Origin: a virus | IMG/VR virus record: IMGVR_UViG_3300030419_003947 | Location: 1 to 55,581 of that record | Direction: 5' to 3' (one strand) | DNA: 55,581 nucleotides | Shown: one piece after another, positions 1-55,581 of the stretch | Layout: each line of letters opens with the position of its first letter | Numbering within the stretch: position 1 is the stretch's first letter | Translations under genes and position numbers: made by a program | The notes under the pieces: generated by a model | Told to the model about the DNA's origin: nothing | Databases searched by the model: none | Seen by the model: only the letters and a program-made list of their open reading frames with translations

Positions 1-754
1 TGCTAAAACCTCTAAATGGATCAACTAAACCAAACATATCTCGCACTACTGCAATCGCTTCTGTATGTTGATCCTCTATGCCGACATTTCTGGTACGAAG
101 AAAAGTGTCTCCATCATTTCTTTCCTGTAAATTTCCTTGAAAACGATCTTCGGAACCCGACCCCCATCGCAATATAGTATCGGTAAGAAGGTCAACGCGA
201 TATAATTGTGTAGCTGTAGCGACATAAATATTTCTATCCTTATAATCTAAATCCTCCATAGCCCCATTACCTAATGGACCATTGCTACCCTTCAAATAAA
301 CACTGTGGATTTCGCCATCAAGTGAGTTGCGAATCACAAGCGAATCTTGCCCCACACTGATCTCCGCTTGACCCACCACAGGAAATGCTAGCGTAGTATC
401 ACCGCGATTCGCTTGAAACATCGACAGAGTAGACTCACGGATCTGTGCTTCAGGTAATGAACCGTAGCAGGGATCATCTATGTTCGATGGATCGAAATTA
501 ACGCAGTTGTATAACGCCTGTCGATCATCCCACCCGATGATTTTATGCGCCCCACCAGAAGCTTTCCCAGCACTGGTGATGGTCGTGTCCTGACGTTCTT
601 TGACCAACTCCTGCGTGGACATAATCAACCCATATTTAGAGGTCGAATTGATAAAGCGATTGTAGTCGTCTTTCTGTGTTACAGCACCCCACTGTGCGGC
701 AACTGGCACCGACAACGCGAGGGATAATGCTATAGATTTAAGAGCTTGGAACAT
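1..754 (-). CDS. Tail fibre / lectin-like virion protein, N-terminal part (continues at right end)
   Basis: The frame starts at the ATG at 754 and is open to base 1; across the circular junction it continues in frame at 55489, giving a protein of about 956 aa. The first 20-odd residues (MFQALKSIALSLALS, then VPVAAQ) look like a secretion signal with an Ala-x-Ala-type cleavage site, which is unusual for a virion protein. The rest of this part alternates short beta-strand-like stretches (for example NIYVATATQLYRVDL) suggestive of a propeller blade. The start overlaps the stop of the preceding 802-aa fibre gene by 17 nt, so translation is probably coupled. The C-terminal part carries LamG-like and beta-helix domains, supporting a host-recognition role. 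The exact receptor is unknown. Confidence 0.75.
   Translation of the reverse strand, partial: MFQALKSIALSLALSVPVAAQWGAVTQKDDYNRFINSTSKYGLIMSTQELVKERQDTTITSAGKASGGAHKIIGWDDRQALYNCVNFDPSNIDDPCYGSLPEAQIRESTLSMFQANRGDTTLAFPVVGQAEISVGQDSLVIRNSLDGEIHSVYLKGSNGPLGNGAMEDLDYKDRNIYVATATQLYRVDLLTDTILRWGSGSEDRFQGNLQERNDGDTFLRTRNVGIEDQHTEAIAVVRDMFGLVDPFRGFS
2..93. repeat. Terminal direct repeat, left copy
   Basis: These 92 bases are identical to 55490-55581. Base 1 (t) differs from the matching base 55489 (g). Joining the two copies restores one continuous reading frame of a tail-fibre gene, so the repeat is best read as the overlap of a circular or circularly permuted assembly. The single disagreeing base sits at the extreme contig tip and is probably an end error or strain variation. 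Confidence 0.9.
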
Positions 755-3146
755 CGTTGATATCTCCTGTCGGGATATAAAATTCTGCATCCGCACGGGC
801 AAAACTTGTTGCACTTGTAGCGTTTCCCAATAACCACCATCTTCCATCACTTGACTTCCACCATCCCAATGAAAATACCGTTGGACTGCCAGAGCTTGCT
901 ACTGTTACTCTCATGGCGGCCCCAACGTGCATGTCAAGAGGGTAAGATAGACCAGAGGACGCTGGAGTTTCCCACGCAGGGGCAACGCCAGCACCACCAG
1001 AGGTTAGAACTTGTCCATCAGATCCGTAGTTAGCTCCACCTACTCCAAGTTCACCTTGGCTGGTAAACCTAAACTTCTCCGTAGCTGCTTCAGAGTGACC
1101 AGTATAGAATATCAAGTCAGTAGCATTTACTGAAGCAGTAAACGTATCTTGTGCTATCGCCTTGATAGCGGCAGCTATTGCCCTTGCATCAGTATCTTGA
1201 GCTTCCAAGGGTGCTTGAAACTCTATCTGCCCAAGGACGTCATTCGCTGCTACGGCTGTCTGTGCGGTAGCAAGTAGAAGCTTTCCAGAGCTACCAGTGG
1301 CATCAGCAGACGGACCTAATATTCGCAACTGATCGGCACTCTCATCCCACTCCATGTAGGCACCGGGAGAGTCACCAAAAAACTTTACGTCCTTCCCCGT
1401 GCCATCCACGCCAACGGTAACCGTTCCAGTAAAAGTTTTATCGCCAGTGAACGTCTGCGAACCACTAAGATGCGCCGTATCAGAATCAAGGTATGCCGAA
1501 GCTATTACGTCACCCTGCCACGTTCCGGTTCCAATAGTTCCTACGGTAACAAGATTTGCACAAACTGTTATTGCAGCTTGTGTCCCACCCGTTACTGTTG
1601 CAGCAGTACCAGAGGCGTTGCCCGTCACATTGCCCGTAAGAACCATTCCACTTTCAAGCGTTATACCGCCATCATTAATATTGCCAATATTTGTTTCATC
1701 AACATAAAAGCTCATCTTGCCATGATTGGCAGTGCCGCTAGCGGTTTTAGTAGTAAATCGAAGTTCTTCCAGAGTCTTATCGCTGCCACCATTGAGAGCT
1801 TGAATGACCAATGCTTCTGTTGCAGATGTTCCAATACTCAGTGATGTGTCTGCATTATTGTTATCATCAAATATTGTTAGATCGCCAGCGGTAACGACAA
1901 CCGTTCCAGTACCTGCATTTAAAGTGAGGTTGTTGTTCCCACTTGTGTCTATAGTAGCAGCAGCGTCAAAACTCAAGGTAGAAGCATCAGACTCTATTGT
2001 CCCGCCATCTAGCGTCAATACAGCACTTCCAGCATCCAAGGACAAAGCATTATTGCCACTGGTGTCTATGGTAGATGCGGCATCAAAGCTTAGTGTAGTG
2101 GCCTTAACTGCTAAGGCTTGCCCACTGTCACCGATAGAATCTGTATAAACATTTGACCATCGAACGCTGGTAGTCCCAAGGTCATCCGTGCTATCAGTAT
2201 CAGAAACAATATTTGCTCCGCTCTGGATACCCCCGGTATGAACGCTTTGTGCTGTGAAAGTACCTACCCCAACTACAGCCAGCGTGCTATCAAGCTTTAC
2301 TGCGCCATCGTCCACCCACAAAGAATAATTGCTTCCTCCCTCAGTGGGGGCATTTTTAACATATAGCGTGGCAGCATTAGTTACAGTGCCTGTTGCCGTA
2401 ATATTAGGCTCTTCTATGGCAACGCTGGCAACTAAGGCTGTAGTCCCAGAGGGAATCGTTTGCGCCCCGCCAGCGGTCACATGTAAGGCATACGTATCAT
2501 TGGTTGCAGTGTGAGAAGCAGCAGGAGGGCTTATCGTAACAAATTTATCATCTGCCCCAGCGGCACCGAAGGCAAAGGTGTCCAATCCAGCATCTACGAC
2601 AAAGCCATTCGCAATATTATTTGTCTCTATCCGAAAGTCTATATCGGCAGATCCATCATTGAATACAACCCTACCTGCCCCATCTGCCGGGGTTCCCGCT
2701 ACCATAAACTCAGCAGCAGACCCTGCGACTAAAGCCTTAAGCTTTATCTCTGAATCTTCATCGCCATTATCGGTGTCTGTCATAATGACTTCCAGCTCAC
2801 CGATTGTTGCTACATTCCCCTCATCGTCATCGGCATTAAATAAAAGCTCTACCCCATCTCCATCAGCAGGAGTTCCAGAAGCGGGGTCTATAGAAAAGAT
2901 GGCAGCAGTTCGCACTCCCCCTGCGGCAGCAGACGTATTCTCAAAGGTCTTCAAGCCCGTTATTGTTTGAGCCTGTCCCATGACTACTATACCATCAGAG
3001 TTGGTATAGTCTACGTTGTTTTCATCAATATTATTGCCTTCTACAAAAGTTCGTAGATTGGTTATCCATCCATTAAGAGGTGCAGCAATAATATCGCCAC
3101 CAGCAACTGGAAGCGTAGATGTAGTTGGAACAGTTACAGTAGCCAT
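738..3146 (-). CDS. Tail fibre / tail spike-like repeat protein (802 aa)
   Basis: The protein is rich in Ala, Gly, Thr and Asp and built from degenerate beta repeats: segments such as TLSFDAASTIDTSGNN and TLSFDAAATIDTSGNN recur around residues 345-410, followed by TFTGDKTFTGTVTV-type repeats. This composition is typical of long trimeric phage fibres that contact the host surface. It has no membrane segment. It lies downstream of the two connector-like genes and directly upstream of a second fibre gene, whose start it overlaps by 17 nt. The fibre assignment rests on composition and context, not on a recognised named family; receptor specificity cannot be read from the sequence. Confidence 0.75.
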   Translation of the reverse strand: MATVTVPTTSTLPVAGGDIIAAPLNGWITNLRTFVEGNNIDENNVDYTNSDGIVVMGQAQTITGLKTFENTSAAAGGVRTAAIFSIDPASGTPADGDGVELLFNADDDEGNVATIGELEVIMTDTDNGDEDSEIKLKALVAGSAAEFMVAGTPADGAGRVVFNDGSADIDFRIETNNIANGFVVDAGLDTFAFGAAGADDKFVTISPPAASHTATNDTYALHVTAGGAQTIPSGTTALVASVAIEEPNITATGTVTNAATLYVKNAPTEGGSNYSLWVDDGAVKLDSTLAVVGVGTFTAQSVHTGGIQSGANIVSDTDSTDDLGTTSVRWSNVYTDSIGDSGQALAVKATTLSFDAASTIDTSGNNALSLDAGSAVLTLDGGTIESDASTLSFDAAATIDTSGNNNLTLNAGTGTVVVTAGDLTIFDDNNNADTSLSIGTSATEALVIQALNGGSDKTLEELRFTTKTASGTANHGKMSFYVDETNIGNINDGGITLESGMVLTGNVTGNASGTAATVTGGTQAAITVCANLVTVGTIGTGTWQGDVIASAYLDSDTAHLSGSQTFTGDKTFTGTVTVGVDGTGKDVKFFGDSPGAYMEWDESADQLRILGPSADATGSSGKLLLATAQTAVAANDVLGQIEFQAPLEAQDTDARAIAAAIKAIAQDTFTASVNATDLIFYTGHSEAATEKFRFTSQGELGVGGANYGSDGQVLTSGGAGVAPAWETPASSGLSYPLDMHVGAAMRVTVASSGSPTVFSLGWWKSSDGRWWLLGNATSATSFARADAEFYIPTGDINDVPSS

Positions 3147-3154
3147 ATCTATCC

Positions 3155-4735
3155 TTATGCTGCTGTGTTAGCGGTGGTATCGTCTACGGTATACCATATT
3201 TGATATCCGACCAGACTTACAGTTGAAGATCCAGTTATTCTAAACCCAGCGGTCAATGCCGTTCTGTTGCATCCCCACATCTTTCTATCGTTACCACCAC
3301 CGGGATAGCGCAATGCAGTATCGTATTGATGTCCTTCGTCATACTGAAGATCAGTTCCAAGCTCCATAACTTTTGTTCTTGAACCACGAATGCCTTCATC
3401 TCGTATGAGCTGAAGCGTTATTGATTGAGGACCATCTCCTACATCTCTATAAAAGAGGACTACATTATGTATGGTTTTTTCTACGCCGGGAAATCCTAAA
3501 TCATTAGGAGCTGTCTCTATTTCCCACTGAATGGCAGTGCCATCATCATCTGTTCCAGTGTTCGACTTATACATATAGCCACTGCTATATCCACCCAATA
3601 AATCGTATTCTATTCCACTATCAAAATAATGACTAATATAGCTAAGTTTCGTTGTTTCATGCTTGTCTATGGATATATCCCCATTCTCCCAATCCCACGA
3701 CAAGATCAGATCATGTCCCGTAGTATTTGCTGAAGATGACATCAGCACACGAACTTGATGCTCTTTCTCTCTAATAGAGGAAACAGCATACTGAAGACGG
3801 TTCATATTAAAGGTATCTTGAAAATCTATATCCTTGGTTACAATGGAAAACTTGCCCTCTGGCGTTATTACATATCCACCTTCTCTGGCAATGCCAAAGA
3901 TAAATTCGGGCCTTGCAACCATAGACGTTTTAGATACTGGATGAAACCCTCTCAGGTTTCCAACTTCTTCATCTGGAACATATTCAATGTATCCAGAATT
4001 ATATTCCAATCTACCGGGGTATATGCCATCTGTCTTAGCTATCCACAGCTTGCCCCAATTGTCTACTCCTCCAACGATAGGCGCACTGTTTTCGCCACCA
4101 ATCTCATACCGACTATTTGATGGATAGCGAGTAATATCTCCTGTAAAGTCCTTCGTATTCACATCTGACCAAATAATGCGAGTAAGCTTTTTGCTTGAAG
4201 AAATCGTCGGCACTAAAACTACTAAGGCATTGTTATGCTCTATAAGTTGCTCTGCTGCTGTAAATGCTGTCGAATCCGAGGCAAACGTAAAAGCCACAGC
4301 ATTGCCCGTCCCTGCCCACTTAAAGCAATTGTCTTTTCCATTAGTTCCAACTATAGTGTCTTGAACAAAGTCGAGTGTAAAATATTCATCGTTGCTACCC
4401 GACAGAGACACGCTGCTTGTTATGTCAGACCTAGTAGACCCATCATCCGTATAGATCTTATCGGGAGTGCAAAATAGTCTTTTTGCTCCATGCGAAGCAA
4501 AGGTTTCTTCAATAAAGCCCATCATTGGCTCTGATGATGGGATTACAGTAGTATTGTACTTTTCATAGCCATTTCTGGACGCGGCTAGATTTTTCTCTGA
4601 GAAATTAATATTGGATATAACAATACAATTTTCTGGAGAAAGATCTGGATGAGGATACACCAAACGATCTTTTAGTCCTCTCAATCTATAAATAGGACTC
4701 TTTTCAAGAGAGGTTTTATTTAGAGGTTGAGCCAT
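3155..4735 (-). CDS. Tail nozzle / packaged-DNA stabilisation-like protein
   Basis: The 526-aa protein starts with a short linker (MAQPLNKTSLEKSPIYRL) and continues as repeated beta-rich units with W and G spaced like propeller blades (NWGKLWIAKTDGIYPG, REGGYVITPEGKFSIV). In P22-like podoviruses the protein encoded after the head-tail adaptor is a beta-propeller that plugs the portal channel (gp10 type); size, composition and position all fit that role. Its ATG overlaps the stop of the upstream adaptor gene (TAATG at 4735), implying coupled, stoichiometric expression. Assignment to the gp10 family is inference; a tail-tube component is the alternative. Confidence 0.6.
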   Translation of the reverse strand: MAQPLNKTSLEKSPIYRLRGLKDRLVYPHPDLSPENCIVISNINFSEKNLAASRNGYEKYNTTVIPSSEPMMGFIEETFASHGAKRLFCTPDKIYTDDGSTRSDITSSVSLSGSNDEYFTLDFVQDTIVGTNGKDNCFKWAGTGNAVAFTFASDSTAFTAAEQLIEHNNALVVLVPTISSSKKLTRIIWSDVNTKDFTGDITRYPSNSRYEIGGENSAPIVGGVDNWGKLWIAKTDGIYPGRLEYNSGYIEYVPDEEVGNLRGFHPVSKTSMVARPEFIFGIAREGGYVITPEGKFSIVTKDIDFQDTFNMNRLQYAVSSIREKEHQVRVLMSSSANTTGHDLILSWDWENGDISIDKHETTKLSYISHYFDSGIEYDLLGGYSSGYMYKSNTGTDDDGTAIQWEIETAPNDLGFPGVEKTIHNVVLFYRDVGDGPQSITLQLIRDEGIRGSRTKVMELGTDLQYDEGHQYDTALRYPGGGNDRKMWGCNRTALTAGFRITGSSTVSLVGYQIWYTVDDTTANTAA

Positions 4736-5730
4736 TAAGAATTACTCGCATTGGGTATTTTCTCGCCACTACCACGGGAGATATATCTATTAGAGACATT
4801 CCTAAACGATCTTGAGCGAACTCCCTTGTGCTGCTTCCTGCCTAAATATGCTTCTTTTCTTACTTGATACTTTTGTCGTGCTGCTGCCGATGCAGACTCC
4901 TTACCCTTCCCGGCCAACAATATTGCCTCTGGGCCAAGCACTAAAAGGTCATGGTATTCTTCTGGAATTTCGGGCCAATCGTCATCATTTATAAGCGGTG
5001 GCTTTTGGGCCAAGCATCGCACGACATAGGTCATTGCCGTATCTGGGGTGTAATCAAACTCCCACCATTGATACGAAGGCGATTTACCCCAATAAGGAGG
5101 AATAACGGCCAAGGTGTTATCAGAAACATCTTTGACGGTTACGTATCCAGAAAACTCAGCACTACTGGCGTTAGAGAGAACGAGTCTTCGTATCCCTATT
5201 CCATTAGAGACAGCATCAAAGCTAGCAGAAGATTCAACTTCAGTTGTTCCATTCATCTCAATGGACTCTCTAATATCTACACCGGAAGACATCCCATTGA
5301 CAATGATGTTGAAGTTACCACCAGAGACATCTGAGGTGGATGATGAAACTACAGATATCTTACCTGCGGATGCTGGTTGTTTCTGAACTCCATACTCACC
5401 AAACCAATAGGCGTTGAGTGGAGTGCCAGACTCTGAAAGACCCGCACGATTACGGTCAAATTCGTGCGGACCTCTCAGAGGGATAGACCTATCATTTGTG
5501 TCATCTTCAATGTTTAAAACCTGAGACACATATATGGGCATTCCATATTTAGAAATGCCAGAGACAGTGGTAAGCGTAAACTCTCGCCTTTCTAAGTCAC
5601 TGTCTCCCTCTGCGAGGATCTCTCTGTAAGTAAAGTTAATCTCTCGCTTCGCCATCACTTGAAAGTCATCGCCATCCTCTTCGGAAGCGATAAGATTCAA
5701 GTGACTATATAGGTCTTTGAATGTAGGCAT
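4735..5730 (-). CDS. Head-tail adaptor protein with Ig-like insertion
   Basis: The N-terminal helix-rich segment (MPTFKDLYSHLNLIASEE, then YREILAEGDSDLERREFT) and the C-terminal motif around LINDDDWPEIPEEYHDLLVLG match the usual layout of podoviral adaptor proteins (gp4/gp11-like), which dock under the portal. Between them, about residues 115-225 are Ser/Val/Gly-rich beta sequence resembling an inserted Ig-like or carbohydrate-binding domain. The C-terminus is basic (RKQHKGVRSRSFRNVSNRY), plausible for contact with DNA or portal. The following gene starts in its stop codon. Confidence 0.6.
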   Translation of the reverse strand: MPTFKDLYSHLNLIASEEDGDDFQVMAKREINFTYREILAEGDSDLERREFTLTTVSGISKYGMPIYVSQVLNIEDDTNDRSIPLRGPHEFDRNRAGLSESGTPLNAYWFGEYGVQKQPASAGKISVVSSSTSDVSGGNFNIIVNGMSSGVDIRESIEMNGTTEVESSASFDAVSNGIGIRRLVLSNASSAEFSGYVTVKDVSDNTLAVIPPYWGKSPSYQWWEFDYTPDTAMTYVVRCLAQKPPLINDDDWPEIPEEYHDLLVLGPEAILLAGKGKESASAAARQKYQVRKEAYLGRKQHKGVRSRSFRNVSNRYISRGSGEKIPNASNS

Positions 5731-5737
5731 TCGTTAT

Positions 5738-6589
5738 TTACTTCTTCTTAGATTTAGAATTGCTTTTAGGTTTTGCCGCTTCCATTTCTTCTACGGCTTT
5801 TTCTTCCTGCGCCAGCATCGCCTCTTCTTCAGCCAATTCTTCTTTGGTCAGTGGCTCTGGATTGTCTGGAGCATCCATGTCAATCCAAGCTTTCATCTGC
5901 TCTGGGGAATTGCTTTTAAGCATTTCCTGCATCACCGATTGAGCATCTACCACTTCGCCATTTTTAACAGCTACCTTCGATGGATCATTTGGAACTACGC
6001 CCGTTTCGTCTAAGCGATTCATAAGCTTACCGAAAAACTGTTCCATAGAACTAAACATTTCGGCTTGCTCCATGTTCTTCTGTCGTTCATACGTTTCTGC
6101 AAGCTTGCGCCTTGCCTCTGGCCCATTGGTCAGCTTAACCCAGCCAAGACGAAAGCACCACTCCGTATAACGAGGAAGCTGAACATCCATTGTTTCTTCC
6201 AGAAGTTCTGCTTCATCTTCTTTAATTACTCTGCCATTATTCATATCTATGGCAACGGTAGATTCGGGAGTGCCAACAAAGCGCATAATCAACCCATCGT
6301 CTTCCGATACACCAACGATATCGTCATCCATTAACCGATCTTCCATCCCCAATATGGCAACCTTGGGATGTGCCACTAGAGTCGTTTCCCACTCCTTGTG
6401 TGCAGTATCAGACAGGTCGGGAGATTGTGCTTCATATTTGCGGTAAACAATCTTTGCCTTATCAGACTTAGACAGAGGAAGAGGAACACCATCGTCTAAA
6501 CTGGCACGACCAGCACGGACCTCTTCTTCCAGTTCTTTTGTCAACGTGTTATCAATACTGACAGTGGGCTTAGTTGAGGGACTCAGCAT
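5738..6589 (-). CDS. Virion-associated hypothetical protein, acidic with Lys-rich tail
   Basis: The 283-aa protein is not recognised as a named family. It has an acidic, helix-rich body, a possible coiled coil near residues 165-195 (RRKLAETYERQKNMEQAEMF), an acidic stretch (LTKEELAEEEAMLAQEEKA) and a C-terminal cluster of Ser/Lys (KPKSNSKSKKK). It lies 7 nt upstream of the adaptor gene in the head-tail block, so a role in head completion or assembly is plausible. No transmembrane segment or enzyme motif is visible. Confidence 0.6.
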   Translation of the reverse strand: MLSPSTKPTVSIDNTLTKELEEEVRAGRASLDDGVPLPLSKSDKAKIVYRKYEAQSPDLSDTAHKEWETTLVAHPKVAILGMEDRLMDDDIVGVSEDDGLIMRFVGTPESTVAIDMNNGRVIKEDEAELLEETMDVQLPRYTEWCFRLGWVKLTNGPEARRKLAETYERQKNMEQAEMFSSMEQFFGKLMNRLDETGVVPNDPSKVAVKNGEVVDAQSVMQEMLKSNSPEQMKAWIDMDAPDNPEPLTKEELAEEEAMLAQEEKAVEEMEAAKPKSNSKSKKK

Positions 6590-6600
6590 GATACGCTCCT

Positions 6601-6900
6601 TTAGTGTCCACTAATGGTAATTTGGCAATCTGCGCTAGAAGAAGCGATTGCCCCTTCTGCCTTATTGCCCATCCGACATGCCAGACTTAGTCCAGCAAAA
6701 TGAAATGACGTTCCTTCGATGCTGACATCTATCTTACTTTCCCATACGATGGTCGTTCCATCTTTTACGGTAATTACAGAGTCAGCATCTACATGTCCAG
6801 AGACTGCGGTGACAACATAAAACCTATTGCCTTCCGCTGCCTTGGTGGCGGTAGCACCCGAATTTGTTCCCGCCTTAGTTGCGCTCCAAAATGAATCCAT
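6601..6900 (-). CDS. Small beta-rich head protein
   Basis: This 99-aa protein (MDSFWSATKAGTNSGATAT...) consists mainly of beta-strand-like stretches (FYVVTAVSGHVDADSVITVK, CQITISGH at the end) without charged helices or membrane segments. Small proteins like this in a head module often act as decoration or head-completion proteins. A GGAG ribosome binding site lies 7-10 nt upstream of the ATG at 6900. The 86-nt gap upstream separates it from the glycosyltransferase cassette. Function is inferred only from position and fold impression. Confidence 0.5.
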   Translation of the reverse strand: MDSFWSATKAGTNSGATATKAAEGNRFYVVTAVSGHVDADSVITVKDGTTIVWESKIDVSIEGTSFHFAGLSLACRMGNKAEGAIASSSADCQITISGH

Positions 6901-6986
6901 CTTGATCTCCGTTTATAAAAAGAGGTGGACCGATAAGACCCTCAAGGAATAAGAGTTAAGCCCAAACTTACCAGCCCACCCCAACT

Positions 6987-7898
6987 CTATGCAGCCACAT
7001 TGAAATCATCCAAAATGCGTTGCATCCGTTTGTGATACGTATGTCCCGACCTAACTTTTTCATGTCCTGCTTGGGCTATTTTTTCTCGCTCTATAGGATT
7101 ATCCAAATAATACTGGCTCTTGTTAACAAGATCCTCCTTGGTTTCATATCCTATGAAATGAGTGCCATCTTCAAATCCAAGATCATCGATGCCTTCGACA
7201 TTGGTATTGGTAAGAAGACATGTTCCTGTCGATAATATCTCAAAGAAGCGCATATTCAAATCATTGCGAATACTAATATTGAACCCCAGCCTTCCCCGAA
7301 TAATACGCACTGCCATGTCTTCAAAAAAGCATTGCCATGCCAGCCATGAGTTGGGGAAATGCTTAAAGGCATAATCTAGCCACTCTATTCTATTATTAGA
7401 TTCACTGGTGCCATCCCCTTCATTGAGGAATCCAACAAACGACAGATCATATTGCTTGTCCAATCCCTTTCCCCAAGTATGGTCATCTTTGTTCTTATGA
7501 ACCATCATCTCAGATAGATTAGGATGTGCCATTGGATTACATGCCAGCGGCAACCAGTATGCTTCTTTAATGCCATCTTTCTTCATCTTTACTACACCCT
7601 CTTTTTGGGCGCAGTAAACTTTATCAAATTGCCGTGCTTTCCACAGCCTGTAATCATATCCCAAATGGGTATCTATAGCCCAATATGCAGATGGGCCGGG
7701 ACATTCCCAAGTCAAATCATCCCTGCCGTCATCTACATAAATATACAACTCTCTTTCGGGAATACTGCCCTCTGGCCGCCACCTATCAACTTTATCGCCC
7801 CAGCCTAGCTGATGCTTTACTGAGTTAAAGGCCAAGGTAGCAGTGCCGTTATTGCGAATATCGCTATTGTAAACAAAGGAAACTCTTGAATCGCTCAT
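6987..7898 (-). CDS. CgeB-like glycosyltransferase (GT-B family)
   Basis: The C-terminal third holds the hallmark of CgeB / Glyco_trans_1_2 glycosyltransferases: LNMRFFEILSTGTCLLTN followed by LGFEDGTHFIGYETKEDL and a terminal helix (HTYHKRMQRIL). These enzymes transfer sugars from nucleotide-sugar donors using a two-Rossmann GT-B fold. I chose the ATG at 7898 because it overlaps the upstream stop as ATGA and has a GAGGTG ribosome site; an in-frame GTG at 7931 would add 11 residues. It is the last gene of a three-enzyme cassette in the head module and probably modifies a phage protein, DNA or host surface glycan. Confidence 0.8.
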   Translation of the reverse strand: MSDSRVSFVYNSDIRNNGTATLAFNSVKHQLGWGDKVDRWRPEGSIPERELYIYVDDGRDDLTWECPGPSAYWAIDTHLGYDYRLWKARQFDKVYCAQKEGVVKMKKDGIKEAYWLPLACNPMAHPNLSEMMVHKNKDDHTWGKGLDKQYDLSFVGFLNEGDGTSESNNRIEWLDYAFKHFPNSWLAWQCFFEDMAVRIIRGRLGFNISIRNDLNMRFFEILSTGTCLLTNTNVEGIDDLGFEDGTHFIGYETKEDLVNKSQYYLDNPIEREKIAQAGHEKVRSGHTYHKRMQRILDDFNVAA

Positions 7899-9172
7899 GC
7901 CGACACCTCTTCTGTTTTTAGTGTCCGACACTTCAAGGCAATTGTCCCGTGTATGTTTTCAACCAACTCTTCTACCCAAAAGTCCTGTGACTCTAGCAGG
8001 GCTTTTGCCGAATCGGGCGTGTACGCATGGACATGGGTATAGTCTATGAGCATTGTGGGCAAATACTCATGGTTTGGCATAGTCAGCAGTAGTGTTCCAG
8101 CAGGACGCAATACTCGCTTCCACTCTGTCAGAGCCTTATATGGATCGACTAAATGCTCCAAGAGATGAGGTGCCATTATATAGTCGATACTATTATTCTG
8201 AACAGGCAAATCGGAAGCATCAGCAGTAGTATCTGGATCTGCCTCTTCATATTTACGTCCTCCAGCCCCTCTTTCCCCAGCTTTGGCACTGTCAATGCCA
8301 ATAGCCTCGTAGTCATCCCCCTTATGCCCACACCCCAAATTAAGACCCTTCTTGCCTTCAAGAGACTCAAGGTGGGCATTCAACCATTCTTCTTCTCGTA
8401 ATCCATTGTCGATGCGCTCGGTGCCAGATCCGTAGGGTTGCCACCCCATCTGGAAGCACCGATACCACTTCTTTACCCCATGCTTACGTATGATCGCATT
8501 GTTGGTAGCTTCTTGGTGCTGCTTTGAATCCCAATAATTTTGATGAACTCTTTGTCCCGTCTGCTGACCTATATGATGTAGGTAGGCAGATCTATCTGCG
8601 ACCAAGGCAAATCCTTCGTCTTGGATTCTAATGGATGAATCCAAGTCATCGCCCCCCGGCAATGACTCATCTAATCCACCAATCTTTTTAAGCAAGTCCG
8701 TACGGACAACCATACAGAAACCTATAAGTAGGCTTGTTTCTAGTTCAACGGGAAGATTGATGTTGAATAGATTCTGATTGCCAGAAACGAAGTTTGAACA
8801 AGGACCAACTGCTCCTACTTCTGGCCGATTAAAATGACGAATCAGAGTGCGCCAAAACTCATTGGACTTTGGCGGGAACACCACATCATCATTCATCATG
8901 CAGAAGTAGGGGGTATCGGTCTTGGATAGGCCAATATTAATTGCACCCATCCATTTCATGTTGCTTCCCGGCTGAATGACCTCAATATTATCCACTTCAA
9001 TAGACTTGATCATAGCACAGATATTGTCTTGCGACTCCATGCTTGGGTCATTATTTATGATCATTATACTAAGTGGATACTCTGTATTTGCTACAAGAGA
9101 GTAGAGACACCACTGCAATTGCTGGTAGTTCTGATAGGTGGGAATACAGACTGTAAGAAGGGGTCTGGTCAT
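7895..9172 (-). CDS. Fusion of GT2 glycosyltransferase and SAM-dependent methyltransferase
   Basis: Residues 1 to about 225 form a GT-A family 2 glycosyltransferase: TVCIPTYQNYQQLQWCL at the N-terminus, a metal-binding acidic motif MMNDDVVF near residue 93, and the GGLDESLPGGDDLDSSIR motif typical of the acceptor side. Residues about 270-420 form a class I methyltransferase: motif I is LNLGCG near residue 276, followed by DASDLPVQNNSIDYIMAPHLLEHL and WKRVLRPAGTLLLTMP, as in Methyltransf_11. One polypeptide may therefore add and O-methylate a sugar. Both flanking genes overlap it by ATGA, so the three enzymes are made together. An AAGGAGG site precedes the start. Confidence 0.85.
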   Translation of the reverse strand: MTRPLLTVCIPTYQNYQQLQWCLYSLVANTEYPLSIMIINNDPSMESQDNICAMIKSIEVDNIEVIQPGSNMKWMGAINIGLSKTDTPYFCMMNDDVVFPPKSNEFWRTLIRHFNRPEVGAVGPCSNFVSGNQNLFNINLPVELETSLLIGFCMVVRTDLLKKIGGLDESLPGGDDLDSSIRIQDEGFALVADRSAYLHHIGQQTGQRVHQNYWDSKQHQEATNNAIIRKHGVKKWYRCFQMGWQPYGSGTERIDNGLREEEWLNAHLESLEGKKGLNLGCGHKGDDYEAIGIDSAKAGERGAGGRKYEEADPDTTADASDLPVQNNSIDYIMAPHLLEHLVDPYKALTEWKRVLRPAGTLLLTMPNHEYLPTMLIDYTHVHAYTPDSAKALLESQDFWVEELVENIHGTIALKCRTLKTEEVSA

Positions 9173-10008
9173 GCGACTGCCTCCTTTTTTAGTCCATTGC
9201 CCATTAGGTTCTCAAATACTTGAGGATTGAGTTCTCTAAACGCCTCATAGTATTCTTCGCTAATCCAATCTTCTCCCCACTTCTTATGGCGAGTCTTGGT
9301 CGAGGTATCGACGTATCGTTGGATTCCATATTGGTGGCATTTGGTGCAAAAGAAGAAGTCTTCTCCTGCCCCGGTTGACTCAAACCAAGGCTGTGGCATC
9401 TGGCGAAATACATTCATATCGCACATGAAAACGCCAGTGCCAAATGCTAGCGAACCTCCCACATCAGCATTAGTGATTAGCTTGTCTTTTGGATAGTCCA
9501 AGACAAACTCACTGCTCATCATCGGCTTTCCAGACGTAGAATCTACAGATTCCTTGATCGTCATTATCACCGGATTGTATGGCTCTCTTGCTGTAAACGC
9601 CAGTGCTGCCACTACAGGAACTTGGTGCCGCCAAAGTCTGAGGAAAAGACTATGATCAAACATCATATCGTCATCCCACATGAGACAATAATCGGCATCC
9701 CATGCCAATGACGATTCGATAATCATCTCCCTCGCTTTTCCCGGCAACGAGCAGCGAGTATAATCTAGGAGTCCTAACTCCAAGACTCCCATCTTATCCA
9801 AATCTTCTTTGGTTGGCTCTGCGCCTAATTCTTCTGGACTATCGGGCGATAGCTTTGGCAAGCTATGCGTCATCATTTGCTCACCAATGGCATTATACAT
9901 GATCGTTCTTTGCCGTAGCTCACCCAAATACGTCATAAAGTCCATGAACCGAGCAAAACATGCGGTATCTGGACCATTATACCAAGGCATACCTATGACT
10001 AGTCTCAT
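9169..10008 (-). CDS. Glycosyltransferase-like protein (GT-A fold)
   Basis: The protein opens with MRLVIGMPWYNGPDTACFARF, has a WDADYCLMWDDDMMFDH motif that fits the metal/nucleotide-sugar-binding DxD site of GT-A enzymes, and a later GAGEDFFFCTKCHQYGI segment resembling the catalytic ED of family 2-like glycosyltransferases. The ATG at 10008 overlaps the upstream stop (ATGA); an in-frame GTG at 10017 is possible. First enzyme of the coupled cassette 10208-6987. Donor and acceptor are not predictable. Confidence 0.75.
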   Translation of the reverse strand: MRLVIGMPWYNGPDTACFARFMDFMTYLGELRQRTIMYNAIGEQMMTHSLPKLSPDSPEELGAEPTKEDLDKMGVLELGLLDYTRCSLPGKAREMIIESSLAWDADYCLMWDDDMMFDHSLFLRLWRHQVPVVAALAFTAREPYNPVIMTIKESVDSTSGKPMMSSEFVLDYPKDKLITNADVGGSLAFGTGVFMCDMNVFRQMPQPWFESTGAGEDFFFCTKCHQYGIQRYVDTSTKTRHKKWGEDWISEEYYEAFRELNPQVFENLMGNGLKKEAVA

Positions 10009-10208
10009 TTTATCCACCCCACTTTCATCTTAAAAAATTCCCAAGGGGAGGCATTCATAGCCATAGTATGCTTGTGTCCTACATGCTTCTTCTTCACCTC
10101 AGAAGGTGAATCGCTCCAGAACAATTCATTGCACTGGCAGCGATACAACCTTCTGGATGAAGTCGATGGGTCATGGGGCTTAAGGCATGACCTAATCTTG
10201 TTAAACAT
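10005..10208 (-). CDS. Small Cys/His protein leading the glycosylation cassette
   Basis: A 67-aa basic protein with YRCQCNELFW and, about 15 residues later, HVGHKHT; the C-x-C and H-x3-H pairs could bind one zinc ion. It is translationally coupled (ATGA) to the glycosyltransferase that follows and starts after an AAGGAG site in the recurrent CCCTCAAGGAG leader. I do not recognise a family. It could be a small adaptor for the sugar-modification enzymes or a virion component. Confidence 0.5.
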   Translation of the reverse strand: MFNKIRSCLKPHDPSTSSRRLYRCQCNELFWSDSPSEVKKKHVGHKHTMAMNASPWEFFKMKVGWIK

Positions 10209-10240
10209 AATTACTCCTTGAGGGTTTTATTTGGGCTTAT

Positions 10241-10711
10241 TTACAGGGCGCGAAGGAATACGTGGTCGGCATAGTTAATGCTACCCAGCGAGTGCAGAGT
10301 AGCGGTAACCGTGTCCAGAGCCACAACCGGACCCAAGAGTCCCTGCGTTGCGCCCGTCGAGCTAAGGCCCACAGACGCTCCTTGATTACCCGGCCCCAAG
10401 GGATGACCGGGAATAACCGTAACCGAACCAACAATGCGATAGATCAACGCCGATTCATGGTATCCATAAACCTGCACTTCACCAACGTCATTATTCGGAA
10501 TGTCCTCATTCGCCAGACCAATAAAACTGCCTTCGCCATTCAAGCAAGAATTGCTTTCCTGTGCAGCTTCATTCGATCCAACCGAAGAAGTATTCTTGTT
10601 GTTGGTCATCAGATACACCGGATAGTGCGTGGTGATCGTCTTACCATCAACATTCGTAATATTCACCCAGACCCTTTCGGCATCAGAGCGATTAACCTGT
10701 TGAATTTGCAT
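10241..10711 (-). CDS. Putative capsid decoration / head fibre protein
   Basis: The 156-aa protein is beta-rich with many Gly, Ser, Thr and Val (VWVNITNVDGKTITTHYPVY, then GEVQVYGYHESALIYRIVGS) and no enzyme motif. It lies two genes after the major coat gene, a common place for capsid-decorating proteins. Codon use looks more G+C-rich than in neighbouring genes, and an equally long open frame exists on the opposite strand (10262-10717), which I treat as a shadow. Function inferred from context. Confidence 0.55.
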   Translation of the reverse strand: MQIQQVNRSDAERVWVNITNVDGKTITTHYPVYLMTNNKNTSSVGSNEAAQESNSCLNGEGSFIGLANEDIPNNDVGEVQVYGYHESALIYRIVGSVTVIPGHPLGPGNQGASVGLSSTGATQGLLGPVVALDTVTATLHSLGSINYADHVFLRAL

Positions 10712-10723
10712 TTTTAGCCTCTC

Positions 10724-11011
10724 CTAAAATGCGCCTAGGACGTGTGCGGTAAAGGTATACGTTCCACTGTCAGCAGTAGTCGATACCCGAACACTTCCGT
10801 TGGTAGACGTACCACCAGTTGAAGTATTTAGCACTACCTGTGGGGTAGCGGCATCTTCAGCCGGGGTGGAAATGCTGCAAGAGTATACATACCCTGTCTC
10901 TGGAACTAATACGATGTGACTATCGTCCTGCTCTCCAGTAAAAGAACCCGTCATAACAACGTGTTCTCCTACAGGCGAGATGGTATCAATAGTCGTAGTA
11001 AGTGCTGCCAT
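10724..11011 (-). CDS. Small beta-rich capsid-associated protein
   Basis: A 95-aa protein immediately downstream of the major coat gene, with beta-strand-like sequence (EHVVMTGSFTGEQDDSHIVL, SGTYTFTAHVLGAF) and Thr/Ser-rich loops. Size and place fit a decoration or head-completion protein. No signal peptide or membrane segment. The neighbouring 10241-10711 protein may act with it on the capsid surface. Confidence 0.55.
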   Translation of the reverse strand: MAALTTTIDTISPVGEHVVMTGSFTGEQDDSHIVLVPETGYVYSCSISTPAEDAATPQVVLNTSTGGTSTNGSVRVSTTADSGTYTFTAHVLGAF

Positions 11012-11027
11012 GACAGTCTCCTACCTA

Positions 11028-12023
11028 TTAAGAGATGCCAGCCAATACACCAAGCTTGCGCCTGTTGTTGACTGCCAAGTTGCCTTGGAAAAGAATCTGG
11101 GCAACGAGGGCATCTTGATCGATGGGCTTCTGGAAGCCTTCATCAGTCATAGCAAAATTGGCCTTGCCATGAATGAACATCATAATATGGGCAGAGTTAA
11201 GCATGTACATTACGCCGCTGGTGCAGTAGTCATCCCAAACAACTTCTGCGCCTTTGAACTTCAGCGTATCAATGCCAGCATCGGCACCACCAGAAGGATT
11301 CTGCTCATAACGAACGCGAGGCGAGATCAATGCCTCCAAAGCTTCATGTACCGTCTGAGTGGTAACGATGAAGTCAGGAGTCGAAGCAACGCCTTCCGAA
11401 CCACGCGAACAGCTATTGTAAACCGTGCGCATGTTGGAAACGAGGTTAGAAGCAGCGGCACCTACACTAGCTACCGCACGATTGCGCCATGCCGTATTAT
11501 CGGCGGGATCAATCGAAGCATAGGTAGTAGTAGCAGGAGTCTGATCAACGGCAGCAGTCAAGCCCGTAAGCTGCTTGCTACCAGAGCCAGTGCCATCACT
11601 GAAAATACCAGTAGCAACGCCATCACCCAGAGAAAGCTCGGCTTGCCGAATCTTTTCCTGCATGATGTCATTGATCTGGGCCGGACCTTGGTTAGAGCGC
11701 AACGTCAAGCCGTCAATGGCAAGACCAACTGCACCCTGCTTCCACGTATACCACGCCGTAGTCTGACCGATGGAAGGAGTAATACTAAGGGTATCCAAAC
11801 CAGAATACCACTTGAAAGTATTATTTTTCCCGGTCATAACCGGAATGCGGATACGCTCACCACCTTGAAGAACCTTGATACGATTGCCAGACTTGAACCA
11901 AGACAGCGTCTTAGCCATATCATAGATATTATCTTGAATGGCACCAGACGAGAGGATCTCATCCAACGTCATCGTAAGCAAGGGTCCATATGTGCGACTT
12001 AGGGTCGATTCTCCCGTAGCCAT
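11028..12023 (-). CDS. Major capsid protein (HK97-fold coat)
   Basis: The 331-aa protein has the layout of podoviral/siphoviral coat proteins: an N-terminal arm, an E-loop-like region with GERIRIPVMTGKNNTF, and the characteristic C-terminal segment QDALVAQILFQGNLAVNNRR followed by KLGVLAGIS, common in this coat family. It is preceded by a scaffold-like gene and followed by two small capsid-like proteins, the classic head-gene order. It forms the icosahedral shell. No fused scaffold or protease domain is present, consistent with a separate scaffold protein. Confidence 0.88.
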   Translation of the reverse strand: MATGESTLSRTYGPLLTMTLDEILSSGAIQDNIYDMAKTLSWFKSGNRIKVLQGGERIRIPVMTGKNNTFKWYSGLDTLSITPSIGQTTAWYTWKQGAVGLAIDGLTLRSNQGPAQINDIMQEKIRQAELSLGDGVATGIFSDGTGSGSKQLTGLTAAVDQTPATTTYASIDPADNTAWRNRAVASVGAAASNLVSNMRTVYNSCSRGSEGVASTPDFIVTTQTVHEALEALISPRVRYEQNPSGGADAGIDTLKFKGAEVVWDDYCTSGVMYMLNSAHIMMFIHGKANFAMTDEGFQKPIDQDALVAQILFQGNLAVNNRRKLGVLAGIS

Positions 12024-12051
12024 AATGGAATTGCTCCCGTTCTAATGGTTG

Positions 12052-12954
12052 TTAAGTGTTAAAAGTCTTCCACGACTTGAGGACTGCTTTCGATACAATA
12101 TCGCTTAAGTCATCATCCTCTTGTCGCAAAGATGGTTCCTGCGCTGGAGCATTAGAGGATCGGTTGTGAGAGCTAGAAGCTCGCGCAACCCTCTGCGCCC
12201 TGCTGCCATTGCCACCTTCAGAAAGACCCCTGTCATACTCGGCTTGCATCAGCTTGTCGTAATTGTAAAGGATGTAAAGTTGATTGGGCGTAATGCCTTC
12301 CTCTGGTGAACGCATAGACTTGAAAAGGTCACGAACTCCTTCATATATGTCTTGGTTCCAAACAAACTTGTCACCATCCATATGTCCGAAGTCGTCGCCC
12401 CACTTGTCTACACCTTCCGTGATTGCGCCCATAGTCATTTCCATAGATCGCTTATCACGTTCTTCAGCATCCAATTCATCTTTGGATACAAGGCCAAGCT
12501 CTTCTACGTATGCGTCAAACATTTCACGCTGCTGCTTGGGCATACGCTGTAACATTTGCTGCCGACGAGCCTCTGCGGGGTCGGGCTTTTCCGGTCCTTT
12601 AGCCGCATCTTCCAACTTAGCAAGACGCTGCTCAAGTTCCTTATTAGCATTTCCCTGCTGGCTTATTGTTCTTTGAAACTGTTTTACCAGTTCGGCTCCA
12701 CCGGGAAGAGCGTCAGCATTCTTTTCCAGATAGTCCAGCAACTCTTGTCGACTAGGAGTTTTCTCCGCACCATTTGAATTGTCTGAGAGTCCGTTGCCGG
12801 GATCAGATGTATTCGATGCGTTACCATTGCCGGGGGAAGCGCCATTCCCCTTTGCCGCCACTACGGAGTCAATAGCTTCTTTGTTCATGGCAGATTGAAG
12901 CTGCTCAAGCTCATCAGAAGCACTGGACGTATTGGCAGACGTAATTTCAGTCAT
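12052..12954 (-). CDS. Scaffolding protein
   Basis: This 300-aa protein is charged and helix-rich, with a disordered N-terminus (PGNGNASNTSDPGNGLSD), a coiled coil near residues 85-125 (LVKQFQRTISQQGNANKELE, QRLAKLEDAAK) and a polar C-terminus. It is encoded directly upstream of the coat gene, as expected for the internal scaffold that directs procapsid assembly and leaves before DNA packaging. Its start follows an AAGGAG site within the recurrent CCCTCAAGGAG leader. No protease motif is seen. Confidence 0.8.
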   Translation of the reverse strand: MTEITSANTSSASDELEQLQSAMNKEAIDSVVAAKGNGASPGNGNASNTSDPGNGLSDNSNGAEKTPSRQELLDYLEKNADALPGGAELVKQFQRTISQQGNANKELEQRLAKLEDAAKGPEKPDPAEARRQQMLQRMPKQQREMFDAYVEELGLVSKDELDAEERDKRSMEMTMGAITEGVDKWGDDFGHMDGDKFVWNQDIYEGVRDLFKSMRSPEEGITPNQLYILYNYDKLMQAEYDRGLSEGGNGSRAQRVARASSSHNRSSNAPAQEPSLRQEDDDLSDIVSKAVLKSWKTFNT

Positions 12955-12973
12955 TTTCTATTCTCCTTGAGGG

Positions 12974-13432
12974 CTACTTTATGCTGGGCAAGTCAGACAC
13001 ACGTTTAACTTCGTCTACAGATTTGCCGTCTTTATTTTCTGTTCCTACGACAAAGTTATATTTGTCTTCCTCTCTTTTTTCTTCTTCTCTACGATGATCA
13101 TCTAAGCTTCGTCCCGAAAGTCGATCTATGGGCTTAATGCTTTCGGGTGCCTTGTCATCGTAATTTCTTGCTCCACGAACCTTATCACCCGCTTCAATAA
13201 CATTAAGAGCCTTCATAACTTGCTCCTTATGCCTACGACCATGAATGTCCATATCTAAGGACTCATCGTAATAGGACTCAAAGGGCTGAAAGCCTTTAAT
13301 AGCAGTTACGGGGAACTGCAAAGCGGCATCGCCACCACATTGGCATTTGATAGTTTTCTTTTTGTCTTCAAGCGAAACAACGACTTCTTTGGTCGTATTG
13401 CACGTTTCGCATGTGTAATCATATAAAGGCAT
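12974..13432 (-). CDS. FmdB-like zinc-ribbon protein
   Basis: The N-terminus MPLYDYTCETCNTTKEVVVS with a second pair KCQCGG is the zinc-ribbon signature of the FmdB / regulatory-protein-like family, here with two Cys pairs about 22 residues apart. The remaining 100 residues are highly charged (DDHRREEEKREEDKYNF). Phages often carry such proteins beside scaffold and portal genes; the role is unknown and may be in assembly rather than transcription. It sits between the scaffold gene and an Ala/Pro-rich protein. Confidence 0.75.
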   Translation of the reverse strand: MPLYDYTCETCNTTKEVVVSLEDKKKTIKCQCGGDAALQFPVTAIKGFQPFESYYDESLDMDIHGRRHKEQVMKALNVIEAGDKVRGARNYDDKAPESIKPIDRLSGRSLDDHRREEEKREEDKYNFVVGTENKDGKSVDEVKRVSDLPSIK

Positions 13433-13436
13433 TGGA

Positions 13437-13913
13437 TTATCCTATAGGAAGAACCAAGGCACTCATGTCGTTGTCAGCAGATTGCTGCGGCGAAGGTCCA
13501 CCACCGAATCCCGCACGTTCTGCTGCTTTATCCCCACCGGGAAGGATACCCGTCTTTTCCATTTTCTGCAAAAGGCGAGGCATCACCTGTAGCTCTTCCA
13601 TCGTAAATTCATTAAGCAAGTCAGCAGGAATGCCAAAATTCTTTGTGATCTTTGCCTGTGCTGCATCCTTCGCTGCTCTGGACTGATCGGCAGTATCCAT
13701 TCCCTGTGGTTTAGGAGTGCCAGCAGGAGCCTGTCGTGAAGGTGCTGCCATAGGCTTGCGTCTGCCAGCAGGGGCTTTAGGCATTGGCCTAGCCGCTCTG
13801 GGAGCTTGCTTCGCTGCGGGAGCAGCGGCGGGTCGCCCAGCAGGACGGGCAGCGGGAGCAGCGGGAGCAGCTTGCCCCCGTGCGGGAACCTGTACTCTAC
13901 GACCTTGTGCCAT
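13437..13913 (-). CDS. Ala/Pro-rich linker protein with helical C-terminus
   Basis: Residues 1-75 are low-complexity Ala/Pro/Arg (PAGRPAAAPAAKQAPRAARP) and probably disordered and positively charged. The C-terminal half (ITKNFGIPADLLNEFTMEEL onward) is helix-forming. It starts in the stop codon of the L,D-transpeptidase fusion gene (TAATG), so both are probably made in proportion. A DNA-binding or head-assembly role is possible, but no family is recognised. Confidence 0.55.
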   Translation of the reverse strand: MAQGRRVQVPARGQAAPAAPAARPAGRPAAAPAAKQAPRAARPMPKAPAGRRKPMAAPSRQAPAGTPKPQGMDTADQSRAAKDAAQAKITKNFGIPADLLNEFTMEELQVMPRLLQKMEKTGILPGGDKAAERAGFGGGPSPQQSADNDMSALVLPIG

Positions 13914-16261
13914 TATTTTGCTCCAACTCGTAAGGGTCCACGATGAAGTGGACGGGTTCTATAAGGTAATACCTCTACTGACGATCCTACATTCAAGTAT
14001 TCAGCAAGATCCATCAAATCTTTTTCCATAAACCGAATACAGCCATGAGAGACAAAGCCTTGGTTCTCAAATCCAGTACCTGTGGCCTTGATATCGGCGG
14101 CTGCATGGGGTCCATGTAGTCCATAGCTTTTCCAATCAAGGCCCATCCAGATGGGGCCATAGCTGCCTTCCACTTGCTCGTAGGGAACCTTGTTAATCAC
14201 TTCGGCAGTGCCAGTAGGCGTAAAATATTTTTTGCCATACCGCGTTCCTGTCGTATCACCTGTGCCTACCGCAAATTGCCTTACTTCCATTCCCTGTGAA
14301 TCCAATACCGTAGCTATGTTAACATTAGGATCTATCGTCAGTCGGTATGGAGGCTCTGGCTCTGTTGATGCCTCTTCTTCTAGTGCCGCACTGGTAATAA
14401 CGATCTGTCCCGCAGGAGACTTCCAATCTGTCCCAAGTGCCTCTTGTGTTTTTATCACCATATCAGAAGCAACGGGACTATCTTTTACCTTTTTCGTATC
14501 CGATCTTTCGTCTGTCTTTGTCTTGAACGGCAACTCTATCGGCTCTGGATTGTCTACTGGTGCAGGAGTTAGAGGATTTGTCAGTCGATCTATGATCGCT
14601 GGGTCTTCAAGATCAACCTCTATTTGCTCCTCTTCAGTTTCCAGTTCCTCCGGTGGAGTGCCTTCAAATCTTTCGGATTCTATCTTTACCTTAGAATCGG
14701 TCTTTTTTTTTTGAGTCTCAGGTGTCCATTCAATAGCATTTGGATCATAATTTAGATGCACTAAGCCTTTGCCTTCGTCCATCCAAAAAGCTATGCTTCC
14801 ACCAAGATTCCTTATGCTTCCCTTAAAACTTCTAGTAGTTGCTCCATCAGCATCTTTTTCTATCGTTATGTCATCTGGATGATATGTATTTATAAAATGA
14901 TCTAATACTGCTTGCTGTGCCTTAAATTCTGCCCTATCGCGCCTCATGCCCTTTGGCATATCAAGCGTCATGGCAACGCTTTCTTGAGGAGGATTACGGA
15001 TATAATCTGGCATATCATTGCCTGTGATTGCCCTTTTTATCCCTCCTCCTATGGCCTTAAGATAAGAGCCAAGTCCAAATCCAGTGGTTTCTCTCTTTTT
15101 CGTTTCTTCTCCTACTCCAGCTTCTTTTACTACGGTATACCCTGTCTGCCTTTTTTTAGACTCATCTACTCCCGATAGGTCTACTTCTGCTGGAAGATCT
15201 GCTTCCTCTGTCTTTGGTCTAAAGTAAGTAGTCCCATCTTTGGGGTTGGTCCAAAACTGCCCTCCCCCCATTCCTCCCTCTCCTTTTGCATTTCTCTGTG
15301 CCTCACTTCTAGCAGTAGAGCGAAGAAGACCGGGAGAGGAAACTCCTACACCGGGTTCATTGATCCATGCGGGTGGAGTATCTTTACTCTCTACCGCATC
15401 TTCTTTCATCCCCATTGCCTCCCATCGTGATGGAAGTTCATCAGAAGATTCTGGAATCGTAAAAGGTGGATCTGCGGTAGTACCCCACTGTGAAACATGT
15501 CCCGATTCTTTGTCTTCTTTAGCCCACTTTTCCTCCATAGACTTTCTATGCTGTTCTGCATCTTCTGCTACAGCGGCAGTAGCAGTACGACTTTTCTTAC
15601 GCTTTTCTGCGGGATCTATGACAGGCGGCAAGTCTTCTTCTACAGGTCGAGCTTTCTGCTCTGGATAGGGAGTATAGCTTGGTCCCTCCCTACGAGCTTT
15701 CGGCTCTGGATAGGGAGTATAGCTTGGTCCTTCCCTGCGAGCTTTCTGCTCTGGATAGGGAGTATAGCTTGGTCCCTCTTTACGAGACTTTGGTTCTAAA
15801 GGAGTATGACTTGGTCCTTCCCTACGAACTTTTGGCTCTGGGGGAGTATAGCGTGGTCCAGCAGTGGGTTTAGCACGAGGCTTAAACCGCGCAGATGAAA
15901 TAGGGGCAGATTGCGTAGACTGTCTTGAGGCGGGTCTACGAAAGTCCCTTCTGCCTTTTACGGGAGCAGCGGGTTTCACTACCTCCTCTGCCTCCTCTAC
16001 TGGCGCTGCGGCGGGAGCTTCTTCTTGCTTTGCCCAAGGATCTTTGAACTTCTCTGGCTCTTTGGGTGCTACAGTAGAGGGGATGGTCTTGCGTGAACGA
16101 GCCGTGCCGTCTTTGCCAATGAGCATGGCTTGAACAGAGCCATCTTTCTGTCGCTCTATAGTCCACTCAGATCCTTCCCCGGCTTTGCCCAAGTTCTTCT
16201 TAAGCCAAGGGTCTAGATTTTCTAGTTCTTCGTCGGATAGGGACCACGATGTAAATGCCAT
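13913..16261 (-). CDS. Virion protein with Pro-rich repeats and C-terminal L,D-transpeptidase (YkuD) domain
   Basis: The 782-aa protein ends in a YkuD domain (about residues 640-770): YGLHGPHAAADIK followed by FVSHGCIRF near residue 740, giving the catalytic His...Ser-His-Gly-Cys signature of L,D-transpeptidases that cross-link or exchange residues on peptidoglycan stem peptides. Residues about 135-205 contain five imperfect repeats of 14-15 residues (PSYTPYPEPKARREG), encoded by 45-nt DNA repeats at 15664-15860. The N-terminus and middle are Lys/Glu-rich and probably extended. It lies between portal and scaffold genes, so it is probably a virion component acting on the cell wall during DNA entry. 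No signal peptide is seen. Confidence 0.82.
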   Translation of the reverse strand: MAFTSWSLSDEELENLDPWLKKNLGKAGEGSEWTIERQKDGSVQAMLIGKDGTARSRKTIPSTVAPKEPEKFKDPWAKQEEAPAAAPVEEAEEVVKPAAPVKGRRDFRRPASRQSTQSAPISSARFKPRAKPTAGPRYTPPEPKVRREGPSHTPLEPKSRKEGPSYTPYPEQKARREGPSYTPYPEPKARREGPSYTPYPEQKARPVEEDLPPVIDPAEKRKKSRTATAAVAEDAEQHRKSMEEKWAKEDKESGHVSQWGTTADPPFTIPESSDELPSRWEAMGMKEDAVESKDTPPAWINEPGVGVSSPGLLRSTARSEAQRNAKGEGGMGGGQFWTNPKDGTTYFRPKTEEADLPAEVDLSGVDESKKRQTGYTVVKEAGVGEETKKRETTGFGLGSYLKAIGGGIKRAITGNDMPDYIRNPPQESVAMTLDMPKGMRRDRAEFKAQQAVLDHFINTYHPDDITIEKDADGATTRSFKGSIRNLGGSIAFWMDEGKGLVHLNYDPNAIEWTPETQKKKTDSKVKIESERFEGTPPEELETEEEQIEVDLEDPAIIDRLTNPLTPAPVDNPEPIELPFKTKTDERSDTKKVKDSPVASDMVIKTQEALGTDWKSPAGQIVITSAALEEEASTEPEPPYRLTIDPNVNIATVLDSQGMEVRQFAVGTGDTTGTRYGKKYFTPTGTAEVINKVPYEQVEGSYGPIWMGLDWKSYGLHGPHAAADIKATGTGFENQGFVSHGCIRFMEKDLMDLAEYLNVGSSVEVLPYRTRPLHRGPLRVGAK
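15664..15860 (-). repeat. Tandem 45-nt repeats encoding Pro/Tyr-rich units
   Basis: Within the L,D-transpeptidase gene the DNA repeats nearly exactly three times with a unit of about 45 nt, then continues as two shorter diverged units. They encode PSYTPYPE(Q/P)KARREG-type repeats. High DNA identity between copies suggests recent expansion by slippage or unequal recombination, so copy number may vary between relatives. Confidence 0.85.
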
Positions 16262-16263
16262 GA

Positions 16264-18348
16264 CTACTGACCTTCCGCTGTATTACGTGCTATAGCACTA
16301 TTGGGACCAGCACCGCCACGATCTACCCTCATGGCATCACCTTGTATTGCGGACTCCGTAGGAGGAGAAGGTTCGGGTGAAGGGCTGGGTCTTCCTCCTC
16401 CTCCTGCGGCGAGAGTAGCGAGAGCGTCCTGCGGTAGCCCTCCTCCTTGTGGACCAGCACCGGGGTCGATGACATCGGGCTGAACATCTTTAAGGAAGGG
16501 CAAGACGCGCTCTGGATCTTGTATACGGTATCCTCGTATCAATAAATCTTTGACGAGTTCACCTACGTCGATGCCAACGCCATTATTGGCTTGCATGATC
16601 AACTGATTGACAGGACCAGAGGCGAGGTTGATCAAGTCCATCCACTGCTTGCGCTCTACAGCCGTTGCCGTAGCAGCAGAAGAGACATTGATCTCAAACT
16701 GATACTCGCCCTGCGCCAGTTCCTCTGTGATGTTAACGAACTCAGCAGCGCGAGGGTCTATAAGAAACAGACGCTCTGGTCTGAACTCTGTCGTTAGCTG
16801 CCAGAACTTACGGGCCTTACGCACTTGATAAGAGGCGAACTTCTCTGCTCTCTCATCTTCTCTGGCGGTATTGCGCCTGTCTTGGATGTTGGCTTCGGTG
16901 GCAGAGTCTGACTTGGGCATGGAGATAGGTTGCGGAGTGCCATTGGCTCTGTCGAACATAGACTGCACGATGCGCAATATCTCGCCCTTCTCTGGCGGTA
17001 CATCGCCAAACTGTATTGCTTGAATGGCCCTGCCCTGTGCCTCTACCAGCCCTTCCACCTCAAAAGACTCCATGTCCTCTGCTTCAAGGATGGCATCTAT
17101 CTCCTCTTCCCGTATGTAGCGAGGATCATAGAGGAAGAGGTTTTTCTGCTTGCGAATGACAGAGAGGTAGGAGTCGAGGATCTCATTGACAAGGCTCTGC
17201 ATGGAGTCGGCACCGCCCATGATAAGCGGTCCCTTGGTATGCCAATCGACTACGCCATCTGCCAGTGAGAGGATCTCACAGGGGAAATCCTCCAGAGAAG
17301 TCATCGGCCACTCATCTTCGTAGCGCAAAAACTTGTCGTGGTCTTTGCAGATGTCTATCCACAAATTTTCTTTTTGATTTTGACCTACGATATGACCCTT
17401 GGCGAAGATCTCATAGCCTTCTACAAGTCCAAAGTCATCTACCTCCATACCATCGGGCATATCGGGCGCATCTTCCATGCGGAAGTTAGGCTCCAGCCCA
17501 TTGGTATTCAGATCGCCTTGGTATGCTATCTCATCTATGTGCTTGACATAGCGGAAGGCAATCCACTTAGCATCGCGCAGTCCATCAGAAGCCATAGGAT
17601 CGATGATGATATCCCCGGCTTTCCAGTGAACCGCATAGGGAGACTCCCATTTTATCGTGGTATTTTTGTCGGGGCTGTCTAATTCAAGGTAATGACGATG
17701 GTCGTTGATGTGAGACTCAAGGATGGCAGCGCGTTCTGGGGAGGTATTAGGCTGTTGCAGGAACTGTGTATGCGCCTCTATGTGGGCAACGTGGTTCTGG
17801 TCCTGCAAAACCGTTGTTATCTCGCCAGAGATGAGGAATAACGACTCATCTACGGGGTCATCGATGACTCTGCCGGGATTTATGGCAGGATCGGAGATGA
17901 CCATGCCTTCTATATCGGCAGAATAACCTATTTTGCTACCGCCAAAGGGGCATACGTAGGCATCCAGCAAAGCCCTCTTATCATGCACCAACTGGTCTGT
18001 TTCGCGGTACCAGTAGTCCGAAATACGCGAAACGATGCGCTCAGAGCCTATTCCCGCCTTATTGAAGGGATGAACGGTAAAAGTGGGGTCGTGTGCCGCT
18101 ATATTGGCGATAGATTGGTCGAGATAGCCAAAAACAATATTGGCTTTATTGCGAATACCGGGATCAGAGGTATCTCCCATATTGTATCGCATCTCTTCTT
18201 TTTCTCTGGTAGTGGCTGCTTCATTATTATACTGTGCCACCAAAACCTTGGAAGGCTCGAAAATAGGCCGCCAATAGTCTATAGCATGGTCGAGCTTGCG
18301 CTTCCACCACTCAAGCTGGGAAGATCTGTCTGAGGGATAGCTTATCAC
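16264..18348 (-). CDS. Portal protein
   Basis: The 694-aa protein begins SYPSDRSSQLEWWKRKLDHA and contains the long helical stem region and the loop DGLRDAKWIAFRYVKHIDEI typical of portal proteins of P22-like phages, ending in a Pro/Gly/Ser-rich tail (GGGGRPSPSPEPSPPTES). Portals form the dodecameric ring at one capsid vertex through which DNA passes. The start is a GTG at 18348 overlapping the stop of the upstream microprotein (GTGA). It follows terS, terL and the microprotein in the usual packaging order. Length fits podoviral portals (roughly 600-750 aa). Confidence 0.85.
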   Translation of the reverse strand: MISYPSDRSSQLEWWKRKLDHAIDYWRPIFEPSKVLVAQYNNEAATTREKEEMRYNMGDTSDPGIRNKANIVFGYLDQSIANIAAHDPTFTVHPFNKAGIGSERIVSRISDYWYRETDQLVHDKRALLDAYVCPFGGSKIGYSADIEGMVISDPAINPGRVIDDPVDESLFLISGEITTVLQDQNHVAHIEAHTQFLQQPNTSPERAAILESHINDHRHYLELDSPDKNTTIKWESPYAVHWKAGDIIIDPMASDGLRDAKWIAFRYVKHIDEIAYQGDLNTNGLEPNFRMEDAPDMPDGMEVDDFGLVEGYEIFAKGHIVGQNQKENLWIDICKDHDKFLRYEDEWPMTSLEDFPCEILSLADGVVDWHTKGPLIMGGADSMQSLVNEILDSYLSVIRKQKNLFLYDPRYIREEEIDAILEAEDMESFEVEGLVEAQGRAIQAIQFGDVPPEKGEILRIVQSMFDRANGTPQPISMPKSDSATEANIQDRRNTAREDERAEKFASYQVRKARKFWQLTTEFRPERLFLIDPRAAEFVNITEELAQGEYQFEINVSSAATATAVERKQWMDLINLASGPVNQLIMQANNGVGIDVGELVKDLLIRGYRIQDPERVLPFLKDVQPDVIDPGAGPQGGGLPQDALATLAAGGGGRPSPSPEPSPPTESAIQGDAMRVDRGGAGPNSAIARNTAEGQ

Positions 18349-18500
18349 TGTCTATAGCCGATTCGTGAGATACCCGTTGCCGCCTTAGAAGAACTTTTGG
18401 GTGTCTTCTTACGCTTTTTCTTCTTCTTTTTACGAGCAGCAGTAGCCGCTTTCTTACCCGCAGCAGTATACGGATAGGATTTTCCATTTACCTTCGGCAT
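18345..18500 (-). CDS. Lys-rich microprotein between terminase and portal (51 aa)
   Basis: The ORF starts with MPKVNGKSYPYTAAGKKAAT and contains an unbroken basic run AARKKKKKKRKKTPKSS before ending RIGYRQ. An AGGAG site lies 8 nt upstream of the ATG at 18500, and the stop overlaps the portal GTG start, so it is translated together with portal. Such a basic peptide probably binds nucleic acid or the inner capsid surface. Small KKKK-containing proteins with the MPKVNGKxYPYT start are often found next to portal genes in related phages; their function is unknown. Confidence 0.72.
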   Translation of the reverse strand: MPKVNGKSYPYTAAGKKAATAARKKKKKKRKKTPKSSSKAATGISRIGYRQ

Positions 18501-18577
18501 AATAAGACTCCTAGATATAGGTATCTAATATCAATTATCTGCAAAACTCCCGGTCATTGCAACTACTATTTTGCTTG

Positions 18578-20191
18578 TTAGATATCGACCAAGGACCAAT
18601 AGTCCTCTTCGGGCGGCAGTTCCATAGGCTGGTGATTGCCAGCGATAGGGGCTTCGTTGAAGACATGCTTGCCTCGGCTACGCCGCTCTGAGCGACTGAT
18701 GATCTCATCGAAGGTGTAGTTGCGAGGGGTCCACTCCTCCCGTGGCGAAGGAGGGACTGCTCCCCCTCTAAGCTTCTCCAGTGCCAGACCCAGCAGGGAG
18801 AAACAGTCAACCTCATCATCATGCTTGAAGGTGGGGAACTTGATGAGGGTTTCCTGTACATCGGCTACCCAAAAACGATCTTTGGGAAAAAAGACCTTCC
18901 CCTCCTGCGCCCTACCCTGTATCGCTCTGGCACGTACCGTCTTGTCTTTGGAAGGGGTGAACTGCTCCCGAAAGCAGTATATACCTCTCTCCTTCATGCG
19001 CTGTGAGAGGAAGGGACCGACAGAGTTGAGGATCTGCCCCCGCTCCTCGCACCACATGACGGGCTTCCACTTCTTCATAAGGTCTATACAGGACTCTATC
19101 CACTCTACAGGCTTTGCCCTCTTCTTCCAAACATCGCATACATAGATGTTCTCTTCGGTGTCTACGGCAAATATTATGTGGACGGTGAAGTCAGACCCCC
19201 TGCGCTCAGAGGTGGCATAGTCGGAGCATCCATAAAACCGCAGTTCGGAGATGGGTGGCATGTCTACCAGTTCATTGCGCCCATAGGTCTTAAACCAATC
19301 CATCTGAAAGTAATCGCCATGATCTACGGTGGGAGACTGCTGGTAGAGTGCTTGGAACTCCCGGTTTTGAAGGACAGACTCTATCTCCTTCAGTGCCGTA
19401 GTATCGTACCATTCAGGCCATAGAGCCTCTCCCGGCATTCGCCCCAATGGATCGTCTTCCTTGGCGATAGCAGGGAGGTTGAGCGTTTCCCACGGTGGTA
19501 CATTGGGATCGTCTTCGGCTTGCTTAAGCAATCGCCCTGCAAGGTCATCATCATGCCATCGGGTCATAATGACTACGATAGAAGCATGAGGCATAAGGCG
19601 GGTAAAAGCGGTAGAGCGATACCAGTTCCATATGCGCTCTCTCTCCGCAAGGCTATCTGCTTCCTCCCGGTTCTTATGGGGATCATCAATGAGGAGGATC
19701 TTAGCACCACGACCCGTAGTGGCTGTGCCTATGCCTACGGCGAAGTATTCGCCCCTATGGCCTTCGATCTTCCACTTGTGGGCAGCAGCAGCATCTGTGG
19801 CAAGCTCTATCTCTGGGAAGATGCGCTTGTATTCTTCGGAGTCTACGATGTTACGTACATCGCGCCCAAAGTCGGAAGAGAGGTCTTGACCATACGAAGC
19901 AGTAATAATGGGATCATCGGGATGCCGCCCTATATACCAAGCAGGGAAACGGCGAGAAGCCAACTCGCTTTTGGTATGGCGCGGCGGCATGGTGATCATC
20001 AACCTGCGGCACTCACCTCGCTCTACACGCTCCAGCGCATCGGCAATAAGCTCATGGTGACGAGCTTGCTCAAAGTCGGGAAAGGTCGCCTTAGTAAAAG
20101 GCAGTAGTCTATTAGCTGCCTCCCGCCTCTTGAGGATAAGCTGTGCGGCTTTTACCGCATCAAGCTGTTTCTGCGAGTTGCTCAACCTCAC
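18578..20191 (-). CDS. terL: Terminase large subunit
   Basis: The 537-aa protein has an ATPase domain with Walker A MPPRHTKSE (residues 68-76), Walker B ILLIDD (165-170) and a coupling-motif region MTRWHDDD (209-216), followed by an RNase H-like nuclease domain with acidic residues D324 and D334 in GCSDYATSERRGSDF, E382/E383 and the final HDDEVD (457-462). It pumps DNA into the procapsid and cuts it. The domain order is that of Terminase_6-type headful terminases. It overlaps the terS 3' end by 32 nt, which supports coupled expression; an internal start further in is possible. Confidence 0.95.
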   Translation of the reverse strand: MRLSNSQKQLDAVKAAQLILKRREAANRLLPFTKATFPDFEQARHHELIADALERVERGECRRLMITMPPRHTKSELASRRFPAWYIGRHPDDPIITASYGQDLSSDFGRDVRNIVDSEEYKRIFPEIELATDAAAAHKWKIEGHRGEYFAVGIGTATTGRGAKILLIDDPHKNREEADSLAERERIWNWYRSTAFTRLMPHASIVVIMTRWHDDDLAGRLLKQAEDDPNVPPWETLNLPAIAKEDDPLGRMPGEALWPEWYDTTALKEIESVLQNREFQALYQQSPTVDHGDYFQMDWFKTYGRNELVDMPPISELRFYGCSDYATSERRGSDFTVHIIFAVDTEENIYVCDVWKKRAKPVEWIESCIDLMKKWKPVMWCEERGQILNSVGPFLSQRMKERGIYCFREQFTPSKDKTVRARAIQGRAQEGKVFFPKDRFWVADVQETLIKFPTFKHDDEVDCFSLLGLALEKLRGGAVPPSPREEWTPRNYTFDEIISRSERRSRGKHVFNEAPIAGNHQPMELPPEEDYWSLVDI

Positions 20192-20780
20192 CTTCCTGTG
20201 TGCCTATCTCCACGCCTTCAGAGACATCGAACTCCGCAGGGACAGCATTCTGCTCTACGATCTTCAGCAGTGCCTCCGTAGACATGTCATCCAATGTCTT
20301 CTTCTCTTCTATCGTCTGATGGATGACCGCTGCCTTCGGTGCGTGTAAACCAAGGATCTTACAGCGTTGGTCGATACACCACTGGATCTTATCCAGCCAC
20401 TTGGTGTCTCCAGCAGGGCTAGAGGAGTTTGTCTTCGACGTAAAGCTGGTATTGCCCGTATTCATCTCCGTAGTCGAAGACTTGCCCTGCTGAGAGAGGT
20501 GATAGCCTTCCCACGCCACTTTCTCCAGATGATCCACCTTCGCCAACTGCATAGCCTTCGCCGCATTGAAATCAAATAATGCTTGGCTCTGCCATGTCTG
20601 CTGAAGCTCTGCAAGAGCCTTCTGAACCGTAGCACGGCTAATAGAAAGCTCTTCGGTCATCTCTCGTTGCGAACGACCCTTGAGATACATGTCGGCTAAC
20701 CGTGCCGCATCAAAAGCCTTCTCCAAGGTCGTGCGCTTCCTCTTAGGGTTCGTACTGACAGGCTTAATCCTTCTGGGCAT
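20160..20780 (-). CDS. terS: Terminase small subunit
   Basis: The 206-aa protein has an N-terminal basic segment (MPRRIKPVSTNPKRKRTTLE), a helix-turn-helix at about residues 30-62 (YLKGRSQREMTEELSISRAT, VQKALAEL), a helical middle for oligomerisation and an acidic C-terminal tail that would bind the large subunit. It recognises the packaging start site. Position directly upstream of terL and overlap by 32 nt support the call. The pac site is not identified. Confidence 0.82.
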   Translation of the reverse strand: MPRRIKPVSTNPKRKRTTLEKAFDAARLADMYLKGRSQREMTEELSISRATVQKALAELQQTWQSQALFDFNAAKAMQLAKVDHLEKVAWEGYHLSQQGKSSTTEMNTGNTSFTSKTNSSSPAGDTKWLDKIQWCIDQRCKILGLHAPKAAVIHQTIEEKKTLDDMSTEALLKIVEQNAVPAEFDVSEGVEIGTQEGEVEQLAETA

Positions 20781-20994
20781 CGTCTATGATCTTTCTCAAG
20801 TCATCATAAGGGAAAACCGTCTGACAGGCTCTACAGACATACTCATACGTCTGCAATTTCCAAATAACTCGCGTTTCTGGATGATCACAGCCCTCAGACA
20901 ACTTCCGCATCGCCATATGAGCATCGGGCCACTCTAAATACACCCTATCCGCAATATAGGTTCCATAAACATGCGGAACATACTCTTCCATCAA
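20764..20994 (-). CDS. Small protein with zinc-ribbon-like Cys/His motif
   Basis: A 76-aa protein with EGCDHPETRVIW and, about 20 residues on, YEYVCRACQTVFPYDDL: the CxH and CxxC pairs resemble a compact zinc ribbon. It overlaps the terS start by 17 nt and its own start overlaps the upstream gene (ATGA-type at 20991-20994). It belongs to the leader of the packaging operon. No family name can be given. Confidence 0.6.
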   Translation of the reverse strand: MMEEYVPHVYGTYIADRVYLEWPDAHMAMRKLSEGCDHPETRVIWKLQTYEYVCRACQTVFPYDDLRKIIDDAQKD

Positions 20995-21179
20995 AACAAA
21001 GTGCGCTGGGCGTATTCACTCTCAGGCACCAAAGCCTTCATGGCCGAAATCATCTCATTTCTACGCTCTGGACTGAAAATAGAATCCGCATCCTTCAAAA
21101 ACGTATCAACGATACTAATAGCACACAGACGCTCCGATACAATCTCATCAGAATACGCCAAAGCATCTTTGCCATTCAT
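20991..21179 (-). CDS. Hypothetical protein (62 aa) in packaging operon leader
   Basis: A small helical protein (MNGKDALAYSDEIVSERLCA, DTFLKDADSIFSPERRNEMI) with no recognised family. It is overlapped on both sides by 4 nt (ATGA), a firm sign of a real translationally coupled gene in the chain 21436 to 18578. Confidence 0.55.
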   Translation of the reverse strand: MNGKDALAYSDEIVSERLCAISIVDTFLKDADSIFSPERRNEMISAMKALVPESEYAQRTLF

Positions 21180-21436
21180 AAGATCGTCGCTATCGTTGTA
21201 CCGTCTTCAGAAGTCTCATACAGAACATTGAACTCCTCATCCAAGTGAGACTCAACCTTCTGCCCCATCGGAAAAACATCTTCAGCCTTCTGAACCCTGA
21301 CCTCTATAGCCTGTGGTTGCCCCTCCTCCAAGAACTGCGCAATACGATTGTTCGTCGGCAGAAAGGGAACATCATCACCCTGCAACTGGCGCATCAGACG
21401 TTCATGGTCATCCAGATTCTGATTAGGGTCCGACAT
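21176..21436 (-). CDS. First gene of the late operon, hypothetical (86 aa)
   Basis: The start at 21436 (MSDPNQNLDDHERLMRQLQG) is chosen because a GGGAGG ribosome site lies 5 nt upstream; the frame is open for 11 more codons without a better site. The protein is acidic and helical, without known domains. It is the promoter-proximal gene of the 40-kb minus-strand block, and the parS match begins 48 nt upstream of its start. Confidence 0.6.
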   Translation of the reverse strand: MSDPNQNLDDHERLMRQLQGDDVPFLPTNNRIAQFLEEGQPQAIEVRVQKAEDVFPMGQKVESHLDEEFNVLYETSEDGTTIATIL

Positions 21437-21483
21437 ATAAACCTCCCAATGATATACGTATCTATACATACAATATACGAATA

Positions 21484-21499
21484 TGTTCCACGTGAAACA
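21484..21499. promoter_or_regulatory. parS: parS centromere-like site (ParB-binding)
   Basis: The 16 bases read TGTTCCACGTGAAACA, an exact match to the bacterial chromosomal parS consensus TGTTNCACGTGAAACA. The palindromic character extends to 18 bp (21483-21500) with one internal mismatched pair. It lies in an AT-rich gap just upstream of the late operon and would sit between possible weak promoter hexamers (TTGTGT, 17 nt, TATTCG) on the minus strand. The same genome encodes a ParB-family protein at 31225-32046. Binding by the phage or host ParB is inference. Confidence 0.85.
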
Positions 21500-21625
21500 T
21501 ACACAATTTTTTTATATAGGGTAATAGTGGGAGGAATATGGTCTGTATTGTGTAGGTGTATTAAATAATAAATTACATGACAGCGGGGGAACGACGATTC
21601 GGCGGGGGCATTATGCAACGGGGGA

Positions 21626-21690
21626 ATCGTCTGTCAGAATCGGCCCAAAATCGTCTGTCAGACAAGTCTGTTCGTCTGTTTTGGGCCGAT
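21626..21690. repeat. Inverted ATCGGCCCAAAA pair with 13-bp direct repeats
   Basis: ATCGGCCCAAAA at 21639-21650 is matched by its perfect inverse complement at 21679-21690, separated by 28 nt. A 13-bp direct repeat ATCGTCTGTCAGA occurs at 21626-21638 and 21650-21662, with a shortened third copy (TTCGTCTGT) at 21671-21679. A further inverse copy of the 12-mer lies at 21831-21842. The layout resembles iterons or regulator sites at a replication origin or control region. No protein-coding frame is convincing here. Confidence 0.7.
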
Positions 21691-21754
21691 CAGAGCCTAA
21701 ACAGTGCGCGTCATAACGTGTGCTGTTCAGTTCAAGATTCTTTGAACGCGTCTG

Positions 21755-22020
21755 ATGGATGATATCCATGAGAATCTGAGCCGTAGGGAACTGAACTAAG
21801 CGGCTCACCCTGCTGTCCTACGGCACCCTGTTTTGGGCCGATTGCTGTCTGTTGTCGGTCCCGAAGGCACTCTGTTGCTGGTCTGGTCTGGCTTGTCAGG
21901 CTTTTCTGAATACCATTCAGCATATATGTAAGGCCATTCTCAGCCCTCTCTGAATACCATTCAGTATATACATAGGGACTCGACTTGAGGAACTGGATGA
22001 GGTCTATGGATACCATCCAT
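21755..22020. promoter_or_regulatory. Array of four 15-bp inverted repeats (operator- or iteron-like)
   Basis: Four sites share the form 6-bp arm, 3-bp spacer, 6-bp arm: ATGGATGATATCCAT at 21755-21769, CTGAATACCATTCAG at 21906-21920 and again at 21950-21964, and ATGGATACCATCCAT at 22006-22020. All arms are perfect complements and three share the ACC spacer. The core is TGRAT-N3-ATYCA. The two identical copies are 44 bp apart (about four helical turns). Such arrays usually bind a dimeric regulator or an initiator. The cognate protein is unknown. Confidence 0.7.
21831..21842. repeat. Third copy of TTTTGGGCCGAT element
   Basis: An exact copy of the 12-bp element found as an inverted pair at 21639-21690. 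A related degenerate copy, ATCGGCCAAAAA, is at 22441-22452. Confidence 0.65.
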
Positions 22021-22539
22021 CACGCTTGAGTGTGCCAAATGGTATTTGGAGACTTGAGGTTTGGAGTGAGGCGATCCCCAAGGGGATCAACGTGTGTAAA
22101 GCAGAGCTTGGCGTGTGTGTAGTAGTCTGGGTTGGTCGATTTTGGCGATGCAGAATTTGCAGCCCTTTTTCCTACGGAAGAGTCGAACTATCGTAGGCGC
22201 GAATCATTACTTAGATGTGCGCGTTGGATGCAAAGTTTGCTGGCCGATTTCGCTGGTTTTGTGGGATTTGCTGCAAAATCTGCACTTTCGGAATGGCCTT
22301 GCGCGGAAGCAAAGCTTCTTATGCGTGTAATCGTAGGCATGTGGGACGTACGTGGCTCTAAAGAGCCTATTCGCGTGTTGGGACTTTGGCTAATGCGTGG
22401 GCGCGAAACATATAGTCCGTGCGCGTCGTTGGGCTTTGAGATCGGCCAAAAAATATTGCGCATTATGCGAGCGGGGATTTTTGTGGATCGGGGCTGGCAC
22501 GGCGATTGCAACGGTAAAAGCTGACGGCGGACCAGTTCA
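22021..22539. other. Gene-poor control region, no convincing gene
   Basis: This stretch contains no ORF with a ribosome site. Visible structures are a GATCCCC/GGGGATC hairpin near 22073-22088, a CCTACG/CGTAGG hairpin near 22171-22197 and a GGCTCT/AGAGCC hairpin near 22355-22368. Open frames of about 130 codons occur on both strands in a stop-poor sequence, start with weak codons and show no family features, so I do not call them. Confidence 0.5.
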
Positions 22540-23230
22540 ACGGTTCGATCGTTTTCATCACCCCCTCGATGGAGCAAACACAGCAGCGTCCAGCAGCGAG
22601 GGAGCAGGGCAGGTCAGAGGCACTGCGGTTCGCCGACAATAGATCGGCCATCGCAGAGAGCTTGATCGGGTCCGTAGACATAGCCAGCCGAGCCGGGGTT
22701 AAAGGCCCCAGAGCAGCCGCTCGTATGAAGCAAAGCTGGTGGGTCATCCGAGGGAAGACATGATCGGTTTGACTGTGAATATGGCAAGTCGCAGTGATCA
22801 GACTCAACAGTGAATGTGGTCAAGGCACGCCACCCCGTAGCAGTTCATTTAGACTGCCGTGATCGGTGGAGCAATAGTCTCCAAGCTACACGACTAAAGG
22901 TGTAGTGAACAACGCACAACTAAAGGCGCGTTGTTTAGGACGAGGCAAACGCCATTTCGGACCTCACCAGAGGTGGATTTGGATTTCTTGACTAACAGCT
23001 TAAAAAGCTGTGCTGTGATCTTGTCCTCTATCAAATACGCCCATAGCCGAGCGGATAACCGCTCGACAGCGCGATCAATTGCGTGTTATAACGCGCTATT
23101 GATCAAGAGGCTGTGGCAGTCCAGTAGTGGCTGTCGGGTGAACAAGTTCACCGCTGTGCTAAAGCCTTGGAATTCACCATCAAGCACAGCCTTTCACATA
23201 CAGTGACTCATTAGAAGTCACACCACGCAA
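22540..23230 (+). ncRNA. Large structured RNA candidate / long structured leader upstream of the 205-aa gene
   Basis: About 690 nt without a convincing gene but dense in perfect stems: CTACAC/GTGTAG (22886-22905), AACAACGC/GCGTTGTT (22908-22935), ACAGCTT/AAGCTGT (22995-23011), CGAGCGG/CCGCTCG with ATAA loop (23048-23065), a 32-nt near-palindrome (23073-23104), GGTGAAC/GTTCACC (23137-23152), GCTGTGCT/AGCACAGC (23153-23190) and GTGACT/AGTCAC (23203-23221). CCTCT near 23025 can pair with AGAGG at 23106-23110 to enclose several hairpins as a multibranch junction. Phages are known to carry large ornate RNAs (GOLLD and ROOL classes); membership here is not established. Strand is assumed from the downstream gene. 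Confidence 0.55.
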
Positions 23231-23242
23231 AAGGAGCCTATC

Positions 23243-23860
23243 ATGGCAACTTCCAACGTCCCCCAGATCAACCTCAACCGTGCCGTATCGACCAAGTCGA
23301 TCAAGGGCAAGGTCAACCCCAACAACCCCATGACGAAAGGTCAGGCGCGCCTGCTCTACTTCGCGGTCAAAGAACTGACGGGGGCGCGGTTGGACCTGTT
23401 CAGCGTCAACACTCCGGCTCTGGTCCACAGCGACATCACTGAGTTGTGCGGTGTGCTGTCCAAGGACAGCAACGCGACTCAGGATGAGCAGCAGTTGGCC
23501 ATTGAGATTCTGGTCAGCGACCTCCGGGTTCCGGTGCTGGAGTCGGCACCCCGTCCTGTTTCCTCTGCTGGCCGCGCCGCCGCCGCTAAAGCCCCGAGCA
23601 TCCCGGCACCAGAGGCTGGCAAGGTCGGCATCGAACCGACAGAGCCGAAGAAGATGACCAGAGCGGAGTCGCTGGCCAAGGCCAGAGCCGCCAAGAAAGC
23701 CAAGGCAGAGGCGGCCAAGGCAGCCAAGGCGGCGGCACCAGCGGCACCGAGCTTGCCCGTGGTCACCCAGACTTCTGCCGCGCCGTCTGAAAAGACTGCG
23801 GATGAGAAGCTGGCACTGTTGGTCAGCGGCATTGCGGATCTGATCAAGGCCATAGCGTAG
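23243..23860 (+). CDS. Hypothetical protein with histone H1-like Ala/Lys tail (205 aa)
   Basis: Residues 1 to about 95 look folded (LNRAVSTKSIKGKVNPNNPM, LLYFAVKELTGARLDLFSVN), followed by a Pro/Ala linker and a low-complexity Ala/Lys region (residues 140-170, AKARAAKKAKAEAAKAAKAA) like the tails of bacterial H1-type proteins, then a short C-terminal helix (KLALLVSGIADLIKAIA). The tail suggests nucleic-acid binding. An AAGGAG site precedes the ATG. It is first in the plus-strand block and is flanked on both sides by structured non-coding sequence; codon use is more G+C-rich than in most neighbours. An open frame on the opposite strand is a shadow. Confidence 0.65.
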   Translation: MATSNVPQINLNRAVSTKSIKGKVNPNNPMTKGQARLLYFAVKELTGARLDLFSVNTPALVHSDITELCGVLSKDSNATQDEQQLAIEILVSDLRVPVLESAPRPVSSAGRAAAAKAPSIPAPEAGKVGIEPTEPKKMTRAESLAKARAAKKAKAEAAKAAKAAAPAAPSLPVVTQTSAAPSEKTADEKLALLVSGIADLIKAIA

Positions 23861-24228
23861 CATACCAGTACCTACCGTGTATGGCCTTATCAAGGCTGTG
23901 CATGGTAGGGGGGTCGGGCAGATCAGCACTGTCCCTGACGAAGACCATATGGTCGAAACCCCGTCAGCTTGCTCCATAACCATGCCGTATCGACATAGTC
24001 GATTCTTGGGGAGCAATGATTCCACCACTGTTCCAGCAGTTTGACAGAGTCCCTTAAGGGATCTACGGTTCTTGTCCCATCAGACTGCTGGGCTAATAAG
24101 CACACCACAACTGTTCCGATAGTCTGAGATATCGCGGCTTGACACGCCACACCCCATAGTGGGCATCCGAATGGAAGCGATTAATCAGATTATTGGAACA
24201 GTATTCACACCACAGAGGGGAAACTCTG
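23861..24228 (+). ncRNA. Structured intergenic RNA candidate (multi-hairpin)
   Basis: About 370 nt with consecutive strong stems: an 18-bp stem with G-U pairs and 3-nt loop at 23871-23909; CTGACG/CGTCAG (23935-23967) enclosing GACCATATGGTC; TGCTCC/GGAGCA (23970-24015) enclosing ATCGAC/GTCGAT; CCAGCAGT/ACTGCTGG (24033-24091) enclosing TCCCTTAAGGGA; and CAGAG/CTCTG (24213-24228) whose loop presents the ribosome site of the next gene. No open frame with a start site is visible. It could be an independent RNA or a regulatory leader; no known class is recognised. Confidence 0.55.
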
Positions 24229-24486
24229 ATGAATTACGCAATGGTATCACGCATCAATGCCTTTGGCAGAGGACAAGTTTGGGTCTATGTGGACCTGCAC
24301 ACCCACCGCATTGCTCTGCCGTATGTATTTGAGACACAGAAACAGGCAGTTGACACAATGGGATCGCCTGTTGTTGAGTATAATCCAGACTACTGGAACA
24401 GATTGAACATATATGAGTTGGCACCCAATCCTGTTACCACACCACCTATGTCTGAATCAGACATTTCTCAGAAAGGAGCAAAATGA
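24229..24486 (+). CDS. Hypothetical protein (85 aa)
   Basis: The start at 24229 (MNYAMVSRINAFGRGQVWVY) follows an AGAGGGG site displayed in the loop of a small hairpin (24213-24228) that abuts the start codon, so translation may be sensitive to RNA structure. The N-terminal half is beta-strand-like (VWVYVDLHTHRIALPYVFET); the C-terminus is polar. No family recognised. It overlaps the next microgene by ATGA. Confidence 0.55.
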   Translation: MNYAMVSRINAFGRGQVWVYVDLHTHRIALPYVFETQKQAVDTMGSPVVEYNPDYWNRLNIYELAPNPVTTPPMSESDISQKGAK

Positions 24487-24611
24487 AAACTCCGAAGATC
24501 ATCAATGTGGCAGAGATGCTACAGAAAACCCGCCGCACCACTGCCCGTGCAGGGCAGAGATTCGTAGACAAGTCGAAGTATACCCGCAAACAGAAGCACA
24601 AAACCCTCTAA
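24483..24611 (+). CDS. Basic microprotein (42 aa)
   Basis: This frame (MKTPKIINVAEMLQKTRRTT ... KQKHKTL) overlaps the previous stop as ATGA and has an AAAGGAG site just upstream. It is strongly basic in its C-terminal half (RQ, KYTRKQKHK), fitting a nucleic-acid-binding or host-takeover peptide. The next gene starts 14 nt downstream with its own AGGAGA site. Confidence 0.55.
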   Translation: MKTPKIINVAEMLQKTRRTTARAGQRFVDKSKYTRKQKHKTL

Positions 24612-24625
24612 TAGGAGACAGAATC

Positions 24626-24832
24626 ATGCCAAGTCTTACCCACAATCAACAGATCGCAATGGCCGTTATCATCGGTCAGTCCAACACCAGCAACGCCCGT
24701 ATTATGGCACAGGAATCTTTGAGGAACGCGGAGTCTGAAGAGAACTATGCACTGGCAACAGACAGCGATAGCCGCCCCGCCCACATGTCTGTCAGCAAGA
24801 CAGGCGTATACACCTTTCGCACGGTCAGCTAA
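24626..24832 (+). CDS. Hypothetical protein (68 aa)
   Basis: Starts MPSLTHNQQIAMAVIIGQSN after an AGGAGA site 8 nt upstream. It has a short helical N-terminus and a polar C-terminus ending in a strand-like segment (GVYTFRTVS). No recognised family. Part of the tightly packed run of small early genes between 24229 and 25707. Confidence 0.55.
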   Translation: MPSLTHNQQIAMAVIIGQSNTSNARIMAQESLRNAESEENYALATDSDSRPAHMSVSKTGVYTFRTVS

Positions 24833-24833
24833 C

Positions 24834-24929
24834 ATGGACTTCCTACAGTCGGCACTGGTCATATTAGGCATTTCCATAGGCATAACCTTTATTTGCTACC
24901 TTGTGGTCACTAAACCAGAGGAGGATTGA
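24834..24929 (+). CDS. Single-pass membrane microprotein (31 aa)
   Basis: The peptide MDFLQSALVILGISIGITFI is followed by CYLVVTKPEED; about 22 hydrophobic residues make one transmembrane helix with an acidic tail. It starts 1 nt after the previous stop, so it is probably translated by re-initiation. Phages often encode such peptides to perturb host membranes or to block superinfection, but no function can be assigned. Confidence 0.5.
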   Translation: MDFLQSALVILGISIGITFICYLVVTKPEED

Positions 24930-24931
24930 AC

Positions 24932-25189
24932 ATGCGAAACAATAATGGGTTCACGTTCAACAGGCTCAACGAGTCTACAGTTGTTGTCAGCAATCAGAGT
25001 ATGCTGACGGGCCACTTTAACTCCCAAGAGTGGCATGTTCCTTTTGACACCTTCCAGAGAGGCTATACAAAGTGGCTGGCTGGCGCATTTATACAGGACG
25101 CTATGCCCTTCCTGTCTGATAATCAGCGGGAGTTTGTGATGTCTGGCATCACAGAGGAAGAGTGGGATCTGGAATTCAAGGACATGTAA
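24932..25189 (+). CDS. Hypothetical protein with IQDAMPFLS/ITEEEWD motifs (85 aa)
   Basis: The segment WLAGAFIQDAMPFLSDNQRE followed by FVMSGITEEEWDLEF matches a small protein type found widely in early regions of tailed phages, for which no function is established. A GAGGAGG site lies 6 nt upstream of the ATG at 24932. It is soluble and slightly acidic. Confidence 0.65.
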   Translation: MRNNNGFTFNRLNESTVVVSNQSMLTGHFNSQEWHVPFDTFQRGYTKWLAGAFIQDAMPFLSDNQREFVMSGITEEEWDLEFKDM

Positions 25190-25204
25190 AGAAAGGAGTG
25201 ATCT

Positions 25205-25408
25205 ATGTTTCACATAGACATCGTGCAGACTGCCGTCAGAGATAGCAAGGGACGGTTCACTGGAGAATACAAGATAGAGTTCTCCAGTTTCTTGTTAACA
25301 AGAATATTTGGTGGCGATACCATCCCCTCCAACAGGGGATTGCTAAAGGCACAGCTTGTCTTGTGTCCTCTGATATTGTGGCTAACTTATTCTCTCACAG
25401 GGGGTTAG
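25205..25408 (+). CDS. Small membrane-anchored hypothetical protein (67 aa)
   Basis: The N-terminal half is a polar strand-rich segment (MFHIDIVQTAVRDSKGRFTG) and the C-terminus is hydrophobic (LLKAQLVLCPLILWLTYSLT), predicting one membrane helix near the end. An AAAGGAG site precedes the ATG. No family recognised. Confidence 0.5.
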   Translation: MFHIDIVQTAVRDSKGRFTGEYKIEFSSFLLTRIFGGDTIPSNRGLLKAQLVLCPLILWLTYSLTGG

Positions 25409-25413
25409 ATGAC

Positions 25414-25707
25414 ATGGGAAGTTTAGTGCATCTCGCAGAGCAATTGACTAAGAATCCGCAGAGTAAAGTTATCAACTTTCAACAGAAGGAGGTAAAGCCA
25501 TTGCCAAAAAGCAATGAATCAGACCACAGTCCAGCCACTAAGAGACAGCGGGGTTGGATCTATTACAACCTCAAACTCAGCACCTACAAAGTATCCATCA
25601 GCAAGGTGGAGATGAGTGTGCTGATAGAGCGTAGCCAGCGCAACAGTGAAGAGAAAGCCAAGGTCAAATTCAGACTGCTCCAGATGGGAGCAAAGGAGGT
25701 GGCGTAG
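25414..25707 (+). CDS. Hypothetical protein (97 aa)
   Basis: I chose the ATG at 25414 (MGSLVHLAEQLTKNPQSKVI); a GGGGG run lies upstream and the frame could start earlier within the previous gene. The middle (RQRGWIYYNLKLSTYKVSIS) is strand-like and the C-terminus basic. The last base overlaps the next start (TAGTG). Confidence 0.5.
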   Translation: MGSLVHLAEQLTKNPQSKVINFQQKEVKPLPKSNESDHSPATKRQRGWIYYNLKLSTYKVSISKVEMSVLIERSQRNSEEKAKVKFRLLQMGAKEVA

Positions 25708-26057
25708 TGCAGATCACTATTGAACTCAGCGAAGAAGACACAAGGATCGCACGGTCTATTGTGTCTGGCCAGACACACTTTGTATTGAACAGCCATTGTC
25801 TGGAGGATGCGGTTATCACGGGTGTATTACATCAGATCCATAACAACACAGCAATCTGGGCAGCTACAGACAAGCTACTTAACAGAGGGGGTTTCGATGG
25901 TGAACACGATCAAGATCTGGCAGAACAGCAGGATATTTGCAACACTGACGGGGCTGGTGCGCCCGTCAAAGAACACGAAGACAGGGCCGATGATGGCGAT
26001 ATCCCTACTGGACAAGAGGGACACGCCGACACAGATCATCAAGCAGAAGAAAGATGA
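25707..26057 (+). CDS. Hypothetical protein, GTG start, C-terminus overlapping next gene
   Basis: The first 60 residues (MQITIELSEEDTRIARSIVS, VLNSHCLEDAVITGVLHQIH) look like a normal helical protein, translated from a GTG overlapping the previous stop. From about residue 64 the sequence turns into Asp/Gly/His/Ala-rich low-quality sequence that overlaps the next gene by 161 nt in another frame. Either the tail is tolerated, or a frameshift or recent mutation removed an earlier stop. Confidence 0.45.
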   Translation: MQITIELSEEDTRIARSIVSGQTHFVLNSHCLEDAVITGVLHQIHNNTAIWAATDKLLNRGGFDGEHDQDLAEQQDICNTDGAGAPVKEHEDRADDGDIPTGQEGHADTDHQAEER

Positions 26058-26601
26058 CAGTGTCTGTGGTGATTGCAAGCTACGTGGCAGGATCTGCTAC
26101 GTCCACCCCATGTCTCTCAATGGAGTCTGGAAAGCAGCAGTAGATCAAGTTGTATCGGCACTGCCAAAGAGACTACGTGCTGTAAGGTTCGGCACCTATG
26201 GCAACCCCAGCTTGCTCCCTCTGGGATTGGTTAAAAAGGTAGCCGCCAAGGCAAAGACTTGGACAGGTTACACTCACGATTGGGAAACCTGTAACCCTCA
26301 GTATAATAAATATTTCATGGCATCCATAGACCCCTTCACCGCACAAGCGAAAGGACGCACAGCTATAGAAGACAAAGCTGAAGCAAATAGAATGGGATAC
26401 AGAACCTACAGGACCATCGGCTCAATCAAAGAATTGTTGCCCGATGAGATCCATTGCCCCCACGAAGAGAAAGGAGTGCAGTGCATAGACTGTGGACTGT
26501 GCAGTGGGAACAGTATCAAGGCCAAGAACATTGCCATCACAGTAGGTGGCGCACCAAACAAACAGGTCCATTATCTTAAAACCATCAAGGAGATTGCCTA
26601 A
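25897..26601 (+). CDS. Cys-rich phage protein, DUF7227-like
   Basis: The 234-aa frame starts MVNTIKIWQNSRIFATLTGL after a GAGGGGG site at 25885-25891. It has the KNTKTGPMMA motif followed by SVCGDCKLRGRICYVHPMSL and a second Cys group CPHEEKGVQCIDCGLCSGN, a pattern I associate with a widespread phage family of unknown function (DUF7227); the Cys spacing suggests bound zinc or an Fe-S cluster. The middle YGNPSLLPLGLVKKVAAKAK and WTGYTHDWETCNPQY are also characteristic. It is followed by ATG in its stop codon (TAATG). Confidence 0.7.
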   Translation: MVNTIKIWQNSRIFATLTGLVRPSKNTKTGPMMAISLLDKRDTPTQIIKQKKDDSVCGDCKLRGRICYVHPMSLNGVWKAAVDQVVSALPKRLRAVRFGTYGNPSLLPLGLVKKVAAKAKTWTGYTHDWETCNPQYNKYFMASIDPFTAQAKGRTAIEDKAEANRMGYRTYRTIGSIKELLPDEIHCPHEEKGVQCIDCGLCSGNSIKAKNIAITVGGAPNKQVHYLKTIKEIA

Positions 26602-27146
26602 TGTCATACCATGAGACAACGATTCAAGTAGACACTGAAGTAGATTTAGGGTTCGATATATCCGTAGCTGATAGCTATAGTGGAACAGCATTTGACTGTG
26701 ACGTAGACTTCAGTGGCACTGACATTGAGATCACCATTGACACCTCAGATTTTCGTGATGAGATCAAAGAGGAAATCAAAGAGACTGTCAAAGATGAACT
26801 CTACGAAGATATTAAGGAAGAGATCATCGAATCCATTGCACACGCCGACAACCCATTCGCCAAGTTGGCAGCATTCGTCAACTCCATTGATCGTCCTCAT
26901 AAACGAAGCGTAGATTCTCGCATCGACAACGCGGTTATAGCATCTAACAAGACGCTGGAAACGTCTTGGACCAACGTCTGTGCTGAGAAAGACAAGGAGA
27001 TAGAGCAGCTAAACAAAGACAAGCTGGAGCTTGCAGAACACATCAAGTTAGAGAAAGAGAAAGGAGAAGAGAAGCCAGCATTGACTGTTCATTTAGACCC
27101 ACCGCAACCCGCATTCCCTAACAAATTTAACACGGAGGAAAAGTAA
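26601..27146 (+). CDS. Acidic coiled-coil hypothetical protein (181 aa)
   Basis: Residues 1-50 are very acidic and strand-like (DTEVDLGFDISVADSYSGTA). Residues 55-75 (FRDEIKEEIKETVKDELYED) and 125-155 (EKDKEIEQLNKDKLELAEHI) form likely coiled coils. It starts in the stop codon of the preceding gene. No enzyme motif. The acidic N-terminus could mimic nucleic acid, but that is speculative. Confidence 0.55.
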   Translation: MSYHETTIQVDTEVDLGFDISVADSYSGTAFDCDVDFSGTDIEITIDTSDFRDEIKEEIKETVKDELYEDIKEEIIESIAHADNPFAKLAAFVNSIDRPHKRSVDSRIDNAVIASNKTLETSWTNVCAEKDKEIEQLNKDKLELAEHIKLEKEKGEEKPALTVHLDPPQPAFPNKFNTEEK

Positions 27147-27147
27147 C

Positions 27148-28239
27148 ATGCGAACTGGACTTGATGGAGAGCGTGGACCCGTAGTCGCCTTGGCTGAGAA
27201 GCTGGAAGAGCAGCGCAACAACATCGCAGACTACAGAGGGAACACTGGAGGGATGTCGGCTGTGTTGAACCACACAGAGGACGGCATCGACGGCATTGCT
27301 CTGGCACTGGAGAATGTCGGAGCCTTCCCCACTAACAGGATCTGTGACTCGCAGATCGCTGCGCGGCTCAAGATTCCCAAACCTTATTGGGATCGTTGCC
27401 GTGACAACTCACCAGAGTTGTTGACCACCAACGTCAACCACTGGCTGCACAACGAGCCAGAGGACAGGATGTTTCGCACCTTGGCTGGAACAGGTCGAGC
27501 CTTCCTGTCCAATCGCTATCGTAGCTTGGACAACTACGATCTGGCAGAGGCTGTGCTGCCGCCCATGATCGAAGCAGGGTGTGAGGTCAAGTCTTGTGAG
27601 ATCACGGATAGCCGCATGTATATCAAGGCTATCACCTACGAACGCACTGCTGACATCAAGCAGGGCGATACAGTTGCTGCGGGTATCATGGTCAGCAACT
27701 CAGAGGTAGGGCAGGGTGCCTTGTTTGCCGGGGCTTTCACGGAGCGTCTGGTCTGCACCAATGGCATGGTCCACAACGATTGGGGCCAGCGCAAGTATCA
27801 TGTCGGTGCCAAGCAGACCTCTGGCAACTTGGATCTCAACAGTGCTTGGGAGTTGTTCAGCGACAATACCAAGAGCCTGTCAGACCGTGCCTTCTGGGCG
27901 CAGGTATCTGATACGGTGCGTGGTGTGCTGTCACAGGACGGCTTTGATCGCATCGTTGAGGACATGAGGGAAGCGGCTGGCGAAGCTATCGACACCGACC
28001 CCATCAAAGTTGTTGAGCGGACACAGAAGAAGTATAAGCTCAACGACACAGAGAAGGGTGGCATCCTACAGCACCTGTTGCAGGGTGGAGAGATGTCGAA
28101 GTGGGGTCTGGCCAATGCGGTCACTCGCACGGCAGAGGATGCCAGTGAGTATGACCGTGCTACTGAGATGGAAGCTCTGGGCTGGAACATCGTCAAGATG
28201 CCAGCCCGTGAGTGGACTTCCCTTATCGCTCAGTCGTAG
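27148..28239 (+). CDS. DUF932 family phage/plasmid protein
   Basis: The 363-aa protein shows the family's landmarks in order: FRTLAGTGRAFLSNRYRSLD near residue 110, then VAAGIMVSNSEVGQGALFAG and ERLVCTNGMVHNDWG around residues 180-215, and a helical C-terminal half. DUF932 proteins occur in phages and plasmids; their molecular role is not settled. A GGAGG site precedes the ATG. Codon use is more G+C-rich than in neighbours. An 11-bp hairpin follows the stop. Confidence 0.85.
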   Translation: MRTGLDGERGPVVALAEKLEEQRNNIADYRGNTGGMSAVLNHTEDGIDGIALALENVGAFPTNRICDSQIAARLKIPKPYWDRCRDNSPELLTTNVNHWLHNEPEDRMFRTLAGTGRAFLSNRYRSLDNYDLAEAVLPPMIEAGCEVKSCEITDSRMYIKAITYERTADIKQGDTVAAGIMVSNSEVGQGALFAGAFTERLVCTNGMVHNDWGQRKYHVGAKQTSGNLDLNSAWELFSDNTKSLSDRAFWAQVSDTVRGVLSQDGFDRIVEDMREAAGEAIDTDPIKVVERTQKKYKLNDTEKGGILQHLLQGGEMSKWGLANAVTRTAEDASEYDRATEMEALGWNIVKMPAREWTSLIAQS

Positions 28240-28247
28240 TCACCATA

Positions 28248-28277
28248 GAGGGGCAGGGTCGAGTGGCCCTGCCCCTC
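28248..28277 (+). terminator. Intercistronic GC-rich hairpin after the DUF932 gene
   Basis: GAGGGGCAGGG pairs perfectly with CCCTGCCCCTC around an 8-nt loop. It is followed by CTTACC rather than a T-run, so it may stabilise mRNA ends or terminate only partly. Confidence 0.55.
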
Positions 28278-28283
28278 CTTACC

Positions 28284-28313
28284 ATAGGAGATATCTATGG
28301 CACAAACACCAGA
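28284..28313 (+). repeat. Duplicated translation-start cassette, copy 1
   Basis: Thirty bases covering the AGGAGATAT ribosome site, ATG and first codons (MAQTP) are identical to 28476-28505, while the genes downstream differ. This looks like a recombination-mediated duplication of a start cassette. Confidence 0.85.
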
Positions 28314-28479
28314 TTTCCGCAATTATCCTAAGTGTATACGGTGCAACGTAAGACCTTCGATACCATATACACATAAAGAATCCCACTATTGTTCACCATG
28401 CGAATTAGAGATAATTGTTGAGAACAGGAGAAAGAGAAAAGAGTATCAAGAGAAACGAAATCAAGAGAAACGAAAATAG
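28297..28479 (+). CDS. Small zinc-finger protein (60 aa)
   Basis: KCIRCNVRPS and, 18 residues later, HYCSPCELEII give two CxxC pairs that would bind zinc; the C-terminus is a basic helix (ENRRKRKEYQEKRNQEKRK). Likely nucleic-acid binding. The first five codons and ribosome site are an exact copy of those of the next gene. Confidence 0.6.
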   Translation: MAQTPDFRNYPKCIRCNVRPSIPYTHKESHYCSPCELEIIVENRRKRKEYQEKRNQEKRK

Positions 28480-28505
28480 GAGATATCTATGGCACAAACA
28501 CCAGA
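28476..28505 (+). repeat. Duplicated translation-start cassette, copy 2
   Basis: Identical 30-base copy of 28284-28313, giving the next gene the same ribosome site and MAQTP start. Confidence 0.85.
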
Positions 28506-28710
28506 AGATTTACTGGATGGGTTCATAGAAGTCACAGCATACATGCTTATCAGTCATTGCAAGGAACAAGGTTGCAGCCTTGAGCTTGGGATAAAAGATT
28601 GGCAAGATGAACTGCCAGAGATACAAGAGAAGTTAGCAGAGAGAGTCATAGACAAAGCCCATAGTATTCACGCAAGCAATTATCATAGGAGCAAATACGA
28701 TGACCACTAA
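28489..28710 (+). CDS. Hypothetical protein (73 aa)
   Basis: Starts MAQTPEDLLDGFIEVTAYML in the duplicated start cassette. The rest is helical and amphipathic (CSLELGIKDWQDELPEIQEK). No known family. It overlaps the next gene by 11 nt. Confidence 0.55.
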   Translation: MAQTPEDLLDGFIEVTAYMLISHCKEQGCSLELGIKDWQDELPEIQEKLAERVIDKAHSIHASNYHRSKYDDH

Positions 28711-29053
28711 TGCAAATCAAAAATTGTTTAGCCTCACTCAGCTTGTAGCTAAGATGAAGGCTGTTGATCCACAGCAAGCACGATTTAGGAATGACCGTAT
28801 CATAGAGAATCTCAAGAAGCGCAAGCGCACGGCGATGAAAATCGCCTCATCTATACATGGATCATACAATGCCCACTTCCTATTGGAAGAAGGTAAAGAT
28901 GATCCAGAATTGGTAGAATTATATGCCGTGCAAGAGGGTATCAACCGTGCCGAAAGCCTGTATCGCACCTTTGAATCCGTGTGGACAAACTATTGTGCAA
29001 GGTACTGGACAGAGCAACTGTATCCAGAAGACTACCTTGACGATTACAGCTAA
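28700..29053 (+). CDS. Hypothetical helical protein (117 aa)
   Basis: MTTNANQKLFSLTQLVAKMK leads a mainly helical protein with a basic patch (IIENLKKRKRTAMKIASSIH) and an aromatic C-terminus (TNYCARYWTEQLYPEDYLDD). An AGGAGC site lies upstream inside the previous gene. It directly precedes a plus-strand Xre-type regulator, with which it may be co-transcribed. Confidence 0.55.
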   Translation: MTTNANQKLFSLTQLVAKMKAVDPQQARFRNDRIIENLKKRKRTAMKIASSIHGSYNAHFLLEEGKDDPELVELYAVQEGINRAESLYRTFESVWTNYCARYWTEQLYPEDYLDDYS

Positions 29054-29064
29054 GGAGTATATAA

Positions 29065-29379
29065 ATGCCAAAACCAGAAAAGGAAAAAGACAGGTACGGT
29101 AACCTTTTGTTTCGTGCAAACAGAACCCGACCAATCTCGTGGGATCTGGGTGATCCCAAAGTGCATGTTAAGACAGATATAATGAATGAGCTTATGAGAT
29201 TCCGAAATATCAAAAACATTTCAGAGCTTGGCAGGGCAATGGATGTGCATCCTTCTAACTTGTATCGCATCAATGCTGGCAAAATCCTACCTAACTACAC
29301 AACGCTTGCTCGTATGTGTCTCGTGTTGGGTTGCCAGCCAGCAGATCTACTGTATGTAGATTATAATCTTAGTGATTGA
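29065..29379 (+). CDS. Xre/Cro-type HTH regulator (plus strand)
   Basis: Residues about 36-99 form an Xre-family helix-turn-helix: DIMNELMRFRNIKNISELGR, MDVHPSNLYRINAGKILPNY, then TLARMCLVLGCQPADLLYVD. The first 35 residues are a charged extension (MPKPEKEKDRYGNLLFRANR). An AAGGAG site lies 7 nt upstream. Its 3' end overlaps the opposing minus-strand gene by 11 nt. With the minus-strand regulator at 29977-30216 it could form a two-repressor switch similar in logic to Cro and CI. Confidence 0.75.
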   Translation: MPKPEKEKDRYGNLLFRANRTRPISWDLGDPKVHVKTDIMNELMRFRNIKNISELGRAMDVHPSNLYRINAGKILPNYTTLARMCLVLGCQPADLLYVDYNLSD

Positions 29380-29977
29380 GATGCTTGACCACCTTCATCT
29401 CAATATAGCCCCAATCAAATGGCACTTGAAAGGATTGATCTTTGATTTCCATCTCTGTAACGACAGAACAGAATTGATTGACCGCATCCTGTAGTTCGTA
29501 AGGCACCGTGTAGGATGTGGACTCTGGCTCTGGCAGCACCGGAAGATTCTGCCCCACAATCTCATTGCGCATAGCGCGTAAGTGTCCAGCAGACCACTCT
29601 TCTTCTTCTGCCTTGTCCAGTAGGTGATCCCTGTCTGCCGTGTTCTCCATACCCGCCACCTCAAGGTGATGAGTCCATGATAGATCACGGCGTTCCACAG
29701 GAGGGAAGACAGACGCTACCCATGCACAGTTTCTAAGGGTAGTGTCTGACTTTCCAGTGAGGAAAATTGCCTGTGAGTAAGTGTCTGGGAATTTGTTCTC
29801 GCCATATAGAATCCAATCTCCAATCCAAAAATTAATATGCTTGTGTATGGTTTGGAGAATAGCTCCAGCCCTAACCCATTCGTCCCATGACGTTTCGTCT
29901 GGGATCATATAGTGACCGTCTATGAACGCACCAGACAGACCAGATACTTTACGCAAGGTATCTTCTTGCTCACTCAT
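29369..29977 (-). CDS. WIGDW-type phage/plasmid protein in the repressor operon
   Basis: The 202-aa protein contains INFWIGDWILYGENKFPDTY, NCAWVASVFPPVERRDLSWT, HHLEVAGM and EEEWSAGHLRAMRNE, the conserved landmarks of a family found in phages, plasmids and actinobacterial regulators (LmbU-like), thought to bind DNA through the central helices. It starts in the stop codon of the upstream repressor (TAATG) after a GGAGAT site, so both come from the same leaderless transcript. A co-regulator role is inference. Confidence 0.6.
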   Translation of the reverse strand: MSEQEDTLRKVSGLSGAFIDGHYMIPDETSWDEWVRAGAILQTIHKHINFWIGDWILYGENKFPDTYSQAIFLTGKSDTTLRNCAWVASVFPPVERRDLSWTHHLEVAGMENTADRDHLLDKAEEEEWSAGHLRAMRNEIVGQNLPVLPEPESTSYTVPYELQDAVNQFCSVVTEMEIKDQSFQVPFDWGYIEMKVVKHLNH

Positions 29978-30216
29978 TACATCTCCTTTACTGGCGTTGC
30001 CAGATCAAAGCTCAACAAATCATTAGGCTTGCAATCCAAGGCAAGGCATATCTTACCTAATGTTTTAGCACTAATGTTTCGCTGGCGAGAGTTCCATATA
30101 TCATTTACTAAATTCTTATCGGTGCCGCTTATCTCAGCAAGTTTCTTTTGCGAGTTAACGCCACGACTACGGCATACATGTTGTAGGTTCCAGCGTAGCA
30201 ATATTAAATTATCCAT
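29977..30216 (-). CDS. Xre-type repressor (CI-like position), leaderless start
   Basis: The 79-aa protein from the ATG at 30216 (MDNLILLRWNLQHVCRSRGV) is a minimal Xre-family HTH: NSQKKLAEISGTDKNLVNDI, SAKTLGKICLALDCKPNDLL. The longer open frame upstream runs through the promoter and is rejected. The -10 element (TATATT) ends 7 nt before the start codon, placing the transcription start at the ATG itself, as for lambda cI from PRM. It probably represses from the palindrome at 30253-30272. It is smaller than classical CI and lacks a self-cleavage domain, so induction would need another route. Confidence 0.75.
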   Translation of the reverse strand: MDNLILLRWNLQHVCRSRGVNSQKKLAEISGTDKNLVNDIWNSRQRNISAKTLGKICLALDCKPNDLLSFDLATPVKEM

Positions 30217-30222
30217 CCACCA

Positions 30223-30251
30223 AATATATCCATCTATATGTGGATCGTCAA
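30223..30251 (-). promoter_or_regulatory. Promoter for the repressor operon (leaderless)
   Basis: On the minus strand TTGACG (30251-30246), a 17-nt spacer and TATATT (30228-30223) form a good sigma70-type promoter. The expected start falls on or next to the ATG at 30216. An inverted repeat ATCCA-8-TGGAT lies in the spacer (30228-30245). Confidence 0.7.
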
Positions 30252-30252
30252 C

Positions 30253-30272
30253 GATTCTTGTTGACAAGAATC
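30253..30272. promoter_or_regulatory. Operator-like palindrome between back-to-back promoters
   Basis: GATTCTTG (30253-30260), TTGA, CAAGAATC (30265-30272): a perfect inverted repeat with 8-bp arms and 4-bp centre. It covers the -35 box of the rightward promoter and lies 2 bp from the -35 box of the leftward one, so one bound dimer could affect both. An overlapping GTCAAC/GTTGAC repeat spans 30247-30265. Confidence 0.75.
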
Positions 30273-30290
30273 CACATTGGAACATATATT
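30261..30290 (+). promoter_or_regulatory. Rightward promoter for the SSB/ParB transcription unit
   Basis: TTGACA (30261-30266) is followed after 18 nt by TATATT (30285-30290), with ATATAT at 17 nt as an alternative -10. The start would be near 30297, giving a leader of about 160 nt before the SSB-like gene. The leader can form CCATGCC/GGCATGG (30370-30392) and CGGCA/TGCCG (30409-30422) hairpins, and carries the palindrome TCAATTGCAATTGA next to the ribosome site. Confidence 0.7.
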
Positions 30291-30455
30291 ATGAACGATA
30301 AAGATCGAATTGGCTGGATTATCTTGGCAGTCTTAACCTTCACCTTAACCTATTTAATACTCACCTAACCCATGCCCTTGGAGAAGGCATGGAAGCAGCA
30401 TATCGTAGCGGCAATAATGCCGTCCAATATCAATTGCAATTGAAAGGAAATGATC

Positions 30456-31130
30456 ATGGTAAGTGTTCCCCTTCCCAAGGGTGACTTCGTTCCCCATCCC
30501 ACTGGGCAGCACGAAGGAACCATCTTTGAAGTAGAGGTTCGCCTCAACGAAGCAACCCAATACGGCCCAAAGAATCGGGTCATCTTAAAGATCGAATCCG
30601 ACACCAAGATGAAGGACAACGATGGCAATCCCATCTTCGATGACGAAGGAAATGAACGTGGCTTTGTCATCTGGGATTGGTTGACCGTTGCCCGTAAGCA
30701 AGGGTCGCGGTTCAGAGATCGTCGTGAGGCAGTGCTGGGCCGACCCCTTGGTGAGGCAGAAGCTCGCTCAGATGAGATGGACCCGCACGAAGAGTTCGCT
30801 GGCAAGAAGATTGCCTATGTCGTGAAACATGCTCCCGGCAAAGAAGCTGGTCAGGTGTATGCTAACATAGAGGCAATGTGGTTGCCTAACGGCACTGCTG
30901 ATTACGATGAAGAGGCCCCGGCTTCCGAAGCATCCACAAAGCGCATCAAAAAACTTGAGGCAGCCCTTGAGTTAGACGATGAGCAGATCTGTGGAGTTCG
31001 TGAGAAGTATTTGAAATCGGATTCCTTGGATGGCGTTTCCGGTAAGCTTGCCGATGAGTATATCAAGGCACTGGAGGCAGAGGTTCGAAAGCGGGTTCCT
31101 GCGGAAGAAGATGACGATCTTCCTTTTTAA
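30456..31130 (+). CDS. Single-stranded DNA-binding-like protein
   Basis: The 224-aa protein has an OB-fold-like beta domain in residues 1-145 (EGTIFEVEVRLNEATQYGPK, FVIWDWLTVARKQGSRF, GKKIAYVVKHAPGKEAGQVY), a helical linker and an acidic tip ending DDDLPF, like the protein-interaction tail of bacterial SSB (DDDIPF). It probably coats single-stranded DNA in replication or recombination and recruits host proteins. The ATG at 30456 has an AAAGGAA site at good distance; one at 30450 is too close. First gene behind the operator-controlled promoter. Confidence 0.75.
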   Translation: MVSVPLPKGDFVPHPTGQHEGTIFEVEVRLNEATQYGPKNRVILKIESDTKMKDNDGNPIFDDEGNERGFVIWDWLTVARKQGSRFRDRREAVLGRPLGEAEARSDEMDPHEEFAGKKIAYVVKHAPGKEAGQVYANIEAMWLPNGTADYDEEAPASEASTKRIKKLEAALELDDEQICGVREKYLKSDSLDGVSGKLADEYIKALEAEVRKRVPAEEDDDLPF

Positions 31131-31164
31131 TACCCCCTAAAAGTTTCAGAAATTTTCACCCCAC

Positions 31165-31194
31165 GGGGAGCAAGGCATCTCGGTCTTGCTCCCC
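31165..31194 (+). terminator. Intercistronic hairpin between SSB-like and parB genes
   Basis: GGGGAGCAAG pairs with CTTGCTCCCC around a 10-nt loop, followed by ACTTTTA. The short T-run suggests partial termination or an mRNA processing/stability element that sets lower ParB than SSB expression. Confidence 0.6.
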
Positions 31195-31224
31195 ACTTTT
31201 ACCTAACCATAGGAGGCTTGCCAC

Positions 31225-32046
31225 ATGGCAAAGCAACCCGAAGGCGTAAGCAAGAGTGATATGTTCTATGTTGATAACCCCAACATGATCCAGATCGTGG
31301 AAGGGTTCAATCACCGTGAAGACTTTTCAGACTTAGACAATCTGGTAGAGTCTATCATTCAGCGTGGCATAGACACACCACTGCATGTCCGCAGGAACCG
31401 TGGTAACAAGGAGCAACCCTTTGCTTTAATCGCAGGAGAACGCAGACTAAGGGCTGTATCTCTGGCCCATGAGAATGGTGCCAGCCACATCCGCATCCCT
31501 GTCATCGTCAAGCAGGTAGATGACAAGCAAGCGTTTGAAGACAGCGTGGTAGAGAACATCGAACGCAAGAACTTGAACCATGTCGAAGAGTCTAATGCTG
31601 TAGTTCGCATGGGACAGTTTGGATACAGCGTCAAGGAGATTGCCAATAAGTTCAGCCGCTCTGATCAGTGGGTAAGAGAGCGTCAGGTATTGGCAGAGGC
31701 GCACAGCGAAGTGAAGAAGGCTGTGATCAAGCGCAAGATCCCTACCGATGTAGCAGTGGGACTGGTCAAGGCCACGGATCTTCCGAAGCAAGCGGGTGAG
31801 CTAAAGAAGATTCTTTCTAAAGCTCAAGGCTCCAAGAAAAGCACTCGCAAGGCAGCATCTCAGATCAGTGGTAAGAAGGTGCGTCCCGGTGTGCGAGATC
31901 TGGAGAAAGTTAGGACAGCAATCAGCACCGCAGAAGGACTGAGCGAAGAGAACAAAGACCTACTCCTTGCTATACTGGAGTATGCTCTGGGAGAACTTCC
32001 CGAAGCGGATCTTGGTCAGTACATTGATGTTCTCTGTGGCGCATAA
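31225..32046 (+). CDS. parB: ParB/Spo0J family protein
   Basis: The 273-aa protein has the ParB N-terminal domain with the CTP-binding motif GERRLRA (residues 71-77), the following box ENIERKNLNHVEESNA (110-125) and a central helix-turn-helix GYSVKEIANKFSRSDQWVRE (133-152). The C-terminal 70 residues could dimerise. It lacks the LGRGL-type N-terminal motif with which chromosomal ParB stimulates ParA, and no ParA gene is present. A canonical parS site lies at 21484-21499. Roles could be DNA partition, silencing of the late promoter, or competition with host ParB. A stable terminator follows. Confidence 0.85.
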   Translation: MAKQPEGVSKSDMFYVDNPNMIQIVEGFNHREDFSDLDNLVESIIQRGIDTPLHVRRNRGNKEQPFALIAGERRLRAVSLAHENGASHIRIPVIVKQVDDKQAFEDSVVENIERKNLNHVEESNAVVRMGQFGYSVKEIANKFSRSDQWVRERQVLAEAHSEVKKAVIKRKIPTDVAVGLVKATDLPKQAGELKKILSKAQGSKKSTRKAASQISGKKVRPGVRDLEKVRTAISTAEGLSEENKDLLLAILEYALGELPEADLGQYIDVLCGA

Positions 32047-32048
32047 GT

Positions 32049-32090
32049 AATAAGATAGGGTGGGGTTCGCCCCACCCTATCTTATTTATT
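32049..32090 (+). terminator. Rho-independent terminator after parB
   Basis: A stem of up to 17 bp (AAGATAGGGTGGGG with its complement, extended by AA/TT pairs) is capped by a TTCG tetraloop and followed by ATTTATTTAT. This is the clearest terminator in the early region. Confidence 0.92.
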
Positions 32091-32104
32091 TATAAGGAGT
32101 TGCG

Positions 32105-32455
32105 ATGAAGATATCTCTAAGTGAAAAGCCCAAGTCACAGGCTCAACAAAAGACCTTGCACTACTTTCATAATGGCAATGCTCCTTACTGGAAAATAGAT
32201 ACTCCAAGTCACAGTGATCCAAATATTTTTTGGACTCTAACCTACTGCAAAGATACCGGAAAGCTTGAGTGTAATTGCCCAAGCTCTACTTATAATTGCA
32301 AGCACGTTCAGATGTTTAAGGTTAGATTAGGAGAGGCGTTCTTATCTATGTGCTTTGATGAGGAATATGAATTGCCCTTGGTTCATTTGGCAAACATAAT
32401 CCACAAAGCATTTCACGATTACCATCTTATACTGGAAGATCCGGTGCCGCTATGA
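32105..32455 (+). CDS. SWIM zinc-finger protein (116 aa)
   Basis: The motif LECNCPSSTYNCKHVQMF has C56, C58, C65 and H67 in the C-x-C-xn-C-x-H order of SWIM zinc fingers, which mediate protein or DNA binding. The flanking sequence (TLHYFHNGNAPYWKIDTPSH) is strand-like, as in stand-alone phage SWIM proteins. An AAGGAG site precedes the start; the stop overlaps the next gene by ATGA. It lies after the terminator of parB, so it depends on read-through or an unseen promoter. Confidence 0.75.
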   Translation: MKISLSEKPKSQAQQKTLHYFHNGNAPYWKIDTPSHSDPNIFWTLTYCKDTGKLECNCPSSTYNCKHVQMFKVRLGEAFLSMCFDEEYELPLVHLANIIHKAFHDYHLILEDPVPL

Positions 32456-32721
32456 ACGAAGGGACAAAGGTCATTAACGATAAGGGAGAATTGCTATGCA
32501 ATATACTTCCCAATCTTAATAAGTCTGATGCGTTTATATGTTTCGGTGTGAAGTTCAACAACGATGGCAATGACGAACTTGCCGTTGCCTCCTTTGGAGA
32601 TAGGGAGGGCATCGTAGCTTCGATAGCTTACTTGCTATCGGATAATACTTACAATGAATTATTGCCAGCGATACTTGAAACGGTGGCACGTATAAACGCA
32701 AACAATTCAGAAGACACTTGA
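32452..32721 (+). CDS. Hypothetical protein (89 aa)
   Basis: An alpha/beta-like small protein (NEGTKVINDKGELLCNILPN, LAVASFGDREGIVASIAYLL), coupled to the SWIM gene by ATGA. No family recognised. Its stop codon lies inside the -35 box of the downstream RNA promoter. Confidence 0.55.
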   Translation: MNEGTKVINDKGELLCNILPNLNKSDAFICFGVKFNNDGNDELAVASFGDREGIVASIAYLLSDNTYNELLPAILETVARINANNSEDT

Positions 32722-32746
32722 CACAATATGTATATATGTGTATCTT
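32718..32746 (+). promoter_or_regulatory. Promoter of a predicted small RNA
   Basis: A consensus TTGACA (32718-32723) and, after exactly 17 nt of AT-rich sequence, TATCTT (32741-32746). The expected start is near 32753. No ORF with a ribosome site follows; the next strong element is an intrinsic terminator about 120 nt downstream. Confidence 0.7.
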
Positions 32747-32752
32747 AGAGAG

Positions 32753-32874
32753 CGGAACTGGATGATGAAGGCATCCAAAATATTTCTTTGCTGCCCCCAT
32801 GGACATTCCTCCTCAGTGGCAAAGAATAACCAGTGAGTGTGTTGCCTTCATCAACATGCTTACTGGTTTTTTTA
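32753..32874 (+). ncRNA. Predicted small RNA with intramolecular kissing loops
   Basis: Between the promoter at 32718-32746 and a terminator lies about 122 nt. The 5' hairpin GGAT-loop-ATCC (32760-32776) exposes GATGAAGGC. A middle hairpin pairs CTTTGC with GCAAAG (about 32786-32823). The 3' terminator hairpin has a 7-nt loop CCTTCAT (32845-32851), the exact complement of ATGAAGG in the 5' loop; 11 bases can pair if the stems open (TGATGAAGGCA with TGCCTTCATCA). The RNA could thus fold as a loop-loop pseudoknot or switch between terminated and read-through forms. No known RNA class is recognised. Confidence 0.65.
32828..32874 (+). terminator. Rho-independent terminator of the small RNA
   Basis: A 17-bp stem including three G-U pairs (32828-32844 with 32852-32868), a 7-nt loop and seven T residues (32867-32873). 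Confidence 0.88.
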
Positions 32875-32878
32875 TTAT

Positions 32879-33051
32879 CCTTGTGCAACACTACGGACTT
32901 GCAAGGGGAGTGAGTTTGTAGTGTGGGGGAGGGAGACTCCACAGCACAAGGAGGTGAGTAGGGAGTAGCGAGATGGGTGGCGATAGGGGAGGTACCCCTA
33001 TGCTGGGGAGTCCTATCTTGCCGTGACCTTCCTACTCACCACTTCTTTTTT
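32879..33051 (+). ncRNA. Structured non-coding stretch with second terminator-like end
   Basis: Two consecutive folds. First, CCTTGTGC (32879-32886) pairs with GCACAAGG (32944-32951) and encloses ACACTAC/GTAGTGT (32888-32924), a three-way-junction layout. Second, a 13-bp stem with one G-U (32953-32965 with 33028-33040) encloses a 9-bp stem (32969-32977 with 33012-33020) and ATAGGGG/CCCCTAT (32983-33001), then a T-rich tail (33043-33051). No ORF is convincing. It could be the rest of a longer RNA or a regulated leader of the genes from 33124. Confidence 0.55.
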
Positions 33052-33081
33052 ATCTTGGGTCTGCGAAGCAGACCCAAGATA
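33051..33081. other. Perfect 14-bp hairpin
   Basis: TATCTTGGGTCTGC (33051-33064) pairs fully with GCAGACCCAAGATA (33068-33081) around a 3-nt loop. It has T-residues upstream but none downstream on the plus strand, so it is not a standard plus-strand terminator; it may protect an RNA 3' end or be a protein site. Confidence 0.6.
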
Positions 33082-33123
33082 TCTACCCGCTTCGCAAGAC
33101 AAGGGAAAGAGAGAGGGAATAAC

Positions 33124-33228
33124 ATGCAGTCTTTAAAGCCTTACATCCACAGGCGTACCCTGTACAGCATTCTTAAGCCTGTATATTGTCATCCCCCTAC
33201 GGGGGATGTGCGCGCACGCGTTATATAG
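33124..33228 (+). CDS. Possible basic micropeptide (34 aa)
   Basis: MQSLKPYIHRRTLYSILKPV follows a GAGAGGG site 7 nt upstream and ends 12 nt before the next gene. The second half overlaps hairpins ATCCCCC/GGGGGAT and GTGCGCGCAC, so it might instead be a leader peptide whose translation controls RNA folding before the 33241 gene. Confidence 0.35.
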   Translation: MQSLKPYIHRRTLYSILKPVYCHPPTGDVRARVI

Positions 33229-33240
33229 GGGAGAAAAATC

Positions 33241-33546
33241 ATGGGAACCGTAGTCCAACTGGACACTGCACCAAGTCTCAAAAAATATTGGCGGCAAAAG
33301 ATAGCCGATCTCATCAAGGAGTCTGGCATCGAAGACTCTCTACTCCGTGAGCTAACGGAGAACACAACCCAGAGGAAGTCACTGCTATGGCGAATTGATC
33401 ACATGAACTACAGCCCAAAAGAATTGGAGGACATGTATCACCAATACGCTCCGGTGATTGCTGAGTCTGTGAACCGTGCATCGGAGAAGAAGCAAGAGCA
33501 GGAGAAGAAACAGCAAGAAAAGCGTAAGGCCAAGAGAGGTTGGTGA
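33241..33546 (+). CDS. Hypothetical protein with basic coiled C-terminus (101 aa)
   Basis: MGTVVQLDTAPSLKKYWRQK starts a helical protein ending in a Lys/Glu/Gln helix (EKKQEQEKKQQEKRKAKRGW). No domain recognised. A GGGGAGA site precedes the ATG; the stop overlaps the next start. First main gene of the operon 33241-37184. Confidence 0.6.
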   Translation: MGTVVQLDTAPSLKKYWRQKIADLIKESGIEDSLLRELTENTTQRKSLLWRIDHMNYSPKELEDMYHQYAPVIAESVNRASEKKQEQEKKQQEKRKAKRGW

Positions 33547-33911
33547 TGAAGATCCCTGCCAGAGAATCCGTTGCAGCACCACTCCCTGCTCCACGATGGA
33601 AGATGGGAGAACTTAAAGCAGAGGAACTCATCGCCAAGCTTGTTGACAGAGTAGACCTATCCTACCCAAGAGCAGTCAAGGATAAGTCGATCAACCTACA
33701 GACAGCCCTTGCTATCGGGGTTGTTAAAGCCATGCTGAAGATGGCAGAAAAGGATGGGTTGCCACTGAAAGAATTAGTCGAGCTTGACTTGATGCAGTTA
33801 ATGCTGGACCTCATCGCATCAGATAGAGACATAGACAAAGGGGAGGTCTTGGATAAATACCTACAACACAACTCAGTCTATCTACCCAAAGAGAAAGGTG
33901 TGTGCCAATGA
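33546..33911 (+). CDS. Hypothetical protein (121 aa)
   Basis: The ATG at 33546 overlaps the previous stop. The protein is helical (GELKAEELIAKLVDRVDLSY, DLMQLMLDLIASDRDIDKGE). It overlaps the next gene by ATGA. The position before a loader-like protein suggests a DNA-metabolism role, but no motif supports it. Confidence 0.55.
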   Translation: MKIPARESVAAPLPAPRWKMGELKAEELIAKLVDRVDLSYPRAVKDKSINLQTALAIGVVKAMLKMAEKDGLPLKELVELDLMQLMLDLIASDRDIDKGEVLDKYLQHNSVYLPKEKGVCQ

Positions 33912-34684
33912 CAGAAGAGGAGCAAGCTTTAAGCGAATCGTATTTCAAAGATGCGGCAGAGCTATTAGAGAAAACATATCGCCGCTTCTACACTGGAAAG
34001 AGAGAGTCTCTTTTCGTAGAGGATTTGGATGTGCTGTGGGAAAACGTCCAGCCAATGAATGGGTATGAGTTCTTGTTGTCTTGCAAGAAGCATATCAATG
34101 ACTTCACTGGCGATGACCGCAATGCTGGTGATTGGTTTCCTACGCCAGCCAACCTAAAGAAACATGCCATCACAGTTGAAGCAGAACGGGTGGCTGAACA
34201 CCAGAAGCAACGAGCAGAAGAAGCAGAAAAGAAAGGACAGAAGGTTCCTCTTGGCAAAGAATTTACTACAGTTCCAATCGAAGATCCTTACTTGCAGCAG
34301 TTGATGGGCAAGAGATTTGTCGAATGCTACAGTAGTGACTTAGCTAAGTGTCAGTCCTGTTACGACTCAGGATACGTACGCTTCTACTACTATCCAGAGA
34401 AGCGATCACATGTGTTCTTAGGAAAGGAATGGTTGGATCTATGGGATAGAAACCAAGAGCAAGCAAAGATGTTCCGCATGGCACTGGCAATATGCGATGA
34501 CTGTGATGCCGCAAAGGACGTTCTCTACAAAGAGAGCGAGAAAGAAAAAAGGTTTCAACAGCCACTGCTCTTCGACATCAGACGATTGGTGGCAGCAAGA
34601 AAAGAGAAGCACCAGAAGATACTACGCCGCAAAGATCTTGCGGCTGGAGATCAAACCCAACTGGATGGAGGAGATTATGTCTAA
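33908..34684 (+). CDS. Putative helicase-loader/replication-associated protein with zinc motif
   Basis: The N-terminal 80 residues (AAELLEKTYRRFYTGKRESL, VLWENVQPMNGYEFLLSCKK, DWFPTPANLKKHAI) resemble the helical N-terminal domain of phage helicase-loader or replisome-organiser proteins of the G39P type. The C-terminal part has CQSCYDSGYVRFYYY and ICDDCDAAK, two CxxC pairs that would bind zinc. The start at 33908 overlaps the preceding stop (ATGA). With no phage helicase present it would act on a host helicase. Assignment is inference from pattern only. Confidence 0.45.
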   Translation: MTEEEQALSESYFKDAAELLEKTYRRFYTGKRESLFVEDLDVLWENVQPMNGYEFLLSCKKHINDFTGDDRNAGDWFPTPANLKKHAITVEAERVAEHQKQRAEEAEKKGQKVPLGKEFTTVPIEDPYLQQLMGKRFVECYSSDLAKCQSCYDSGYVRFYYYPEKRSHVFLGKEWLDLWDRNQEQAKMFRMALAICDDCDAAKDVLYKESEKEKRFQQPLLFDIRRLVAARKEKHQKILRRKDLAAGDQTQLDGGDYV

Positions 34685-35579
34685 GAAAATTGCAATGAGC
34701 AAACTGCCGCATGAGGTGGAGGTCATAGAAATCTCCACAAAAAAGGCCAAGGAATATTTGGATGGGACATTCGACAGGAATCGTCCCATCGTTCAAGATG
34801 CCGTAACTCACTACCACAAGCAGATGAGAGAAGGTAAGTTCTTAGTTGCCACACCTCTTGTTGTGGCACTGGTGGAAGAAACCAATAGGTTGGTGCTGGT
34901 AGATGGACAGCATAGGCTTTCTGCTGTCATCATATGGAAGGGCAAGATGACTTTCACCTTGATGACATACTACTTGGAAACCGAAGAGCAACTGTCAGAG
35001 CTTTACGCTTGCATAGATGTCGGTAGGTCAAGAAACCTTACGGACAACGTAAGGGCGCAAGGCTTTGAAACTGAGTCTGGTTTAAATAAAATAGAAGCTA
35101 CTCGCTTTGTATCTGCCATTCAATGGGCAGAAACTAAACGTCCAGCATTTTTAGCTAAGACCTCTGTGGCTGGTAGTTATGCCGATCAAATAAACAACGC
35201 GAGAGGATGGATGTCTGAAGGAACAGAGTATTTTCGCTGTGCCAAAGACGCAAAGGGCATGATGAAATCACTGAGTCGGCGCAAGCCTGTCGTAGCTTGT
35301 GGCTTGATAACCTTCAGAGGACAGCCATCAAAGGCGGCTCAGTTTTGGCGGGGAGTATTCTTAATGGACAACATTCCTGCCAACGATCCAAGAAGCAAGC
35401 TGCACCACAAGCTTGTTGAAATGGCACAGGACAAACAGTCACATGGAAGCATGGGTGCAGTCTTGTTGGCCCGTGTTGTCTGCACATGCTGGAATGCGTT
35501 CATAACAAATCGTGAGTTAACTATCATTAAACCTATTAAGAAACTTGCATTTCAGCGGTGCAAGTGGAGGGAGGAATAA
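34677..35579 (+). CDS. DGQHR-domain protein (ParB/DndB-like fold)
   Basis: The 300-aa protein carries LVLVDGQHRLSAVIIW with DGQHR at residues 76-80, the signature of DGQHR/DndB-like and ParB-nuclease-fold proteins. The N-terminus (HEVEVIEISTKKAKEYLDGT) and the helical C-terminal 180 residues fit phage proteins of this type, whose function is not known; the fold binds nucleotides or DNA in relatives. I chose the ATG at 34677, which has a GGAGGAG site and overlaps the previous stop, over the longer frame. Confidence 0.7.
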   Translation: MSKKIAMSKLPHEVEVIEISTKKAKEYLDGTFDRNRPIVQDAVTHYHKQMREGKFLVATPLVVALVEETNRLVLVDGQHRLSAVIIWKGKMTFTLMTYYLETEEQLSELYACIDVGRSRNLTDNVRAQGFETESGLNKIEATRFVSAIQWAETKRPAFLAKTSVAGSYADQINNARGWMSEGTEYFRCAKDAKGMMKSLSRRKPVVACGLITFRGQPSKAAQFWRGVFLMDNIPANDPRSKLHHKLVEMAQDKQSHGSMGAVLLARVVCTCWNAFITNRELTIIKPIKKLAFQRCKWREE

Positions 35580-35580
35580 G

Positions 35581-36165
35581 ATGAGCTATACTATAGAATA
35601 TAGGCACCAGATGGATCGTGACGAATTTTGGAAAGACGAACCTCGTATCCGTGAAGATGAATTTGAAAACCCAGATCATATTTCTTACGATGTCCTATTG
35701 GCATTGCAAGAGACAAGAGATATAATAGCGCGACCTATGTATTTTACATACATGAGTACGGGAGACAACAGAACATTACGCCATCCAATGGGTGATGCTG
35801 TTGATCCACATTCAGATAGTCATGTTAAGTTTTCTTTACACAAATGGGGGATCGACCACGGTGAAAGTAAGGAGCAAAACAAGATTGTCGAGAGTCCTAA
35901 TGCGTTTGGACAAGCATTGGATTGGGATTGCAATACTCATAGCCTTGATGAGTTGTTTGAGGTATATCTATTGCTTGCTCAGAAAACGAAATGGACAGGA
36001 ATCGGAGTCTATCCATTTTGGATCAACAAGGGATTTCACACCGACATGAGAAACAGCGATCACCCTTCCTTTAATGCTCATTGGTTTAGGATGAAAGATG
36101 GCAGCTATCACTCACTGACATGGCCTAACTGGAAAAGAGAGGTGATCAGTGGTGCTGGCATCTGA
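35581..36165 (+). CDS. Peptidase M15-like protein with a substituted zinc ligand
   Basis: The 194-aa protein follows the M15 carboxypeptidase pattern: SPNAFGQALDWD (residues 105-116) corresponds to the SxHxxGxAxD box, and TGIGVYPFWINKGFHTDMR (139-157) to the G-I-G-x-Y...H-x-D-x-R box. The first zinc ligand, normally His, is Asn107, while D114 and H153 remain. Active relatives cleave peptidoglycan peptides and serve as endolysins; here activity is doubtful. It is encoded among DNA-metabolism genes, not with lysis genes. A GGAGG site precedes the start. A structural or immunity role is possible. Confidence 0.6.
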   Translation: MSYTIEYRHQMDRDEFWKDEPRIREDEFENPDHISYDVLLALQETRDIIARPMYFTYMSTGDNRTLRHPMGDAVDPHSDSHVKFSLHKWGIDHGESKEQNKIVESPNAFGQALDWDCNTHSLDELFEVYLLLAQKTKWTGIGVYPFWINKGFHTDMRNSDHPSFNAHWFRMKDGSYHSLTWPNWKREVISGAGI

Positions 36166-36631
36166 AACTAAAAAGGGCGAGACTTACATACTCAAAGAAA
36201 AAGTCTTAGCCGAACACATTGCCAGAGAGTTTAATGCTGAAGCGGTAGAGCTTGGCAACGCTACCACCAATGTGGATAGGTTATTTATCAGAGACAGTAA
36301 GGTAGTATCTGTAGTAGAGATTAAGCACCGAGAAATGTCTCTTGCAGATCTTATGAAGTTTGGCACTTACCTTATTTCATATGATAAAATAACTAATGGC
36401 GTAGCTATCTCTGAGTTGCTACACGTTCCCTTCTTTGTCTTTGTGTATTTAGTACGTTCTGGAGACTTAGTTTATTTTAAGATCTCTGATGAAACAGGCA
36501 GGGACATTTGTGACTATGTTGTCGAGAGATCAGAAACAAAAGCAGACTGCAATGGCGGCAATGCCGTCAGAGAGAATGCTTATCTTTACTTAGACAAGAT
36601 GGTTGTAATGTCTACTCCCAAAGATGGGTAA
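36149..36631 (+). CDS. PD-(D/E)XK nuclease-like protein (small)
   Basis: TNVDRLFIRDSKVVSVVEIK shows D43 followed by E57-x-K59, the core of a restriction-endonuclease-fold active site; the upstream segment (LAEHIAREFNAEAVELGNAT) supplies the first helix. The 160-aa size fits a minimal nuclease such as a Holliday-junction resolvase. The GTG start at 36149 (or 36152) lies within the previous gene behind a GAGAGGTGA site. Confidence 0.65.
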   Translation: MVLASETKKGETYILKEKVLAEHIAREFNAEAVELGNATTNVDRLFIRDSKVVSVVEIKHREMSLADLMKFGTYLISYDKITNGVAISELLHVPFFVFVYLVRSGDLVYFKISDETGRDICDYVVERSETKADCNGGNAVRENAYLYLDKMVVMSTPKDG

Positions 36632-36638
36632 GTGTAGC

Positions 36639-37184
36639 ATGGGTCGCAAACCTAAATGGACTGAGAAGGATCTAAAGAAGCTTCAGAAGAAGCAGTCCAA
36701 GAATGCCCGTAAGCACTCTCGCACTAGGCGTAAGGTGGCTACTGTAGCAGGAGAGACAGTAGCCCCTAACGCCAGAGGGGTTTATGCTGGAAGGCGCAAA
36801 GATGTACAGGACAGCAGAACCGACAAGCGTCATCCAGATGGTTTGTATTTGCGATCCAGATGGGAAGCTAACTATGCCCGATACCTTATGTGGCTTGAGT
36901 CGAGGGGAGAAATACAACGCTGGGAATATGAACCGGACACCTTTTGGTTTGAAGGAATCAAAAGAGGAGTTCGATCTTATCTCCCCGATTTCAAAATATG
37001 GAAAACCGCAGACTCAGAGCCATACTACGTAGAGGTAAAAGGAAACATGGACAGCAAGTCTGCTACAAAGCTAAAGAGAATGGCCAAGTATCATCCCGAC
37101 ATCTCTTTAGAATTGTGTGATGCCCATGTTTATAATACTATCCGACTGACCTTTGGGAAGATGATTCCCAATTGGGAGGTCTAA
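36639..37184 (+). CDS. PD-(D/E)XK phage endonuclease (DUF1064 / resolvase-like)
   Basis: After a basic N-terminus (KKLQKKQSKNARKHSRTRRK) the core reads GLYLRSRWEANYARYLMWLE with E76, SYLPDFKIW with D117 and YYVEVKG with E132 and K134, a complete PD-(D/E)XK site of the type seen in phage endonucleases and T7 endonuclease I-like resolvases. It probably cuts branched or cellular DNA. Start at 36639 is chosen as a compact form; ATG at 36624 is possible. Last gene of the plus-strand block, converging on the 2134-aa gene. Confidence 0.78.
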   Translation: MGRKPKWTEKDLKKLQKKQSKNARKHSRTRRKVATVAGETVAPNARGVYAGRRKDVQDSRTDKRHPDGLYLRSRWEANYARYLMWLESRGEIQRWEYEPDTFWFEGIKRGVRSYLPDFKIWKTADSEPYYVEVKGNMDSKSATKLKRMAKYHPDISLELCDAHVYNTIRLTFGKMIPNWEV

Positions 37185-37224
37185 TAAATAATTGATGGGC
37201 TTTGAGGTTTGGCATCGACTTACA

Positions 37225-40200
37225 TTAAAACCAATCATCATCCTGCATGTCTTCGATGGCATCCTCAAAGCCCATCAGCTTCGCCTTATCAATTAGCCTT
37301 TGCTTCATGGCACGGGCTACCTCCCTCCGCTGAAATCTCTTAGCCCTCACCACAGCATCTACATCCACACTCCTAAAGTTCAGACCCAATACTTCTCGCA
37401 GTGCTTGCTCAGTAAACTTACCTTCAGACGCTCGTTCTCCCAGCCTTGCTGCTTTACCCACTGGAGGCAGTAGTGTCTTGATTGCATGGTAGGTCTTCTC
37501 GTTGAATGGCAGTTCCATCTCTTCGCCAAAGAACTTAGCCACTGCCGCTTGATCTTGGTAGTCCTGTATATCCGAATCCAAGAAGAAGCTATAGCCTTCG
37601 CTTGGATAGATCTCAGCCCATGTCTTCAAGAAGGGAGTCATAGACGATACCATGTCCTTCATGTTGAGCCTGTTGAGATCGCCGTAGGGCAAGTCTGGCG
37701 CGAAGTATAGTGGCATACCACTGTCGTTTAACGGCAGTGCCTCAGACGTTATAGGCATCCTCATGGCGTTGATGTCATCGAAGTAATCTGGCGTGGGGAT
37801 GCCTTCCCATTCTGCTGACATCGACTCCAAGTTATGCTGTAGCTTTGGCACCATAGCATACCGCTCTGGATGTTCGGCAATAGCTTTGAACTGAAGCGGT
37901 ATGTTCTTACGCATCCATGTGTAGAAGGGGATGATAGTCTTCATGTAGTCCCGCTCAAAGGGCGTAAGCTCACCGTAATCAAACAGGTATCGCTTGACAG
38001 ACTCAGCCGCCTCATCAGCATTCATGCCCATGCCTGTGGCTTTTTTGTTGAGCAGTCCGTTTCCTTTGATTTTGCCTTTGTCCGTAATCATCATCGTGAT
38101 GAAGTGAGCAAGGCGAGCGTTGTTTTCCATCTGCTGGCCAAAGTTTCTGTTGGCGCGAGTGAACATGTTATCGCCAAGCATTCCATAAGCTCTACTGAAA
38201 AAGCTTTCCTTTTCAGAGGTTGCCGTTCCAAGTAAGGCTCGTGCCGTTGCCATTGTTTCTGGCTCTGTCTCTGCGCCACGACCAAGAATGTTTTGAAAGA
38301 GATAATTGGTTTCCTCATCTGGAGTCAGTCCTACCGACCCTCCGTTGGAGAAGTCGTAGACCGTATCCATCATCTCTTTCATGTATTCAAACGTACCCTG
38401 CATGGCCCTGCCAGCGTTCTTATCTGTAGTGCCTTCCAATAAGAACTGCTCAAAGCCCCTCGCAAACTCTTCCTCCCCGTCTACGGTCCAGACAAACCTC
38501 TCCATCAACTGCGTTGCCATCTCATCAATGTCTATCTCAGCATCGGGTGCCATCCGCGCAGCATCTGTGGCTTGCTCTAACATCTCTGCGCGTACCCTGT
38601 TGTATTGATTCTCGCCCAAGATCCATCGATGGATGATATCCTTATCGCCTTCGTCCAGCATCGTGCGCCTAATCAAATGCGCTAGCTCATGGATATAGGT
38701 AGTTGGGTTTGCTCCCTCTGTTACCAAGATATCGGCTCTGCCATCATCTAAGAAATTAATGGCACCATACAGTCCATCTTCTCCATGCTGCTCCATGAAT
38801 TTGGGAGTGCTTAAATCCCATGACCCTACGTTTTCAATAGACTTAATTTGGTTAGGCTTATAGGCCACTCCAACTTGATGAAACAAGCCCGTCGCATCGT
38901 TGGTTCCACCAGCATGAGTAATCCCATCGTATCCTGCTCTTATCATAGCTTGAGATACCAGCCAATCGGCAGCATAGCTACCACCAGCTTCTAATCCCCA
39001 ACCCATTTGATCTGTTAATTTTCCAAACAATTCTTCATCGTTTGCGTCACGAACTAGTGTGCCAGTGAGATCTAGTCTATTAGCCGCATCGCCAAGATAG
39101 TCCATATGATCATCACTGCTTACAGCTAAATACTTAGTAAAAGAATCTGGATGTGACGTAACATCTTGTATAGCTTGCGGCAAAAACCCCTCCCCACTAT
39201 AACGACCAAGTCCCAAGTAGTGCGCTCTAGTTAAATAAAGATCGTCCCTGTTTCTCTGACCCATGCCTATGGGCTTGTTCAGTTCTTTCTGGCTGGGATC
39301 TCTCGGACCCAAACCCATTTCGTTCCAGTACGTGTCTTCCCATTCATCCCAAAATCTCACCCAGTCATCCTCAATTTGTTCGTTAAAATGTTTATAAAAA
39401 TAATTATAAAATTCTTTGGGATCTTTGTCTGGACTAAAAAAAGCTTTTACGCTTTCTTCTACTCCTCCTGCCTCTGCTTCTCGTTTTGCTATTGATGGAG
39501 CATGTAAATCATATAAGTCATTCCATACAATTTGCTGATTTCCCCCTAGCCCCTTGCTCTGTTCTAAGTTGCCAAAGGCTCTACCCATGTCAACAATGTT
39601 GTCTACCGTCACATCCCTGCCATCTACCTTACCACTCTTGCCTCCAACATATTTTATCGCAAGCTCTGTATACCTATCAAGTTCTTCTTTTGTGGTAAAA
39701 ACCTCTTTGTTAAAAAGGTCAAGGTCTTCGTCTGATTTGAAAACTCTTGCAATACCTTTAGGTACCTTGCCCTTGACATAGGGCTTTCTATTAGAGCCAA
39801 TGCTAATCCATAGCTCATCAATGCTTTTAGCAGACCGACCATACTGACCCATATCCATTGCCTGCAATTGCCGTGAATCGAATCCCGCTCTCCAATCAGC
39901 AATATTGATATTTCCAGCGGCTTCCATAGCGGCATTGGTATATATAGACGCAAGTGTTTCAGCAGTAGCAGTGTTTATATTCTCTATTTCATGTTCAAAA
40001 GCCTCTTTACTAAAAGTGGTTTCCATCCTGCCTAATGTGCCAAAAGCTTGCCCTGTCTGTGCCGATGGATTTTTTACCTCCTCTCCCATCCGCAGTGCTT
40101 TGAAGGAACGACCATCATCACTAACCATACTTAACGCATACGGTTTTTTAGCAAACCAATGAAAGCCAAGAACTTCTGGTTCATTACCATACACGTTAAG

Positions 40201-43200
40201 TTGATCTTTTAAGTCAATTATTCTTTTGCCCCATTGATTCTCATATCGTTCCAATGCTACGATCTCACGCAACACCTCATCTTCTGGAGGTTTAACCCTT
40301 ACGTATCTCTCCCCTTTTTGTCGTGCATATTCAAATTTAGGAACAACGGATAGGTCTAATTCTCCAGTAGCTGTTTGAGTAGCAACACCCTCAACTGCTT
40401 GCCAATCTGGATCTTCAATGTAGTACTCGTCGTATGCTTTTCTTAAAACTTCAGTGAAGTCCTTCTCTACATTTTTTAAAGATGTCGGCAACGAATAAAC
40501 TGACGTTCCTCGCCCTGCCTTTCCTTCTGCCAATTCATCTTCTATTTGTTGACGCGCAAGAATATATGTTCTGTATTTTGTCTTCAATGGACCTTCTGGA
40601 ATTTCATCTAACAACTCCCCTGCCCTCTGTCTTACTTTCTGTAACTGCTCTGGACTAGGCCCAACGGGATCCCAAGGAGATCCACTTATTAATTGCTTGG
40701 GCAGCAAGTCGTCATGTCCAAATCGCTTCATCTCATCTGCTAATTCGGGGATGCTTTCATAAAAGCCACGAGTCTCTCCCACACTTGCTCCCGGCACTCC
40801 ACTTTGTTGCGCCCTTAACTGACCTTGGTATGCTGCTACGCCCATCGGATCCCATCCGACATCTGCCATTGGTTGATGTAACATGTATCCAGTAGTTACC
40901 TGCGGCCCTCTTTCTTTAGCATATGGTAAAAAATCCATAGTCATATAGAATCCCGGTCCCATATACTGACTGTACGTTACTGTTGGATCTATTTCTCCCT
41001 CCTTCCTTATCGTTGCGCCATAGTTTGTTCCATGCAAAAATACAGGCAGTATACCTTGTTCATCTTTAAAGAAAGTTCCTTCTGCTGCTTTCTGAAAATT
41101 AGGATTGCTATAGTCAACCTTACTTATGCCGGGAATGCTGGTCTGATGTAAGAAGTCAGACCCTGCCTCTGGCACTCCAGCCGTAGGAACGGTATACGCT
41201 TTGATCTCTCGTATACGATTCTCATACCATTCCTCTGGTGTCTTCCAGTTTTTCCATGCCCATGCTCTGGCGATAACGTCATACGCCTCTGCCGTCTTCT
41301 GCGCCTGTTCCTCCGTAAGATCCCCTCCTGCCCTTTGCACTGCGCCAAACAAAGACTGTGATACGTTGGCTATACGTGCGCTCCTGTCTCCCCAATCCGC
41401 TAGCCCCTCAGAGATGTCAGTAGTCGTAGGCTTCCCTTCACGCAACTGAAGGTTGGTCATTAGCTCTTCGCCAATGCCAAGGTCAGACTCATTGTAGATC
41501 ATCCCCGCCTGTGTTACCCCTCTCTCATCTGCCATCTGCTTGATCTCTGCGCCTGACACTCTGGTGCCATCTGGCAAGTCAAACTTATAGTCTGCTGCCG
41601 TCCTTCGTCCTCCAAGGATACGCTCAATCTTAGAGCGCACAGCCCTGCTCCCGATGTTTTTGGTATCGCCAACCTGTAGCAGCATCGCCTCTGCATACCG
41701 CTTCGGATTGGTAACGCCAGCCAAATAATTATTGAAGATGTTGGAGTAGAGGTTACGCATATGATAGCCGGGGCTGAGAAGAGCATAGGCCTTCCACAGA
41801 CCCTGCACCTGTCGGAAGGTGCTGACCAGTACATTGGTATCGTCGCTACCTGTTATCAACTTGGTCATATCATCCAACTGCTCTTTCATAGCAGATGGTA
41901 TGGCATAGTATATATTATCTTCGCCTTTAGCTTGCTTGGTCTGCTTGCGAACAGAGAGGGCTGGGGCTTTCCATATGGCCATGCCGCTTTCTTTAAGCAT
42001 TTGATGGGTAGGATCACGTAGGTTCTCTGCTACGACTTGGTCAATAGGCACTGCTATACGAGTATCGGATATAATTGTGTCGTAGAACTTCTGCGTATTA
42101 ACCTTCTTAATAGACTCCATGCCACGCCTCGTTGCCATGAGCGCAGCATTCGTTTCCGTAGGCACAAGGTCTTGAAGGCGCGATTCCAAGGTGGGATACT
42201 TCTTGGCATAGGAGGCTTTCATTATGCCATTCTCAGTAATCGTAGCGATGCCGTCTTGCGTTGCCTTCTCATACATGGCACTGCCAGCATCTTTACCAAA
42301 CCGCACCTTAAACATGTTCTCTACGATGGCACGGGACAGTTCGGTGACGGGTTCCATGCCAGCAGAATAGTTGGCTCTGAACTGCGCCTTGTCCAATAGA
42401 CCGACAGCTTCTTCCTCTTCAAAGATCTTATTGAACATATCCTTCCACTCAGCAACCCCCTTAGAAATCACCTGCTTCGTAGCATCGTCCACCTTAAGCT
42501 GATTGATCAGTCCTTGCACAACATCTGGCTGGTCAAGATAAGCCCCCACCAGACGCAACTCTCCCTCATTCATATCAGCAGCGATCTTCAAGATGTTCTC
42601 TCGCAACGCCACTGTCTGCAACGATATAGCTGAATCCTTGCGGATCTGCTGCGCCATAAAATCAACTGTGCCTTCTTTTACATCCTCCGCAGTGACAGCC
42701 TTTGTCCCTTGATCCCCGCTCAGTCGATTAATCGTATCGGCTATCTCCTCTGCTTGATACCCTTCCTTCAATCCCTTCATCAAAGAGTTAGGCATGAAGA
42801 GTCTACGATATGTTTTACCAGCTTCTGAGTTGGTAACAAGGTCGCTTATCCTGCGCGTTCTGGTTGCAGCACCAGCTACCTCATCCAACTTGCCTATGCC
42901 CACAGCTACCTTGCCCAGCCCAAAGCCAAACCATGTCGTGGGATCTAACAGCACATCTGCTACAAACCCTGCTGCGGCTACTGCATATGGATTGGCATCG
43001 TCCATCGTCAGTGCCGTTTCTCCCCGCTTGCCTTCAAATATATCTGCGAATGTAGTGCGCCTTGCCCCCTCTTGATCAATACCTATGGCATTGAGAAACT
43101 CTTCCCCCGCCTGTTGCAAGCCAGCAATAGGACTACCCGTTAGCAAATATTCTTCAAGCCCACCAGCAACGGAATAGTTTCCTACAGAAAGAAAGTCAAA

Positions 43201-43629
43201 CACAGGTTCGATGACATCATCAAAGCCCCAATCATCATCTTCTGCGGCTACTGCTGCTTCAAACTCTTCGTTCAATCCAATCTGCTTAAATAGCTCTACA
43301 TTCCTATCGACCTCTGTTATCGCGCCCAACTCAGCAGTATCCTGTCGGGGCAGACGCTGTGCCGTTGTAAAGCCAGACCCCGGCATTGCGCGAGATGGCA
43401 CACGGGGTTCTATCTGACCAAAGCCCATTTCATCTTCTTCTTCTTCAAATGGATCAATGGTTTTGCGGGTCAGAAAAGATCCTATGATATCATCATAGGG
43501 CATAGCGATGCTGTCATTATAAGCAGAGTCAAACCCGTTAGAAAAAATACTTGTACTATTGGGACTGTCTAAAAAGATTCCACTGTTGGAACCCAAAGCC
43601 TCATCAAATCCCTTGGCAAAAATACTCAT
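37225..43629 (-). CDS. Giant polyvalent ejection-type virion protein with ART-like and HExxH domains (2134 aa)
   Basis: N-terminal about 100 residues are disordered with repeated SIF(A/S)xGFD motifs. Around residues 855-905, VFLHGTNYGATIRKEG and YMGPGFYMTMD resemble ADP-ribosyltransferase-type domains of polyvalent proteins; GYDGITHAGGTND and later NQIKSIENVGSWDLS fit the end of a similar fold. HELAH at residues 1647-1651 (TTYIHELAHLIRR) is a zincin metallopeptidase motif. Near 1900, FERDYMKTIIPFYTWMRKNI is a segment common in phage internal or injected proteins. Polyvalent proteins are thought to enter the host with the DNA. No signal peptide. It closes the late operon and ends DDDWF. Confidence 0.75.
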   Translation of the reverse strand: MSIFAKGFDEALGSNSGIFLDSPNSTSIFSNGFDSAYNDSIAMPYDDIIGSFLTRKTIDPFEEEEDEMGFGQIEPRVPSRAMPGSGFTTAQRLPRQDTAELGAITEVDRNVELFKQIGLNEEFEAAVAAEDDDWGFDDVIEPVFDFLSVGNYSVAGGLEEYLLTGSPIAGLQQAGEEFLNAIGIDQEGARRTTFADIFEGKRGETALTMDDANPYAVAAAGFVADVLLDPTTWFGFGLGKVAVGIGKLDEVAGAATRTRRISDLVTNSEAGKTYRRLFMPNSLMKGLKEGYQAEEIADTINRLSGDQGTKAVTAEDVKEGTVDFMAQQIRKDSAISLQTVALRENILKIAADMNEGELRLVGAYLDQPDVVQGLINQLKVDDATKQVISKGVAEWKDMFNKIFEEEEAVGLLDKAQFRANYSAGMEPVTELSRAIVENMFKVRFGKDAGSAMYEKATQDGIATITENGIMKASYAKKYPTLESRLQDLVPTETNAALMATRRGMESIKKVNTQKFYDTIISDTRIAVPIDQVVAENLRDPTHQMLKESGMAIWKAPALSVRKQTKQAKGEDNIYYAIPSAMKEQLDDMTKLITGSDDTNVLVSTFRQVQGLWKAYALLSPGYHMRNLYSNIFNNYLAGVTNPKRYAEAMLLQVGDTKNIGSRAVRSKIERILGGRRTAADYKFDLPDGTRVSGAEIKQMADERGVTQAGMIYNESDLGIGEELMTNLQLREGKPTTTDISEGLADWGDRSARIANVSQSLFGAVQRAGGDLTEEQAQKTAEAYDVIARAWAWKNWKTPEEWYENRIREIKAYTVPTAGVPEAGSDFLHQTSIPGISKVDYSNPNFQKAAEGTFFKDEQGILPVFLHGTNYGATIRKEGEIDPTVTYSQYMGPGFYMTMDFLPYAKERGPQVTTGYMLHQPMADVGWDPMGVAAYQGQLRAQQSGVPGASVGETRGFYESIPELADEMKRFGHDDLLPKQLISGSPWDPVGPSPEQLQKVRQRAGELLDEIPEGPLKTKYRTYILARQQIEDELAEGKAGRGTSVYSLPTSLKNVEKDFTEVLRKAYDEYYIEDPDWQAVEGVATQTATGELDLSVVPKFEYARQKGERYVRVKPPEDEVLREIVALERYENQWGKRIIDLKDQLNVYGNEPEVLGFHWFAKKPYALSMVSDDGRSFKALRMGEEVKNPSAQTGQAFGTLGRMETTFSKEAFEHEIENINTATAETLASIYTNAAMEAAGNINIADWRAGFDSRQLQAMDMGQYGRSAKSIDELWISIGSNRKPYVKGKVPKGIARVFKSDEDLDLFNKEVFTTKEELDRYTELAIKYVGGKSGKVDGRDVTVDNIVDMGRAFGNLEQSKGLGGNQQIVWNDLYDLHAPSIAKREAEAGGVEESVKAFFSPDKDPKEFYNYFYKHFNEQIEDDWVRFWDEWEDTYWNEMGLGPRDPSQKELNKPIGMGQRNRDDLYLTRAHYLGLGRYSGEGFLPQAIQDVTSHPDSFTKYLAVSSDDHMDYLGDAANRLDLTGTLVRDANDEELFGKLTDQMGWGLEAGGSYAADWLVSQAMIRAGYDGITHAGGTNDATGLFHQVGVAYKPNQIKSIENVGSWDLSTPKFMEQHGEDGLYGAINFLDDGRADILVTEGANPTTYIHELAHLIRRTMLDEGDKDIIHRWILGENQYNRVRAEMLEQATDAARMAPDAEIDIDEMATQLMERFVWTVDGEEEFARGFEQFLLEGTTDKNAGRAMQGTFEYMKEMMDTVYDFSNGGSVGLTPDEETNYLFQNILGRGAETEPETMATARALLGTATSEKESFFSRAYGMLGDNMFTRANRNFGQQMENNARLAHFITMMITDKGKIKGNGLLNKKATGMGMNADEAAESVKRYLFDYGELTPFERDYMKTIIPFYTWMRKNIPLQFKAIAEHPERYAMVPKLQHNLESMSAEWEGIPTPDYFDDINAMRMPITSEALPLNDSGMPLYFAPDLPYGDLNRLNMKDMVSSMTPFLKTWAEIYPSEGYSFFLDSDIQDYQDQAAVAKFFGEEMELPFNEKTYHAIKTLLPPVGKAARLGERASEGKFTEQALREVLGLNFRSVDVDAVVRAKRFQRREVARAMKQRLIDKAKLMGFEDAIEDMQDDDWF

Positions 43630-43642
43630 ATTAGCTATTCTC

Positions 43643-45739
43643 CTAATAGTCCAAGCTTTGTGCTACAAGGTTGTTTGCCGTGCCTTGATTGCCTCTATTG
43701 GCAAGAGAGGTGCGTGATCCTGCTCTGTGGGGGGACCATTCTATTGCAGAGCTAATACGTTGCCAACTTTTACCTCGTTGCATACTTCTATATTTCTGTA
43801 CTATTTCTTGTTCCTCTGAAGTGAGGTTGGAAACAGCTCTTCTTCCTTCTCCACCCGGTGCTGTTATACCGGGGTTTTCTCTTATAATTCTATCATATTC
43901 ACTTTTCAAGTTCTCAGGACTGTCTTCTGCTACTTCTGGCTGTGGGCTTGACGCTGGCTCTTCATCGACATCTACCAGAATATCCATTTCCGCAGTACCC
44001 ATATAATGATTGCTAAGTCTATCAAAGACTCTTTTAGCAGCACCAACGGGAATCATACCCGTCATCTCTCTCTGTTCTAATTCCAACCGTGCTTCATCAA
44101 TAGATTGAATTTCATTCTGCGGTCCAGTTTCCAAGGTGCGCCCACTACGAGTCTTTCCAGAAACAGCCGCTTCTATATCAATCTGTGCTGCTTCAAACAA
44201 ACGATCTTCTATGACCGTTTTTTGGTCCCACCACGAAGGGAATCCTTGGTGTATTGCCGTCAAGGTGGCAAGGTCATCACGGGTTTCGGCTATTACATCA
44301 AAGCCAATCTGACCTCCCACGGACTCAAAAAGCTGAAGAGCCTTAACTCTTTCCTCTTGAGTCAAGGACTGATCTTCAAGAATAGACTCTCTTCCGACCT
44401 GTGCGGTAGAGCCAACATTTACTTGCTGTAATGCTGCTATGGCAACGACATCAGGTATAGTCAATCCACCAATCAATCTATTATTATATTTCCTTCTCGT
44501 TGCCATATGTGGAAATTGAGCATTAGCCTGTCTTATTGCCATCTCCCTTACCCGTGGAGAGAAAGCATTAAAAGCCTCTGGCTGGACTTTCTCCTTCGCC
44601 ACCTGTTGGCTCTTGCCATAAAGAGAGGTTGGGTCATCAACAGCAAGCCTTGCAAGAGGATCATCTCCTTCAAATTGCAATCGCCTTCCTCCATAGCGAT
44701 TCATGTCTCCTGCAATTCTAACTGCCGCATCTTCTATATACTGATTATATGCTGCATTTTGTTGTTCAATCATGGACAGACTGCGATCAAACAACTTACG
44801 CATTTCTATTTCTTTTTCTGGTCCTTCTGGGAATTCCTTACTTGCCATATCGTAAGCATGTTGAATCTCTCTCTGACCTGTTGCGTTTTCAATGAGATCC
44901 ATTGCACTGTTTTTAATTATTCCCAATTCCTTAGCTGCCTGTCCATTGTCAATAATCTGCATCAGAAACGAACTGTCATCCATTCCATATTTTCTGACAA
45001 ACTGCCTAGCTTTGCGAAAACCTCCCGCCTGTCCCATTAGATCTTCAACAACTGATAATCTTTGTTGAGTACCCTTGAAATCTAAATAGTCCGGACTGCC
45101 ACCTATTGCGTTTAATGTTTGTTGCCATAGGTTATACCCCTCTCCCGTAGCTATTGCACTGTAGTGTGCCAACTCTTTTTGCAATACAGGATCGGGTGTA
45201 TCTCTCTTAATGATCCTACCAGTATATGCAGCAAGCTTTTTCTGCTCTTCAGCTAAAATTTTTTGTTGATTTTGAAGCTCATTCTTTTGTTCGTTGGAAA
45301 GCCACTTACTATGCGTGTTAAGATATGAGGTTATCGCATCATGATTTCTGTTGATATTCAACAATTCTACGTTGACAGTCTCAAGGGTCACCGACTTGTC
45401 TGGTACGTCTACGCCCCTTTCCCCCGGTGACAGCAAATACTGACTTTGCGCCTTGGTGACCGCAGAATCTGCTGCTTCAACCATTTTATTAATTTCTGGA
45501 GTTGTGTATACGTGAAGCTCACCAGTATCACGATCCGCATGTTGGTATGCTAGACCCCTACCCGTTGGACCACCTTTTTCAAAAAGGTTTCTATCGAATG
45601 CCCCCTCTGTTGTTATACTTTGGCGAGTACGTAGCTGACGTTCTTCATCATACTTGTCAGATAGACTCTGGAGTCCAGAGCTTAATCCAGTGGAAAACCC
45701 TTTAGAAATGCTTTTACCAAGTTTAGAAAAAATGCTCAT
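43643..45739 (-). CDS. Internal virion-like protein, helical (698 aa)
   Basis: It begins MSIFSKLGKSISKGFSTGLS, echoing the N-terminus of the 2134-aa protein (MSIFAKGFDEALG), and is mostly helical with coiled-coil stretches (NELQNQQKILAEEQKKLAAY). An acidic/Pro linker (DEEPASSPQPEVAEDSPENL) precedes a basic tail. Placed between the two giant genes, it is probably an internal core or ejection protein. No catalytic motif is visible. Confidence 0.6.
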   Translation of the reverse strand: MSIFSKLGKSISKGFSTGLSSGLQSLSDKYDEERQLRTRQSITTEGAFDRNLFEKGGPTGRGLAYQHADRDTGELHVYTTPEINKMVEAADSAVTKAQSQYLLSPGERGVDVPDKSVTLETVNVELLNINRNHDAITSYLNTHSKWLSNEQKNELQNQQKILAEEQKKLAAYTGRIIKRDTPDPVLQKELAHYSAIATGEGYNLWQQTLNAIGGSPDYLDFKGTQQRLSVVEDLMGQAGGFRKARQFVRKYGMDDSSFLMQIIDNGQAAKELGIIKNSAMDLIENATGQREIQHAYDMASKEFPEGPEKEIEMRKLFDRSLSMIEQQNAAYNQYIEDAAVRIAGDMNRYGGRRLQFEGDDPLARLAVDDPTSLYGKSQQVAKEKVQPEAFNAFSPRVREMAIRQANAQFPHMATRRKYNNRLIGGLTIPDVVAIAALQQVNVGSTAQVGRESILEDQSLTQEERVKALQLFESVGGQIGFDVIAETRDDLATLTAIHQGFPSWWDQKTVIEDRLFEAAQIDIEAAVSGKTRSGRTLETGPQNEIQSIDEARLELEQREMTGMIPVGAAKRVFDRLSNHYMGTAEMDILVDVDEEPASSPQPEVAEDSPENLKSEYDRIIRENPGITAPGGEGRRAVSNLTSEEQEIVQKYRSMQRGKSWQRISSAIEWSPHRAGSRTSLANRGNQGTANNLVAQSLDY

Positions 45740-45762
45740 TAGATTATCCTTGTTCTTCTGGA

Positions 45763-48700
45763 TTAATTGAATCGTGAAGACATCTCATTCATGTCTGTTT
45801 CTACGTAATGCGACCTCTTAAATGACCCCTTACTAAAGTCTTGATCAAAAAACAAAATGCCCTCATCGTCCACTACCATGACTTCTGGAAAATATTTATT
45901 TGTTAAGTCTAACTCAACCATATCGTCTATTGATAAATCCAACGCTACACCTAATGCCAACCTATCCAATCGACTTTTATTTCTATCATTAAGTTCATCG
46001 TAGGGCTTGCTTACAAAAGTATCAAAATGAGGTAGTTTATCCCACTCCCACAGAATTTCACCTTCTGCTTCTTGCTCTGCTTCCCTGTCTGTGTAATTCA
46101 TCATCTGCTCATGGATAGCCTCTCCAGCCCCTTCCACTGCTCCACTCGGCGTTGCCGATTGTTCTATCAAAGGCTCTGTAGACATCACCCTCCTGCCCGT
46201 TCTTTGCATAAACTCATCAAGGGGTTCATCGTAAGTTCCTTTGACTCCACCTTGCCCACCCGCAGCGGTCCATCGGGCAACGCCATCTGCCCAGTGAAGA
46301 TACAATCCCGGCTGAGATCCTATGTTTACTGGATCTCCATCTTTGTCTACTGGATTAGGAGGATAGAAGTTCTTCGCATACTGCCTTGGAAACGTAACTC
46401 CCGCATCCTTCCATAATTCTTCTCTCGCTCCACCAAAGAACTCCCATGTCTTATAGGCAGCTATTGCGGTGCCAACAGCAACTGCGAGTGGTCCCACGTA
46501 AGGAGATATTTTAGCTCCCAAAGCATTAAGCTTTGGATTGCCCTGTAAAACATTTTGCACATAACTTACATTTGGGTCCCATTCATACATTGAGTCTACG
46601 CCCCACATCTTGCCAGCCCAATCCAGCCCCGGCACATCTCCCGGCAATGGTATATCATCCACAGGTAGCCCTGTGAGTCTGTCTATGACCTTACCTGTCA
46701 CCGGATCTATTACTGTTTCGGTTACTTCTTCAAAAAAAAAATCCCCAAAAGTATCCTTTATTTTATCACCTATTTTATTCCCTATTTCATCGCCAAATTC
46801 TCTTGTCAACCAGTCTACACCGAAACTAGTTACAGATTCTAATACCCCCGGTTGATCGTCAAACAGCCCTCCTTGCTTTCCTCCACCAAGACTAGTCGCT
46901 CCATTCAGCAGTGCCATGTGTGCTGCAAACTGCCTTACGGCATCCTCGTCATCCCAATCAATACCTTCACCAGTTTCGGGATCCCATAACATCTCCCAAG
47001 TGCTGTCCCTATGGTCTTCTTTCTTTTGAAAGGCTTCCATTTGGTTTATGAAGTGCTGAAGCTCTTGCTCTGACAAGTCATTCTCTAGTGCCATAGCTTG
47101 AAGCTGCTCTTCAAACAACGCATCGCCATGCCTTAAAGCTTGCAATACTTGTTGTTCATCCAATCCAAACTCTGCTGCCCACTGTGCCGCAGCATTATCT
47201 AACGATTCACCTCGCAACCTAACATCTTGCTCCACTTGCCACTTGACCATTAGGAACTCTTCTTCCTTCAGCCCAAATTCTTTTGCTGCTTGCTCTGTAG
47301 AGAAAGCCCATTCCGTTTCCCAACGATCATTAAGCGTTTCAAACTCCTTTACCGACAACTCCATCTGCTCTGCAAACTTGAACATATCATTGGCTCTATC
47401 CAAGTTCTGTTGTTCTATCTGGATAGCAAGCTGCTCTCGCCTAAACGCCATCTCTTCTTCAGTGGCCTCTCTGCCAGCCTCAATCTCTACGCCTCTCAGT
47501 CGTAGATTTTCCCAAGCAATGGCATTTTCATCATCCATCTGCTCAATCGTTAGATTCAACCTTGCCTTCTGATCTGCTATATCAGCATTTGTTCTAGCAA
47601 TGAGGGCTTCTGTTTCACGCAAGCTCAAATCGTGAGTTTTGGCAAACTCCTCCATTTGCTGATTTAACTGTTGCGTAAATTGCTCAGACGATGCAGCTAA
47701 ACGATCTGCCTCTATGTCCAATCCTCTTTCCCGTAGCTCTATTTCTCTAGCAGCATTCGTTGCTGCCAAAGTAGGAACGGTTTCGCCATTAACGTCAATG
47801 TAATAGCCTAGCCTATCTGCCAATGCCATTTGTTCTTGAAAAGCCCGTGCTGCTTCGGCATTGTCCATTGAGGTCTTTTCAAGGGCAAGACGTTCTTCGC
47901 TTAAGTTCATCTCACGATTCATATTCTGAATCTGTGCAGCCGTCATGTTTTCTGTTATGACCAGACCACGTTCTTCTAATGCAAATCTTTTTTCATCAGA
48001 CAGCTTTTGATACTCAAGCTCCAACTCATCTTGGGTAATACGAGCATTGGCAACCAGCTCTGCCGTTGCTATTTCTCTGTCCCTCTGATCAAGACCTCGC
48101 TCTGCCAATAGCTTGTCGGTATAATATCTTTTCTCTTCCAAGCTGTATTGCTGATTGAACTGTATTTCTTCAAAAGCCAATTGCTGAGTCGCAAGATCTA
48201 AGCGACCCACCTCAATCATCTCATCCAAGATAAGCTTTCGCTCCTCAAGGCTTATCCTTTCACCTTCTTGCTCCAGCCTTGCAAAACCCAGCGTTGACTC
48301 GTATTCAAGCCGTGCCTCCTCCAACTCGCGCTCAAGATTCATTTGTTCGCGTCTTAAGGAAGCCTCTTGATCTAATTCTTCCTCCCTAAGAGCAAGCTCA
48401 TCTCTTCTAAGTTGGAGGTTGTTTTCCATCTCTTCACGACGAATCGCAAACTCTTGATCTGTTTCTCCTGCGCGTTGCACCATCTGCTCTCGCGCAAGCT
48501 CTGCTTCTTGTTCTAGCTCATCACGGCGTAAGGAGATTTCTTCACTAAGCTCTTCTCTTCTAAGCTCAAACTCCTCATCGCTTTGGGCCAGCCGCTGCGC
48601 CATCTCATCGCGCCGTATGGCAAACTCCTCTGCTGACTCATCTGCCCTCTGCGCTAGTTCCGCTTCTACTAAATCTACTCTCCTGCTTTCAATGTCCAGC

Positions 48701-51258
48701 GACCTACCCTGCTGATCAACCCGCCTTCCCTCTATGTCTAATCCAGCCTCGCGTAACTCAATATCATTTGATGCTATAAACTGTTCCAGATCTAATCGTC
48801 TGGTTTCCAAAGCCATGCGATTATTGATCTCGCCTTCTTGGAGTTTTAACTCTAGATCTGCGCGTCTATCGGCACTTTGTGCCAAGTAGTTACTAACAGA
48901 TATCTGCTCTATTTCAGCAGCGGCAAGATCTCTGCGTATCGCCAACTCATCTGTTCCCAGTAGCGTATCAAGGGCAAGACGCCTTTCCTCTACGTCCATC
49001 CCCGCACGACCCATAATCTCATCTAATGCCACGCGCCGCTCTTCAAGGTCCATCCCACCCAGACCCAATGCCTCTTCCAGATTAAACCTCTTGGCCTCTA
49101 GGTTTAACTGCTTGATGCCAAGAAGCTCATTAAGAGCCTGTGCCTTCTCTTGTATCGTAAGCTCTCTATCTGCTATCTTTGCTTCTAAGTCCAGACGCTT
49201 CTTATCAAGCTCTATACGAGACAGCACCTCGCGCATCGCCAGCGTTTCTTCGCCATCCAGATTACCCGTAAGCTCTGCTTCTCGTAGTCTCTCATCGGCC
49301 CTAGTCCGATAGTCTTCAATGTCCAAGGAACGAGCTTCTAACCCAAGGCGGTCTTCTGCTACATCGGCAGCGCGAGTTCCCAGACGAATCTCTTCAAGGG
49401 AAACAACAAAATCCAATAATTGTTGAGTGGTATCTATACGTACACGCTGCTCTTCTATCGCTTCTTCTGCACGACTACGCTTGATATTTTCAAACAACTG
49501 CAAGGTTTCACGCAGTTCAGCGCGATACTTCTCACCTACATCTAGCTCTGCTTGTATTAATTCAGTGGCACGGGCAGACTCAAGTTCCTCTGCTTGGCGA
49601 ATGGTAACGCCAGATGCAGAAATTCCCCCGCCTTCTATTAGCCCTAATCGGCCCAGACGCTCTAAGGCATCGTCATATTTATTATTAATGAGAGTAGTTG
49701 TTTTTTCGAGGATCTCTTGCTCATCAATGGCAATGCTATTGATGATGTTCTCCATAGAGATTTCTATCCCAGCCTCTGCCTCCCGGCCAAAGGTCAATTC
49801 CGCATCGGTATCCTCAAAAACTCTAGTGGACTGAGCTAAAGATTGGGATAGAATGTCATCTATGTAGTTATCAATAATATTTGATGCAGACTCTATGCTT
49901 AATATGGCATCAAGATCTGCTCCATAGTCTTCAAAAACACCAACTATGGTACTTCTGACTTCATCTACTTGAGAAACATCAGAAAAATCCACATCCTCTA
50001 TTAGCCGCAATATCTCATTTACGGCATTGTCCATGTCCTCGACGGCATCATTGGCAGGAACTACCTCATTGCCAGCAACATCCACTACAACGGCTGGTTC
50101 GTCTGCTACCGCTGGCTCTTCTGCTACCACTGGCTCTTCTGTTACTACTGGCTCTTCTGTTACTGCTGGCTCTTCTGTTACTGCTGGCTCTTCTACTATC
50201 TCTAGATCTTCTGCTTCTGCTTCTTTCTTTTCCTTTTTTTCCTTTTCCTTGCGCAATCTTTCAGCTTCAGCTTCAGCTTCATCGTCCAACTCACGTTGCG
50301 CTCTGCCAGTTAAAAAGGCAGCCAAGTCAGCTGCATTTGCCTTTGCATCTTCTATAGAAGCACCAGACTGCAACAATATATCTGCTGCCCGTTCAGTTAA
50401 ATCTCCTCCTTCGGCAACAACGGATTTAAATTTTTTATAATTATTAGTTACTAAGTCTCCTGCTACGTCCAGATACTTCCACGTATACGCATCAGCATCA
50501 GCATCAGCATCAGCATCAGCATCAGCATCGCCATCAACATCAACATCAGCATCAGCATCGCCATCGCCATCGTCTGAAACCAATCCATCTGCTGCTCTCT
50601 GAGCGGCGTAATAAGCGTCAGAGCTAAGATAATTATTTACCATCTTCCCTAAGTCGGAATCTTCGGCAAAGATGGCATTCATATCTATATCTGTCCTATA
50701 CGGACTTTCCTCAAGCAATCCTACAATTTCATTATATCTTTCTTGGCGAAGAGCCTCTGCTTCAGTTACAACAGATTCGCTTCCTTCCTCAACAACTTCT
50801 TCTACTACTTCAGGCTCTTCCCATACCAATAACTCAGCGTTCCATACCGATGTGTCAGTGGGAGGAGGGGTATATACACCGTCTGATCCATACCCATCCC
50901 CCACCGTAACTACAACTTCCCCTTCATCGTCATCGTCCTCCTCGTCTAAATCGTCAAAGGTAGCCGCTGTTCCATTGCTGGCAGCAACAGGACCGGGAAC
51001 AATAGGATTTAAGCCTTGGGATACGCGGGAATACTCCTCTGGCGTAAATACACCACCCTCAGTTGGGACATAGGTACGATCTATTATCATATCCCTATCA
51101 TATAGATCTAGTAGTCCAGCCCGATCATATAGAGTTTCTAATTCCTGCCAATCACTTTCTATTTTGTTAGGATTAGTCCCTCCCCTGAGCTTTTCTTCTA
51201 TCTCACGCTTCTTCCTGCCAGCGCGATCTCGCCAGACTGTACCTGTTGCCATTGCCAT
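45763..51258 (-). CDS. Giant coiled-coil virion protein (1831 aa)
   Basis: The N-terminal 470 residues are acidic and low-complexity: an Asp-Ala repeat (about residues 230-257) and a VTEEPA-type hexapeptide repeat (about 353-393). Residues about 480-1440 form an exceptionally long helical region of charged heptad-like repeats (RRDELALREEELDQEASLRR, LDIEGRRVDQQGRSLDIESR). The last 350 residues are globular, with a hydrophobic stretch GPLAVAVGTAIAAYK near residue 1595 that may insert into membrane. It may span the tail or form an internal core that extends on infection; a tape-measure-like role is an alternative. Confidence 0.65.
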   Translation of the reverse strand: MAMATGTVWRDRAGRKKREIEEKLRGGTNPNKIESDWQELETLYDRAGLLDLYDRDMIIDRTYVPTEGGVFTPEEYSRVSQGLNPIVPGPVAASNGTAATFDDLDEEDDDDEGEVVVTVGDGYGSDGVYTPPPTDTSVWNAELLVWEEPEVVEEVVEEGSESVVTEAEALRQERYNEIVGLLEESPYRTDIDMNAIFAEDSDLGKMVNNYLSSDAYYAAQRAADGLVSDDGDGDADADVDVDGDADADADADADADAYTWKYLDVAGDLVTNNYKKFKSVVAEGGDLTERAADILLQSGASIEDAKANAADLAAFLTGRAQRELDDEAEAEAERLRKEKEKKEKKEAEAEDLEIVEEPAVTEEPAVTEEPVVTEEPVVAEEPAVADEPAVVVDVAGNEVVPANDAVEDMDNAVNEILRLIEDVDFSDVSQVDEVRSTIVGVFEDYGADLDAILSIESASNIIDNYIDDILSQSLAQSTRVFEDTDAELTFGREAEAGIEISMENIINSIAIDEQEILEKTTTLINNKYDDALERLGRLGLIEGGGISASGVTIRQAEELESARATELIQAELDVGEKYRAELRETLQLFENIKRSRAEEAIEEQRVRIDTTQQLLDFVVSLEEIRLGTRAADVAEDRLGLEARSLDIEDYRTRADERLREAELTGNLDGEETLAMREVLSRIELDKKRLDLEAKIADRELTIQEKAQALNELLGIKQLNLEAKRFNLEEALGLGGMDLEERRVALDEIMGRAGMDVEERRLALDTLLGTDELAIRRDLAAAEIEQISVSNYLAQSADRRADLELKLQEGEINNRMALETRRLDLEQFIASNDIELREAGLDIEGRRVDQQGRSLDIESRRVDLVEAELAQRADESAEEFAIRRDEMAQRLAQSDEEFELRREELSEEISLRRDELEQEAELAREQMVQRAGETDQEFAIRREEMENNLQLRRDELALREEELDQEASLRREQMNLERELEEARLEYESTLGFARLEQEGERISLEERKLILDEMIEVGRLDLATQQLAFEEIQFNQQYSLEEKRYYTDKLLAERGLDQRDREIATAELVANARITQDELELEYQKLSDEKRFALEERGLVITENMTAAQIQNMNREMNLSEERLALEKTSMDNAEAARAFQEQMALADRLGYYIDVNGETVPTLAATNAAREIELRERGLDIEADRLAASSEQFTQQLNQQMEEFAKTHDLSLRETEALIARTNADIADQKARLNLTIEQMDDENAIAWENLRLRGVEIEAGREATEEEMAFRREQLAIQIEQQNLDRANDMFKFAEQMELSVKEFETLNDRWETEWAFSTEQAAKEFGLKEEEFLMVKWQVEQDVRLRGESLDNAAAQWAAEFGLDEQQVLQALRHGDALFEEQLQAMALENDLSEQELQHFINQMEAFQKKEDHRDSTWEMLWDPETGEGIDWDDEDAVRQFAAHMALLNGATSLGGGKQGGLFDDQPGVLESVTSFGVDWLTREFGDEIGNKIGDKIKDTFGDFFFEEVTETVIDPVTGKVIDRLTGLPVDDIPLPGDVPGLDWAGKMWGVDSMYEWDPNVSYVQNVLQGNPKLNALGAKISPYVGPLAVAVGTAIAAYKTWEFFGGAREELWKDAGVTFPRQYAKNFYPPNPVDKDGDPVNIGSQPGLYLHWADGVARWTAAGGQGGVKGTYDEPLDEFMQRTGRRVMSTEPLIEQSATPSGAVEGAGEAIHEQMMNYTDREAEQEAEGEILWEWDKLPHFDTFVSKPYDELNDRNKSRLDRLALGVALDLSIDDMVELDLTNKYFPEVMVVDDEGILFFDQDFSKGSFKRSHYVETDMNEMSSRFN
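50489..50572 (-). repeat. Hexanucleotide microsatellite encoding Asp-Ala runs
   Basis: Tandem GCATCA units (plus-strand reading), with GCCATC and AACATC variants, encode alternating Asp-Ala/Val/Gly in the 1831-aa protein. Near-perfect DNA repetition suggests slippage-prone length variation. Confidence 0.85.
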
Positions 51259-51279
51259 AAGATCAATGCCTATCTGTTA

Positions 51280-51693
51280 TTACTCTTCGTCAGAAATAGA
51301 ATCGCCTAAAAGGATTCTCATTCGCCCATATACCAAAGTGTTCCACTGCTCTGAAACACAGCGCAAAATCAAATCTTTCTTTTTCTCTCCAATTTTGACC
51401 GTGTTGTATGAATCGCCTTCTTCAGTTCGTATCTGTTCTGCGAGTGAAAACTTTAACCACTTATCTTCTTCTGTAGTTTCTTCTGTATCTTTCGATGCGG
51501 TTAGAGACAGAAGCGTTACATGTCCTGCGGTTAACTCCACTAGATCAACAATCTCATCTTCTGTAAGAGACTGCGGATCTTCGGCTGCATCAATTATTTC
51601 TTGAATATTGGGCTTGTGAATTTTAGTAAGAATAACTTCTCCACCAAAATTATGCAGCTTTTCATTGAAATCCACCGTAACCACGTTGCTCAT
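51280..51693 (-). CDS. Hypothetical protein (137 aa)
   Basis: An acidic alpha/beta protein (MSNVVTVDFNEKLHNFGGEV, DEIVDLVELTAGHVTLLSLT) of unknown family, encoded just upstream of the 1831-aa gene. It starts after an AAGGAG site in the recurrent CCCTCAAGGAG leader (51704-51714). Assembly chaperone is one possibility given its place before a giant structural gene. Confidence 0.5.
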   Translation of the reverse strand: MSNVVTVDFNEKLHNFGGEVILTKIHKPNIQEIIDAAEDPQSLTEDEIVDLVELTAGHVTLLSLTASKDTEETTEEDKWLKFSLAEQIRTEEGDSYNTVKIGEKKKDLILRCVSEQWNTLVYGRMRILLGDSISDEE

Positions 51694-51724
51694 GGCACTC
51701 TCTCCTTGAGGGTTTTGTAATGGG

Positions 51725-51958
51725 CTATGCTACGTTTTTCTGAAAAAATTGTTTTACCATATTTATAACTGTGGTCAATCCAGCGACTACATACGGTACA
51801 AGGTCAGGTGCTGATAAAGCAGTAGGCATATAGCCGAGGTCGCTAATAACAGAGTAAGCCACAGCGCCCACTCCACCTACTGCTGCGCCCTTCGCAGTTT
51901 TTGCAGTTTCTTTCTTGCCGAATCCAACTTGGATATTCTCTTTAATTTTGTCAATCAT
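51725..51958 (-). CDS. Small membrane protein, holin-like (77 aa)
   Basis: The N-terminus is amphipathic and basic (KIKENIQVGFGKKETAKTAK), followed by a Gly/Ala/Val segment (GAAVGGVGAVAYSVISDLGY) and a second hydrophobic helix (DLVPYVVAGLTTVINMVKQF). Two membrane passes and size fit holins, which open the inner membrane at lysis. It is one of four consecutive membrane proteins. Confidence 0.5.
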   Translation of the reverse strand: MIDKIKENIQVGFGKKETAKTAKGAAVGGVGAVAYSVISDLGYMPTALSAPDLVPYVVAGLTTVINMVKQFFQKNVA

Positions 51959-51968
51959 TTCAGTCCTC

Positions 51969-52382
51969 TTAGTGTTGAAAAGGCCGCATGGCCCATGCTA
52001 ACAGACTGCCGATAGCAACTTGCATCACACCAATGGTTGCTTCGTGTTCAAATACTGGAGCCCATCTGCCCCAGCCTCCGCTGACTTCGACCACTTGGTA
52101 GAAGATGATGAGGGTGGTAGCCGCTGTAGAAGCGTATGCCGCACTGCTTTTTTCCTTAGACTTGGCATGTTCTTTTTTTGTAAGGGTTACAATTTGACCC
52201 TTAGCTTTTTTGAGGTCTGCTTGCGCCCCCCGTGCCTCTTGAGATCGTGACTTCAGCGTGCTATATGCAGCAGATTTCTGCCGCTTACACTCGTCAAGCT
52301 CATTCCATAGCGTTTCATAGTGCTGTCTTAATTCAGCAAATGACCCAACCTTCTTGGGATCGCGTGGCGGTCGGCGTAACAT
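51969..52382 (-). CDS. Coiled-coil membrane protein, possible spanin- or envelope-type (137 aa)
   Basis: A cytoplasm-type charged coiled coil (RQHYETLWNELDECKRQKSA, SQEARGAQADLKKAKGQIVT) is followed by two hydrophobic stretches (TAATTLIIFYQVVEV and IGVMQVAIGSLLAWAM). It begins in the stop codon of the upstream 63-aa gene (TAATG). A lysis role is inferred from the neighbours; orientation differs from a classical Rz, where the membrane segment is N-terminal. Confidence 0.5.
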   Translation of the reverse strand: MLRRPPRDPKKVGSFAELRQHYETLWNELDECKRQKSAAYSTLKSRSQEARGAQADLKKAKGQIVTLTKKEHAKSKEKSSAAYASTAATTLIIFYQVVEVSGGWGRWAPVFEHEATIGVMQVAIGSLLAWAMRPFQH

Positions 52383-52573
52383 TACCTACCTCGTTTGGGC
52401 GACACCTGCCCTTCTGCCCACTCAATCACTTTTGTTATTCTCTGGTTCTGTCCCTCTACTCTCCGATCCACTTTGCCCACCCGATCCCGCACCGACAGCA
52501 ACAGCCATGTGTTAGCGCCGATCAACCCGACCAGCGCCAGCACAACTGCGGAGACAATAGTGTCAATATCCAC
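52382..52573 (-). CDS. Single-pass membrane protein with basic coiled tail (63 aa)
   Basis: MDIDTIVSAVVLALVGLIGA is an N-terminal membrane segment, followed by NTWLLLSVRDRVGKVDRRVE and a basic C-terminus. The layout (N-in anchor plus periplasmic or cytoplasmic helix) resembles small Rz-like or holin-accessory proteins. Coupled to the following gene by TAATG. Confidence 0.5.
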   Translation of the reverse strand: MDIDTIVSAVVLALVGLIGANTWLLLSVRDRVGKVDRRVEGQNQRITKVIEWAEGQVSPKRGR

Positions 52574-52592
52574 GTTTCTTCCTTTTTACTCC

Positions 52593-52931
52593 TCAAGACA
52601 TCTTGGCTTTGTGGATCTCATTTCGCTTGTTCTGAAAATCTTTGACGGTGGCAACAATTCCAGAAGCTCCACCCGCAAGCCACAGCGTCAGAAGGCTCTT
52701 GTCAATGAACGGTACAATCTCAACCCCCGGTGCGATTGTCGGAATCAACGGAAGGTTGCCTGACCCGAACACTATAGCCCCCGAAATTGCCGTAGCGACC
52801 ATCGGCCACGGCTTGCTGATGTCCATATCGCGTAGCTTCTTGCATTGAGCTACGCACCGCTCAACGATCAACCCCACGAAAACAAGTTGCGCCAAGAATA
52901 TCGCTAATCCACCCGCATCAATATTTTGCAT
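52593..52931 (-). CDS. Multi-pass membrane protein, holin candidate (112 aa)
   Basis: Hydrophobic segments at residues about 8-24 (GLAIFLAQLVFVGLIVE), 42-60 (WPMVATAISGAIVFGSG) and 80-97 (LLTLWLAGGASGIVATV) predict two or three membrane helices, with a charged C-terminus (KDFQNKRNEIHKAKMS). This topology fits class I holins. It is grouped with three other small membrane genes. Confidence 0.55.
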   Translation of the reverse strand: MQNIDAGGLAIFLAQLVFVGLIVERCVAQCKKLRDMDISKPWPMVATAISGAIVFGSGNLPLIPTIAPGVEIVPFIDKSLLTLWLAGGASGIVATVKDFQNKRNEIHKAKMS

Positions 52932-52942
52932 TCCATCTCTCC

Positions 52943-53359
52943 TTACTCAACAAGTTTATTGAGCCGCAATGCCAAACCTCGCCACCTACCGTAACTGGTC
53001 CGAAGCGTGTCTCCGTTGACGGCGCGACTCCCTTTTGCGATGAAATCCTCTCGGATACTCTTCAGCAGAATCTTATCCGAACCCGTAGCGGTAGACGTAG
53101 GGATGATGACGCGAACCCACATTGAATCAAGCTTGTCTGCCTCAACGGTTATACCTAACGCCTTGACCTCTGTATTGAAGACGAGTGATCCATCGTCCAT
53201 AGTGTCGGAGTTTACAGCGGCAACTCGCCGATCCGACCCATCTGCGAACAAGAGAAAGTTGAGCGAGTCGAGAGTGGCTTGCGTGGCCGCAATTTGATCC
53301 TCAATAGTAGCCCTTGCAGGAGCAACCATTAAAGCAAGAAAAAGAATGATACGTAGCAT
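52943..53359 (-). CDS. Secreted protein with signal peptide (138 aa)
   Basis: MLRIILFLALMVAPARA is a clear signal peptide with an Ala-x-Ala site before TIEDQIAATQATLDSLNFLL. The mature part is mixed alpha/beta with no known motif. Exported phage proteins in a lysis or fibre region may act in the periplasm or block superinfection. It lies directly downstream of the signal-peptide-bearing fibre gene. Confidence 0.6.
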   Translation of the reverse strand: MLRIILFLALMVAPARATIEDQIAATQATLDSLNFLLFADGSDRRVAAVNSDTMDDGSLVFNTEVKALGITVEADKLDSMWVRVIIPTSTATGSDKILLKSIREDFIAKGSRAVNGDTLRTSYGRWRGLALRLNKLVE

Positions 53360-53371
53360 CAGAAATCCTCC

Positions 53372-55581
53372 TTAATAGGTTGTATTGCCACAATCGGTCA
53401 AAGTGTTCGTACCGCCGTCGGAAAAGGCACCGTCAAGTTGATTGCCACAGACAATGTTGTAGTCAGCGGCAGATCCGTCTATGCGTATCGTCTGTCCGTT
53501 TCTCACTATATTATTGGTTAGGACGTTCACATCGCCACCACCTGACGAAATTTGTATTCCATTACTTCCAGTTTGGTCAAAAGTGTTCCCATTAACGATA
53601 TTAAAGTCGGAACTTATAAAAGCACCTTGTGCATCTGAAGCATAGCAATAGCTATTAAGCAACTGAGCGCGAGAAGCCGCTAAATTGAAGCAATAGGTAT
53701 CACTATCGTAGACGTAAACATTTCGGATCATTGCCGAGCTACCTGTCACATCGACTGCGTGATAACTACCATCAATTCCCCCGTTCCAAGCACCTATGTT
53801 CTCAAGAATAACGCCAGTACCCGATATAGCAATCGCATCTTTATTAGCGTTGCCGTAAATCGTCGTGCCGGATACTTGCTTCCCATCATGAGCACTATAC
53901 GCACTGCCACTGCCTGTAATAGTTTGGCCCGATTGATCTGCGACCAAACCCATATAAATGCCCGGCCCGAATTTTATGTGTGCAAGGTCTGCATTGCTCG
54001 CCGCATCCACAGCAGCACTACCGTCATAGAAATAACCTGCCCCCGACGAGTCCACTAATACGTGATCACGAGTTACCTTCGGCACACCCGCTTGCCACTC
54101 AAATGCCGCTAATTCCGTCAACGTAACAGCGGGTCGAACCATTCTTGTTTTGGTTGCGCCCCATATTACGACTGCCGCTGAATCTTGGCCGTAGTCAGGT
54201 AAGAAAGCCGCACCCTTGAGATCCTCATTTAACGCAAAGGTATCGACCAATACCCGACCATTGAACAACTGCGCGGTTTGTGCAGTGGACATAGCGACAA
54301 TAATATCACCGTTCATATTGTCGCGCACATCGACAGAAATTACCTCGTCCTCATAGAGCGCATCATCACTTTGGCCTACGAGATTGAGGTTAGGTGCATT
54401 AAGTGCGCGGCGACCTTCTGCGTGTTCCTCTGCTACCGCTGCCGGAGGGAAGTTGCCAAGCCCAACTGCTATGTCTTCGATGTATCCAGCAAAGGTATTG
54501 GACGGCGTTGCATTGTCAGCGCCTATATAGGCGTTATCAAGCGAGAGTGTGCCAGTCGCGTCATTGTCTTGGTTGGTGTGCTTAATGCCATCCACATACA
54601 AGATTAGCGTGTTGGCATTGCTGTCGCGTACCAGTGCGAAGTGATGCCAGAAATTATCGGCAAAGTCCGTGATGCCCGAGGCAGCATCCGTTGTGGAATT
54701 AACGTCCTGCACCGAAAAATTCAGATGCCCGTCTGAGTCCATGCTCACCCGAGCGTGCTCATTGCCATCCACCATATTAACGATGTAGCGTTCTCCGGAG
54801 GGATTACTGGCAATCTTAAACCAGCCCTTGATATAGAAGCTGGAATTGACCCAGTTGGGCGTATGTGACGTGAACGACAGCCCGCCTGAGTCACCCGTCA
54901 GATCCATGCACTTGCCGAAGACGCAGCCGTCTGCATAGGCAACGGTTCCGTTTGCGGTGAAGTTGTAGCCGTTGGGCGACGAGTCGTTGGCATTACCTTC
55001 AAAAGCCAAGGCAAAGCCTGCATCGTAAAACTCACGAGGGGCATTAAAACTGGAATTAATGAGCTGTCGAGCCGTCATTGTCTCGACATACTCATTAGCC
55101 ATATACGGCCAAACTTGGTATAAGCCTCCCGCCGCATTGCTCGACCCCATAACCATCACATCGCCATTATGAATGGGTTGACCACCTTCGATCACGGCGA
55201 GAGATGCTGTGCCATTGGAGGTCCAATTTAGGTCTTTGTTTGCTGAACCAGCGTGAGTAAATGCTATGTATGCGCCTTGGTCTTGATCTTGATATAGTGA
55301 CCTGCAAGCATAAAAACTATCATTCGTCCCTGCGTCATGTACATAATAAACTGACCCTCTTTGCGTGATCGCCACATCTAACCCGTTGGGAACAGTTGCC
55401 ACGCGATCTGTGAAGGCGTTATCATGTGGATCATAAGTAGTCCACGCCTGAGTCGCATCGGTCATCATCACGCGCCACCAATGTGCAGGGCTAAAACCTC
55501 TAAATGGATCAACTAAACCAAACATATCTCGCACTACTGCAATCGCTTCTGTATGTTGATCCTCTATGCCGACATTTCTGG
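53372..55581 (-). CDS. Tail fibre / lectin-like virion protein, C-terminal part (continues from left end)
   Basis: The frame is open to the end of the window and joins the left-end part in frame; residues 1-15 of the in-window ATG form are the duplicated terminal repeat. About 130 residues into the in-window ORF begins a LamG/concanavalin-like lectin domain (FALAFEGNANDSSPNGYNFT, SSFYIKGWFKIASNPSGERY, NFWHHFALVRDSNANTLILY, VDGIKH), spanning to about residue 375. The last 230 residues repeat short strand-turn units (TIYGNANKDAIAISGTGVIL, NVYVYDSDTYCFNL), as in right-handed parallel beta-helix spike proteins. These domains bind or cut surface polysaccharide. Confidence 0.8.
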   Translation of the reverse strand, partial: RNVGIEDQHTEAIAVVRDMFGLVDPFRGFSPAHWWRVMMTDATQAWTTYDPHDNAFTDRVATVPNGLDVAITQRGSVYYVHDAGTNDSFYACRSLYQDQDQGAYIAFTHAGSANKDLNWTSNGTASLAVIEGGQPIHNGDVMVMGSSNAAGGLYQVWPYMANEYVETMTARQLINSSFNAPREFYDAGFALAFEGNANDSSPNGYNFTANGTVAYADGCVFGKCMDLTGDSGGLSFTSHTPNWVNSSFYIKGWFKIASNPSGERYIVNMVDGNEHARVSMDSDGHLNFSVQDVNSTTDAASGITDFADNFWHHFALVRDSNANTLILYVDGIKHTNQDNDATGTLSLDNAYIGADNATPSNTFAGYIEDIAVGLGNFPPAAVAEEHAEGRRALNAPNLNLVGQSDDALYEDEVISVDVRDNMNGDIIVAMSTAQTAQLFNGRVLVDTFALNEDLKGAAFLPDYGQDSAAVVIWGATKTRMVRPAVTLTELAAFEWQAGVPKVTRDHVLVDSSGAGYFYDGSAAVDAASNADLAHIKFGPGIYMGLVADQSGQTITGSGSAYSAHDGKQVSGTTIYGNANKDAIAISGTGVILENIGAWNGGIDGSYHAVDVTGSSAMIRNVYVYDSDTYCFNLAASRAQLLNSYCYASDAQGAFISSDFNIVNGNTFDQTGSNGIQISSGGGDVNVLTNNIVRNGQTIRIDGSAADYNIVCGNQLDGAFSDGGTNTLTDCGNTTY
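55490..55581. repeat. Terminal direct repeat, right copy
   Basis: Exact 92-base copy of 2-93, marking circular closure or terminal redundancy of the assembly. Confidence 0.9.

What the first reader, a model, noticed from the sequence alone, without database searches (positions are those of the whole stretch)
32718..32876. Self-contained small RNA unit with perfect kissing-loop complementarity
A TTGACA-17-TATCTT promoter and a 17-bp, T7-tailed terminator bracket about 122 nt with no gene. The 7-nt terminator loop CCTTCAT is fully complementary to ATGAAGG in a 5' hairpin loop, extendable to 11 bp. This allows a pseudoknot or an antitermination switch. Such design is unlikely by chance.
Basis: partly seen in the sequence, partly recalled or inferred. 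Interest (0 to 1): 0.87.

Follow-up and report, generated by a model that had tools for sequence, protein, structure and literature searches.

The report
Phage RNA with kissing-loop terminator
An uncultivated tailed phage carries a short RNA gene of about 120 bases whose two ends appear to lock together through matching loops; the lock is kept in two relatives, in one of them with completely different letters, so it is probably a real but uncharacterised phage regulatory or structural RNA.

Summary
A TTGACA-17-TATCTT promoter (32718-32746), a 5' hairpin with loop ATGAAGG, a middle hairpin and a 17-pair T-tailed terminator with loop CCTTCAT (32828-32868) are all present, and the loops match perfectly, extendable to 11 nt. 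Shuffles give the 7-nt match inside a hairpin loop at about 7e-5. The unit is conserved in a ~70%-identical relative (G002): promoter kept, both loops invariant, one compensatory pair in the 5' stem, terminator changes all pair-preserving, middle hairpin interior free to vary. At the same gene-order position a far relative (L274; ParB 38% identical) has the same promoter and a T-rich hairpin with a different 7-nt loop, CAATAGC, again fully complementary upstream (14 nt). In 2.1 Mb of collected viral DNA no other T-rich hairpin had a match of 10 nt or more. So the pairing looks selected. Best reading: a separately transcribed phage noncoding RNA closed by a long-range kissing/pseudoknot contact. 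A cis antitermination switch is possible but less likely for the window, because the loop leaves RNA polymerase only as termination occurs. Function, target and expression are not shown. Only three independent examples exist. No Rfam family matches. A larger conserved structured region follows (32878-33115).

The parts
32718..32746 (+). Promoter: -35 TTGACA 32718-32723, 17-nt spacer, -10 TATCTT 32741-32746; the -35 overlaps the TGA stop of the preceding gene
   Evidence: conserved in G002 as TTGACA-17-TATATT and present at the syntenic place in L274 as TTGACA-17-TATCTT
32753..32874 (+). Inferred noncoding RNA, about 121 nt (start and end inferred, not measured)
   Evidence: Fold z-score -4.8; conserved structure in G002
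32759..32777 (+). 5' hairpin H1, 6 bp, loop ATGAAGG 32765-32771
   Evidence: one compensatory pair G-C to A-U in G002, loop invariant
32784..32826 (+). Middle hairpin H2: basal TTCTTTGC/GCAAAGAA conserved, interior variable (about 42 nt longer in G002)
32828..32868 (+). Intrinsic terminator, 17 pairs, 7-nt loop CCTTCAT 32845-32851, T run 32867-32873
   Evidence: three varying pairs in G002 all kept by G-U exchange
32763..32773 (+). 5' partner of the kissing/pseudoknot pairing, TGATGAAGGCA
   Evidence: I6; invariant in G002; analogous arm L274 12590-12603
32843..32853 (+). 3' partner of the kissing/pseudoknot pairing, TGCCTTCATCA, in the terminator loop
   Evidence: I6; invariant in G002; analogous arm L274 12663-12676
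32762..32836 (+). Mini-ORF of 24 codons (MMKASKIFLCCPHGHSSSVAKNNQ*), stop inside the terminator 5' arm; probably not translated
   Evidence: in-frame but dissimilar 38-codon ORF in G002, no convincing ribosome-binding site in either
32878..33115 (+). Second conserved structured noncoding region directly downstream, reached only by read-through or from an upstream promoter
   Evidence: z-score -8.1 in the window, -6.6 in G002, same outer helices; inner hairpin almost wholly rewritten but kept

Best explanation
A separately transcribed phage noncoding RNA (about 121 nt in the window, about 160 nt in relatives). It starts at its own sigma-70-type promoter at the stop codon of the preceding gene and ends at an intrinsic terminator. 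After termination the terminator's 7-nt loop pairs with a complementary loop near the 5' end (7 bp kissing, up to 11-14 bp), closing the RNA end to end into a compact pseudoknot and leaving the middle hairpin, free to vary, as the displayed part. The closed fold most likely stabilises the RNA and presents it as a regulator or scaffold acting in trans during infection. Shown: the sequence elements, their conservation, and that complementarity is kept when the loop sequence differs. Inferred: transcription, the fold in solution, the timing of the kiss, and any trans activity.
For: Promoter with identical 17-nt spacing at the same gene-order place in three phages. Loops invariant and stems pair-preserving in G002 while the middle is rewritten. 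In L274 a different loop pair, CAATAGC/GCTATTG, is again perfectly complementary, 14 nt. Survey: no other case of at least 10 nt in 2.12 Mb. Shuffle tests. Predicted energy with the long-range pairing is 8-9 kcal/mol below the unknotted fold in all three before a pseudoknot penalty. A noncoding gap of about 370 nt (window) to about 400 nt (L274) separates the hairpin from the next ORF, unlike a typical attenuator.
Against: Only three independent examples. The L274 homology rests on position and architecture, not sequence. The L274 hairpin is a weak terminator (-9 kcal/mol), and its 5' partner is mostly paired locally in the predicted fold. In G002 H1 competes with an alternative hairpin. The pseudoknot gain is close to the usual penalty. 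Intramolecular kissing with H1, H2 and the 17-bp stem all intact looks sterically tight (own estimate). No trans target found in the phage.
Confidence: 0.5

Rival explanations
1. A cis-acting attenuator: the upstream segment pairs with the terminator loop and arm to modulate termination, controlling read-through into the structured region 32878-33115 and the co-directional genes from 33241.
For: The unit lies inside a co-directional gene series with terminators between its genes. In L274 the 14-nt pairing, 19 with a bulge, covers much of the hairpin's 5' arm and is far stronger (-28 kcal/mol) than the hairpin (-9), and a second upstream segment can occupy the same strand, as in a three-segment attenuator. 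Between the promoter and the next gene the scan gives only two weak 9/12 + strand matches, both inside the unit itself (32800, 32851), so the downstream region has no convincing promoter of its own.
Against: In the window and G002 the pairing leaves 15 or more terminator pairs intact. The loop emerges from polymerase too late to compete (general knowledge). The terminator is very strong (-22 to -25). The next ORF is about 370 nt away. G014 and G015 keep downstream genes without any such unit.
Confidence: 0.3
2. The loops pair between molecules, so the RNA forms homodimers or rings, as in phi29 pRNA or the GOLLD and ROOL nanocages.
For: The two loops of one RNA are complementary to each other, the basic requirement. 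GOLLD and ROOL assemble into homo-oligomers stabilised in part by kissing loops (PMC12286853). Straight-helix geometry makes the intramolecular contact tight (own estimate).
Against: The loops are only 70-120 nt apart on a flexible strand, so the intramolecular contact should win at low concentration. No resemblance to GOLLD or ROOL (no Rfam match).
Confidence: 0.07
3. An ordinary terminator of the upstream operon next to a chance promoter and hairpin; the complementarity has no role.
For: Terminator-like hairpins occur after other genes of this series. n is small.
Against: Promoter and both loops conserved while neighbouring positions changed. Independent loop pair in L274. Shuffle and survey odds.
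Confidence: 0.08
4. A leader-peptide attenuator: a short ORF starting in H1 ends inside the terminator's 5' arm, so a translating ribosome would block the terminator.
For: ATGATGAAGGCA start and CAGTGA/CAGTAA stop are in frame in both the window (24 codons) and G002 (38 codons).
Against: No convincing ribosome-binding site; peptide sequences unrelated; about one in twelve by chance (own estimate). Not examined in L274.
Confidence: 0.05

Closest known systems
Antisense-type control RNAs of plasmids with kissing hairpin loops (CopA/CopT of R1, pIP501 antisense RNA, RNAII of pMV158)
   Same: Small RNA ended by an intrinsic terminator; complementary short hairpin loops that start pairing by a kiss; the window's terminator loop contains a YUNR motif (UUCA), described for such loops (PMC4485353)
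   Different: There the partner loop is on another RNA transcribed from the opposite strand; here both loops are on the same RNA and no minus-strand promoter-like site was found near it
GOLLD and ROOL ornate large RNAs (PMC12286853)
   Same: Structured noncoding RNAs, found among others in phages (own knowledge), with conserved kissing-loop contacts
   Different: Much larger; no covariance-model match; no evidence here for oligomers
phi29 packaging RNA (pRNA)
   Same: Phage RNA of similar length (about 120-174 nt) with two mutually complementary loops (own knowledge)
   Different: This phage has a conventional large terminase; pRNA loops pair over 4 nt and are not in a terminator (own knowledge)
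Classical transcription attenuators and terminator-linked pseudoknot riboswitches
   Same: Promoter, structured leader, long-range pairing, terminator; the L274 version resembles a three-segment attenuator
   Different: In the window the pairing does not displace the terminator stem; the next gene is far downstream; no Rfam riboswitch match
put RNA of phage HK022 (own knowledge)
   Same: Phage RNA hairpins right after an early promoter
   Different: put prevents termination by acting on polymerase and has no loop-terminator pairing; no sequence relation tested

Membership tests
Intrinsic (Rho-independent) terminator | Stable hairpin immediately followed by a T run | tested here: met
   17 pairs, -22.1 kcal/mol, TTTTTTT; conserved in G002 with pair-preserving changes
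Intrinsic (Rho-independent) terminator | Terminates transcription | not testable with these tools
   Needs in vitro transcription or RNA-seq
Autonomous phage small RNA | Own promoter, own terminator, no protein gene between | tested here: met
   Conserved in G002 and, with a weaker hairpin, in L274
Autonomous phage small RNA | Discrete transcript in infected cells | not testable with these tools
   No expression data
Kissing-loop / pseudoknot RNA | Loop complementarity maintained across sequence change | tested here: inconclusive
   Invariant in G002; different but complementary in L274; only one independent change, with homology by position
Any of the 4227 Rfam 15 families | Covariance-model score at or above gathering | tested here: not met
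   No match in the whole window; a permissive search gave only sub-threshold hits, none on the unit
phi29-type pRNA | Phage of the protein-primed phi29 type with a gp16 packaging ATPase | tested here: not met
   Conventional terminase large subunit, phrog_38 E 3.5e-110
Plasmid-type antisense control RNA | Transcribed opposite its target | tested here: not met
   No minus-strand promoter-like site at 32700-33000
Transcription attenuator | Alternative pairing mutually exclusive with the terminator stem | tested here: inconclusive
   Not exclusive in the window or G002 (15 or more pairs remain); largely exclusive in L274

The most novel reading that the evidence does not exclude
A previously undescribed class of phage RNAs ('kissing-terminator' RNAs), in which the loop of the RNA's own terminator co-evolves with a 5' loop so that finishing the transcript also closes it end to end, giving a fold made only by properly terminated molecules.
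Probability: 0.3. Interest if true: 0.65.

Novelty: new variant of a known kind. Interest (0 to 1): 0.5.

Why it matters
Few noncoding RNAs of phages have a known role. Here the loop of a terminator, usually regarded as filler, appears to be under selection to pair with the RNA's own 5' end. If true, it couples termination to folding of the RNA and gives a sequence signature (terminator loop complementary to an upstream loop) that can be searched for in phage genomes at large. The locus also opens a second, larger conserved structured RNA region.

Tried and rejected
DNA search for the unit in 50,697 phage records: none. Exact pattern scans of IMG/VR for GATGATGAAGGCATCC and GTTGCCTTCATCAAC: only G002 has both elements together. 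Relatives by neighbouring proteins in IMG/VR: G002, G014, G015, L274/L275 only; terminase relatives are mostly fragments of the structural region. Bacterial genomes: no relative by two family-marker proteins, so the host is unknown. G014 and G015 lack the unit although neighbouring genes are kept. Trans targets inside the phage: the matches (9-13 nt) are not at gene starts, apart from one 9-nt match 40 nt upstream of a start, and no target recurs in the part of G002 examined. Rfam, permissive: only sub-threshold hits. GC skew simply follows gene orientation and gives no origin signal. Leader peptide considered and kept only as a weak rival. Pair counts on two sequences have no statistical power against shuffles (265/500), so the argument rests on L274 and the survey.

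Full report
What the window is. The 55,581-base window is a whole IMG/VR virus record of a tailed phage with a conventional large terminase (phrog_38) and major head protein. No near relative exists among the deposited phages; the best terminase match is Pseudanabaena phage Pam1 at 48%. The finding lies in a + strand gene series (about 25.2-37.2 kb), between an 89-aa gene of unknown function (32452-32721) and a 101-aa gene (33241-33546), downstream of a ParB-like gene (31225-32046).

The observation. Every stated element is present at the stated coordinates. The RNA from 32752 folds into three hairpins with minimum free energy -44.4 kcal/mol, 4.8 SD below shuffles: H1 (loop ATGAAGG), H2, and the terminator (loop CCTTCAT). 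The 11-nt perfect complement between 32763-32773 and 32843-32853 is real. In shuffles of the upstream part it is rare: 3e-4 for 11 nt, and 7e-5 for the 7-mer exactly in a hairpin loop closed by at least 5 bp.

A close relative. One IMG/VR contig (IMGVR_UViG_3300030098_003463, here G002) carries the locus; the surrounding 1.5 kb aligns at 68% and a search with the locus itself matched at 72%. The promoter is TTGACA-17-TATATT. H1 has one compensatory pair (G-C to A-U). Both loops and their closing pairs are invariant. The terminator differs at three pairs, all still standard pairs. The base of H2 is kept while its interior is rewritten and about 42 nt longer. With two sequences the pair counts cannot be tested statistically, and H1 in G002 competes with an alternative hairpin.

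A distant relative with a different loop pair. Following gene order rather than sequence led to L274/L275 (two near-identical contigs; their homologue of the 226-aa gene is 40% and their ParB 38% identical to the window's). There, upstream of the homologue of the 33902-34684 gene, stands TTGACA-17-TATCTT (12496-12524), then a strongly folded stretch (z -6.4), then a T-rich hairpin AGGGAAGAAG-CAATAGC-CTTCTTTCTT. Its 7-nt loop is fully complementary to upstream GCTATTG, extended to 14 perfect nucleotides (12590-12603 / 12663-12676), and by five more pairs across a bulge. The loop letters are unrelated to those of the window, yet complementarity is kept. In 30,000 shuffles the 14-mer never appeared. 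A stricter earlier survey found, among 94 terminators, only the window's with the complement in a hairpin loop (G002 was left out of that set and L274 not yet fetched). The survey DNA was not a random sample, since many loci were fetched by patterns containing these motifs, which makes it if anything conservative.

Where it is absent. G014 and G015, relatives with 63-64% terminase identity, keep several neighbouring genes but not the unit. The unit is therefore not essential to those genes.

How it probably works. In all three RNAs the long-range pairing lowers the predicted energy by 8-9 kcal/mol before any pseudoknot penalty (-44.4 to -52.3, -61.2 to -69.1, -62.7 to -72.1), so it is plausible but marginal by calculation. 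In the window it leaves 15 of 17 terminator pairs in place. By general knowledge of transcription, the terminator loop clears the polymerase exit channel only when the U-tract is being made, so the contact most likely forms after release. That favours a finished, end-to-end closed RNA over a switch. A noncoding gap of about 370 nt before the next ORF points the same way. In L274, by contrast, the pairing would cover much of the hairpin's 5' arm and is stronger than the hairpin (-28 against -9 kcal/mol), and an upstream strand competes for it, which resembles a three-segment attenuator. I therefore put the stand-alone RNA at about 0.5 and cis attenuation at about 0.3.

Function. No target was found inside the phage, the host is unknown, and no Rfam family matches. 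The trans role is inference.

Surroundings. Immediately downstream, 32878-33115 is a second conserved structured region: z -8.1 in the window and -6.6 in G002, with the same outer helices and an inner hairpin whose sequence is almost wholly different but whose stem is kept. No convincing promoter lies between the terminator and that region, so it would be reached by read-through or from further upstream. It may be the more elaborate RNA of the locus and deserves its own study.

Verdict. Observation confirmed; small RNA unit well supported by comparison; antitermination switch open. It is a new variant of a known kind (independently transcribed phage RNA with kissing loops), with a modest chance of being the first example of a class in which the terminator loop itself is the conserved contact.

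Noticed in passing
32878-33115: Large conserved structured noncoding region right after the terminator: helix CCUUGUGC/GCACAAGG enclosing a hairpin rewritten in G002, helix GGUGAGUAGG.../...CCUACUCACC, and a perfect 14-bp inverted repeat with GAA loop (33051-33081); z -8.1.
   Followed up: partly
33128-33235; also L152 11352-11540 and L149 2400-2535: Noncoding element shared with distant relatives G014 and G015: AAGCCTGT..., a hairpin with changing but paired stems (CATCCCCCTACGGGGGATG, CATCTCCCGAAGGGAGATG, CAACTACCCTTCGGGTAGTTG), then GCGCGCACGCGT-TATA. Possibly an RNA element, operator or origin part.
   Followed up: partly
30223-30290: Divergent promoter-like sites, TTGACA-18-TATATT (+) and TTGACG-17-TATATT (-), with a palindrome ATTCTTGTTGACAAGAAT overlapping the + strand -35; conserved in G002 with a 25-nt insertion beside it. 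Looks like a repressor-controlled early region.
   Followed up: no
31165-31194 and 32049-32086: Terminator-like hairpins after the 226-aa gene and after the ParB gene; the first has a compensatory G-C to A-T change at its base in G002, and L274 has one after its ParB gene. Frequent terminators inside a gene series could mean phage-wide antitermination.
   Followed up: no
L274 13360-14110: About 750 nt of apparently noncoding, repeat-rich DNA in the distant relative (repeated CCTATCGACAAGCCGATG, TTGACGA and CGAGTCAAGTCAA words) between two small genes; possible origin or ParB-binding region.
   Followed up: no
34497-35579: A second protein with weak ParB-like similarity (phrog_1033 E 1e-5, phrog_5931 E 2e-24), besides the ParB-like gene at 31225-32046.
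   Followed up: no
16264-18348: A 694-aa protein conserved at 48-67% across the relatives without any match in 50,697 deposited phages or PHROGs; a marker of an undescribed phage group.
   Followed up: partly
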